A stretch of DNA of 41,131 nucleotides, from the NCBI GenBank assembly GCA_015067525.1, contig SVMH01000016.1, positions 1 through 41,131 on the forward strand. The letters run 5' to 3'. Positions 1 to 41,131 of the stretch are shown here, in pieces. The first letter of the stretch is position 1; each line of letters opens with the position of its first letter. The DNA is from Oscillospiraceae bacterium. Lineage in GTDB: Bacteria > Bacillota > Clostridia > Oscillospirales > Oscillospiraceae. A program made the translations under genes and the position numbers. The notes under the pieces are model-generated. The model saw only the letters and a list, made by a program, of their open reading frames with translations, was not told the DNA's origin and made no database searches.

Positions 1-1
1 C

Positions 2-226
2 AGCCGCAGCATCTATCTCATGCGCCGCCTGCCCCAGAAAGGGGAACTGCTGCGGCGCACGGCGGGTCTGCCGTTTCTGATCGCCGCGGCGGCGCTGGCT
101 GCAGCACTGGCCCTGCTGTTGTTGTATTTTGCCATCTACTGCCTTGTCACACCCGATGCCAGGCAGCCCGACGGGCAGTGGGCGGCGCTGATGAGAGTCT
201 GGTTCGAAAGGAGCATGACCATATGA
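2..226 (+). CDS. C-terminal end of an ABC-transporter membrane subunit (partial)
   Basis: The reading frame is open from the left edge of the window, so the gene starts outside it and only about 74 residues are visible. The fragment has a basic cytoplasmic-looking stretch (RRLPQKGELLRR) followed by one strongly hydrophobic segment of about 25 residues rich in Ala and Leu, then a short polar tail. Its stop overlaps the start codon of the next gene, an ABC ATPase, in an ATGA arrangement. That overlap and the terminal membrane helix suggest it is the permease partner of that ATPase. This rests on context rather than on a recognised domain. Confidence 0.55.
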   Translation, partial: SRSIYLMRRLPQKGELLRRTAGLPFLIAAAALAAALALLLLYFAIYCLVTPDARQPDGQWAALMRVWFERSMTI

Positions 227-969
227 TCGAGATCAAAGAGGTAAGCAAGCTCTATGTCACCCCCAGCGGCGGCAAGCAGGCGTTGCGCGATGTGTCGCTG
301 CAGCTGCCCCGGGGTGAGATCGTGGGCCTGTTCGGCGAAAACGGCGCCGGCAAGACCACGCTCATGAAGTGCATTCTGGGCTTTTTGAATCACAAGGGCA
401 CCGTCACGCTGGACGGCGCGCCCATCGATCGCAGCAATATCCACAAGCTGTCCTTCGCCACCTGCGAGCACAGCTTCTTCCCCAGCATGAGCGCCAGAGA
501 GCACGCCGTGTTCTACGCCGAGCATTTTCCCGCCTTCCGCCGCAAGCGGTTTGATGCGCTGATGGACTTTTTCGAGCTGCCCACCAACCGGGCCATCCGC
601 CACTTCTCCACGGGACAGAAAAACCAGTTCGAGGTGATTTTGGCCCTGTGCCAGGGCGCGGACTATATCCTGATGGATGAGCCCTTCGCCGGCAACGACG
701 TTTTTAACCGCGAGGACTTCTACAAGGTGCTGCTGGGCATTCTGGAGGAGAACGAAACGGTGATCCTGTCCACCCATCTGCTGGAAGAGGTGGAAAACTT
801 CATCGGCCGCGCCGTTTTGCTGCGCAAGGGACAGATCGTGGGTGACTGCACCATGCTGGAGCTCGCTGAGCAGGGAAAGGATCTGATGACCTTTGTCAAG
901 GAGACGTATCAGTACAGAGCCGACCGTGTCATCCGCGCGCTGGGCGAGCTGACCGGCGAGGAGAAGTGA
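223..969 (+). CDS. ABC transporter ATP-binding protein
   Basis: A 248-residue nucleotide-binding subunit. Walker A is GENGAGKT at residues 38-45. The signature motif is the unusual FSTGQ at 128-132 in place of LSGGQ. Walker B is YILMDE at 148-153, and the H-loop is in STHLLEE. Size and motif order match exporter-type ABC ATPases of the ABC-2 / bacitracin-resistance kind. The start is fixed by the 4-base overlap with the upstream membrane protein and by GAAAGGAG just before it. It presumably powers export of an unknown substrate together with that permease. The next gene, for an exported protein, starts 16 bases downstream, so the three may form one operon. The substrate cannot be read from the sequence. 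Confidence 0.9.
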   Translation: MIEIKEVSKLYVTPSGGKQALRDVSLQLPRGEIVGLFGENGAGKTTLMKCILGFLNHKGTVTLDGAPIDRSNIHKLSFATCEHSFFPSMSAREHAVFYAEHFPAFRRKRFDALMDFFELPTNRAIRHFSTGQKNQFEVILALCQGADYILMDEPFAGNDVFNREDFYKVLLGILEENETVILSTHLLEEVENFIGRAVLLRKGQIVGDCTMLELAEQGKDLMTFVKETYQYRADRVIRALGELTGEEK

Positions 970-985
970 GAAAGGAGCGGACCGT

Positions 986-2503
986 ATGCGCAAAAGCTAT
1001 ATTGTCTGCGCGGTGCTGCTGATCGTCAGCCTGACGGCGGGTCTCTTGACCTCCGCCGCGGCGAGCGAGCCCATCGACGATGTGACGGTGGAGCTGCGGA
1101 CCGTCGCGGGAGACCCCTCTGCCACCGAAGGTCTGGTGCGCTACAGCATCCACAGCTACGACACCCTCTTCTGGCGCAGCCGGGTAGAGCTGGGCGCCCA
1201 GCCGCAGATCGATTCCGACTTCCGGATGTTTATCCAGTGCAGCCTCGTCCACGAAAAGGCCAAGGAGTGGCTGGCCACTTCCCTGACCGGCGGCGCGGAA
1301 GCGTGGCTGGACTGGGACAAGGAGGAGCAGCAGCGCTGGAAGCTGGGAGAGAAAGAAATGACCTTGCAGGACAACACCTTTAACGGTGACATGCGCCAGC
1401 ACATCGAAGAGGAGATCGCAGCGCAGCTGCAGCCGGGCGAGACGAAGACGGTGGTGCTGCAGGTGTCGGATTACTTCGACTACTATGCTTATCAGATCAT
1501 TGACGGTACCTATTACCGCTGGTATTACGACGAAGATGACTCCGGCGTGGAGCCGTCGTACGGCGACTATCTGATCCGCCGTCCGGTGGAGGAAGGCTTC
1601 TGCGTAGCCGTGACCGTCAGCGTGGGGCGGGACGGCTACCCCAGCTCCGTGAGCTGGGATGATAATTACTATTATAATCAGCTCTATGCCGAGGAGTACG
1701 CCGTGAACCAGAACGGTGCTGCCAACACGGAAACGGCAGCACCTCTGGACGAGGAGTTCCTTTACGGCTTCGGAGGCGTGCATCTGGAAAGCGCGGCTGC
1801 CGCCAACGGCACCTTTGTTGTGGTGGAGCTTGTCGAGGGCCTGCGCGCGCAGGCCACGCAGGACTGGTTCCCCCGGGGCTATGGCCTGTTCTACGTGCCG
1901 TGGGAGGAGCATACCTTTAAGAATTACAGTTACTACGTCAACGGCGAGATGGTCACCACCATGCCGGTGCCCTGCTACGATAAGATGGAGCTGGTGTACC
2001 CCATGGTCTGGGGTGAAGAGCGTTTGCTGTATCTGACGGCCACGCCCGACGGGCGCAGCGCCCAGATGGTCACGCGCAGCGACGAAGGACTGTGGCTCAC
2101 CAGTCTTGCCGATGGCGGCCAGGTGCTGCAGCGCCAGCTTCTGCCGCAGGAGATCAAAGCGGCAGGCGGTGTGACCGTCAACGCTTACGAGGACTTCCTT
2201 GTGGTGATGGATGACGTGGGCGAATTTGCCGTATACTCGCTGGATGAGCGCGGCGCAGCCAGGCTGGACTTCTGCGGCACGTCCGCCGCCTTGGGCGAGG
2301 ACGGGGTCACCTTTTGGAGAATGAACAACTACGAAAATCAGGAGCTGGCCTATGACGGGCAGCGTCTGGCGGTGAGCGGCTGGAGCTGGGTGCAGGTCTA
2401 CGACAAGACCGGACATCTTTTCACCGGCTACTGCGACCTGAGCGTGGAGCAGCAGGGCGTGAGCTACTATCACCACCCGCAGCAGCTGCGCTGGGAGAAA
2501 TAA
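986..2503 (+). CDS. Large exported protein of unknown function
   Basis: A 505-residue protein that I do not recognise. Residues 1-27 form a signal peptide: a basic start (MRKSY), a hydrophobic core and an Ala-rich end suited to signal peptidase I cleavage near SAAAS. The rest is soluble, acidic and rich in Tyr, Trp and Asp, with several YY pairs. The last third has repeated short beta-strand-like units (for example FLVVMDDVGEFAVYSLDE), which could be a beta-propeller. This is a guess. GAAAGGAGC precedes the ATG. It is the last gene of the ABC-transporter group and is followed by a strong terminator, so it may work with the transporter at the cell surface. Confidence 0.75.
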   Translation: MRKSYIVCAVLLIVSLTAGLLTSAAASEPIDDVTVELRTVAGDPSATEGLVRYSIHSYDTLFWRSRVELGAQPQIDSDFRMFIQCSLVHEKAKEWLATSLTGGAEAWLDWDKEEQQRWKLGEKEMTLQDNTFNGDMRQHIEEEIAAQLQPGETKTVVLQVSDYFDYYAYQIIDGTYYRWYYDEDDSGVEPSYGDYLIRRPVEEGFCVAVTVSVGRDGYPSSVSWDDNYYYNQLYAEEYAVNQNGAANTETAAPLDEEFLYGFGGVHLESAAAANGTFVVVELVEGLRAQATQDWFPRGYGLFYVPWEEHTFKNYSYYVNGEMVTTMPVPCYDKMELVYPMVWGEERLLYLTATPDGRSAQMVTRSDEGLWLTSLADGGQVLQRQLLPQEIKAAGGVTVNAYEDFLVVMDDVGEFAVYSLDERGAARLDFCGTSAALGEDGVTFWRMNNYENQELAYDGQRLAVSGWSWVQVYDKTGHLFTGYCDLSVEQQGVSYYHHPQQLRWEK

Positions 2504-2510
2504 GTGACGG

Positions 2511-2552
2511 AAAAACAGACGGGGCGCTGTGCGCCCCGTCTGTTTGCTGTTT
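2511..2552 (+). terminator. Rho-independent terminator after the ABC/exported-protein operon
   Basis: A GC-rich stem (CAGACGGGGCGC pairing with GCGCCCCGTCTG, 3-base loop) begins about 10 bases after the stop codon and is followed by TTTGCTGTTTTG. Confidence 0.85.
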
Positions 2553-2706
2553 TGCGCTTTACCGAGATGGTTCAGAAACCGCTAAAAAGCGGGAAAAATT
2601 CCTCTCCTCATAAGAATTAATTATTAAACGGAAGTTTTTTGGTGAAATAAGAGAAAATCGCGTTCATAATTTGTTCAAAAAGCTCGCCGAATCATTCGCT
2701 AACTTC

Positions 2707-2735
2707 TTGACGATTCGCACAAAAAACAGTATAAT
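2707..2735 (+). promoter_or_regulatory. Sigma-A type promoter of the NhaC antiporter gene
   Basis: The -35 box TTGACG (2707-2712) and the perfect -10 box TATAAT (2730-2735) are 17 bases apart. The implied transcript starts near 2742. This rules out the longer reading frame beginning at 2671 and supports the start at 2770, which has GAGGAGGT at 2752-2759. Confidence 0.85.
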
Positions 2736-2769
2736 AACAGTACCATTTTTTGAGGAGGTAAATCACACT

Positions 2770-4485
2770 ATGAGTAAGAAAAGCACTCGCGTAGCGTATC
2801 TGGTGGCGCTGGCCGTCATCGTGGCGCTGCTGGCTTTCCTGGGCATCAAGTATGCCGGTCTCGAGGCTCCTGTCTTCGTGGTCGACGGCGAAGAGGTCCA
2901 GGCAACCACCGCCCTGGCCGGCACCTTCTGGGCGCTGCTGCCCCCCATCGTGGCTATCGGCCTAGCTCTGATCAGCAAGGAAGTGTATTCTTCCCTGTTC
3001 CTGGGCTGCCTGGTCGGCGCTCTGCTGGTGGCAAACTTCAAGCCCTGGGACACTGTTGTTACCCTGGTTGGTACTGACTACGGCCTGATCGGCAACGTTG
3101 GTGACAGCTGGAACATCGGTATTCTGATCTTCCTGGTGATGCTGGGCATCATGGTCGACCTGATGAACAAGGGCGGCGGTTCCGCTGCTTTCGGTCGTTG
3201 GGCTACCAAGGCTGTTAAGTCCCGCGCTGCTGCCCAGCTGCTGACCATGGTTCTGGGTATCCTGATCTTCATCGACGACTACTTCAACTGCCTGACCGTC
3301 GGCTCCGTCATGCGTCCCGTGACCGAGTCTCATCACATCTCCCGCGCCAAGCTGGCTTACGTCATCGACTCCACCGCCGCTCCCGTCTGCATGCTGGCCC
3401 CCGTCTCTTCCTGGGCTGCTGCCGTGTCCGGCTATGTTGAGGCTGACGGCGTGTCCGGCATCCAGCTGTTCCTGGCTCAGATCCCCTACAACTACTACTG
3501 CATCCTGACCCTGGTCATGGTTGCTACCCTGGCCATCCTGAATCTGGACTACGGCCCCATGCTGACCCATGAGTACAACGCCCAGGTCAAGGGCGACCTG
3601 TTCACCACCGAGGAGCGTCCCTTCGCCGGTGCTGACGATTATGAGGAAGGCGAAGCCAAGTCCTCCGTGCTGGACCTGCTGCTGCCCGTCATCGTCCTGA
3701 TCGTCACCTGCATCATCGGCCTGATCTGGACCGGCGGCTTCTTCGATGGCGAGACCTTCCTGGATGCCTTCGCTAACTGCGACGCCTCCCTGGGTCTGTG
3801 CATCGGCTCCCTGATCGCTCTGGTATTCACCTTTGTGTGGTTCTGGCTGCGCGGCGCCATTAACTTCGAGAAGTCCATGGAATCCGTTCCCGCCGGCTTC
3901 ATCCAGATGATCGCCCCCATCCTGATCCTGTGCTTCGCCTGGACTCTGGGTACTCTGACCAAGTCCGGTCTGTACTCCGGCGTGTTCGTCGAGAACCTGC
4001 TGGCTGACGCCGAAGGCCTGAAGAACTTCCTGCCTCTGATCGTCTTCCTGATCGCATCTGTGATCGCCTTCGCTACCGGCACCTCCTGGGGTACCACCGG
4101 TATCCTGGCTCCCATCGCTGTCCAGGTGTTCCCCTATGAAGTGGATCCCACCCTGTGCGTCATCGGCCTGGCCGCTGTCTGCGCCGGTGCCGTCTGCGGC
4201 GACCACTGCTCCCCCATCTCCGACACCACCATCATGGCTTCTGCCGGTGCTCACTGCTTCCACCTGAACCACGTGTCCACCCAGATCCCCTATGCCCTGA
4301 CCGTCGTGGCTGTCTCTGCTGTGGGCTTTATTATGGCTCCCTTCATCAAGATCTGGTACGTCTGCCTGGCCATCGAAGTCGCTCTGATGATCGCCGTCCT
4401 GCTGGTCATCAAGGTCATCGTTTCCAAGAAGAACGCCGGTATCTTTGCTGAAATGGCTGAGGCCAACAAGGCTCTGACCAAGTAA
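2770..4485 (+). CDS. NhaC-family Na+/H+ (or organic-acid) antiporter
   Basis: A 571-residue polytopic membrane protein. Family hallmarks are GTSWGTTG from residue 437 and GDHCSPISDTT from residue 477, the conserved core of NhaC/MleN-type antiporters. The start at 2770 was chosen because it has an ideal GAGGAGGT site and lies downstream of a strong promoter. The gene stands alone between terminators. Codon use is strongly biased (CTG, GGC, ATC, GCT), more than in its neighbours, which together with the promoter suggests high expression. It probably uses the sodium or proton gradient. Members of this family also exchange malate for lactate and carry amino acids, so Na+/H+ exchange itself is not certain. 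A second family member lies at 27336-28898. Confidence 0.88.
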   Translation: MSKKSTRVAYLVALAVIVALLAFLGIKYAGLEAPVFVVDGEEVQATTALAGTFWALLPPIVAIGLALISKEVYSSLFLGCLVGALLVANFKPWDTVVTLVGTDYGLIGNVGDSWNIGILIFLVMLGIMVDLMNKGGGSAAFGRWATKAVKSRAAAQLLTMVLGILIFIDDYFNCLTVGSVMRPVTESHHISRAKLAYVIDSTAAPVCMLAPVSSWAAAVSGYVEADGVSGIQLFLAQIPYNYYCILTLVMVATLAILNLDYGPMLTHEYNAQVKGDLFTTEERPFAGADDYEEGEAKSSVLDLLLPVIVLIVTCIIGLIWTGGFFDGETFLDAFANCDASLGLCIGSLIALVFTFVWFWLRGAINFEKSMESVPAGFIQMIAPILILCFAWTLGTLTKSGLYSGVFVENLLADAEGLKNFLPLIVFLIASVIAFATGTSWGTTGILAPIAVQVFPYEVDPTLCVIGLAAVCAGAVCGDHCSPISDTTIMASAGAHCFHLNHVSTQIPYALTVVAVSAVGFIMAPFIKIWYVCLAIEVALMIAVLLVIKVIVSKKNAGIFAEMAEANKALTK

Positions 4486-4518
4486 GCCGACAAGTTTACA
4501 TAGCAAAAACGGAATAAA

Positions 4519-4549
4519 GGATGCGCCGCATATGCGGCGCATCTTTTTT
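4519..4549 (+). terminator. Terminator of the NhaC antiporter gene
   Basis: The stem GATGCGCCGC / GCGGCGCATC is followed directly by TTTTTT, 34 bases after the stop codon. Confidence 0.9.
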
Positions 4550-4555
4550 ACGCAG

Positions 4556-4590
4556 AAGAAAACCGCCGCACAGATGTGCGACGGTTTGGT
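4556..4590 (-). terminator. Terminator of the racemase / membrane-protein operon
   Basis: Read on the minus strand, an 11-bp stem (AACCGTCGCAC / GTGCGGCGGTT, one G-U pair) is followed by TTCTTCT. It sits just after the stop codon of the gene ending at 4595, back to back with the NhaC terminator. Confidence 0.7.
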
Positions 4591-4594
4591 TGTT

Positions 4595-5005
4595 TTAGAA
4601 ATTCTTGTCCACGTATTTATTGAACTTTTTGGCATCCAGATCGTTCTGATAGCTGTTGCGGAAGCGCTTGACGGTCAGGCTGTTGTATTCCAGTACCTTG
4701 CGGTATTTCCAAAAGCCCGCCAGCAGAGGAACGATGCCAACGGCGAAGCCCCAGGGCTGCAGCCGGTAACAGAACCACAGCAGCACGCCCAGCACCAAAA
4801 CAGAGATGACCACGCCGGCGATCTGCTTTTTGGGGTGGAGCTTGTCGACGGCCTCTTGGGAAATGATCCCTTCTTCCACCATAGCTTTGGCGAAGCGTTT
4901 CTGCACACCGAACAGGGAGATGGCGTTGAGTACACACGGCGCTGTCACAAAAAATGCGAACAGGGCGATCAATACGTAATAGAGAAGAAGACCGAAATCA
5001 CCCAT
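4595..5005 (-). CDS. Small membrane protein, unknown function
   Basis: A 136-residue protein with no family I can name. It has a hydrophobic N-terminal segment (about residues 5-30), a charged stretch (QKRFAKAMVEEGIISQEAVDKLHPKK), then two closely spaced hydrophobic segments (about 62-98), and a basic, Asn/Tyr/Lys-rich tail that is probably cytoplasmic. CAGGAGG lies 6 bases before the ATG. The gene begins 21 bases after the racemase-family gene at 5027-6121 and is almost certainly co-transcribed with it. A role linked to that enzyme is only an inference. Confidence 0.75.
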   Translation of the reverse strand: MGDFGLLLYYVLIALFAFFVTAPCVLNAISLFGVQKRFAKAMVEEGIISQEAVDKLHPKKQIAGVVISVLVLGVLLWFCYRLQPWGFAVGIVPLLAGFWKYRKVLEYNSLTVKRFRNSYQNDLDAKKFNKYVDKNF

Positions 5006-5026
5006 AGAAAAAACCTCCTGTATGTA

Positions 5027-6121
5027 TCAGTCGTAGATAAACTTTACGGGCACATCGCTGCGGGACGTGGCGTAAAGCATGTTGTTGTAGGAAAGGGAGA
5101 ACGCCATAATATCACCCGGCTTCAGGTTGCGCGGACATTTCTCCACATCCAGAATGCAGTGGTCGGACGAGCCGCCCAGCACGATGACGCCCTCGTCGTG
5201 GGGGATCAGACGCTCCATATCGCCCACGTCGGCGCGGCCAAAGCCCAGAATGCAGCGCTTGCGGTTGCCGCGGTCCACGTAAGTGGGGCGGCGGCCGAAG
5301 GCGTCAATGACGATCTGGCCCACGGGATAGGAGGGCTTGGTGCGCACCTCCAGCACCTCGCCCTTGAGGACAAAGGAGTCGGTGTGCAGGTTCATATTGC
5401 GGATGCCCCAGTCGATCTGCAGGTCGCGGGCGTTAAGCATACACTCGCCCAGCCGCAGATGGTTGATGCCCTCGGGCATGGTGCCCCAGTGCACCAGCGT
5501 ATAGGAGCTGCTGGCGCCGCCGGAGATGATCTCCAGCTCCCGGCCGATGCGGGCCTCCACATGGTGGGCGATGGTCAGCAGGTTCTTCATCTTGTCCTGC
5601 GTAGGCTGGATGGAGCCGTAGCAGCCCAGATTCACGCCGATACCGGCCAGATGGACGTGGGGGAGATTCTTCTCCACATAGACGCAGGCGCTCACGAATT
5701 CGTCGCGGTTCCAGAAGCCTTCCCGCAGATCACCCAGGTCAACCATCATGATCACGCGGTGGGTCTTATCCAGACGGCAGCAGGCGGCCTCCAGAGCGTC
5801 CAGCACGGTGATATCGCTTTGCAGCGAGGAGTCGCACCATGCGATGATATCTTCCAGCTCCGAGATCATGGGCACGCGCAGCAGGAGATAGGGGCCGGGC
5901 ACGCCGGCCTCGCGGCAGCGGATGATCTCTTCAATGCGGCTCGAGCCGATCTCTGTGCAGCCGCACTGGCGAAACAGCGTGGCAATCTCCGGCATGCCGC
6001 TGCAGCCCTTGACCACGCCGCAGACGCTGATGCCGGCGGCGGAGCACTTGCCGATCACATCCTCCATATTCTGCCGCAGGTGCGGCACATTGATCTCCAA
6101 GCGGGGGAACTGACGATCCAT
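5027..6121 (-). CDS. PLP-dependent racemase, alanine/ornithine racemase family
   Basis: A 364-residue fold-type III PLP enzyme resembling the ornithine-racemase branch of the alanine racemase family. The PLP-binding lysine is K38 in VCGVVKG, and SGGASSSY later in the chain fits the phosphate-binding segment. Length matches the family (about 350-370). AAAGGGG precedes the ATG, and a possible -10 box TACAAT (minus strand, 6157-6162) lies upstream. It is the first gene of a two-gene unit with a small membrane protein. The substrate could be ornithine, lysine, alanine or another amino acid. Cell-wall alanine racemase is less likely because the sequence follows the Orr-type pattern rather than Alr. 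Confidence 0.8.
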   Translation of the reverse strand: MDRQFPRLEINVPHLRQNMEDVIGKCSAAGISVCGVVKGCSGMPEIATLFRQCGCTEIGSSRIEEIIRCREAGVPGPYLLLRVPMISELEDIIAWCDSSLQSDITVLDALEAACCRLDKTHRVIMMVDLGDLREGFWNRDEFVSACVYVEKNLPHVHLAGIGVNLGCYGSIQPTQDKMKNLLTIAHHVEARIGRELEIISGGASSSYTLVHWGTMPEGINHLRLGECMLNARDLQIDWGIRNMNLHTDSFVLKGEVLEVRTKPSYPVGQIVIDAFGRRPTYVDRGNRKRCILGFGRADVGDMERLIPHDEGVIVLGGSSDHCILDVEKCPRNLKPGDIMAFSLSYNNMLYATSRSDVPVKFIYD

Positions 6122-6207
6122 ACCACGAACCCCTTTCGTGCCATAATAGTATCTCTATTGTATCATAGCCGATCGCAAGATGCCACATGATTTTGCGCTT
6201 TTTCGAA

Positions 6208-6246
6208 AGAAAAAAGAGCCGTCCTTTCATCGGGACAGCTCTTTTG
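6208..6246 (-). terminator. Terminator of the regulator-kinase-DegV operon
   Basis: The minus-strand stem AAAGAGCTGTCCCG / GGACGGCTCTTT is followed by a T-run (plus strand GAAAAAAG). It lies about 17 bases beyond the stop of the DegV gene. Confidence 0.8.
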
Positions 6247-6262
6247 CGTTACAAACGGTGCG

Positions 6263-7114
6263 TTATGCCTTTTTGAAGAACAGCACGCCCAGACAGTTGG
6301 GGCCGCAGTGGCTGCAGATGGTGCAGCCGGCGCTGGTCTCGATGACCTCGTCGAAGGGATGCAGCTGGCGGACCAATGCGATGGCCTTGTCCACCACGGC
6401 CTGATCCATGGGGGAGTGGGTGACAAAGATGCGGTGGGTATCGATATCGTCGCGGCCCTCCAGACGGCCGCGGACATAGTCCAGCACCGACTTTTCCATG
6501 CTGCCGCGGTACTTCTTGCCCACGCCCATGCCGCCGTCGGCCACACGGATCTCGGGGCGCAGCTGCAGCGCACGGGCGCCCAGCGCCGCCACGCTGGAGC
6601 AGCGGCCGCCTTTCTGCAGATATTCCAGCGTCTGCAGCACAAAGCTGACGTCCAGACGCTCCTTCATCTCGTTCAAACGAGCCACGATGGTCTCAGCGTC
6701 CAGACCCTGTGCGGCCATTTCGGCAGCCTCGATGACCAGATGGCCGCTGCCGCTGGACAGGTTGCGGCTGTCCACCACGTAGACGTTACCCAGTTCCTGT
6801 GCCGCCAGCACCGCGTTCTGGTGGGAGGAGGACAGGTTGGAAGAGAGGTTGATGTGGATGACGGTGCGGCCTTCCTTGACATATTTGCCGAACACATCCA
6901 GATATTCGCCCATGGAGATGGCAGAAGTCTTGGGCAGAGTGCCGGACTCCTTCACGTAAGCAAACAGCTCCGGCGCGGTGATGTCCACGCCGTCACGGTG
7001 CAGCGTATCGCCCAGAGTAACGGCCAGCGCCACCACCTCCACGTCGTATTTGGCATAGAGCTCGTGGGGCAGGTCGCAGGTAGAGTCGCAGGTGATCTTG
7101 ATGTTGTTGCTCAT
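6263..7114 (-). CDS. DegV family (fatty-acid-binding, FakB-like) protein
   Basis: A 283-residue DegV-domain protein. Typical features are the N-terminal ITCDSTCDLP, which corresponds to the lipid-carboxylate-binding D-S-x-x-D-L region, the TSAIS motif near residue 63, and INLSSNLSSSHQNA. Such proteins bind a long-chain fatty acid and, as FakB, present it to the FakA kinase for phosphorylation. No FakA is visible here. The gene starts 31 bases after the histidine kinase with its own AGGAGG site, so it is probably the third gene of that operon and may link lipid state to the two-component system. Confidence 0.88.
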   Translation of the reverse strand: MSNNIKITCDSTCDLPHELYAKYDVEVVALAVTLGDTLHRDGVDITAPELFAYVKESGTLPKTSAISMGEYLDVFGKYVKEGRTVIHINLSSNLSSSHQNAVLAAQELGNVYVVDSRNLSSGSGHLVIEAAEMAAQGLDAETIVARLNEMKERLDVSFVLQTLEYLQKGGRCSSVAALGARALQLRPEIRVADGGMGVGKKYRGSMEKSVLDYVRGRLEGRDDIDTHRIFVTHSPMDQAVVDKAIALVRQLHPFDEVIETSAGCTICSHCGPNCLGVLFFKKA

Positions 7115-7145
7115 AAGGGGATTCCTCCTGTTATGGTGGTTTGTC

Positions 7146-8180
7146 TCAGCTTTGGCCCAGAGGCAGCGTTATGGTAAAGCGGCAGCCGGCCTCGGGAAGA
7201 TTTTCCACGGCAACGGTACCGCCGCAGATGTCCAGCACCCGCTTGACCAGGGCCAGACCAAGGCCGTTGCCCTCCGCCATGCGGGAGCTGTCAGCCTGAT
7301 AGAACTTGTCAAAAATATGCTTTTGGGCGTCGGCGGGGATGCCGGGTCCGCTGTCCTCCACGGTGAAAACGGCCCGGTCGCCTTCGCGGTGCAGGCGCAG
7401 GCGCAGAAGTCCGCCAAAGGGATCAAACTTGATGGCGTTGTCCATCAGATTGACCCAGACGTGCAGCATCATGCTCTCGCTGCCGGTGTATTCCACCGTG
7501 TCCAGATCCACGTCCAGATCCAGATCCTTCTCCGCCCATTTGGGCTCCAGCAGTACCACGGCCTGCCGGATCTGCTCATCCAGCCGATAACGGGTGCTTT
7601 GGGTGCTGATGGCCTGATGATCCACGCGGCTGAGCAGCAGAATATTGCTCACCAGCTCGTTGAGCCGCTGGGTATTCAGCAGGATCTTCTCCACATACAT
7701 GGCCTGCTCCGGCGTCTGCGGACCGCTTTGCAGCAGTGTGGCGTAGCCGGCGATGGCGTTGATGGGCGTCTTGAATTCGTGAGACACGTTGGAGACAAAG
7801 TCTGTCTGGATGATCTCCGTGGCGCCCAGCTCCTGCGTCATGAGGTTGAAGTTATCATATGTATCGCGCACCTCGCGGATGCGGCTGGAGGTTTCCAGCT
7901 GGATGGAGAAGTCGCCGGCGCCCACCTGACGCATGGCCCGGGAGAGGCGGGCGATGGGATCGAAAAACAGCACGCTCAAAAGCCAGCCCAATACGGCGCT
8001 GAGGATCACGCTGAACACCACCACCCAGAGCCAGGGTGCCAGGCGAAATTCCAGCACATCTTCCAGCAGCCAGTTCAGCAGCAGCGCCAGACCGGCGGCG
8101 ATGATGATCTCGGCCAGAGCCAACAGGAAATAGTAGGGCTGTACGCCCAGCTTGGGGCGGATTCGTCTGGGCTTTTTCAT
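7146..8180 (-). CDS. Sensor histidine kinase
   Basis: A 344-residue kinase. Two membrane helices (about residues 16-37 and 50-72) are joined by a very short outside loop, so there is no extracellular sensor domain. A HAMP-like linker (about 73-125) follows. The H-box is FVSNVSHEFKTPI with the phospho-acceptor H134. The catalytic domain carries NLMDNAIKF (N-box), DSGPGIP (G1) and GNGLGLALV (G2). The layout fits intramembrane-sensing kinases that respond to envelope stress or transporter partners. Its start overlaps the regulator's stop by 3 bases, so the two are translationally coupled. Confidence 0.93.
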   Translation of the reverse strand: MKKPRRIRPKLGVQPYYFLLALAEIIIAAGLALLLNWLLEDVLEFRLAPWLWVVVFSVILSAVLGWLLSVLFFDPIARLSRAMRQVGAGDFSIQLETSSRIREVRDTYDNFNLMTQELGATEIIQTDFVSNVSHEFKTPINAIAGYATLLQSGPQTPEQAMYVEKILLNTQRLNELVSNILLLSRVDHQAISTQSTRYRLDEQIRQAVVLLEPKWAEKDLDLDVDLDTVEYTGSESMMLHVWVNLMDNAIKFDPFGGLLRLRLHREGDRAVFTVEDSGPGIPADAQKHIFDKFYQADSSRMAEGNGLGLALVKRVLDICGGTVAVENLPEAGCRFTITLPLGQS

Positions 8181-8848
8181 GCCTTGACCACCTTATATCC
8201 CACGCCGCGCATGGTGATGATGCGAAAATCCCGGCTGTCCCGGAACCGCTCGCGCAGACGGCCGATGTGCACATCCACCGTGTGGGTGTCGCTTTCGGAG
8301 TCGTAGCCCCAGATCTCATCCATCAGCTGCTGGCGGGTGAAGATCCGCCCGGGGAAGGAGGCCATCTTGTAGAGCAGCATGAACTCCTTCTGCGGCAGCA
8401 CCATGGCGTCGCCATCCACCGTGACGGTCAGGGAATCGCACTCCATCACTGTGGTGCCCAGCGTCAAGCGCCGCTCGTTGATCATTTGCGCCCGGCGCAG
8501 CAGCGCGCCTACCCGCAGCACCATTTCATTCACGTTGACCGGCTTGACCATGTAGTCATCCGTGCCGGAGAGGAACCCCTGACGCATATCGTCAAAGGCG
8601 GTTTTGGCGGTGATCATCAGCACAGGCAGATGGTGCCCTGCCTCACGCAGCGACTCCACCAGCGCGTAACCGTCCATCTCCGGCATCATGATGTCGGAGA
8701 TAATGAGGTCAAAATAGCTTTCGTCCAGAGCCTGCAGCGCCTCGCGCCCGTTAGACACGCCGCTGACCAGATAACCGCTTTTTTGCAGCACGTGCTCAAA
8801 CAGCTGCCGCAGCTCTTTATCGTCCTCGGCAATCAGGATCTTAAACAT
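8177..8848 (-). CDS. OmpR/PhoB-family response regulator
   Basis: A 223-residue regulator. The receiver domain is residues 1-120, with the acidic pair D9-D10, the phospho-acceptor D52 in LIISDIMMPEMDG, and the Thr and Lys switch residues in MITAK and VKPVN. A C-terminal winged helix (about 128-222) has the typical VDVHIGRLRERF and RGVGYKV. The start at 8848 (MFKILIAEDD) was preferred over an upstream in-frame ATG because the family begins here and AGGTGA lies just before. It heads an operon with the kinase and DegV protein. A promoter on the same strand lies at 8991-9018. Confidence 0.94.
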   Translation of the reverse strand: MFKILIAEDDKELRQLFEHVLQKSGYLVSGVSNGREALQALDESYFDLIISDIMMPEMDGYALVESLREAGHHLPVLMITAKTAFDDMRQGFLSGTDDYMVKPVNVNEMVLRVGALLRRAQMINERRLTLGTTVMECDSLTVTVDGDAMVLPQKEFMLLYKMASFPGRIFTRQQLMDEIWGYDSESDTHTVDVHIGRLRERFRDSRDFRIITMRGVGYKVVKA

Positions 8849-8937
8849 GGTGTCACCTGACCTTTCTTCGCGCGCCGGTTGCCGCTGTGGGCATACTGCC
8901 CCTTTTATCACAAAACAGGATAGCACGCGAGCATCAA

Positions 8938-8970
8938 TTCAAACTCAACTGAAGTTCAATAATCGTTGAA
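8938..8970. promoter_or_regulatory. Candidate operator: repeated TTCAA / TTGAA motifs
   Basis: In the leader of the response-regulator gene there is an inverted repeat TTCAA-N6-TTGAA (8955-8970). It is preceded by TTCAA (8938-8942) and CTCAA (8944-8948), the latter 11 bases from the next repeat. OmpR-type regulators bind direct repeats with about 11-bp spacing, so autoregulation is possible. This is pattern-based inference only. Confidence 0.3.
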
Positions 8971-8990
8971 AAACATACTTCTTCATTCTT

Positions 8991-9018
8991 ATTATAGCAG
9001 GAAATCGGCACGGTGCAA
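8991..9018 (-). promoter_or_regulatory. Promoter of the response regulator - kinase - DegV operon
   Basis: On the minus strand, TTGCAC (9013-9018) and TATAAT (8991-8996) are 16 bases apart. They point leftward, giving a leader of about 135 bases before the regulator. Confidence 0.6.
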
Positions 9019-9047
9019 CGGAAAATCTGCGCGCCGCTGCGACTGCC

Positions 9048-9076
9048 TTGACTTCTGCGGCGGCTTTCTATACAAT
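9048..9076 (+). promoter_or_regulatory. Promoter of the EamA transporter gene
   Basis: TTGACT (9048-9053) and TACAAT (9071-9076) are 17 bases apart, back to back with the leftward promoter at 8991-9018. The transcript would start close to the ribosome-binding site. Confidence 0.65.
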
Positions 9077-9109
9077 ACAAGGCGAAAAAAGGCGGAAAGG
9101 AGGGACACC

Positions 9110-10015
9110 ATGGAACGGAGAAAAGCGCTGCTGCCGGTTCTGGCAGCCATTGCCGGCAACGCATTCTGGGGCTTCAGCTATCTTTTTAACCGCGTCGCGC
9201 TGGCGGAAACCACGCCGGAGCTGATGCTGGCCATCCGTTTTCTGATCTCTTTTCTGCTGATGAACGTGCCCGTGCTGCTGGGACGGCAGAAGCTGCGGCT
9301 GAAGGGGAAGAAGGTGCTGCCGCTGCTGGCGCTGGCGGTGGCCGAGCCGGTGTGTTTTTATTCGGAGAGCTACGGCATCCTCTATACCAACGCCACCTTT
9401 GCCGGCGTGATCGTAGCGGTGGCGCCGCTGTTTGCTGTTTTGCTGGCCGCGCTGGTGCTGAAGGAATATCCCTCCCGCCGGCAGGCGCTCTACTGCCTTT
9501 TGCCGGTGGCGGGCGTGATCATCATGGTGCTCTCCGGCAAGTCGCTGGGCGTGGTGACGCCGCTGGGTGTGGCGTTCATGCTGCTGGACTGCGTGGCTAT
9601 CGCCTTCTACCGTCTCTTCAACCGCTGGAGCAGCCGGGAGTTTACCCCCTTTGAGCGCACCTATGTGGTGCTCATGGCCTGCACCGTGGTGTTCGTGACG
9701 GCGGCGCTGGTGTCGGTAAAGGGCGACGTGACCGCCTTTGCCGCGCCGCTGTGCAATCCGCGAGTGATGCTGCCGGTGCTGGCGCTGTGCTTGCTGTGCT
9801 CCATTGGCTCCAACATGCTGGTGAACTATGCCACAGGCCGCATGTCCGTGGCCAAAATGTCGGTGTTCAGCGCGCTGATCACACTGTGCTCCACCTTTGG
9901 CGGCGTGGTGATCCTGGGCGAGCCGTTTTCGCTGGCGGCGCTGCTGGGTACGGCGCTGATCGTCTACGGCATCTGGCAGGTGTCCCGTCCGGAGCCGGAA
10001 ACAGAAAACGTATAA
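9110..10015 (+). CDS. EamA/DMT-family transporter
   Basis: A 301-residue polytopic membrane protein made of two EamA repeats of about five helices each. The first starts with NAFWGFSYLFNRVAL and the second is about residues 155-295. Length and helix count match drug/metabolite transporters, which usually export amino acids or small metabolites. The start at 9110 is preferred over an upstream in-frame ATG because GGAAAGGAGGG precedes it and the family begins at this point. It is transcribed alone, divergent to the two-component operon, and ends in a strong terminator. The leu operon next door suggests, but does not show, an amino-acid substrate. Confidence 0.88.
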   Translation: MERRKALLPVLAAIAGNAFWGFSYLFNRVALAETTPELMLAIRFLISFLLMNVPVLLGRQKLRLKGKKVLPLLALAVAEPVCFYSESYGILYTNATFAGVIVAVAPLFAVLLAALVLKEYPSRRQALYCLLPVAGVIIMVLSGKSLGVVTPLGVAFMLLDCVAIAFYRLFNRWSSREFTPFERTYVVLMACTVVFVTAALVSVKGDVTAFAAPLCNPRVMLPVLALCLLCSIGSNMLVNYATGRMSVAKMSVFSALITLCSTFGGVVILGEPFSLAALLGTALIVYGIWQVSRPEPETENV

Positions 10016-10046
10016 AAAAGAGGGAGCGCTCAGCTCCCTCTTTTTC
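10016..10046. terminator. Terminator of the EamA transporter gene (bidirectional shape)
   Basis: The stem AGAGGGAGC / GCTCCCTCT has flanking A and T runs and begins 3 bases after the stop codon. Confidence 0.88.
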
Positions 10047-10133
10047 ATGCTTCGATATACAGTTCGCTGACGGCGTAAAGGGCCGCCTTGCCTGTTTTTT
10101 AATGTAGTAGCACAACTGCCGAAAAATTACAAG

Positions 10134-10178
10134 TTAAGAAAGCGGGCCGCGGCGGAAAACTTCCGCCGCGGCCCGCAC
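10134..10178 (-). terminator. Long hairpin after leuB (terminator of the leu operon)
   Basis: A perfect 16-bp stem (10142-10157 with 10161-10176) with a 3-base loop lies about 25 bases beyond the leuB stop. The T-rich stretch on the minus strand is short (TTTCTT), so it may also act to protect the 3' end. Confidence 0.65.
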
Positions 10179-10199
10179 CATTTTTGAGGATGTTTTTCG

Positions 10200-11270
10200 T
10201 TAAATGCGGCGACGGATCTGCGCGCCCATCTCGCGGCAGCCCACAAGGATGCCGCCTTCGTCCATAATGTCGCCGCAGCGGTAGCCGGCCTTCAGCGTTT
10301 CGCCCACGGCCCGCTCCACCGCGTCGGCCTCGGCGGCCATGTCAAAGCTATAGCGCAGCATCATGGCGGCGGCCAGAATGGTGCCGATGGGGTTGGCCTT
10401 GTCCTGCCCGGCGATGTCCGGCGCCGAGCCATGGATAGGCTCGTAGAGGCCTCGGGTACCCTCGCCCAGACTGGAAGAGGGGATCATGCCGATAGAGCCG
10501 GTGATCTGGCTGGCCTCGTCGCTGAGGATGTCGCCGAAGAGGTTCTCCGTCACCACCACGTCAAACTGGCTGGGGTCGCGCACCATCTGCATGGCGGCGT
10601 TGTCCACGTACATGTGGATGAGCTCCACATCGGGATACTCCGCCGCCACTTCGCTGACCACCCGCCGCCACAGGCGGGAGGTGTCCAGTACGTTGGCCTT
10701 GTCCACGCTGGTGACGCGGCCGCGGCGCTTCTGCGCCATCTGGAAGGCAACGTGGGCCACGCGGCGCACCTCGTGCTCGGCATAGGCCATGATGTCGGTG
10801 GCTTTCTGCCGGCCATCCACGGTTTCGGTGCGGTGCTCGCCAAAGTACACGCCGCCGATCAGCTCGCGTACCACCACAAAGTCGATACCCTTGGCGGCGA
10901 TGTCGGCGCGCAGGGGGCAGGCGGCGGAGAGCACGTCAAACATGCGGGCGGGCCGCACATTGGTGAACAGCTCCATGCCGCTGCGCAGCTGCAGAAGGCC
11001 GCGCTCGGGGCGGTTGTGGGACGGCTGGCTGTCCCACTTGGGGCCGCCCACGGCGCCCAGCAGTACGCTGTCAGAGGCGAGGCACTTGGCCAAACTCTCG
11101 TCGGGCAGGGGCATGCCGCAGGCGTCAATGGCATTGCCGCCCATGGGCGCTTCGGTGTAGGTAAAGCTGTGGCCGAACTTCTCCGCCACGGCGTCCAGCA
11201 CGGCAATGGCTTCGCCTACGATCTCCGGGCCGATGCCGTCGCCGCGGATCACGGCGATATTTTTGTTCAT
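10200..11270 (-). CDS. leuB: 3-isopropylmalate dehydrogenase
   Basis: A 356-residue NAD-dependent decarboxylating dehydrogenase that converts 3-isopropylmalate to 2-oxoisocaproate, the third step of leucine synthesis. It carries GDGIGPEIV near the N-terminus, [14 protein letters not shown] as the substrate-binding loop, and [12 protein letters not shown], the NAD-binding motif of the isocitrate/isopropylmalate dehydrogenase family. Length is normal. It overlaps leuD by 4 bases and is the last gene of the leuACDB operon. Confidence 0.97.
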
Positions 11271-11764
11271 TCTGCCGCCCCCTTTGCCTTCAGCGAGGCC
11301 ATCAATCCACCCTTGGCGATCATGTCCTTGATGAAGGGCGGGAAAGGCTCGGCCTGATAGGTCTGGCCGCGGCTCACGTTGGTGATGACGCCGCTGTCAA
11401 AGTCCACCGCAACCTCGTCGCCGGCTTCGATGGCCTCGGCGGCCGCGGGGCACTCCAGAATGGCGAGGCCGATGTTGATGGAGTTGCGGTAGAAAATGCG
11501 GGCAAAGCTCTTGGCGATGACGCAGGAGATCCCGCTGGCGGCAATGGCGATGGGTGCGTGCTCGCGGGAGGAGCCGCAGCCGAAGTTGGCGCCGGCCACC
11601 ATAATGTCGCCCTCCTTGACCTTGTGGATGAAGTCCTTGTCAATGTCCTCCATGCAGTGGGCGGCCAGTTCCTTGTGGCTCTGGGTGTTGAGGTAGCGGG
11701 CGGGAATGATCACGTCGGTGTCCACGTGGTCGCCGTATTTATGCACGAATCCTTTTGCGTTCAT
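11267..11764 (-). CDS. leuD: 3-isopropylmalate dehydratase small subunit
   Basis: A 165-residue swivel-domain subunit that pairs with LeuC to isomerise 2- to 3-isopropylmalate. The diagnostic [11 protein letters not shown] motif is present, as are the family's start ([15 protein letters not shown]) and [12 protein letters not shown]. The short length is that of the bacterial/archaeal small-subunit type used with about 420-residue LeuC proteins. The start codon directly abuts the leuC stop, and the 3' end overlaps leuB by 4 bases, so translation is coupled throughout. Confidence 0.97.
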
Positions 11765-13027
11765 TTACATGACCTCCTTGGGATGGCAGATGTGGCCGGC
11801 AATGCCGCTGGCGGCAGCCACGGCGGGAGAGGCCAGATAGACCTCACTCTTGACATGGCCCATGCGGCCCACAAAGTTGCGGTTGGTGGTGGATACGCAT
11901 CGCTCGCCCTCGGCCAGAATGCCCATGTAGCCGCCAAGGCAGGGGCCGCAGGTGGGGGTGGAGACGATGCAGCCGGCGTCCAGGAAGATGTCGGTGTAGC
12001 CGCGGTGCATGCACTCACGGTATACGCTTTGGGTGGCGGGGATGATGATGCCGCGCACGCCGGGGGCCAGATGCTTGCCCTTCAAAATGGCGGCAGCGGC
12101 GGCCATGTCGTCGATCTGGCCGTTGGTGCACGAGCCGATGACGATCTGGTCGATGGCGATGTCCCTGCCGTCGCGGGCGGGGTGGGCGTTTTCCGGCAGG
12201 TGGGGGTAGGCCACGGTGCAGTCAATTTGACTCAGGTCGATCTCAATGGTGCGCTCGTATTCGGCGTCCGCATCGGCCTCATAGGCAGTCCACGGCCGGT
12301 CAACGCGGCCGGCCACATAGGCGCACGTCACGTCGTCCACGGGGAAGATACCGTTTTTGGCGCCGGCTTCAATGGCCATGTTGGCGATGGTCAGCCGGTC
12401 ATAAATGGTCAGCTCTGCTACACCGGGGCCGGCAAATTCCAGCGACTGGTACTGCGCGCCGTCCACGCCGATCATCCCGATGAGCGTCAAGATCACGTCC
12501 TTGCCGGACACGTAGGGGCCTTTTTTGCCCGTCAGCCATACGCGGATGGCGGAGGGGACCTTGAACCAGGTGTAACCGGCGGCCATGGCCGCACCCATGT
12601 CGGTGGAGCCTACGCCGGTGGAGAAAGCGCCCAGCGCGCCGTAGGTGCAGGTGTGGGAGTCGGCGCCGATGACGGCCTCGCCGGGGGCCACCAGACCCTT
12701 TTCCGGCAGCAGGGCGTGCTCGATGCCCATGGCGCCCACGTCAAAATAGTTGTCAATGTCGAAGCGGCGGGCGAAGGTGCGGCACTGCTTGCACTGGGTG
12801 GCGGCCTTGATGTCCTTGTTGGGGGCAAAGTGGTCCATCACCAGCGCGATCTTGCTTTTGTCAAACACCTTGTCGAAACCGGCGGCCTCAAACTCGTTGA
12901 TGGCCACGGGGGTGGTGATGTCGTTGCCCAGCACCAGATCCAGCCTGGCCTGGATCAGCTGTCCTGCCCGGACAGATTCCAAACCTGCGTGATGTGCCAG
13001 GATTTTCTGTGTCATTGTCATTCCCAT
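11765..13027 (-). CDS. leuC: 3-isopropylmalate dehydratase large subunit
   Basis: A 420-residue aconitase-superfamily protein that holds the [4Fe-4S] cluster of isopropylmalate isomerase. The cluster cysteines are in GSCTNGQ and [26 protein letters not shown] is the conserved substrate-side motif. Length fits the shorter, homoaconitase-like type that works with a separate LeuD. The first of several nearby ATGs (13027) was chosen because AAGGAG lies 7 bases upstream. It starts 11 bases after leuA. Confidence 0.96.
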
Positions 13028-13038
13028 AGCGTTTCTCC

Positions 13039-14550
<1,512 letters not shown>

Positions 14551-14594
14551 GGTGTGTTCCTCCTGCGAGTTTGATTTTCAGACAGAACAAATCG

Positions 14595-14880
14595 AAGAGA
14601 TAAAAAAAGCCTCCGTCTCCTTCTTACGAAGAGACGAAAGCTTAAACTTCCGCGGTACCACTCTTGTTGGCATAGAATATGCCCGCTTTCTCCCATCGGC
14701 GCCATGGCGCGAATGAGGCCTCGCTGGTAACGGTGAGGAAACCCGTCTTTCCCTAACCGAAACTTTCGGCTCAGGAAAGATACTCGAGGGCCAGTGACGT
14801 CAACTCCCGCCCGCACTGCCTTGCACCGACCGGCAGCTCTCTGAAGCTTCTTGAAGCGACTTTTTCCCTGTCAACGTATT
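14595..14880 (-). ncRNA. T-box riboswitch leader of leuACDB
   Basis: On the minus strand the leader contains the near-invariant T-box sequence AGAGTGGTACCGCGG (14650-14664). It is followed by a terminator stem (about 14614-14636) and a run of seven T (14602-14608). Upstream is a stem I with AGAGAGC and GGTCGGTGCAAGGCAG, typical of the tRNA-elbow-binding region. A CTC at 14786-14788, in the 3' part of stem I, is the likely leucine specifier codon. Uncharged tRNA-Leu would stabilise the antiterminator and turn on leuACDB. T-box identity is very secure and the exact specifier assignment less so. Confidence 0.93.
14602..14636 (-). terminator. T-box-controlled terminator upstream of leuA
   Basis: CGTCTC/GAGACG base pairing plus the TTC/GAA extension is followed by TTTTTTT. 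It competes with the antiterminator formed by the T-box sequence immediately 5' of it. Confidence 0.85.
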
Positions 14881-14900
14881 TGTTCTTTTCTGTTGGACTA

Positions 14901-14930
14901 AAAATACAGGACGCAGGGTGCATTTGTCAA
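14901..14930 (-). promoter_or_regulatory. Promoter of the leu operon
   Basis: On the minus strand a consensus -35 TTGACA (14925-14930) is followed after 18 bases by TATTTT (14901-14906). The implied start lies just before the T-box stem I. Confidence 0.65.
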
Positions 14931-15117
14931 GGGAAAAATTTCACTCCTGCGAGAAGAAAGGTGGGAAAGTTTCTCTGTGCGAAACAAGATGCCGCCGCTT
15001 TCGGCGAAAAACCGTTGAAAAAATGTCTGTCGTTATGGAAAACAACGGGTGCGGGAGAACAGAAAAGCGGCAACTTCAGCGAAATGGACAAAAAACACAA
15101 ACAGGTGCATGTTTTTG
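14931..15117. other. Spacer between divergent leu and ilv promoters
   Basis: About 190 bases, rich in A-tracts, with no convincing reading frame. I see no clear CodY-type or other recognisable operator palindrome. Confidence 0.5.
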
Positions 15118-15146
15118 TTGCGAATCGCAGGGCGGGCAGGTATAAT
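15118..15146 (+). promoter_or_regulatory. Promoter of the ilv operon
   Basis: TTGCGA (15118-15123) and a perfect TATAAT (15141-15146) are 17 bases apart. Transcription would begin near 15153, about 55 bases before the leader peptide. Confidence 0.75.
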
Positions 15147-15208
15147 TGCAAACAAGAAAACCCGTTTTGGGCGTTTTCAAAGGAGCGGCACAGGCCGCGG
15201 AGGATACC

Positions 15209-15343
15209 ATGTTTATGATGAGCCTGATCAACATTCTGCTGGTTGACATTATTCTGGTTCTGGTACTGGACATTCTGGTACGGAAAGAGAATAGTGTGTT
15301 TGGTCATGCCAAAGGCAGAAGAGAAACGGCCGCCGAGATGTAA
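15209..15343 (+). CDS. Branched-chain-rich leader peptide of the ilv operon
   Basis: A 44-residue reading frame with a good GGAGG site 5 bases before its ATG. Residues 6-24 contain 7 Leu, 5 Ile and 4 Val out of 19, the rest being Asn and two Asp. A polar tail (from RKEN) ends at TAA. It lies between the ilv promoter and a terminator (15382-15415) just before the ilv genes. This is the classic layout of ribosome-mediated attenuation, in which stalling at Leu/Ile/Val codons prevents terminator formation. A 7-base segment in the tail (GGTCATG, 15302-15308) can pair with the terminator's 5' arm (CGTGACC, 15384-15390) as a minimal antiterminator. A small membrane peptide is the alternative reading. 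Confidence 0.8.
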   Translation: MFMMSLINILLVDIILVLVLDILVRKENSVFGHAKGRRETAAEM

Positions 15344-15381
15344 GCCAAGAGGCTTCATTACATACGACGAATCGCTGACAG

Positions 15382-15415
15382 CCCGTGACCCGACACAAGG
15401 GTCGCGGGTTTTTAT
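15382..15415 (+). terminator. Attenuator terminator of the ilv operon
   Basis: A 10-bp stem (CCCGTGACCC with GGGTCGCGGG, one G-U pair) with a 7-base loop is followed by TTTTTATT. It lies 38 bases after the leader-peptide stop and 24 bases before the next start codon, so it can only act on the ilv transcript. Confidence 0.85.
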
Positions 15416-15439
15416 TATGGTAAAAGGAGAGAGGCAAAC

Positions 15440-15670
15440 ATGGAGATGACCGGTGCACAAATTCTGATGGAAGCCCTTCTGCGTGAGAAGGTAGAGCGCG
15501 TGTTTGGCTACGCCGGCGCGACCATCTGCCCGGCCGTGGATGTTCTGCGTGCCACGCCTTCAACATTGAATCGCTGGCTGTGGGCGTCACGGACGACCCC
15601 ACCCTTTCCCGCATCACAATCATTGTCGACAGCGGCAACAGCGTGGTGGAGCAGATGGAAAAGCAGCTGA
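15440..15670 (+). pseudogene. Collapsed ilvB: first 37 codons only, then out of frame
   Basis: The frame starts with AAAGGAGAG and ATG and encodes the N-terminus of an acetolactate synthase large subunit (TGAQILMEALL, VFGYAGATICPAVDVLR). After about codon 37 (15550) the similarity ends abruptly. The next bases belong to an ilvN gene but are read in the wrong frame, giving a meaningless Trp/Ser/Thr-rich tail to the stop at 15668-15670. All catalytic and ThDP-binding parts are absent. It is not a copy of the intact ilvB at 16003, since the two N-termini differ clearly. It is probably the scar of a large deletion within an older ilvBN pair, or an assembly error. Confidence 0.85.
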
Positions 15671-15963
15671 ACAAGCTGGTGGAGGTCATCAAGGTCCGCA
15701 CGCTGGATGAAAACAGCATGATCGGCCGCGAACTGATGCTCATCAAGGTCAACGCCGGCGTCCGTACCCGGGAAAACGTCCTGACCATCTGTCAGGTCAT
15801 GGGCGCCAAGGTGACGGACATGACCCCCACCACCATGACCATGGAGATCTCCGACACCCCTGCCCGGGTAGATGATTTCGAGGCCATGATGCGCTCTTTT
15901 AATATTCTGGAAGTGGCCCGCACCGGCGTGATCGCGCTGCAGAAGGGCCCCGGCAAAATGTAA
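15556..15963 (+). pseudogene. 5'-truncated ilvN fused behind the ilvB scar
   Basis: In the frame one base back from the ilvB fragment, the sequence from FNIESLAVG to the TAA at 15961-15963 is an acetolactate synthase regulatory subunit missing about its first 30 residues, the first ACT-domain strand. The remaining ~134 codons have no internal stop: TDDPTLSRITIIVD, QLNKLVEVIKVR, and a complete second domain ending in RTGVIALQKG. It has no start of its own with a good ribosome-binding site. An in-frame ATG at 15655 lies 13 bases before the stop of the overlapping ilvB fragment, so weak coupled re-initiation is possible. It is clearly diverged from the intact ilvN at 17721. Confidence 0.82.
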
Positions 15964-16002
15964 ATATACCGGTCTTGGGATCGGTTAAAGGAGGAATATC
16001 AA

Positions 16003-17724
16003 TTGAAGATCCGTGCGACCCAGGCGATCATGGAATGCCTGCTGGAGCAGGACGTGGACACGGTGTTCGGCTATCCCGGCGGCACCATCCTGAACGTGTA
16101 CGACGAGCTCTATCACTATCAGGACAAGATCCACCATGTGCTGACCGCCCACGAGCAGGGCGCAGCCCATGCGGCCGACGGCTATGCCCGCGCCACCGGC
16201 AAGGTGGGTGTGTGCTTTGCCACATCCGGCCCCGGCGCCACCAACCTGACCACTGGCATTGCCACCGCCTATCTGGATTCGTCCCCCGTGGTGTTCATCA
16301 CCTGCAACGTGGGCGAGAACCTGCTGGGAAAGGACGCCTTTCAGGAGGTGGACTCCACCGGCATCGCCATGCCTATCACCAAAGCAGCCTTTCTGGTGCG
16401 TGACGCCCAGACCATCCCCGATGTGATGCGTCAGGCCTTCGCCGTGGCGGCCAGCGGCCGTCCCGGCCCCGTGCTCATCGACTTTTTGAAGAATGTCACC
16501 GCCCCTACCGAGATGGTGGACTATGAGTTCATCCCCTGGCGGGAGAACCGCAAGTGTGACAGCATCCGCCGCCTCAACGCCAGCCACCAGCTCAAGGATA
16601 CGGAGGTCAACGCCGACGATATCGACACGCTGCTGGAGATGATCGGCGAGGCGAAGCGCCCGTTGCTGATCTGCGGTGGTGGTGTGGTCCGCGGCAAGGC
16701 GGATGCGGAGTTCCGCGCCTTCGCCGAGCGGCTGGACGCCCCCGTGGCCATCACCGTCATGGGCGGCGGCGGCTTCCCCGGCAGCCACGCCCTGACCACC
16801 GGCATGATCGGCATGCACGGCTCCCAGGCCTCCAACGTGGCCTGCGATGAGTGCGATCTGCTCATTGCCGTGGGCTGCCGCTTCTCCGACCGCGTGGCGC
16901 TGGATCCCAAGACCTTTGCCCAGCAGGCAAAGATCGTGCAGATCGACATCGACCGCGCTGAGATCGACAAAAACGTGCTGACCGACCACCATATCATCGG
17001 TTCCGCCCGCCGCGTGTTGGAGCTCCTCAATGAGAAGCTGCCCCAGTACGATCACCGCGAGTGGAAGGACCGCATCCTGCCCCTGCGCGCCCCCTCCGTT
17101 GCCGAGGAGAGCGAGAGACTGACGCCCCAGCAGGTGCTGGAGGTGATCCGCACCCAGGCGCAGGACGCCATCGTGGCCACCGACGTGGGCCAGCATCAGA
17201 TGTGGGCCATCAAGTATCTCCACTTCAGCTATCCCGGCCAGCTGCTGACCTCCGGCGGTTTCGGCACCATGGGTTTCGGTCTGGGTGCTGCCATCGGTGC
17301 GCAGACCGGCCATCCGGAAAAGCGTGTCATCCACGTCACCGGCGACGGCTGCTTCCGCATGAACTGCCACGAGCTGTGCACCGTGCAGCACTATGATCTG
17401 CCGGTCATCACGGTGGTGTTCAACAACGGCACGCTGGGCATGGTGCGCCAGTGGCAGAACCTGATCTACCAGAAGCGATTTTCCCAGACCACGCTGGACC
17501 GCGGCCCCGACTTTGTGAAGCTGGCGGAGGCCTATGGACTCCACGGCTACCGCGTCACCACCCGCGCTGAGATGGAAAAGGCCTTTGCCGAGGCTCTCAG
17601 CTGCGGCACCGGCGCCGTTATCGACTGCGTGCTGGATATTGATGAGATGGTGCGCCCCATGGTGGCTGCCGGCTCGCCCATTACCCAATTCCTGCTGACG
17701 GAGAAGGAGGGGAGAAGCCTGTGA
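16003..17724 (+). CDS. ilvB: Acetolactate synthase large (catalytic) subunit
   Basis: A 573-residue ThDP enzyme that makes 2-acetolactate or 2-aceto-2-hydroxybutyrate, the first common step to valine, leucine and isoleucine. Catalytic E51 is in AHEQGAAHAADGYARATG. The ThDP/Mg motif is GDG at 447-449 with NN at 474-475. The FAD-binding region and CDLLIAVGCRFSDR are typical of biosynthetic IlvB rather than catabolic AlsS. The start is TTG at 16003, supported by AAAGGAGG 8 bases upstream and by the family start. It overlaps ilvN by 4 bases. Confidence 0.95.
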   Translation: MKIRATQAIMECLLEQDVDTVFGYPGGTILNVYDELYHYQDKIHHVLTAHEQGAAHAADGYARATGKVGVCFATSGPGATNLTTGIATAYLDSSPVVFITCNVGENLLGKDAFQEVDSTGIAMPITKAAFLVRDAQTIPDVMRQAFAVAASGRPGPVLIDFLKNVTAPTEMVDYEFIPWRENRKCDSIRRLNASHQLKDTEVNADDIDTLLEMIGEAKRPLLICGGGVVRGKADAEFRAFAERLDAPVAITVMGGGGFPGSHALTTGMIGMHGSQASNVACDECDLLIAVGCRFSDRVALDPKTFAQQAKIVQIDIDRAEIDKNVLTDHHIIGSARRVLELLNEKLPQYDHREWKDRILPLRAPSVAEESERLTPQQVLEVIRTQAQDAIVATDVGQHQMWAIKYLHFSYPGQLLTSGGFGTMGFGLGAAIGAQTGHPEKRVIHVTGDGCFRMNCHELCTVQHYDLPVITVVFNNGTLGMVRQWQNLIYQKRFSQTTLDRGPDFVKLAEAYGLHGYRVTTRAEMEKAFAEALSCGTGAVIDCVLDIDEMVRPMVAAGSPITQFLLTEKEGRSL

Positions 17725-18287
17725 AAAAAGAATTCGACCTGCAGAAGAAGCTCTACACGCTGTGCATTCTGGTAGAGGACGTGCCCGGCGTACTCAGTCA
17801 GGTGGCCCGCCTCTTTTCCCGCAAGGGCTACAACATTGAGTCCATCGTCTCCGGTGCCACGGACCGGCCCGGTATCACCCGCATCTCCATTGAGATCATC
17901 GCCGACGAGCTGATGCTCGAGCAGATCGCCGCTCAGTGCCGCAAGCAGCTGAGCGTGCTGGCGGTGAAGGTGCTGGACGAGGAGACCTGCATCCGTCAGG
18001 AAAATGCCTTCATCAAGGTCCGCGCCGCCTCCCGTGATGAGCGGGACGAGGTGATCCAGCTGGTTAATATCTTCCGCGCCAAGGTCATCGATGTGGACAA
18101 GGAAGCGCTGACCATCTATGTGTTCGGTAATCCCGCCAAGGTACAGGCCCTCATCCGGATGCTGGAGGATTTCGGCATCATGGAGATCGCCAAGACCGGT
18201 ACCATCGCCATCGAGCGGGGCAGCAATACGATTTACGACAACAACAAATTACGGGAGGAATACAACTATGGCAAGAATGTATTATGA
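17721..18287 (+). CDS. ilvN: Acetolactate synthase small (regulatory) subunit
   Basis: A 188-residue regulatory subunit. The N-terminal ACT domain (about residues 10-85) has [21 protein letters not shown] and YNIESIVSG, the valine-binding region. A second domain follows and ends in TGTIAIERG. It activates IlvB and gives feedback inhibition by valine. GTG is the start, overlapping the ilvB stop, with AAGGAGGGG upstream. A tail of about 20 residues beyond the usual end (to KNVL) arises because the gene runs 20 bases into ilvC. It is distinct from the truncated ilvN at 15556-15963. Confidence 0.94.
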
Positions 18288-19287
18288 GAAGGACTGCGAC
18301 CTGGGCAAGCTGGACGGCAAGAAGATCGGTATCATCGGTTACGGCTCTCAGGGCCATGCCCATGCCCTGAACCTGAAGGATTCCGGCTGCGACGTGTGCG
18401 TGGGTCTGCGCGAGGGCAGCAAGAACTGGGACAAGGTCCTGCAGGCCGGCCTGAAGGTGGCCACCGTGGCCGAGACCGCCAAGTGGGCCGACATCATCAT
18501 GATCCTCATCAACGATGAGACCCAGGCCGAGGTCTACAAGAAGGACATCGCCCCCAATCTGGAAGCCGGCAACGCTCTGATGTTTGCCCACGGTTTCAAC
18601 ATCCACTTCAAGCAGATCGTGCCTCCCGCCGACATCGACGTGCTGATGATCGCCCCCAAGGGCCCCGGTCATACCGTGCGCAGCCAGTATGTGGCCGGCA
18701 AGGGCGTGCCCTGTCTGATCGCCGTGGAGCAGAACGCCACCGGTAAGGCCTATGACATCGGCCTTGCTTACGCTGCCGGCATCGGCGGCGCCCGCGGCGG
18801 CGTCATGGAGACCACCTTCCAGGATGAGACCGAGACCGACCTGTTCGGCGAGCAGGCCGTTCTGTGCGGCGGCGTGGTGGAGCTGATGAAGCTGGGCTTC
18901 GAGACGCTGGTGGAAGCCGGTTACGCTCCCGAAAACGCTTACTTTGAGTGCATCCACGAGATGAAGCTGATCATCGATCTGATCAACAAGGGCGGCGTTG
19001 CCATGATGAACTACTCCATCTCCGATACCGCCGAGTACGGCGAGTATGTCTCCGGCAGCCGCATCCTGCCCTATGAGGAGACCAAGAAGAACATGAAGGC
19101 CGTGCTGGCCGACATTCAGGACGGCGTCTTTGCCGGCAAGTGGATCGCCGAGAACAAGAACGGCCGTACCTTCTTCAACGCCAAGCGCGCCCAGCTGGCC
19201 CGCCACCAGATGGAGACCGTGGGCGCCGAGCTGCGCCGCAATATGCTCTGGGGCGCCGATGTGGACCCCGACACCGCTTCCAACTGA
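18268..19287 (+). CDS. ilvC: Ketol-acid reductoisomerase (class I)
   Basis: A 339-residue enzyme that isomerises and reduces acetolactate to 2,3-dihydroxyisovalerate with NAD(P)H and Mg2+. The nucleotide-binding [13 protein letters not shown] begins at residue 24. APKGPGH and GGARGG are family hallmarks, and the C-terminal knotted domain carries the metal ligands ([21 protein letters not shown]). Length fits the short class I form. The start at 18268 is preferred over in-frame upstream codons because GGGAGGAAT lies before it and the family begins here. It therefore begins 20 bases inside ilvN. Confidence 0.96.
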
Positions 19288-19302
19288 CATAAAAGGAAGA
19301 TT

Positions 19303-19336
19303 TTGAGCCCATCCGCCGCTATGGCGGCGGGTGGAC
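19303..19336 (+). other. Intercistronic hairpin between ilvC and ilvD
   Basis: A stem centred on CCGCCGC-TAT-GGCGGCGG, extended by flanking partly paired bases (GAGCCCAT / GTGGACTC), sits in the 79-base gap. There is no T-run, so it is more likely an RNA-processing or stability element than a terminator. Confidence 0.45.
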
Positions 19337-19366
19337 TCCATCTGGTTTTCTAAGGAGGTAACACCC

Positions 19367-21028
19367 TTGCGAAGTGACGTGATCAAAAGCGGCATCCCCG
19401 CCGCACCCAACCGCTCGCTGCTGTATGCACTGGGCTATACCAAAGAAGAGCTGGAGCGCCCCCTCATCGGCGTAGTGTGCTCTTATAACGAGATCGTGCC
19501 CGGCCACATGAATCTGGATAAGATCGCCGAGGCCGTCAAGGCCGGTATCCGCGCCGCCGGCGGTACGCCGGTGGAGTTTCCCGCCATCGCCGTGTGTGAC
19601 GGCATCGCCATGGGCCATGTGGGCATGAAGTACTCGCTGGTGACCCGCGATCTGATCGCCGACTCCACCGAGGCCATGGCCATGGCCCACCAGTTTGACG
19701 GTCTGGTCATGATCCCCAACTGCGATAAAAACGTACCCGGTCTTCTCATGGCCGCGGCCCGTGTCAACGTGCCCACTGTGTTCGTCTCCGGCGGCCCCAT
19801 GCTGGCCGGCACCCTTGCCGACGGCAGCCGCACCTGCCTGAGCCACATGTTTGAGGCGGTGGGCGCCCACTACGCCGGCAAGCTGGACGATGAAGGCCTG
19901 CAGGACTATGAGGAGAATGCCTGCCCCACCTGCGGTTCCTGCTCCGGCATGTACACGGCCAACTCCATGAACTGCCTCACCGAGGCCATCGGCATGGCCC
20001 TCAAGGGCAACGGCACCATCCCCGCCGTGTGGTCGGCCCGCTTGCGTCTGGCCAAGCACGCCGGTATGCAGGTGATGGAGCTGGTGAAAAAGGACATCCG
20101 TCCCCGCGACATCATGACTGCCGCCGCCTTCCACAACGCTGAGACCGTGGATATGGCGCTGGGCTGCTCCACCAACACCATGCTGCACCTGCCGGCCATC
20201 GCCCATGAGTGCGGCATCGAGCTGAGCTTCGATATGTCCAACGAGATCAGCGGCAAGACCCCCAACCTGTGCCATCTGGCCCCCGCCGGCTCCACCTATA
20301 TGGAGGATCTGGAGCGAGCCGGCGGCGTCCACGCCGTGATGGCCGAGCTGGCCGAAGCGGGCTTGCTGGACACCTCTGTCATGACGGTTACCGGCAAGAC
20401 GCTGGGCGAGAATCTGGTGGGTGCGGTGAACCGCAACCCCGAGGTCATCCGCTCCATCTCCAACCCCTTCAGCAAGACCGGCGGCATCGCCGTTTTGAAG
20501 GGCAATCTGGCTCCCGACGGCTGCGTGGTCAAGCAGGCTGCCGTGGCACCTGAAATGATGCAGCACACCGGCCCTGCCCGCGTCTTTGACAGCGAGGACG
20601 ATGCCATTGCCGCCATCTACGCCGGCAAGATCGTGGCGGGCGATGTGGTGGTCATCCGCTACGAGGGTCCCAAGGGCGGCCCCGGCATGCGTGAGATGCT
20701 CAATCCCACCTCCGCCATCGCCGGCATGGGTCTGGACAAGGATGTGGCCCTTATCACCGACGGCCGCTTCTCCGGCGCCACCCGCGGCGCTTCCATTGGC
20801 CATGTGTCCCCCGAGGCCGCCTCCGGCGGTACCATCGGTCTGGTGCACGAGGGCGATCTGATCGCCATCGACATCCCTGCCCACACCATCGAACTGCTGG
20901 TGGATGAGGCGGAGCTGGCAGCGCGCCGCGCCGCGTGGGTCTGTCCCGAGCCCCGGATCAAGACCGGCTATCTGGCCCGCTACGCCCGGCTGGTGTCCTC
21001 TGCCGACCGCGGCGCCGTGCTGGATTAA
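19367..21028 (+). CDS. ilvD: Dihydroxy-acid dehydratase
   Basis: A 553-residue iron-sulfur dehydratase that converts 2,3-dihydroxyisovalerate to 2-oxoisovalerate, and the isoleucine analogue likewise. Likely cluster ligands are C119 in MIPNCDKN and C186/C189/C192 in [19 protein letters not shown] near the C-terminus is the family signature. The start is TTG at 19367: AAGGAGGT lies 7 bases upstream, and the next residues (RSDVIKSG) match the usual IlvD beginning, whereas the longer in-frame GTG at 19331 has no site. It is separated from ilvC by a hairpin-containing gap and followed after 10 bases by an AAA+ ATPase. Confidence 0.96.
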
Positions 21029-21038
21029 GGAGGCCGCT

Positions 21039-22340
21039 ATGTACCGTGTGATTTCCCGATTGCTGCTCTACAGCGATCTGGGCGAAAACGAGATCCTGGT
21101 GTGCCTTGCCCGCATTCTGCGGGACTGGGAAAAGGGCGAAAGTGACCGCGAGGAGCTGATCGGCCGCATCAACGCGCAGGTCAAGCGCCTGCTGGACCTG
21201 AGCACGCAGTGCGGCTTCGACGAGAATCTATGGCAGTGCTATCTGACGTGGCTTTTGATGACCAACCGCAACTCCTTCACCCAGACGTGTGAGCGGGTGG
21301 GTGCTTCGGAGGGCAGCGTCAACGCCTTTGCCAAGAGTGACTTTGCCCTGTTCCGCCAGCTCTTCCACTATGATTTCGACCCCATCGAGGCGGATCTGGG
21401 CATTTCCTGCCTGTCCGCCGTGTGCGACTACCGCGCCATTCCCAAGCGGGAGCACCTCTATAACGCCGACGTCAGCCAGCAGGTGCGCACGCTGCGCAAG
21501 GCACTGGCCGCCGCCGGGGATGAGGAGGAGATGTTCGCCCTCATCACGGATTACTACCGCCAGTACGGCTACGGCACCTTCGCCATGAACCGCGCCTTCC
21601 GCATCCGCTCTGCGGGCGACGGCGTGGATTTCCTGCCCATCAGCAATATCGACCGCGTGGTGCTGGACGACCTGCTGGGCTACGAAAAGCAGAAGGCGGA
21701 GCTGCGCCGCAACACGGAGACGTTTTTGGGTGGCGGCGCAGCCAACAACGTGCTGCTCTACGGCGACGCCGGCACCGGCAAGTCCACCAGCGTCAAGGCC
21801 CTCATCAACGAGTACTACGACCGCGGCCTGCGCATGATCGAGATCTACAAGCACCAGTTCCGGGATCTCTCCGCCGTGCTGGCGGAGATCAAGAACCGCA
21901 ACTACCGCTTCATTATCTTCATCGATGACCTGAGCTTCGAGGAGAACGAGGTGGAATACAAGTTCCTCAAGGCCGTCATTGAAGGCGGCGTGGAGACGCG
22001 GCCGGACAACGTGCTCATCTATGCCACTTCCAACCGCCGCCACCTGATCCGCGAAACGTGGAACGACCGCACCGATATGGAGCACCACGGCGACATCCAC
22101 CGCAGCGACACGGTGGAAGAAAAGCTGTCGCTGGCGGCCCGCTTCGGCGTGAGCATCAACTACAACGCTCCCACGCCCAAGGAGTTCCGTCAGATCGTGC
22201 TGTTCCTCGCCCAAAAGCACGGCATCGATATGCCGGAAACGGAGCTGCTGGCCAAGGCCAACACATGGGAAGTGCGCCACGGCGGCTTCTCTGGCCGCGT
22301 GGCCCAGCAATTCATCCAGTATCTGCAGGGCGGCGAATAA
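21039..22340 (+). CDS. AAA+ ATPase, DUF815 family
   Basis: A 433-residue protein. The C-terminal half is an AAA+ module of the DUF815 type, with Walker A GDAGTGKST at 242-250, Walker B FIIFIDD at 291-297 and an ATSNRRHL sensor-1 region. The N-terminal ~200 residues are helical and specific to this family. The substrate and partner are not known to me. It follows ilvD by 10 bases with its own AAGGAGG, and no terminator intervenes, so it is co-transcribed with the ilv genes although no link to amino-acid synthesis is obvious. Confidence 0.85.
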   Translation: MYRVISRLLLYSDLGENEILVCLARILRDWEKGESDREELIGRINAQVKRLLDLSTQCGFDENLWQCYLTWLLMTNRNSFTQTCERVGASEGSVNAFAKSDFALFRQLFHYDFDPIEADLGISCLSAVCDYRAIPKREHLYNADVSQQVRTLRKALAAAGDEEEMFALITDYYRQYGYGTFAMNRAFRIRSAGDGVDFLPISNIDRVVLDDLLGYEKQKAELRRNTETFLGGGAANNVLLYGDAGTGKSTSVKALINEYYDRGLRMIEIYKHQFRDLSAVLAEIKNRNYRFIIFIDDLSFEENEVEYKFLKAVIEGGVETRPDNVLIYATSNRRHLIRETWNDRTDMEHHGDIHRSDTVEEKLSLAARFGVSINYNAPTPKEFRQIVLFLAQKHGIDMPETELLAKANTWEVRHGGFSGRVAQQFIQYLQGGE

Positions 22341-22344
22341 ACAA

Positions 22345-22384
22345 GAAAAATCCCCGATTCCGCACGGAATCGGGGATTTTTGTT
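22345..22384. terminator. Bidirectional terminator between the ilv operon and ridA
   Basis: A perfect 13-bp stem (AATCCCCGATTCC / GGAATCGGGGATT, 4-base loop) has A-run and T-run on either side. It serves the rightward ilv operon and the leftward malY-ridA unit. Confidence 0.92.
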
Positions 22385-22392
22385 GAAAAAGC

Positions 22393-22761
22393 TCACTTAA
22401 CGGCGATGGCCTCGATCTCACACAGCACACCCTTGGGCAGGGCCTTCACGGCCACGCAGCTGCGGGCGGGCTTGGAGACGAAGTAGCGGGCATACACCTC
22501 GTTGAAGGCGGCAAAGTCGCCCATGTCGGCCAGGAAGCAGGTGGTCTTGATGACCTGCTCATAGCCGATACCGGCGGCCTCCAGAATGGCGCCCACGTTT
22601 TGGCAGCTCTGCTCGGCCTGGGCGGCGATGCCCTCGGGCACAGCGCCGGTGGCGGGATCCACGGGGATCTGGCCGGAGGTAAAGACGAAGCCGTTGACTT
22701 CAAAACCCTGGGAATAGGGGCCGATGGCGCCGGGCGCTTTGGTGGTTTCCAGAACTTTCAT
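22393..22761 (-). CDS. ridA: RidA family enamine/imine deaminase
   Basis: A 122-residue Rid-family protein. The imine-binding arginine R100 is in ARSCVAV and the conserved Glu E115 is in CEIEAIAV. GAIGPYSQG and FTSGQIPVDP are standard. These mark the active RidA subgroup, which hydrolyses 2-aminoacrylate and related imines released by PLP enzymes and so protects other PLP enzymes. It begins 35 bases after the MalY-type lyase gene, a likely source of 2-aminoacrylate, so the pair makes biochemical sense. RidA also protects branched-chain pathway enzymes in other bacteria, and the ilv operon lies next door. Confidence 0.94.
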   Translation of the reverse strand: MKVLETTKAPGAIGPYSQGFEVNGFVFTSGQIPVDPATGAVPEGIAAQAEQSCQNVGAILEAAGIGYEQVIKTTCFLADMGDFAAFNEVYARYFVSKPARSCVAVKALPKGVLCEIEAIAVK

Positions 22762-22796
22762 GGTGATGATCTCCTTTACTTGATATGAAGTATTGT

Positions 22797-23966
22797 TTAC
22801 AGCGCGTCCACGGCGGCTTTCAGCTGCGCCATGGCCTGTTCCAGTACGCTGCGGGGGCAGGCGACGTTGAGCCGCATGTAGCCGCTGAGACTGCGGCCGA
22901 AGCTGTTGCCGGCGTTGAGACCCAGCTTGGCCTTTTCGATGAAGAAGCGGTTGAGGGCTTCGTCATCCAGACCCAACTCGCGGCAGTCCAGCCACATGAG
23001 ATAGGTGGCATCGGGAGCGTAGGTCTTGATCTGGGGGATATTCTTCTCCAGATAGTCCACCACATAGTCGAAGTTGGCGCTGATGTAGGGCAGGAGCTGC
23101 TCCAGCCACTCCTCACCCTCGGTGAAGGCGGCTTCCATGGCCGTCAGGGAGAAGGCGTTGTTGCGGTGGATATCCATGTTGGACCAGAAGGTGTCGAACT
23201 TTTTCTTCATGTAGGCATTGGGGAACACCACGGTGCTGGCCTGCAGACCTGCCAGATTGAAGGTCTTGGTGCCGGAGATGCCGGTGACCACATAATTGGC
23301 CGCCTCTTCAGACACGGTGGCGGTGGGGATGTGCTTCTTGCCGTGGAAGATGAGGTCGGAGTGGATCTCGTCGGAGAAGATGGGCACGTGGTATTGGATG
23401 CACAGATCCACCATGCGCTTCAGGTCCTCCTTCTCCCACACGAAGCCCAAGGGATTGTGGGGATTGCACAGCAGGAAGATATCGGCGATCTGCAGCTTCG
23501 CCTCGAAGTCCTCCCAGTCCATGAGCCACTTGCCGTCTTTTTCCACCAGCTGGTTTTCGATGACGTTGCGGCCGCCCAGTTCCGCCATGTCGTAGAACTC
23601 GGAGTACACAGGGGTCTGGATCAACACGTTGCCGCCCACAGGCGTGCAGATCTGGATCATGGTGTAGATGCTCTGCACCACGCCCAGACTCCAGCTCATC
23701 AGGCTCTGGTCAAAGTCCCAGCCGTTGCGGCGCTTCTGCCAGGCGCGGATGGCGGCAAAATAACCGTCGTGACGGTTGGTGTAGCCCCACAGACCCTCTT
23801 GCGCCCGAGCGGTCAGGGCGTCGATAATGGGCTGCGCGGTGCGGAAATCCATGTCGGCGATCCACAGGGGAATCACGTCGTTGGTGCCGAATTTCTTCAT
23901 GCGCTCGTCATACTTGGCACTGTGGTTACTGCTGCGGTCGATGACTTCGTCAAAGTTATAAATCAT
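22797..23966 (-). CDS. MalY/PatB-type aminotransferase-fold C-S lyase
   Basis: A 389-residue fold-type I PLP enzyme. The PLP lysine is K234 in SGTKTFNLAG. NPHNPLG (168-174) and SDEIHSDL (198-205) are the MalY/PatB versions of the class II aminotransferase motifs, and PLWIADMDF at 33-41 is diagnostic of the subgroup. These enzymes split cystathionine or cysteine by beta-elimination, giving homocysteine or H2S, pyruvate and ammonia. Some members instead act as transaminases. GGAAAGGA precedes the ATG. It is followed by ridA and is divergent from a cysteine-desulfidase-like gene. Confidence 0.9.
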   Translation of the reverse strand: MIYNFDEVIDRSSNHSAKYDERMKKFGTNDVIPLWIADMDFRTAQPIIDALTARAQEGLWGYTNRHDGYFAAIRAWQKRRNGWDFDQSLMSWSLGVVQSIYTMIQICTPVGGNVLIQTPVYSEFYDMAELGGRNVIENQLVEKDGKWLMDWEDFEAKLQIADIFLLCNPHNPLGFVWEKEDLKRMVDLCIQYHVPIFSDEIHSDLIFHGKKHIPTATVSEEAANYVVTGISGTKTFNLAGLQASTVVFPNAYMKKKFDTFWSNMDIHRNNAFSLTAMEAAFTEGEEWLEQLLPYISANFDYVVDYLEKNIPQIKTYAPDATYLMWLDCRELGLDDEALNRFFIEKAKLGLNAGNSFGRSLSGYMRLNVACPRSVLEQAMAQLKAAVDAL

Positions 23967-23999
23967 GGCTGCAAGTCCTTTCCGTTGTTTCTACCGTCT

Positions 24000-24028
24000 A
24001 TTTAACCATAGAGCCGGTATCTTTTCAA
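24000..24028 (-). promoter_or_regulatory. Promoter of the malY-ridA unit
   Basis: On the minus strand TTGAAA (24023-24028) and TTAAAT (24000-24005) are 17 bases apart, about 30 bases upstream of the start codon. Confidence 0.5.
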
Positions 24029-24122
24029 GGGATTGGCGAAAAAAGCGTAAATACCTCTGGCGTATGGAGCCGCAATATAGTATGATATGATTACAGGTAA
24101 AAATGAAGTGAGGTTTTGCGAT

Positions 24123-25412
24123 ATGCTGACGAAACAGGAGCTTTTGACCATCTTGCATCAGGACGTGGTGCCTGCTCTGGGTTGTACCGAGCCCGTGTGC
24201 GTGGCGCTGGCCGCGGCCGACGCCTATCACGCCATCGGCGGCGATGTGGTGTCGGTGAAGATCGAGGTCAACCCCGGCATCTATAAGAACGGCATGTCCG
24301 TGGGCATCCCCGGCTTCCCCCGGGTAGGCCTGAAGTATGCTGCAGCCCTGGGCACCTTCCTGTGCAACCCCGAAAAGAAGCTGGAGCTGCTGGAGGATAT
24401 CACTCCCGAGATCATCGACAAGGCCATCCGACTGGTGGAGGACCGCCACGTGGTGGTCATGATCAAGCGGGATGAGACGGCGCTCTACGCCCGTGCTGAG
24501 ATCATCACCACTGCCGGCATCGGCATCAGCGAGATCCGCGGCACTCACTCCAATATCATTTTCACCCGCCGCAACCATGAGACGCTGCTGGAGAAGGAGT
24601 ATGTCCCCGGCAAGGAAGACGATCTCCACGCCCGCCTCAAGGAGATGACCGTGGCCCAGATCCGCGCCCTGGTGGATTCCTGTACGGAAGAGGAACTGGC
24701 CTACATGCTGGAAGGCGAAGTAATGAACGGTGCGCTGGCGGATTACGGTCTTGCCAACGACATCGGTGTGGGCATCACCGCGTCTCTGCGCCGTCAGGTG
24801 GAGTCCGGCACCATGGGTGACAACCTTATCACCCGCACCATGCTGCGCGTGGCCTCCGGCGCCGAAGGCCGCATGAGCGGCTGCCCCTATGCCGTTATGT
24901 CCTCTGCCGGCAGCGGCAACCACGGCCTCACCGCTATCATCCCCGTGGTGGAGATGGCCAAGCACGTGGGAGCCTCCCGCCACATGACGGAAAAGGCGCT
25001 GGCCTTTTCCCACGCCCTGACGGTGTACATCAAGCTTTTCACCGGCAAGCTGTCCGCCACCTGCGGCTGCGGCGTCAGCGCCGCCACCGCCTCCTCCGCC
25101 GCCATGACCTGGCTTCTCGGCGGTGACGACGACGCCATCGCGTCGGCCATTGTCAACATGAGCGGCAACCTCACCGGCATGATCTGTGACGGCGGTAAGA
25201 TCGGCTGTGCGCTGAAGCTGGCCACCGCCACCAACGCCGCCATGATGTGCGCCTACCTCGCCGCCGACGGCGTGCGCCTGCAGCCCACCGACGGCATCTG
25301 CGCCGAGACCCCCGAGCAGGTCATCCGCAATATGGGCCGCGTCAGCACCCCCGGCATGGTCAAGACCGACCAGACCATTCTGGAGATCATGATGGAGAAG
25401 GACCAGGGCTGA
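24123..25412 (+). CDS. UPF0597 / cysteine desulfidase-like iron-sulfur protein (CyuA/CdsB type)
   Basis: A 429-residue protein of the serine-dehydratase-alpha-like UPF0597 family. C21 in ALGCTEP matches the catalytic cysteine of L-cysteine desulfidases. C314/C316 (CGCG) and C355/C362 (C-x6-C in ICDGGKIGC) fit the [4Fe-4S] ligands. Family members break L-cysteine into pyruvate, H2S and ammonia. The start at 24123 (MLTKQELL) is preferred over an in-frame ATG at 24087 because GTGAGG lies before it and the family starts here. It is divergent from malY-ridA and monocistronic. Activity on another amino acid cannot be excluded. Confidence 0.87.
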
Positions 25413-25422
25413 AAAGAGCAAA

Positions 25423-25459
25423 GAAAAAAGAGCGCTGTCGTATGACAGCGCTCTTTTGA
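25423..25459. terminator. Bidirectional terminator
   Basis: The 12-bp stem AAGAGCGCTGTC / GACAGCGCTCTT has flanking A and T runs. It lies between the converging desulfidase-like and deacetylase-like genes. Confidence 0.9.
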
Positions 25460-25472
25460 TGTTCAAAAATGC

Positions 25473-26357
25473 TTACACCAGAGCAGAGGCGTCAGCCAGC
25501 TCGCGCAGGCTGGGATAGGCTGCCTTGTCCTCAGAGCAGTACTCCACCAGCTCGCTGCCGGTGGCGAACCACACACCCTCGTGGGCGCAGACATACTGCA
25601 GGAACTCTTTGAGCATGGCAAAGCGGCCGGGGCTGCCGGTGGACTGGGGATCCAGCTGCAGCGTGTAGCACAGGCCGTGGTTGTAGTGGCCGGTGAACTC
25701 GTCCTTCCAGTTGGACAGGACATTGCTGTAGTTGGCCACGCGGCCCTGACCGGTGGGGAAGGCGGGGCGGTAGTTGAAGGCGAAGTAGGGCAGGTCGAAG
25801 TTGGCCCACTGCACGGGGATCTGCAGCAGCTGATCGCCCGCCTCATTGACCTTCATGAAGTAGGGGCGGTCGTCGTCATACAGGTCGCTGGAGTAGGTCA
25901 TGCCGTACTCGCGGGCGATGTTCAGCGTTTCCAGCATCAGATCGCCCATGGGGGCGCGGAAGCCAGCGGGCTTCTTGCCGCAGGCCTTTTCGATGGCGGC
26001 CACGGCCTTGCCGATGCGCTGGCGCTGCTCGTCGTATTCCAGCAGGCCGAAGTTCTCGTACTCATAGCCGTGGCAGGAGACCTCATGGCCCTTTTCCACC
26101 AGCTCGCGGATGGCGTCGGGATAGGTCTCGGCGGTTTTTCCGGGCACAAAGAAGGTGGCCTTGATGTTCAGCTCGTCCAGCAGGCTCAGCAGACGGGGCA
26201 GACCGTGGGTCATGCCGTACTGGCCCAGAGACAGCGTCTTGGGCATCTGCTTGGCACGCTCATCCAGAGAGATCCAGAAGAATTCCGCAGCCAGATTCAC
26301 GGTGATGCAGGCGACACACTGCTTGCCTGCGGGCAGTTTCATAGGTTTGCAGTACAT
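25473..26357 (-). CDS. NodB-fold protein with degenerate metal site (deacetylase / PuuE-allantoinase-like)
   Basis: A 294-residue NodB-homology protein, clearly paralogous to the gene just upstream: ATFFVPG, GHEVSCHGYEY, GFRAPMGD and WFATGSELVEY align with its counterparts. The metal ligands are mostly lost. The first motif is TVNLAAE (N21, A23) instead of SFDLDGD, and the histidine pair reads HGYEY (H96, Y100) instead of HGYTH. It is either catalytically altered, like metal-independent PuuE allantoinases of this fold, or a partner subunit. The start is placed at ATG 26357, 10 bases after AAGGAGG. A TTG at 26366 is too close to that site. Last gene of the operon. Confidence 0.85.
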   Translation of the reverse strand: MYCKPMKLPAGKQCVACITVNLAAEFFWISLDERAKQMPKTLSLGQYGMTHGLPRLLSLLDELNIKATFFVPGKTAETYPDAIRELVEKGHEVSCHGYEYENFGLLEYDEQRQRIGKAVAAIEKACGKKPAGFRAPMGDLMLETLNIAREYGMTYSSDLYDDDRPYFMKVNEAGDQLLQIPVQWANFDLPYFAFNYRPAFPTGQGRVANYSNVLSNWKDEFTGHYNHGLCYTLQLDPQSTGSPGRFAMLKEFLQYVCAHEGVWFATGSELVEYCSEDKAAYPSLRELADASALV

Positions 26358-26362
26358 GTTCT

Positions 26363-27217
26363 TCAAGCCTCCTTCTTGGGGTGGGCGCTGCGCCAGTATT
26401 CGGCTACTTCGCTGCCGGTGGCGACCCAGACGTCGTCATGGGAGGTCACTTCCTTCAGGATCTCCTCCAGCACCAGATTGCGGCCCGGTGCGCCGGAGAT
26501 CTGGGGATGCATCAAAAAGGCGATGCAAAGACCCATGTCATAGTAGCCGCGGAACTCGCGGATGTAGTTGTCCTGCACGTTGCGGTAGCAGCTGATGCGG
26601 TCCAGACCGGCGGGCTCGGCGGGATAGGGGCAGTAGGCCTGTGCCACATAGTCGTCCAGCTCCCACTTGGAGGGGATCTCCACCAGATCGGACTCCTTGC
26701 CGTCGAGGATGGTGTAATAGGGCTTGTCATCGCCGCGCATGGAGCTGGAGTAGGAGAAGCCCAGATCCCGCAGCAGATAGGGGGTGCGCACGTGCCAGTC
26801 ACCGGAGGGGGTGCGGTAGCCGACCGGCGTCTTGCCGGTGATGCGGCGGATGGATTCCTGCGTTCTGGTCAGAACGGCCAGCTGCTCCTCCACGGACATC
26901 TCCACAAAGCGCTCGTGGGTGTAGCCGTGGTTTCCGATCTCGTGGCCGGCGGCGTCGATGCGGCGGATCACATCGGGATTGTGGTCGGCCACGTAGCCGG
27001 GCACATAGAAGGTAGCCTTCACGTTGTACTTGTCCAGAAGGTCAAGGATCATGTCCACGCAGCGGTTGGGGCCGTACTGGCCGATGGAGCGTGCGCGGAT
27101 CAGCTTTTCGGTGTTGGGCTCGTCGGAGGACATGTTCTGCCAGATGATGTCGCCGTCCAGATCGAAGCTGAACATGGCCACGCTCTTTTTGCCCTCGGGC
27201 CACAGAGACTTGCTCAT
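26363..27217 (-). CDS. Polysaccharide-deacetylase-like (NodB) amidohydrolase
   Basis: A 284-residue NodB-homology protein with an intact metal site: SFDLDGD (D19, D21) and HGYTH (H97, H101). YRTPSGDW corresponds to motif 3. There is no signal peptide or membrane helix, so it is cytoplasmic and unlikely to act on cell-wall polysaccharide. The subgroup resembles cytoplasmic amidohydrolases acting on small amides or cyclic ureides. The start at 27217 was chosen over an in-frame ATG at 27259 because GGAGAGG lies before it and the upstream codons overlap a hairpin region. Its stop is 5 bases before the paralogue's start. Confidence 0.88.
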   Translation of the reverse strand: MSKSLWPEGKKSVAMFSFDLDGDIIWQNMSSDEPNTEKLIRARSIGQYGPNRCVDMILDLLDKYNVKATFYVPGYVADHNPDVIRRIDAAGHEIGNHGYTHERFVEMSVEEQLAVLTRTQESIRRITGKTPVGYRTPSGDWHVRTPYLLRDLGFSYSSSMRGDDKPYYTILDGKESDLVEIPSKWELDDYVAQAYCPYPAEPAGLDRISCYRNVQDNYIREFRGYYDMGLCIAFLMHPQISGAPGRNLVLEEILKEVTSHDDVWVATGSEVAEYWRSAHPKKEA

Positions 27218-27256
27218 GAGAAACCTCTCCTTTGTTGAAATAAGTAGGTTGTGCAG

Positions 27257-27292
27257 CACAGGGCCGTTATACGTCTGTATAACGGCCCTGTG
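27257..27292. other. Perfect 15-bp intercistronic hairpin
   Basis: CACAGGGCCGTTATA pairs exactly with TATAACGGCCCTGTG around a 6-base loop, in the 118-base gap between the NhaC-type gene and the first NodB gene. On the minus (coding) strand no T-run follows, so it may be a partial terminator or an mRNA-processing site that lowers expression of the two distal genes. Confidence 0.6.
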
Positions 27293-27335
27293 CGTGTTTG
27301 TAAGTATTCAGTTGGTCACAGGAGATGGACCTTGG

Positions 27336-28898
27336 TCAGGCTTCCACTTCTGCTTCCACTTCGCCGGGCTCGGTGACCTGGCCGTGCTTCTTCACGGAGA
27401 TCTTGTGCAGCACGAACACGCAGGCGGTCAGCAGCACAGCAGCCACCAGCAGCATGATGGGGGTGTAGACCCAACCGGTGATCAGGAACATGATGCCGCA
27501 GACCACGGCGGTCAGCACGGCGTAGGGCATCTGGGTCTCGAAGTGGTCCACGTGGTCGCAGCGGGAACCGATGGAGGCCAGCACGGTGGTGTCGGAGATG
27601 GGGGAGCAGTGGTCGCCGAACAGGGCGCCGCCCAGAATGGCAGCGGACAGCAGGGGCAGAGAAGCACCCATCTGGATGGCGACGGGCAGACCAATGGGCA
27701 TCAGCACGCCCATGGTGCCCCAGGAGGTACCGGTGGCGAAGGACATAATGGCACCGATGATGAACATGACCAGGGGCAGCAGGTTGGGAGCCAGGAAGCC
27801 GGAGGTGATGTGGATCAGGTAGCTGGCGGTGTCCAGAGAGCTGGTGACGCTGGACAGGGACCATGCCAGAACCAGAACCACGCACATGAACATGGCGTTG
27901 GAGCAGCCCTTGGTGAAGATGTCCACGCACTCGGTGAAGGAGAACAGCTTATCCTTCAGGCACAGGCCGATCAGCACGATGGTGGCGGCCAGGAAGCCGG
28001 AGGCGATAGCGGTGCGGATGTCACTGCCGGCGGGCTTGACATGCAGGAAGTCCTTGCTCAGCAGGTAGGCAAACAGGACGATCAGCAGAACGGCCAGGGG
28101 AATCAGCATGGTGCTGACCTTGCCCTTCTTGCCCTGTTCCTTCAGCTCGTCTTCCTTGCCGCTCTCACTTCTCATGGGGGTGGCGCCGTCGCGCAGGGTC
28201 TTACCGGTCTTCATGGCGCGGTTCTGTGCCTTCAGCATGGGGCCGAAGTCCCACTGAGTGATGGCCATCAGGCCGCACATGAACAGGGTCAGGATGGCGT
28301 AGAAGTTGAAGGGGATGCCCTCCATGAACACTTCGATACCGCTGGTGTCGGTGATGCCGGCCTTGTCCAGCTCAGTCTGGATCAGGGAGTAGGTGGTCAC
28401 GCCGAAACCCACGATGGGCACCATAGAGCAGATGGGGGAGGTGGTGCAGTCCAGAATGTAGGCGAACTTCTCTCTGGAAACACGCAGCTTCTCGCCCAGA
28501 GACTCGAACACGGGGCCCACCAGCAGGGAGTTGCCGGTATCGGTGAACCACACGAACAGGCCGCCCAGCCAAATGCCGGTCTCGCACTTGGCGCGGGTGT
28601 TGATTTTCTTATTCACCAGGGTGGTGAAGGCGCCGGAGCCGCCGGAGCGGGTCAGCAGAGCGATGAAGCCTGCGATCAGGGTCATCATAAACAGAGCCTG
28701 CATGTTGGAGGACTCGCCCAGAGCCGTAAACATGTGGGTCTTAATGGTCTCGGTGAAGCCGAGAACGGGGTTCCAGCCGCACAGGATGGTGGAGCCGACG
28801 AAGATGGAGATCAGCAAAGAAACAACGATGTTCTTGGTGATGATCGCCAGCGCAATGGCCAGAATGGCGGGAACTAACGACAAAAATCCGTATTCCAT
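27336..28898 (-). CDS. NhaC-family antiporter / organic solute transporter
   Basis: A 520-residue polytopic membrane protein with the NhaC core GTSWGTMGVLMP and GDHCSPISDTT near residue 430. A hydrophilic loop around residues 235-255 (SESGKEDELKEQGKKGK) and an acidic C-terminal tail are cytoplasmic by charge. It resembles the 2770-4485 protein in these motifs but is otherwise clearly diverged, with a different N-terminus and loops, so it is not a recent duplicate. AAAGGAA precedes the ATG. Its place between a racemase and two amidohydrolases suggests it imports or exchanges the operon's substrate rather than serving only in pH control. Confidence 0.88.
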   Translation of the reverse strand: MEYGFLSLVPAILAIALAIITKNIVVSLLISIFVGSTILCGWNPVLGFTETIKTHMFTALGESSNMQALFMMTLIAGFIALLTRSGGSGAFTTLVNKKINTRAKCETGIWLGGLFVWFTDTGNSLLVGPVFESLGEKLRVSREKFAYILDCTTSPICSMVPIVGFGVTTYSLIQTELDKAGITDTSGIEVFMEGIPFNFYAILTLFMCGLMAITQWDFGPMLKAQNRAMKTGKTLRDGATPMRSESGKEDELKEQGKKGKVSTMLIPLAVLLIVLFAYLLSKDFLHVKPAGSDIRTAIASGFLAATIVLIGLCLKDKLFSFTECVDIFTKGCSNAMFMCVVLVLAWSLSSVTSSLDTASYLIHITSGFLAPNLLPLVMFIIGAIMSFATGTSWGTMGVLMPIGLPVAIQMGASLPLLSAAILGGALFGDHCSPISDTTVLASIGSRCDHVDHFETQMPYAVLTAVVCGIMFLITGWVYTPIMLLVAAVLLTACVFVLHKISVKKHGQVTEPGEVEAEVEA

Positions 28899-28951
28899 GA
28901 TAAATTCCTTTCTTGTGTTGTGATTTTCTTATACTCGCGTGGCCTGTCTCC

Positions 28952-29671
28952 TCACAGCTCCACGTGACTATCGTTGGTAAAGGGACGGTACTGTGCCGGG
29001 ATGTGGCGCAGGCCCAGACGCACGCACATCTCCGCGTACGCCACGGCGATGAAGGCCGGATCGAGCACCTTGACGGGATAGGCGGATTCCAGCGCGTCGC
29101 CGTAGCCGGCCATACCCAGACAGCCCAGCACCAGGCCGTCGGCGCCGTACTGCTCCACCGCCTGGCGGCACACGGCCTCCAGATGCTCCTTGGTGGCGTT
29201 GGGGTTCACCCGCATCTCCGCTGCCGGGATGTCCAGCGCCAGAACGGCGGCCATCTTCTCCCGCGCGATGGGGTTTTTCATCATGCGCCGGTAGGTGCGG
29301 GGGATGTTCCAGCCTGCGCCGGTCACCACTACAAAGCGGCTGCACAGGGTGTGGGCCACGCTCAGCGTTACCTCGCCCGGTGCGATCACGGGGATGCGCA
29401 CATTCTCGCGCATGGCGTCCAGCGCCACGTCGCTGAAGCAGTAGATCACAAGGGCGTCATAGCCGTCGGCCTCGGCCTGAATGGCCATCTTCACCATTTC
29501 CGGTGCGGCAAAGGCCTCGTCGGTGTGACAGTCCAGCTCGTCGGGGCCCTTCTTGATGCAGTCCACCGAGATCTCCACGCCGTCGGAAAGGGCGGCGCTG
29601 AGCATCTTTTCCCGCTCGTCCATGGTCTCGCGGCGCATGGCCTTGTCGGTCATCAGTACTTTGATGCGCAT
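28952..29671 (-). CDS. Asp/Glu/hydantoin racemase family protein
   Basis: A 239-residue racemase of the PLP-independent two-cysteine type. The catalytic pair is C78 in VIYCFSD and C184 in LGCLGMAGYG. The GCLGM form is typical of the hydantoin/allantoin racemase branch rather than glutamate racemase. TGAGWNIPRTY between them is in the usual place. It starts 11 bases after argH with AGGAGG and is followed by the NhaC-type transporter. The substrate is not determined by sequence; hydantoin, allantoin or a free amino acid are possible. Confidence 0.87.
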   Translation of the reverse strand: MRIKVLMTDKAMRRETMDEREKMLSAALSDGVEISVDCIKKGPDELDCHTDEAFAAPEMVKMAIQAEADGYDALVIYCFSDVALDAMRENVRIPVIAPGEVTLSVAHTLCSRFVVVTGAGWNIPRTYRRMMKNPIAREKMAAVLALDIPAAEMRVNPNATKEHLEAVCRQAVEQYGADGLVLGCLGMAGYGDALESAYPVKVLDPAFIAVAYAEMCVRLGLRHIPAQYRPFTNDSHVEL

Positions 29672-29682
29672 AAAAGCCTCCT

Positions 29683-31080
29683 TTATGCCTGGAACTGCAT
29701 GGCCTCAGCCAGCCATGCCTTGCCGGCTTCGATCTGGCGCAGCACCTCGGAAGGAGCGGTGCCGCCGAAGGAGGTGCGGTTCTCCACGCAGGCCTTGATG
29801 CTGATGTCGCCCAGCGTGGCGCGGGTGACGCGGCTGTCGATGGCCTGCAGATCCTCGTCGGTCAGGTCTTCCAGACGGGTCAGGCCCTTGACCTCGCAGG
29901 CCTTGACCATGCGGCCCACGATGGAGTGTGCCTCGCGGAAGGGGATGCCCTGCACCACAAAATGCTCGGCCACGTCGGTGGCGTTCAGGAAGCCGCGCTG
30001 CAGCTGGGGTTCGATCTGATCCATGCGGAACTCGCTGCGGAGCAGCATCTTGGCAAAGATGTCCACCGTGGCCTTCCAGGTGTCGGCGGCGTCGTAGAGG
30101 GACTCCTTGTCCTCCTGGAAATCCTTGTTGTAGGAAAGGGGCGTGCCCTTCATCACCGTCAGCAGCTGCATCAGCTCGCCGTATACACGGCCAACCTTGC
30201 CGCGGATCAGCTCGGCCATGTCGGGGTTCTTCTTCTGGGGCATGATGCTGCTGCCGGTGCAGAAGCTGTCGTCAATGGCCACATAGGCAAACTCCGTGGA
30301 GTTCCACCATGCCAGCTCTTCGGCCCAGCGGGACAGGTGCATCATGGACAGCGCAGCGGCGCTGAGGAAGTCCAGAATGTAGTCGCGGTCGCTGACCACA
30401 TCCATGGCGTTCTCGCAGGGGGCGGTGAAGCCCAGCAGCTGGCTGGTGTAGTGCCGGTCGATGGGCAGCGTGGTACCGGCCAGGGCGCAGGCGCCCAGAG
30501 GGCTGTAATCCATCCGCTCCAGACCGTCCTGCAGGCGCTGGATGTCGCGCTTGAACATCTGGAAATAAGCCATGAACAAAAAGCCGATGGTGATGGGCTG
30601 GGCGTGCTGCAGATGGGTGAAGCCTACGGTGATCTTGTCGGCGTACTGCTCGGCCTTCTCCAGAATGACGCCTTCCAGACGGTACAGGCACTGCAGCACC
30701 TCGCCGATCTCCTTCTTCACGTACAGGCGGGTGTCCAGCTGGCACTGGTCGTTGCGGCTGCGCGCGGTGTGCAGCTTCTTGCCCACATCGCCGATGCGCT
30801 GGATCAAGCGGCTCTCTACGCCCATGTGGATGTCTTCATCCTCCACCGTGAATACGATGGCGCCGCTGGCGATGTCCGCGCGGATGCTCTCCAGACCGGC
30901 AACGATCTGATCCTTCTCCGCCTCGGAAACGATGCCCTGCTTGGCAAGCATGGTCACGTGGGCAATGCTGCCGTTGATATCTTCGTTATACATACGCTGG
31001 TCGTAGAAAATGGATGCATTGTAATACTTGACGACCTCATCCATGTCCTTTTCGAAACGACCGCCCCATAAGCTTGCCAT
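29683..31080 (-). CDS. argH: Argininosuccinate lyase (or ArgH-like lyase)
   Basis: A 465-residue fumarase/aspartase-superfamily enzyme. It has the ArgH start (LWGGRF), HTARSRNDQ near 104-112, the catalytic histidine H156 in GFTHLQ, and the mobile serine loop GSSIMPQKKNP at 276-286. All of these match true ArgH, which cleaves argininosuccinate into arginine and fumarate. The genomic setting is unusual: no argG or other arg gene is present, and argH heads an operon with a racemase, a transporter and two amidohydrolases. A related substrate is therefore worth considering, but canonical ArgH remains the default. Confidence 0.9.
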   Translation of the reverse strand: MASLWGGRFEKDMDEVVKYYNASIFYDQRMYNEDINGSIAHVTMLAKQGIVSEAEKDQIVAGLESIRADIASGAIVFTVEDEDIHMGVESRLIQRIGDVGKKLHTARSRNDQCQLDTRLYVKKEIGEVLQCLYRLEGVILEKAEQYADKITVGFTHLQHAQPITIGFLFMAYFQMFKRDIQRLQDGLERMDYSPLGACALAGTTLPIDRHYTSQLLGFTAPCENAMDVVSDRDYILDFLSAAALSMMHLSRWAEELAWWNSTEFAYVAIDDSFCTGSSIMPQKKNPDMAELIRGKVGRVYGELMQLLTVMKGTPLSYNKDFQEDKESLYDAADTWKATVDIFAKMLLRSEFRMDQIEPQLQRGFLNATDVAEHFVVQGIPFREAHSIVGRMVKACEVKGLTRLEDLTDEDLQAIDSRVTRATLGDISIKACVENRTSFGGTAPSEVLRQIEAGKAWLAEAMQFQA

Positions 31081-31175
31081 ATCTCTGGTCTCCTTCTATC
31101 TGTTATACACGGTTTTGCGCAGAAGTTTTGATACTTTATGCGAGTTCCGTGCCATACGGGTGATATGCGTGTGTA

Positions 31176-31204
31176 ATTATACAGCAGAAGCAGAGTTCCG
31201 TCAA
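31176..31204 (-). promoter_or_regulatory. Promoter of the argH operon
   Basis: On the minus strand TTGACG (31199-31204) and a perfect TATAAT (31176-31181) are 17 bases apart. The 5' leader is about 90 bases long. The -10 box lies inside TGTATAATTACA, a small palindrome that could be an operator. Confidence 0.8.
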
Positions 31205-31349
31205 TACGGATTCTGTACACGTTTCCACCAAAGAAACACTTTTGAAAGGGGAAATACGGGTGAATTGCACAAAGCTGCGAAAAAACGGCGCAATTTATGC
31301 AAATATGCATTGTATTCTGCATAGAGTGAAGCTTGCGGTGTTCCGGAGA
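31205..31349. promoter_or_regulatory. Upstream region of the argH operon with palindromic elements
   Basis: No gene is seen. An inverted repeat ATGCA-AATA-TGCAT (31297-31310) is followed by TGCATA at 31318-31323. The arms and A/T spacer loosely resemble ArgR boxes, but the spacing is not standard, so ArgR control is only a suggestion. Confidence 0.25.
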
Positions 31350-31387
31350 AAAAGAAAACTCTCCGGAAGCAAGCAGCTTCCGGAGAG
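31350..31387 (-). terminator. Terminator of the amidase gene
   Basis: A perfect 12-bp stem (CTCTCCGGAAGC / GCTTCCGGAGAG, 5-base loop) is followed on the minus strand by TTTTCTTT, just beyond the amidase stop. Confidence 0.85.
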
Positions 31388-31400
31388 GAACAAAGGCGGC

Positions 31401-33065
31401 TTATACGGCCGCTTTTTTGCTTTTGCGGTTGCGCAGCAGACCCAGTGTGATCAGGCACACGGCGCAGCCGCCCATGGCGGCGGAGAGGTGGAGCTGCATC
31501 TGGCGGTGGGCCTCTTCGGCGGCCAGACGGTCCAGATACGCCTGATAGCCGGTCCGGTAGGCGCTTACGGCTTCGGCGTATGCATCCCGCAGCGCGCCGG
31601 CTTGCCTGCCGGCATCTGCGTCGGTGTAGTAGGGGGTGGAGAGGTAGGATTTTGCCGCCTCATAGGTTTGCGTTACGGCGGCGTAACCCTCGTCAAAATC
31701 GGTATAGACCGGGAGTACGGGGTTGCTGCGCAGCACCAGCAGGTCATAAATCGCGGTCGGCGCTCCGTCATAGAGCGCGGGAGCCAGCGGCGTTTTCACC
31801 TTGAGCCCCAGCGCCTGCTCAAAGGCGTAGGCGGCGGAGAGTGCCAGCGCGTCATCGTGGGACCGTCCGGCGAATTCCAGACCGGAGGGCAGACCGCTGC
31901 TGTCCGTGCCCATAGGGACGGTCACAGCCGGCACGCCGGCGGAGGGAGAGATGTACATGCCGTTGCTGTTGCTGCCGGAAGCGGCGGCGGTATGGGTGCG
32001 AACGGCGCCGCGGATGGTGGGATAGATCACCAGATCCAGTTCGTTGCGGTCCATGGCAGCCACAAAGGACTTGCGGAAGGCGGGCACCTCGCTGGAGGTG
32101 TTGCCCAGCGACACGGATACATGGACGATCTCGGCGCCCTGCTGCTGCAGAACGGATACGGCGTTGTCAAAAAGTGCGCGGATCTCGTCGGTGCTGTAGC
32201 GCACCAGATTATCCACCACGCCGATGCGCAGACCCGACAGGGCGTCTGTGGAAAGCGCTGATGTATAATCCGTCTCAAACCCGGTCATGGCGCTGAGGAT
32301 CAGCGCAGAGTCAAACACGGACTTGGCCATGCAGCCCGCCGTGTCGCGGTCAGGCACCAGTGCCGTAACGCCGGAGGTGGACAGCAATCCCTTGGTGGGG
32401 CGGATGCCCACCACGCCGTTGGCGGAAGAGGGCACGCGGATGGAGGCGTTGGTGTCGGTACCCAGACAGATGGGGGCCAGCGCCGCAGCGGCGGCCACGG
32501 CGCTGCCGCCGGAAGAGCCGTAGGAGGACTTGTTCAGATCGTAGGCGTTGTTGACCCGTCCGTAGTCGCTGATGGAGTACTGGGAGTGGTTGGCCCACGC
32601 GTCCATGTTGGCCTTGGCTACGATGATGGCACCGGCCTTGCGCAGCTCGGCGATGACAGGTGCGTCGGTTTTGGCCACGTTGTACGCCAGTTCCCTCTCA
32701 CCGTTGGTGGTAGCCATGCCGGCCACATCAATGTTGTCCTTCACAATAGCGGGCAGGCCGAACAGGAGACTGCTTCTGCCCTCTGCGCGATAGATGCGGT
32801 CGCATTCGCGCGCTTCATCCAGCGCGGTGTCGGACAGGGAGATGATACACTGATACATTTCCCCGTAAGCTTCGATCCGCTCCAGATATAAAAGCATGAT
32901 CTGCTCATAGGTCAAATATCCGTCGTCCACAGCCTGCTGCAGCGCGGGGATGTCCATTTCTGTCACATCCACCACAGCAAAAGTGGGCATCTCTGCGGCA
33001 TAGGCGGCAGCGCAGCTGCTCAGCAGCAGGAAAAAGGCCAGAAAAACGGCCGATAATCGCTTCAT
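31401..33065 (-). CDS. Exported, membrane-anchored amidase-signature enzyme
   Basis: A 554-residue amidase-signature protein with the complete Ser-cisSer-Lys triad: K109 (IVKDN), S184 (SYGSSGGS) and S208 (GTDTNASIR). The 75- and 24-residue spacings match fatty acid amide hydrolase. The N-terminus is a signal peptide that also contains a possible lipobox, LSSC with C18. The C-terminus has one membrane helix (about 527-545) and a basic end (RNRKSKK). The enzyme would therefore sit on the outside of the membrane, unlike the usual cytoplasmic amidases. AAAGGAGG precedes the ATG. Likely roles are hydrolysis of extracellular amides or peptides; the substrate is unknown. Confidence 0.9.
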   Translation of the reverse strand: MKRLSAVFLAFFLLLSSCAAAYAAEMPTFAVVDVTEMDIPALQQAVDDGYLTYEQIMLLYLERIEAYGEMYQCIISLSDTALDEARECDRIYRAEGRSSLLFGLPAIVKDNIDVAGMATTNGERELAYNVAKTDAPVIAELRKAGAIIVAKANMDAWANHSQYSISDYGRVNNAYDLNKSSYGSSGGSAVAAAAALAPICLGTDTNASIRVPSSANGVVGIRPTKGLLSTSGVTALVPDRDTAGCMAKSVFDSALILSAMTGFETDYTSALSTDALSGLRIGVVDNLVRYSTDEIRALFDNAVSVLQQQGAEIVHVSVSLGNTSSEVPAFRKSFVAAMDRNELDLVIYPTIRGAVRTHTAAASGSNSNGMYISPSAGVPAVTVPMGTDSSGLPSGLEFAGRSHDDALALSAAYAFEQALGLKVKTPLAPALYDGAPTAIYDLLVLRSNPVLPVYTDFDEGYAAVTQTYEAAKSYLSTPYYTDADAGRQAGALRDAYAEAVSAYRTGYQAYLDRLAAEEAHRQMQLHLSAAMGGCAVCLITLGLLRNRKSKKAAV

Positions 33066-33103
33066 GGGAGATTTTTCCTCCTTTGTGAGGTAATCTTACA
33101 GCC

Positions 33104-33132
33104 ATTTTACGCCAAAATACGGCACAGTGCAA
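33104..33132 (-). promoter_or_regulatory. Promoter of the amidase gene
   Basis: On the minus strand TTGCAC (33127-33132) and TAAAAT (33104-33109) are 17 bases apart, 39 bases before the start codon. Confidence 0.6.
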
Positions 33133-33158
33133 CTCATAATGCGCGCAAGTCGGGGAAA

Positions 33159-33192
33159 ACAAAAACGCCCACCCTTTCGGGTAGGCGTGTTT
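33159..33192 (-). terminator. Terminator following the truncated tRNA remnant
   Basis: On the minus strand the stem ACGCCTACCC / GGGTGGGCGT is followed by TTTTGTTTT. It lies just after the tRNA-Val-like 3' end at 33195-33213. Confidence 0.75.
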
Positions 33193-33194
33193 GC

Positions 33195-33332
33195 TTGGTG
33201 GAGACTGCTGGACAGCTACGCGCTTGCGCGCTCGCATGCACTCCGCCAGCCAAAAATCCATCGCGCTCACGCTCGTATTTTTGGGGCGAGAGTGGATCGA
33301 ACCGCTGTTTCTTCCGAGAATCTCACAGCAAA
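33195..33332 (-). repeat. Degenerate tRNA-derived repeat
   Basis: Positions 33195-33213 are identical over 19 bases to 33367-33385, the 3' end of the true tRNA-Val including CCA. The rest of the tRNA is missing here. Upstream on the same strand are GC-rich alternating repeats (ACGCGCTTGCGCGC; an AAAAAT...ATTTTT stem at about 33256-33286) and a T-arm-like GGTTCGATCC. Small reading frames here lack family features and are not called as genes. Confidence 0.6.
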
Positions 33333-33367
33333 TAAAAATGCCCGCCCATAAGGGCAGGCATTTTTAT
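33333..33367 (-). terminator. Terminator of the tRNA cluster
   Basis: On the minus strand AAAAATGCCTGCCC pairs with GGGCGGGCATTTTT around TTAT, directly after the encoded CCA of tRNA-Val. Confidence 0.9.
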
Positions 33368-33444
33368 TGGTGGAGACTGCTGGACTCGAACCAGTGACCT
33401 CCTGCGTGTGAAGCAGGCGCTCTAACCAGCTGAGCTAAGCCTCC
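33368..33444 (-). tRNA. tRNA-Val (anticodon CAC)
   Basis: A 77-base cloverleaf with encoded CCA. The acceptor GGAGGCT pairs with AGTCTCC (one G-U). The D-arm is AGCTCAGCTGGTTAGAGC. The anticodon loop TTCACAC gives CAC, reading GUG. The T-loop is GTTCGAGTC. It is the last of three tRNA genes on this strand. Confidence 0.95.
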
Positions 33445-33446
33445 AT

Positions 33447-33521
33447 TGGTGACCCGTACGGGACTCGAACCCATGTTACAGCCGTGAAAGGGCCGTGTCT
33501 TAACCACTTGACCAACGGGCC
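33447..33521 (-). tRNA. tRNA-Glu (anticodon TTC)
   Basis: A 75-base cloverleaf with encoded CCA. Acceptor GGCCCGT / ACGGGTC, anticodon loop CTTTCAC giving TTC, T-loop GTTCGAGTC. Only 2 bases separate it from tRNA-Val. Confidence 0.96.
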
Positions 33522-33546
33522 GGAGAAGTGTGTTCCCTTGAAGGGT

Positions 33547-33576
33547 ACCGGCGAGATGTTTTCACATCTCGCCGGT
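33547..33576 (-). other. Hairpin between tRNA-Met and tRNA-Glu
   Basis: The perfect 12-bp stem ACCGGCGAGATG / CATCTCGCCGGT begins 1 base after the tRNA-Met CCA. It has no T-run, so it may be a processing signal or weak terminator. Confidence 0.55.
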
Positions 33577-33577
33577 T

Positions 33578-33654
33578 TGGTAGCGGCGACTGGATTCGAA
33601 CCGGTGACACTGCGGGTATGAACCGCATGCTCTAGCCAACTGAGCTACGCCGCC
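33578..33654 (-). tRNA. tRNA-Met, elongator type (anticodon CAT)
   Basis: A 77-base cloverleaf with encoded CCA. Acceptor GGCGGCG / CGCCGCT with G1-U72, anticodon loop TTCATAC giving CAT. The anticodon stem TGCGG/CCGCA lacks the three G-C pairs of initiator tRNA, so it is elongator Met. A lysidine-modified tRNA-Ile is a less likely reading. Confidence 0.93.
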
Positions 33655-33823
33655 ATGTCTTACCTCGACAAGGCAAGAGTTAATATAACATACCTCCTTG
33701 GCCCTTGTCAACACTTTTTTTGCAAAAACAGCTCTTTTTTTATCCATCAAAAAAGACTTGCATCCCGCGGGAATTTCGGTATCATGATAGATGAAACCAT
33801 TCCGAGAGAAGGGAGGGCGGCTC

Positions 33824-34639
33824 ATGCATACCCATGAAAAGCGGCGGGCCGAAGCCATACGGAAAGAATTGCAGCTGGTGCTGCGGCAGGAAGAGCGGCG
33901 CAAGGCCGCCGCGGCCAAGGCGCGCCCTGCCCGCTGGAAGCAGGAGCTGGAGCAGAAGCTGCCGGAAAAGGTATACGAAGGGCTGCAGAGCGCCTTCGGC
34001 AAGGCCTTTTCGCTGGTGTTCCGCAAGGGCGGTGCCATTTTGGAAAAGAGCTACCGCAAGGACGAGCGTCTCACCGACCATCGGGTGGGCGACTATGTGC
34101 TGCGCCATCAGGGCAAGCGTTCGGAGCTGCGCCGCATGCGCCGCACCGCGGGACGCGCCAATTTCGCCAACCTGACCATGACCACCGTGGAGGGTGTGGG
34201 CCTGGGCGCGCTGGGTATCGGCATTCCCGATATCGTGCTGTTCATCACCACGCTGCTGCGGGGCATCTATGAAACGGCTCTCAGCTACGGCTACGCCTAC
34301 GATACGCCCGACGAGCAGCTGCTGATTCTGAAGATGATGGAGGCCTCCCTCACCCCCGGTGACGAGGGCGAGCTGCGGGACAACGCTGTGGACCGTATGC
34401 TGGTACATATGCCGGACACGGTGGGCCGGACTGGGCTGGACGAGCAGATCCAGAGCACCGCCTCCGCCTTTGCCATGGACATGCTGCTGCTGAAATTCAT
34501 TCAGGGCCTGCCGGTGGTGGGCCTGGTGGGTGGCGCCGCCAATCCGGTGTATTATAATAAGGTGCTGCGCTATGTGGAGCTGAAATACCGCAAGCGCTAT
34601 CTCTGGCAGCTTTTAAAGCGGGAGCAGAACACAAAATGA
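33824..34639 (+). CDS. EcsC family protein
   Basis: A 271-residue protein matching the EcsC family: a charged N-terminal coiled-coil-like region (about 1-55, rich in Arg, Lys, Glu and Ala), then a central hydrophobic domain with VGLGALGIGIPDIVLFITTLLRGIYE and a second glycine-rich hydrophobic stretch (QGLPVVGLVGGAANPVY). EcsC proteins accompany ABC exporters in some bacilli, but the biochemical role is unknown and no exporter is adjacent here. The start at 33824 is chosen over an in-frame ATG at 33791 because GGGAGG precedes it. It is monocistronic, divergent from the tRNA cluster. Confidence 0.85.
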   Translation: MHTHEKRRAEAIRKELQLVLRQEERRKAAAAKARPARWKQELEQKLPEKVYEGLQSAFGKAFSLVFRKGGAILEKSYRKDERLTDHRVGDYVLRHQGKRSELRRMRRTAGRANFANLTMTTVEGVGLGALGIGIPDIVLFITTLLRGIYETALSYGYAYDTPDEQLLILKMMEASLTPGDEGELRDNAVDRMLVHMPDTVGRTGLDEQIQSTASAFAMDMLLLKFIQGLPVVGLVGGAANPVYYNKVLRYVELKYRKRYLWQLLKREQNTK

Positions 34640-34672
34640 AAAAACGGAAGGGCTCAGCCCTTCCGTTTTTTG
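34637..34672 (+). terminator. Terminator of the EcsC-family gene
   Basis: AAAACGGAAGGGC pairs with GCCCTTCCGTTTT around TCA, immediately after the stop codon, with T-rich 3' flank. Confidence 0.92.
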
Positions 34673-34984
34673 CTCCCCTTTGGGGGGAAAGAAAGTTTTA
34701 ATACATACCGCCCTCGGGGAATCTGGTCTAATATCGGTGAAAAAGTAGAGAAAAGTAGAGTTATAGAAACAAATCCACAACTATTTTGAAATGTTCTCTA
34801 CGATGGTCTACGTATCTTAACTACTAAAAATGGTAACGCAACAGGATATGGAATAACAACAAAAACGCCCAACCAGAACAAAACGACAAAACTGCTCGTG
34901 AAGAAACGGTTGAATTTAAAGGATGTAGCAGAATTAAATTTACGACACAAAATACTTTAATTCTAATCAATATTTCGACATTTG
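34673..34984. other. AT-rich non-coding segment with a tandem repeat
   Basis: No gene can be supported. The segment is much richer in A/T than anything to its left. It contains an exact tandem repeat of AAAAGTAGAG (34741-34760) and a short open stretch without a start or ribosome-binding site (about 34811-34960). It looks like a decayed or inserted piece, but I recognise no transposase or integrase in it. Confidence 0.5.
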
Positions 34985-35013
34985 TTGATAAAAAGTTAGT
35001 TATATTGTATAAT
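34985..35013 (+). promoter_or_regulatory. Promoter of the Lrp-regulated catabolic operon
   Basis: TTGATA (34985-34990) and a perfect TATAAT (35008-35013) are 17 bases apart. This gives a leader of about 90 bases before the Lrp-type regulator and excludes the longer frame starting at 35005. Confidence 0.8.
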
Positions 35014-35109
35014 TTGCAACACAACCAGAAATATGAGGAGAGAAGTAATTTTCTTTTCAGAAACCGCTCAATCGTGCGGGGACGAATGAATGTTGAAAGG
35101 AAGAGACCT

Positions 35110-35565
35110 ATGGACAACGTTGATAGAAAGTTGATTTGCTATTTAGCCGAAGATGCGAATGTTACGACATCGTCCCTTGTCAATAAAGTGAATCTTTCCA
35201 TCCCTGCTATCAACAAAAGGATAGCAAAACTGAAAGATGAGGGAGTCATAGAAAAAACAACGATTATAACGGATAGTCAGAAAGTGGGCAAGCCTGTCAT
35301 GACCTTTGTTATGGTTGCACTTGATCAGTTTATGCTATCGGACCAGTTGATGCAGATTGTCGCTTCGGACCCTGATATTCTGGAATGTTATGCCGTTACA
35401 GGCGAATTCGATTATATTTTGAAGATCTGCGCGAAAGATATCGACGCGTTGGAAAACAAGCTTTTGCATATGAAGCAGCAGGGTATTGCAAAAAGTCAAA
35501 CGCTTATCGCGCTGCGAGAGTATAAATTCAACCCATCCGTGTTACCAGACATTGCTTTGGAATAA
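35110..35565 (+). CDS. Lrp/AsnC family transcriptional regulator
   Basis: A 151-residue regulator. An N-terminal winged helix-turn-helix (about residues 4-60: DRKLICYLAEDANVT, IPAINKRIAKLKDEGVI) is followed by a RAM/ACT-like ligand domain (about 65-145), including ECYAVTGEFDYILKI, the usual effector-pocket motif. It starts at 35110 with GAAAGGAAGAG upstream. It heads an operon of amino-acid or sugar-acid catabolic genes, starting 15 bases before the aminotransferase, so it is probably the local substrate-responsive regulator. AT-rich codon use differs from genes to the left. Confidence 0.92.
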   Translation: MDNVDRKLICYLAEDANVTTSSLVNKVNLSIPAINKRIAKLKDEGVIEKTTIITDSQKVGKPVMTFVMVALDQFMLSDQLMQIVASDPDILECYAVTGEFDYILKICAKDIDALENKLLHMKQQGIAKSQTLIALREYKFNPSVLPDIALE

Positions 35566-35580
35566 AAAGGAGAAGTCCAT

Positions 35581-36747
35581 ATGAAACCACTTTCTCAAGC
35601 CACAACTACTGTCATACCTTCTCCGATTCGCGAGATGTTCAACAAGGCACTCGGAATGGAAGATGTGATTAGTTTCACAGTTGGCGAGCCGAATTTCGAA
35701 ACTCCCAAACATATTGTGGAGGCGGCAGTGAAAGCCCTGAGAAGCGGAGCGCACCGATATACGCCCAATGCCGGAATCTTGCCTCTGCGGCAGGCAATTT
35801 GTGAAGCAACGCTGAAATCCCACGGTATATGCTATGACCCGGATACAGAAGTAATTGTGACGGCGGGCGGAATGGAAGCACTGATTCTGACGATGATGAC
35901 GCTCCTTGATGCTGGAGATGAGTTGATTCTGAGTGATCCGTGCTGGACCAATTATTCCAGACAGGTTTTGCTTTGTTCCGGTCAACCCAAATTTGTTCCG
36001 GTGACAGCTGAAAACAACTTCATGTTTTCGCCCGAACTGCTTGAACAGGCAATCACAGATCGGACAAAGGCCATCCTGATCAATTCTCCCGCCAATCCGA
36101 CCGGTGGCGTTGCAACAAAAGCCGCGTTGGAAAAAATGGCAGAGATTGCCCGGAAACATGACCTCTATGTCATTACGGATGAGGTTTACCAGAGAATCGT
36201 ATACGGCGATCATCAGGCGCTTAGTATTGCCAGCCTGCCTCAGATGAAGGAACGAACCATTATCATAAACAGTTTTTCCAAGACTTATGCTATGACCGGA
36301 TGGCGCGTAGGCTATGCCATCGGACCCTCGCAGGTCATCGCAAATATGGTAAAGCTGCAGGAAAATGTGGTTGCTTGCGTTAATTCCGCAGCACAGTTTG
36401 GCGCGCTTGCGGCATTGACCGGGCCACAGGACGCGGTGGATGACATGGTAAGCGCGTATGCAAAACGTCGAGATATGATCGTAGAAGAATTTAACACAAT
36501 CCCTGCACTTCGATGCTTTGCTCCTCAGGGAACCTTTTATGGATTTATCGACATTAGCGAAACCGGAATGAAAGCATCTGACTTTGCTTTGGATCTTCTA
36601 AAGGAAGAGCGCGTCATTTTGGTGCCGGGACATGCTTTCGGTACAGATAGCGATCGATATGTCCGTATATCTTTCGCGACGAGCGAAGCGAACATTCTCG
36701 AAGGAACCGCGAGAATTCGACGCTATATGCAGAAAAGGATGAAGTAA
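35581..36747 (+). CDS. Class I aminotransferase (AspC-like)
   Basis: A 388-residue fold-type I PLP aminotransferase. The PLP lysine is K234 in NSFSKTYAMTGWR. NPTGG (172-176), ITDEVYQ (198-204) and the substrate-carboxylate Arg in YVRISFA are present. It belongs to the broad aspartate/aromatic/branched-chain aminotransferase group, so substrate specificity cannot be read out. In this operon it may make a 2-oxo acid for the aldolase that follows; 4-hydroxyglutamate giving 4-hydroxy-2-oxoglutarate is one possibility. AAAAGGAG precedes the ATG. Codon use is AT-rich like the regulator. Confidence 0.93.
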   Translation: MKPLSQATTTVIPSPIREMFNKALGMEDVISFTVGEPNFETPKHIVEAAVKALRSGAHRYTPNAGILPLRQAICEATLKSHGICYDPDTEVIVTAGGMEALILTMMTLLDAGDELILSDPCWTNYSRQVLLCSGQPKFVPVTAENNFMFSPELLEQAITDRTKAILINSPANPTGGVATKAALEKMAEIARKHDLYVITDEVYQRIVYGDHQALSIASLPQMKERTIIINSFSKTYAMTGWRVGYAIGPSQVIANMVKLQENVVACVNSAAQFGALAALTGPQDAVDDMVSAYAKRRDMIVEEFNTIPALRCFAPQGTFYGFIDISETGMKASDFALDLLKEERVILVPGHAFGTDSDRYVRISFATSEANILEGTARIRRYMQKRMK

Positions 36748-36824
36748 GCAATTTCGGTGTATATACCGTGTTCGTGTTCTCATTAAAAAAGATTGCCCAA
36801 ATACATACGATAAGGAAGAGTATT

Positions 36825-37475
36825 ATGAGTGTGTTGGAAAGACTTTCGAATGCCGGTGTCGTGCCGGTTGTGGTTTTGAATGACGTTAAAGATGCGATCC
36901 CTGCCGCAAAGGCCTTGTTGGCTGGCGGTATCGATGTCATGGAAATTACGTTCCGCACCACTGCGGCCGCCGACTCTATCGCCGCCGTGGCTAAGGAGTG
37001 CCCCGACATGTTAGTGGGCGCCGGCACCGTCATCACCTTGGAGCAGTGCAAAAAGGCCGTAGATTGCGGTGCGAAGTTCATTGTCTCCCCCGGCTTCTCC
37101 GAGGAAGTAGTGGCCTGGTGTGTGGCCAACAGCATCGCTGTCGTCCCCGGCTGTGTTACTCCCACCGAGATTATGTCCGCAATGTCCTATGGACTTAAGG
37201 TGGTAAAATTCTTCCCCGCCAATGTCTATGGCGGTCTGAACGCCATGAAGGCGCTTTCCGGCCCCTTTGGTGGCATCAAGTTTATCCCTACCGGTGGCGT
37301 GAACGGCCAGAACATTGGCGAGTACATGGCGGCTCCCTTCATCCATGCGGTGGGCGGCAGCTGGGTGTGCGCCAAGGAGGACATCGCCGCTGGAAACTTT
37401 GACAAAATTACTGCGCTGTGCAAGCAGGCCAGAGCTGCTATCGACGGCTTTGTCGTACCTCTGTTGCAGAAGTAA
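36825..37475 (+). CDS. KDPG / KHG aldolase (Eda-like)
   Basis: A 216-residue class I aldolase. E40 in MEITFRT and the Schiff-base lysine K128 in KFFPAN are in place. GAGTV, SPGFSE, PTGGVN and GGSWV complete the family pattern. It splits 2-keto-3-deoxy-6-phosphogluconate to pyruvate and glyceraldehyde-3-phosphate, and often 4-hydroxy-2-oxoglutarate to pyruvate and glyoxylate. The start at 36825 has AAGGAAGAG upstream and matches the family start. Base composition changes within this gene, AT-rich in the first ~40 codons and GC-rich afterwards. It is followed by a matching kinase after 10 bases. Confidence 0.92.
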
Positions 37476-37485
37476 GGAGAGAAGA

Positions 37486-38514
37486 ATGATGAAAGTTTTG
37501 ACGTTTGGCGAGATCATGCTGCGCCTGAAGGCCCCGGGGCAGGAACGCTTTTTCCAGACACCCTCCCTGGAGGCCACCTTCGGCGGCGGCGAGGCCAATG
37601 TGGCCGTGTCCTTGGCCAACTATGGCATGGATGCCGCTTATCTGACGATTCTGCCCGACAACGCCATCGGTGACGCCTGCGCATCTGAACTGCGGCGTTT
37701 TGGCGTAGACACCCGTCGGATTCAGCGGGGCAAAGGCCGCATGGGCATCTACTTTCTGGAGGCTGGTGCCAATCAGCTGCCCAGCAAAGTAGTCTATGAC
37801 CGCGAATTTTCTGCCATTGCTCTGGCCAAGCCCGGCGATATTGACTGGGAGAAGGCCTTTGAGGGCGTCGAGTGGTTCCACATCACCGGCATTACCCCCG
37901 CCATCTCCGAAAGTGCCATGGCGCTGTCTTTGGAGAGCGTGAAAGAGGCCAAGAAGCGGGGCATTACCGTGTCCTGCGACCTGAACTACCGCAAAAACCT
38001 GTGGAAGTACGGCAAGAAAGCTGCTGAGGTAATGCGGGAGCTGGCCAACTATGTGGACGTGGCCATTGCCAACGAGGAGGATGTCCAGAAAGCTCTGGAA
38101 ATCACTACCGATGTGGTGGTGGAGTCCGGCGTGCTGGACCGGGAGAAGTACAAGGCGCTGAGCCAGATGGTTCTGGATGCCTATCCCAACATGAAGATGA
38201 TTGCCATTACCCTGCGGGAGAGCCACAGCGCTGATTGGAACAGCTGGGCCGCCTGCCTGAACGACGGTAAGAACTTCTATATCTCCAAGAAGTATGAGAT
38301 TCGCAACATTGTGGACCGCGTGGGCGGCGGCGACAGCTTTGCCGGCGGCTTGATTTACGGTCTGAATTGCTATGAAGATAAGCAGACTGCCTTGGAGTTT
38401 GCCGTGGCTGCTTCCTGCCTCAAGCACAGCATTTTGGGCGACTTTAACCGCGTGAGCGTCTCCGATGTAGAAAAGCTTATGTCGGGTGATGGAACCGGAA
38501 GAGTACAGCGTTGA
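37486..38514 (+). CDS. PfkB-family sugar kinase, 2-keto-3-deoxygluconate kinase type
   Basis: A 342-residue ribokinase-fold kinase. [16 protein letters not shown] near the N-terminus is the sugar-binding motif. [12 protein letters not shown] at the C-terminal end carries the catalytic base D283, with GGGD in place of the common GAGD. The [11 protein letters not shown] start is typical of KDG kinases. Together with the KDPG aldolase it would form the lower half of a 2-keto-3-deoxygluconate route. AGGAGA precedes ATG 37486 (another ATG is at 37489). GC-rich, typical codon use, unlike the flanking genes. Confidence 0.9.
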
Positions 38515-38553
38515 ACACCGGATGATGCCGTCATCTGAGAAAGGTGAGAAAAT

Positions 38554-39726
38554 ATGATAACTGCGAAGGACCTTATCGGCAACGAAGATCTCGAATATGC
38601 GATTTCGATCCGCAGAGAATTGCACCGCAGCCCCGAACTTGGTTTTGATCTTCCCCAAACGGTAGCGCTGGTAAAACGCGAGTTAGAGAAGATGGGAATT
38701 GATTGGATTGATTCCTATGCGCCCTGCAGCGTTGCGGGATATATTGGGCAGGGGACGACGACAATTGGACTTAGAGCAGATATGGATGCGCTGCCGGTTC
38801 AGGAAAAAACAGGACTCCCCTTTGCATCTAATATTCCCGGCAGAATGCACGCCTGTGGACATGATGCCCACACAGCGATTCTGCTTGCGCTTGCAAGAGC
38901 CCTCAAGCGCAACGAGGATAAACTGGGGGTGCGTGTCAAACTCTTGTTTCAACCAAGTGAGGAGTGCGAAACAAGTGGGGCAAAAGCGATGTTAGAGGGT
39001 GGCGCAGTTGATGATGTCGACTGCGTGGTCTGCACGCATTGTCTTGATTCCCAGCGTAGCGGAAACATAGGATATCATTTTGGCCATTATATGGCTGCCT
39101 GCGATCCTGTTACCATTACTTTCTTGGGCAAGACGGCTCACGCTACTATGCCGGAAAAAGGCATCGATGCGATTGCAATGGCGTATGAGGCAATGGGAGA
39201 AATGAAGCAGATTGCCGCACAAGTTGCCGGAGAGAGAACCTACATTTTCAGTTACGGCTTTATACAGGGTGGAACGGCACATAATGTAATTGCGGATCAA
39301 TGTACCCTCAAGGTTTCGTTCCGATATTTCGATATGGAAATGGCGAAAGAAATTAAGGAGAGGTGCATCGCTGCCTGCGAAAAAATTGCGACGCAAATTG
39401 GCGGAAGCGTGGAAATCGATTGGAAGATGAGTGCGCCTCCGGTGTATAACGATAATGCGCTGACCGAATCTTTCGTGAGAAGTGTTCGGAAAATAATTCC
39501 TGAGAAATTAGAAGAAGTACCGCTGCGCAATAGCACAGAGGATTTCGCATGGTTTCTGACTAAAAAGCCGGGCTTTATATTCAGGTTCGGCACAAATCAT
39601 CCAGAAAAGGGCTGCACCGGTTCGTTGCACGGAAATGATTTCGTCATTGATGAAGATTCCATGCTCAGCGCGATTCTCGCTTTTGCCCAATTTGTCATGG
39701 ATTGCAGTGATACAGCGAAAGAGTAA
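38554..39726 (+). CDS. M20 family amidohydrolase / N-acyl-amino acid deacylase
   Basis: A 390-residue di-metal M20D hydrolase. Metal ligands are in MHACGHDAH (H99, C101, H103) and FQPSEECE (E136-E137), with a final conserved His in SLHGNDF. The dimerisation domain begins near DPVTITFLGKTAHA. Such enzymes remove acyl groups from N-acyl amino acids (hippurate hydrolase, N-acetyl-diaminopimelate deacetylase, aminoacylase). There is no signal peptide, so it acts inside the cell. AAAGGTGAG precedes the ATG. AT-rich codons contrast with the kinase upstream. In this operon it may free an amino group before transamination. Confidence 0.92.
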   Translation: MITAKDLIGNEDLEYAISIRRELHRSPELGFDLPQTVALVKRELEKMGIDWIDSYAPCSVAGYIGQGTTTIGLRADMDALPVQEKTGLPFASNIPGRMHACGHDAHTAILLALARALKRNEDKLGVRVKLLFQPSEECETSGAKAMLEGGAVDDVDCVVCTHCLDSQRSGNIGYHFGHYMAACDPVTITFLGKTAHATMPEKGIDAIAMAYEAMGEMKQIAAQVAGERTYIFSYGFIQGGTAHNVIADQCTLKVSFRYFDMEMAKEIKERCIAACEKIATQIGGSVEIDWKMSAPPVYNDNALTESFVRSVRKIIPEKLEEVPLRNSTEDFAWFLTKKPGFIFRFGTNHPEKGCTGSLHGNDFVIDEDSMLSAILAFAQFVMDCSDTAKE

Positions 39727-39742
39727 AGTATGAGGTGTAATT

Positions 39743-40834
39743 ATGCAATATTATCGTTTGCCTTATGAAGAGGTAGTTAACTTTTGTGAGCATGTCTTTG
39801 CTGGATACGGTTTTACTCAAGAGCAGGCTAAGCAGATCACGGATGTTCTTCTTGATGCTGACCTTAGTGGTATTGAATCTCATGGCATTCAGAGACTGAT
39901 CCGTTACCACAAAGAAATTACCGGTGGTCTGGTAGATGTACATGCTGTTCCCGAGATCGTAAAGGAAACACCTATTTCTGCTACTATTGAAGGCAATGAT
40001 GCGATGGGTCAGCTGTTAGGTGTGCAGGCTATGGACCTGGCGATAGAAAAGGCTAAGAAGACTGGTGTTGGTATGGTTGCTGTTCGCAATTCCAACCATT
40101 ATGGTATTGCCGGCTATTATACTAAGCGAGCTGCTGAAAATGGATTGATCGGCATCTGCATGACCAACACTGAGGCAATCATGGTTCCTACCTTTGGTCG
40201 TCAGGCCATGCTGGGTACGAATCCCATTGCTTTCTCTATGCCTGCTTCACCCGTTCCATTTACTTTCGATGCAGCAACCACGGTCGTTCCCCGTGGCAAG
40301 CTGGAAGTCTATGCAAAGCGTGACGGTGTGATCCGTGACGGTTGGGCACTGGATGAAAACGGCCATCCCAGCACTGACGCGACTAGAGTACTGAATAACA
40401 TCATCGGCAAGACCGGCGGCGGCATTCTGCCTCTGGGTGGTGCTGGTGAGGAAACCTCCGGCTACAAGGGTTATGGTTTTGCAATGTTGTGCGAGATCTG
40501 TACCGCGATTCTCTCCGGTGGCACTACCTCCAATTATATTTATAAAACTCCCGGCAAGGCAAATATCTGTCACTTCTTCATGGCGGTGGACTACAGTGTC
40601 TTTGGTGAAAAGGAAGATCTTGAGGCCGCACTGTCCAAGTATATGCAGGAGCTGCGCGACTCCAATAAGGCCGAAGGTCAGGACCGTATTTATACACACG
40701 GCGAGAAGGAATTTGAATCTAAGCAGAATGTTGTTAACTGCGGTGTTTCTGTTAATGCAAAGACCTATGCCGAGATGCAGATGATTGCAGAATTTACAAA
40801 AGCTATCAGTTATCTTCCTGCCTGGCGTGAATAA
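39743..40834 (+). CDS. Ldh2 / malate-dehydrogenase-type NAD(P)-dependent oxidoreductase
   Basis: A 363-residue member of the type-2 malate/L-lactate dehydrogenase family, which is unrelated to Rossmann-fold LDH. Family markers are ESHG (S46, H47), RNSNHYGIAGYY with catalytic H119, LGTNPIAFSMP, and GYKGYGFAML. Members oxidise or reduce 2-hydroxy/2-oxo acids such as 2,3-diketogulonate, ureidoglycolate, sulfolactate or piperideine-2-carboxylate. It ends the operon, 16 bases after the deacylase. Codons are T-rich (GGT, GCT) and differ from both neighbours and from the window norm. The substrate is not assignable. Confidence 0.92.
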   Translation: MQYYRLPYEEVVNFCEHVFAGYGFTQEQAKQITDVLLDADLSGIESHGIQRLIRYHKEITGGLVDVHAVPEIVKETPISATIEGNDAMGQLLGVQAMDLAIEKAKKTGVGMVAVRNSNHYGIAGYYTKRAAENGLIGICMTNTEAIMVPTFGRQAMLGTNPIAFSMPASPVPFTFDAATTVVPRGKLEVYAKRDGVIRDGWALDENGHPSTDATRVLNNIIGKTGGGILPLGGAGEETSGYKGYGFAMLCEICTAILSGGTTSNYIYKTPGKANICHFFMAVDYSVFGEKEDLEAALSKYMQELRDSNKAEGQDRIYTHGEKEFESKQNVVNCGVSVNAKTYAEMQMIAEFTKAISYLPAWRE

Positions 40835-40879
40835 TATCCATTAAAAGCATATCCGTAATTGCAAACCACACCCACAAAA

Positions 40880-40914
40880 ATTGCCCTCGGAGCGTTCTTT
40901 ACTCCGAGGGCACT
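40880..40914 (+). terminator. Hairpin after the Lrp operon, probable terminator
   Basis: The 11-bp stem TGCCCTCGGAG / CTCCGAGGGCA with a 9-base loop lies about 48 bases after the last gene. The following CTGTATTG is only weakly T-rich. Confidence 0.65.
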
Positions 40915-41131
40915 GTATTGCGCAGGCTCTTTCCTGAAATTGTTAGTATTCTACTACATCATTTTTACACCATTCCAGCATCGGGGCGTATAGGTTTGTA
41001 TGATACTTCATGTGCTGCTAACCATTGAAAAATCTGTTGTTATGGAGATTTATGGCTCCCATAACGTTACAGAAACTGATAAAACCGGGCACCGGATTTC
41101 GATACCTAACATGTGTGCAAATTTTCGCAGT
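40915..41131. other. AT-rich right end without a supported gene
   Basis: I see no reading frame with a start, a ribosome-binding site and family features. Short open stretches on the minus strand (about 40970-41045) are interrupted by stops and could be the tail of a decayed gene. Confidence 0.4.

Follow-up and report, generated by a model that had tools for sequence, protein, structure and literature searches.

The window, which is the whole stretch of 41,131 nucleotides of Oscillospiraceae DNA analysed here, carries ilv genes on its plus strand, preceded by a leader region. The genes were named ilvB, ilvN, ilvC and ilvD from NCBIfam models. The elements found are as follows:

15118..15146, plus strand: predicted sigma-70-like promoter, TTGCGA-17-TATAAT, matching at 10/12 positions in a consensus scan
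15199..15203, plus strand: Shine-Dalgarno sequence GGAGG, 5 nt upstream of the leader ATG (15209)
15209..15343, plus strand: leader peptide frame, 44 codons and TAA, encoding MFMMSLINILLVDIILVLVLDILVRKENSVFGHAKGRRETAAEM, with homologues in other genomes analysed
15222..15231, plus strand: possible segment 1, GCCTGATCAA, which could pair with 15300-15309; weak here, clearer in some relatives
15247..15255, plus strand: hairpin 1, 5' arm (CATTATTCT), located within the Leu/Ile/Val codons
15288..15296, plus strand: hairpin 1, 3' arm (AGAATAGTG), overlapping segment 2 by its final two bases
15295..15308, plus strand: segment 2, TGTGTTTGGTCATG, the antiterminator 5' strand, on the codons for SVFGH
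15380..15410, plus strand: intrinsic terminator hairpin of 12 pairs including G-T, with a T-run from 15409
15384..15397, plus strand: segment 3, CGTGACCCGACACA, comprising the terminator 5' arm and loop and forming the antiterminator 3' strand
15440..15963, plus strand: remnant (frames 15440-15670 and 15580-15963) in which about 37 residues of a first ilvB are joined to a truncated ilvN
16003..17724, plus strand: second, full-length ilvB, acetolactate synthase large subunit (TIGR00118, 676.6 bits)
17721..18287, plus strand: ilvN, small subunit (TIGR00119, 152.1 bits)
18268..19287, plus strand: ilvC, ketol-acid reductoisomerase (TIGR00465, 426.8 bits)
19349..21028, plus strand: ilvD, dihydroxy-acid dehydratase (TIGR00110, 803.2 bits)

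The promoter, the GGAGG site, the 44-codon frame with its run of branched-chain residues, its stop, the terminator with T-run and the ilv genes had all been named in an initial annotation of this DNA; each was recovered on the sequence, and the coordinates were correct. The gene order ilvBNCD given there holds in part. All four genes follow the leader, but the ilvB/ilvN remnant comes first. The truncated ilvN of the remnant matches its model from position 36-37 onward. In two relatives of the same genus (G024 and G007) the first ilvB and ilvN are intact and lie upstream of the second pair. In G008 the leader precedes the second ilvB with, by our reading, just a scrap between them, and the first ilvB/ilvN of that genome (locus L004) looks like a separate decay. 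The remnant in the window could also be an assembly error of the draft genome.

On the opposite strand, leuA (13039-14550) lies head to head with the ilv leader. The only T-box in the window (14627-14883, minus strand) is located upstream of leuA, about 300 bp from the ilv leader, so that a single intergenic region would hold two different amino-acid sensors. In G024 (locus L003), too, a T-box and the leader are on opposite strands. A cluster of three tRNA genes is found further along the window, at 33371-33654 on the minus strand (Rfam RF00005).

The leader appears to be a short frame with a start signal of its own, rich in codons for the amino acids that it would regulate: residues 6-24 are Leu, Ile or Val at 16 of 19 positions. 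An intrinsic terminator lies between the leader and genes of the matching pathway. The region 15283-15416 folds better than all of 200 dinucleotide shuffles (z -5.25). Segment 2 and 15384-15397 form pairs at 13 of their 14 positions, with one mismatch. The initial annotation had proposed that GGTCATG (15302-15308) pairs with CGTGACC (15384-15390); the positions are right, the 7-bp extent too short.

The leader DNA matches four of the 32 genomes of the genus, the window's included. The close (second) ilvB occurs in those same four genomes only, and all four have the frame and the run. The other 28, several of them incomplete, are without a close ilvB. In some the incompleteness may account for this, but most species of the genus may be unable to make branched-chain amino acids. 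A DNA search of 400 genomes of the family added a second genus, g82, with three genomes (G349, G112 and G281). Weak matches in G222 and G214 from that search lie in stretches that look coding and contain no leader, and were dropped.

A model of the 64-nt core of the leader (R1) reaches further. It matches a genome of another family, G690, with an E value of 3.5e-11, and weakly (E about 0.005) G074 and G621. All three matches are directly upstream of ilvB and have a Leu/Ile/Val-rich frame. The terminators of G690 and G621 were called automatically, whereas that of G074, with a T-run too short for the automatic caller, was set by hand. The weak matches in G074 and G621 are taken as real because ilvB adjoins them and because frame and terminator are both present. 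R1 matched 5 of the 400 family genomes and 5 of 394 genomes of the order. Inspection by eye and by frame yielded more leaders than this, so R1 under-reports the class. Among at least 80 named loci, a sample gathered by ilvB protein, it gave nine matches. Those in L046 and L041 are real and the remaining seven are at chance level, two of them being the opposite strand of the same two places.

The relatives retain the Leu/Ile/Val run despite changes in its sequence, and in the close group the leader end, SVFGHA or SAIGHA, is conserved. A terminator retained without the frame or the run, which the initial annotation held to count against its reading, was not met among the relatives examined. In an alignment of ten sequences of the window's group (A4), each of the 21 gap runs from the start codon to the end of segment 2 has a length divisible by three, against 3 of 20 between the end of segment 2 and the terminator; many gaps are shared, which by our reading leaves some 7-8 separate events. 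Judging from this alignment, the reading frame seems to matter up to segment 2 and not after it. Beyond segment 2, leader length, frame and sequence all drift.

The stretch from ACATTATTCTG to GGTCATGC is nearly fixed, with a mean column identity of 88% over seven sequences, and this core folds as the hairpin CATTATTCT:AGAATAGTG around the Leu/Ile/Val codons. Leaders fold less well once the synonymous codons within each peptide are permuted, with a mean z of -2.1 over 28 leaders; in five of these the excess folding is near zero (G160, L048, L098, G074 and G349). In four otherwise unlike leaders (L038 at about 925, L044 at about 4807, L048 at about 4815 and L147 at about 1299) the hairpin region contains CGACTTAT, which lies among the Leu/Ile/Val codons or directly follows them.

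The relation between segment 2 and the terminator was examined in 29 leaders, ten of the window's type and 19 others. Frames were chosen by Leu/Ile/Val content and position, and their starts were set by eye, that of L105 being a GTG. The complementarity of L044 and L048 had already been seen when they were accepted by eye; L045 was in the automatic list, but it too had been looked at first. Near copies of G427 (G450, G510 and G468) were left out, as were L065 and L085, whose Leu/Ile/Val-rich frames lie no more than 320 nt from ilvB. Gapped duplex energies of the terminator arm with the full leader were discarded, many leaders being no better than dinucleotide shuffles. As this measure is too noisy, ungapped complementarity was scored between a fixed segment, the 60 nt after the densest 12-codon Leu/Ile/Val window, and the terminator 5' arm, its loop and three further bases, and control segments were added.

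Leaders pair with their own terminators better than with foreign ones. The mean score was 23.2 for own pairings against 16.2 (sd 0.68) for permuted ones over the 29 leaders, 22.5 against 16.0 (sd 0.78) with one leader for each of 19 lineages, and 24.0 against 15.9 (sd 1.2) for ten mutually unlike leaders; in each case none of 20,000 permutations was as high. Upon removal of L044, L045 and L048, the fit to the own terminator over 17 lineages still has a z of 8.1. The control segments were flat: the first 60 nt gave a z of -0.6, the spacer upstream of the terminator 1.0 and the 40 nt upstream of the frame 1.5. As examples, TAATTATACTGTGG pairs with CTGCAGTATAATTA in G530, GCGTAACGC with GCGTTACGC in L098, and GGGTTTTGCCGG with TCGGCGGAACCC in L105, where the pairing spans 12 positions. 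For six of the 29 leaders (G281, G349, G639, L048, G440 and G128) several foreign partners are equal or better on one side or both. The segment after the control codons is complementary to the terminator 5' arm, and in the leaders compared it changes together with the terminator across lineages. This co-variation, like the frame, its conservation and the RNA elements, can be read directly from the sequences.

Within the close group segment 2 is nearly invariant, and the co-variation of the antiterminator there is consequently modest. In A4, standard pairs make up 93.8% of the antiterminator cells; sliding the partner strand by 1-3 columns lowers this to 30-46%. Two pairs are changed on both sides, a number equalled in 94 of 500 shuffles; the covariation score was equalled in 16 of 500 and the count of further pair types in 342 of 500. 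Of the 11 pairs of the terminator stem, 8 are changed on both sides, a number equalled in 0 of 500 shuffles. Alterations in the 5' arm of the terminator mostly leave it able to pair with segment 2 by way of G-U, and the 3' arm follows. The initial annotation had expected the run and both pairings to be kept and to co-vary in relatives. That expectation is borne out across lineages and, for the antiterminator in the close group, modestly so.

These observations bear on the idea that the frame encodes a small membrane protein of the ilv operon, the terminator being partial or belonging elsewhere. A hydrophobic stretch followed by a charged tail does resemble a single-pass membrane peptide, and a conserved SVFGHA/SAIGHA end would suit a protein. 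The conserved residues, however, lie on the antiterminator strand and change with the terminator in other lineages, the length, frame and sequence drift past segment 2, and the order of synonymous codons is constrained in most leaders, all of which makes a membrane protein a highly improbable explanation.

T-boxes are tRNA-binding RNAs without a translated frame. Their distribution relative to the leader peptides was followed in a wider survey, in which 187 of the 394 order genomes had an ilvB at E 1e-150 or better. Upstream sequence covers 85 of the 187, made up of 29 loci, 60 further loci (five genomes occurring twice) and the window. Two of the 29 loci were re-read at the right place, one of them from L038. 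In the 60-locus set, frames with at least 7 of 12 Leu/Ile/Val residues occurred in 16 genomes; eight were accepted and eight set aside by eye (G428, G452, G519, G759, G619, G433, G557 and G617). By our count, 19 of the 85 genomes have a Leu/Ile/Val-rich leader of the same plan, in some cases upstream of the first ilvB, and 17 have a T-box motif (11 in the 29-locus set and 6 in the 60-locus set). All four of the motifs submitted to Rfam from the smaller set passed, as did five of the six from the larger set, L156 being the exception. In the stretch read, 49 of the 85 have neither a leader nor a T-box, some of these ilvB genes not being first in their operon; the eight genomes whose frames were set aside are among the 49.

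Among the named loci, from whose frame scan L050 and L052 were omitted as they have no upstream sequence, leaders of the same plan were found in MAGs of Oscillibacter (L041), Oscillospiraceae (L046) and Ruminiclostridium (L045), and also in Oribacterium sinus DSM 17245 (L098) and Oligosphaera ethanolica DSM 24202 (L105). The Leu/Ile/Val-rich frame of the last (4798-4896) is outside Clostridia, and so is one upstream of ilvB in Brachyspira pilosicoli (L085, 4808-4882).

In genera g39 and g74 (loci L150-L154) a T-box ends just upstream of the first ilvB, which is 64-68% identical to the first ilvB of G007. In g1 and g82 a leader peptide occupies the operon position at which g39 and g74 have the T-box (RF00230), which presumably serves the same purpose. 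The operon is thus an instance in which one type of RNA sensor has taken the place of another, two genera having the T-box and two the leader peptide. An exchange of T-box and leader peptide has been noted for hisS in Firmicutes, according to the part of PMC2965389 available.

The T-boxes of related genera give some grounds for supposing that another RNA sensor, such as a T-box, a riboswitch (for ppGpp or another ligand) or a leader bound by a protein, operates here and that the frame is a by-product. In some Firmicutes, control of this gene is ascribed to ppGpp riboswitches, according to the part of PMC11109978 available. Such a sensor is very unlikely to account for the locus. The leader matches no Rfam family at gathering score, whereas the same kind of scan found T-boxes, and an in-frame Leu/Ile/Val run kept across unlike sequences would have no role in it. 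At E values up to 10, the leader region gave just two Rfam matches, both at chance level and far below gathering scores; the T-box model RF00230 has no plus-strand match upstream of the window's ilv genes; and a scan of ten leader loci among 20 sources returned no match to a leader, only T-boxes scoring. As to a hydrophobic frame next to a terminator by chance, for which the general frequency of short frames speaks, it can be given almost no credence, as a stop-free stretch with at least 16 of 19 Leu/Ile/Val occurs only in the leader across the six frames of the window, no comparable run arose in 60 random 41-kb sequences with the window's dinucleotide frequencies, and relatives show the same arrangement and pass the permutation tests.

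The ilv leader is very probably a ribosome-mediated transcription attenuator, as the initial annotation had proposed; conservation, co-variation with the terminator and the permutation tests all support that mechanism. How it works, from transcription and translation through stalling and masking to the direction in which it responds, also to starvation, we infer to be as follows. Transcription would start near 15153, and a ribosome would translate the leader at once. When charged Leu, Ile or Val tRNA is scarce, the ribosome would halt in codons 6-24, disrupting hairpin 1 and leaving 15295-15308 free to pair with 15384-15397 as the latter emerges. The antiterminator would consume the terminator 5' arm and loop, and polymerase would read into the ilv genes. 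When the amino acids are plentiful, the ribosome would move on, and segment 2 would be either covered by the moving ribosome or refolded with upstream leader RNA. With segment 2 masked, the terminator would form and transcription would stop near 15415. Any control of the promoter by CodY would add to attenuation and not replace it.

The geometry of the leaders bears on the stalling and masking steps. L044 was left out of the distance, segment 1:2 and codon-permutation analyses. For G349, whose best antiterminator match is in the Leu/Ile/Val region, the homologous TTGGTC site was used in the first two. Val24, the last codon of the 19-residue run, ends 14 nt upstream of segment 2 in the window, and the median distance over 28 leaders is 19.5 nt, close to the forward reach of a ribosome. 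In textbook attenuators a ribosome at the stop codon covers the antiterminator strand. In 16 of the 28 leaders a terminating ribosome could cover segment 2, the stop codon lying upstream of the segment's end or at most 18 nt past it. In the window the stop codon is 33 nt past segment 2, and a ribosome positioned there would not cover it. A ribosome at the stop codon as a general masking step is not supported by the geometry in the window's genome. Placement of the stop codon is in our judgement not defining, since masking by refolding or by ribosome transit would not need it.

Refolding could involve segment 1. The first codons are complementary to segment 2 in some leaders (G007, G681, G669, G529, G459, G530 and L105). 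Over 19 lineages, the pairing of segments 1 and 2 scores 16.5 against 14.3 for permuted partners, with 19 of 20,000 permutations as high. In the window it scores 17.8, and 1 of 18 foreign segments 2 and 4 of 18 foreign segments 1 do as well. Within the window's group the pairing is not specific to a leader's own partner (18,349 of 20,000 permutations as high).

Taken as a class, these leaders are likely to form a family of ilv leader-peptide attenuators that is undescribed, widespread in this order of Clostridia and also present outside it (Oribacterium sinus, Oligosphaera ethanolica). A single stretch would serve in them as antiterminator, hairpin and peptide code at once, and related genera would have either such a leader or a T-box at this operon. 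Branched-chain leader-peptide attenuation would then extend to a large, largely uncultured group of gut Clostridia, where T-boxes or nothing would have been expected. The leaders have diverged so far that mainly the pairings are shared, which makes them suitable for testing searches that look for such switches through complementarity and not through sequence.

In Escherichia coli, the ilvGMEDA and ilvBN leaders encode Leu/Ile/Val-rich peptides and follow a logic of segment 1:2, 2:3 and 3:4 pairing. Compared by description, their plan is similar to that of the present leader, in another phylum. No description of a branched-chain leader peptide in Oscillospirales or Clostridia was found in titles, abstract openings and passages of selected papers, a scope that takes in little of the subscription literature, and the main text of an RNA-discovery paper (PMC8040213) contains neither 'ilv' nor 'acetolactate'. 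The leader type thus seems to be undescribed, although branched-chain leader-peptide attenuation itself is known, Firmicutes included. As the kind of attenuation is known, and neither an Rfam match nor a description was found, the leader is counted as a new example of a known mechanism.

The view of the initial annotation that Firmicutes mostly use T-boxes or CodY accordingly needs a qualifier. In the available portion of PMC5864092, Rli60 of Listeria monocytogenes is a branched-chain leader attenuator of the ilv-leu operon, shown with mutants and reporters; that of PMC5794164 gives a leucine-rich attenuator of the Staphylococcus aureus ilv-leu operon, supported by suppressor mutants, and cites predictions for Lactococcus and Streptococcus. 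As far as these descriptions go, Rli60 resembles the present leader in belonging to a Firmicute and in having a short leader peptide with regulatory codons and a terminator opposed to an antiterminator, upstream of branched-chain genes. It differs in being a 13-residue peptide upstream of ilvD and under CodY, whereas here 44 codons, with Leu, Ile or Val at 16 of 19 residues, precede ilvB.

An ilvB motif is mentioned for Leptospira in the part of PMC8632094, another RNA-discovery paper, available. The ilvB-II uORF motif of Corynebacterium ilvBNC has 103 of 103 representatives in Corynebacterium according to the accessible text of PMC11109978 (see also PMC10272879 and PMC11857589). Compared by description, it too has an Ile/Leu/Val-rich uORF upstream of ilvB, with a terminator stem and an antiterminator. 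The S. aureus attenuator, as outlined in the same portion of PMC5794164, shares with the present leader a Firmicute branched-chain leader peptide and a downstream terminator. There, however, a 26-residue peptide lies upstream of ilvD and the proposed partner of the antiterminator is the poly-U tail, whereas here 44 codons lie upstream of ilvB and the partner would be the terminator 5' arm and loop.
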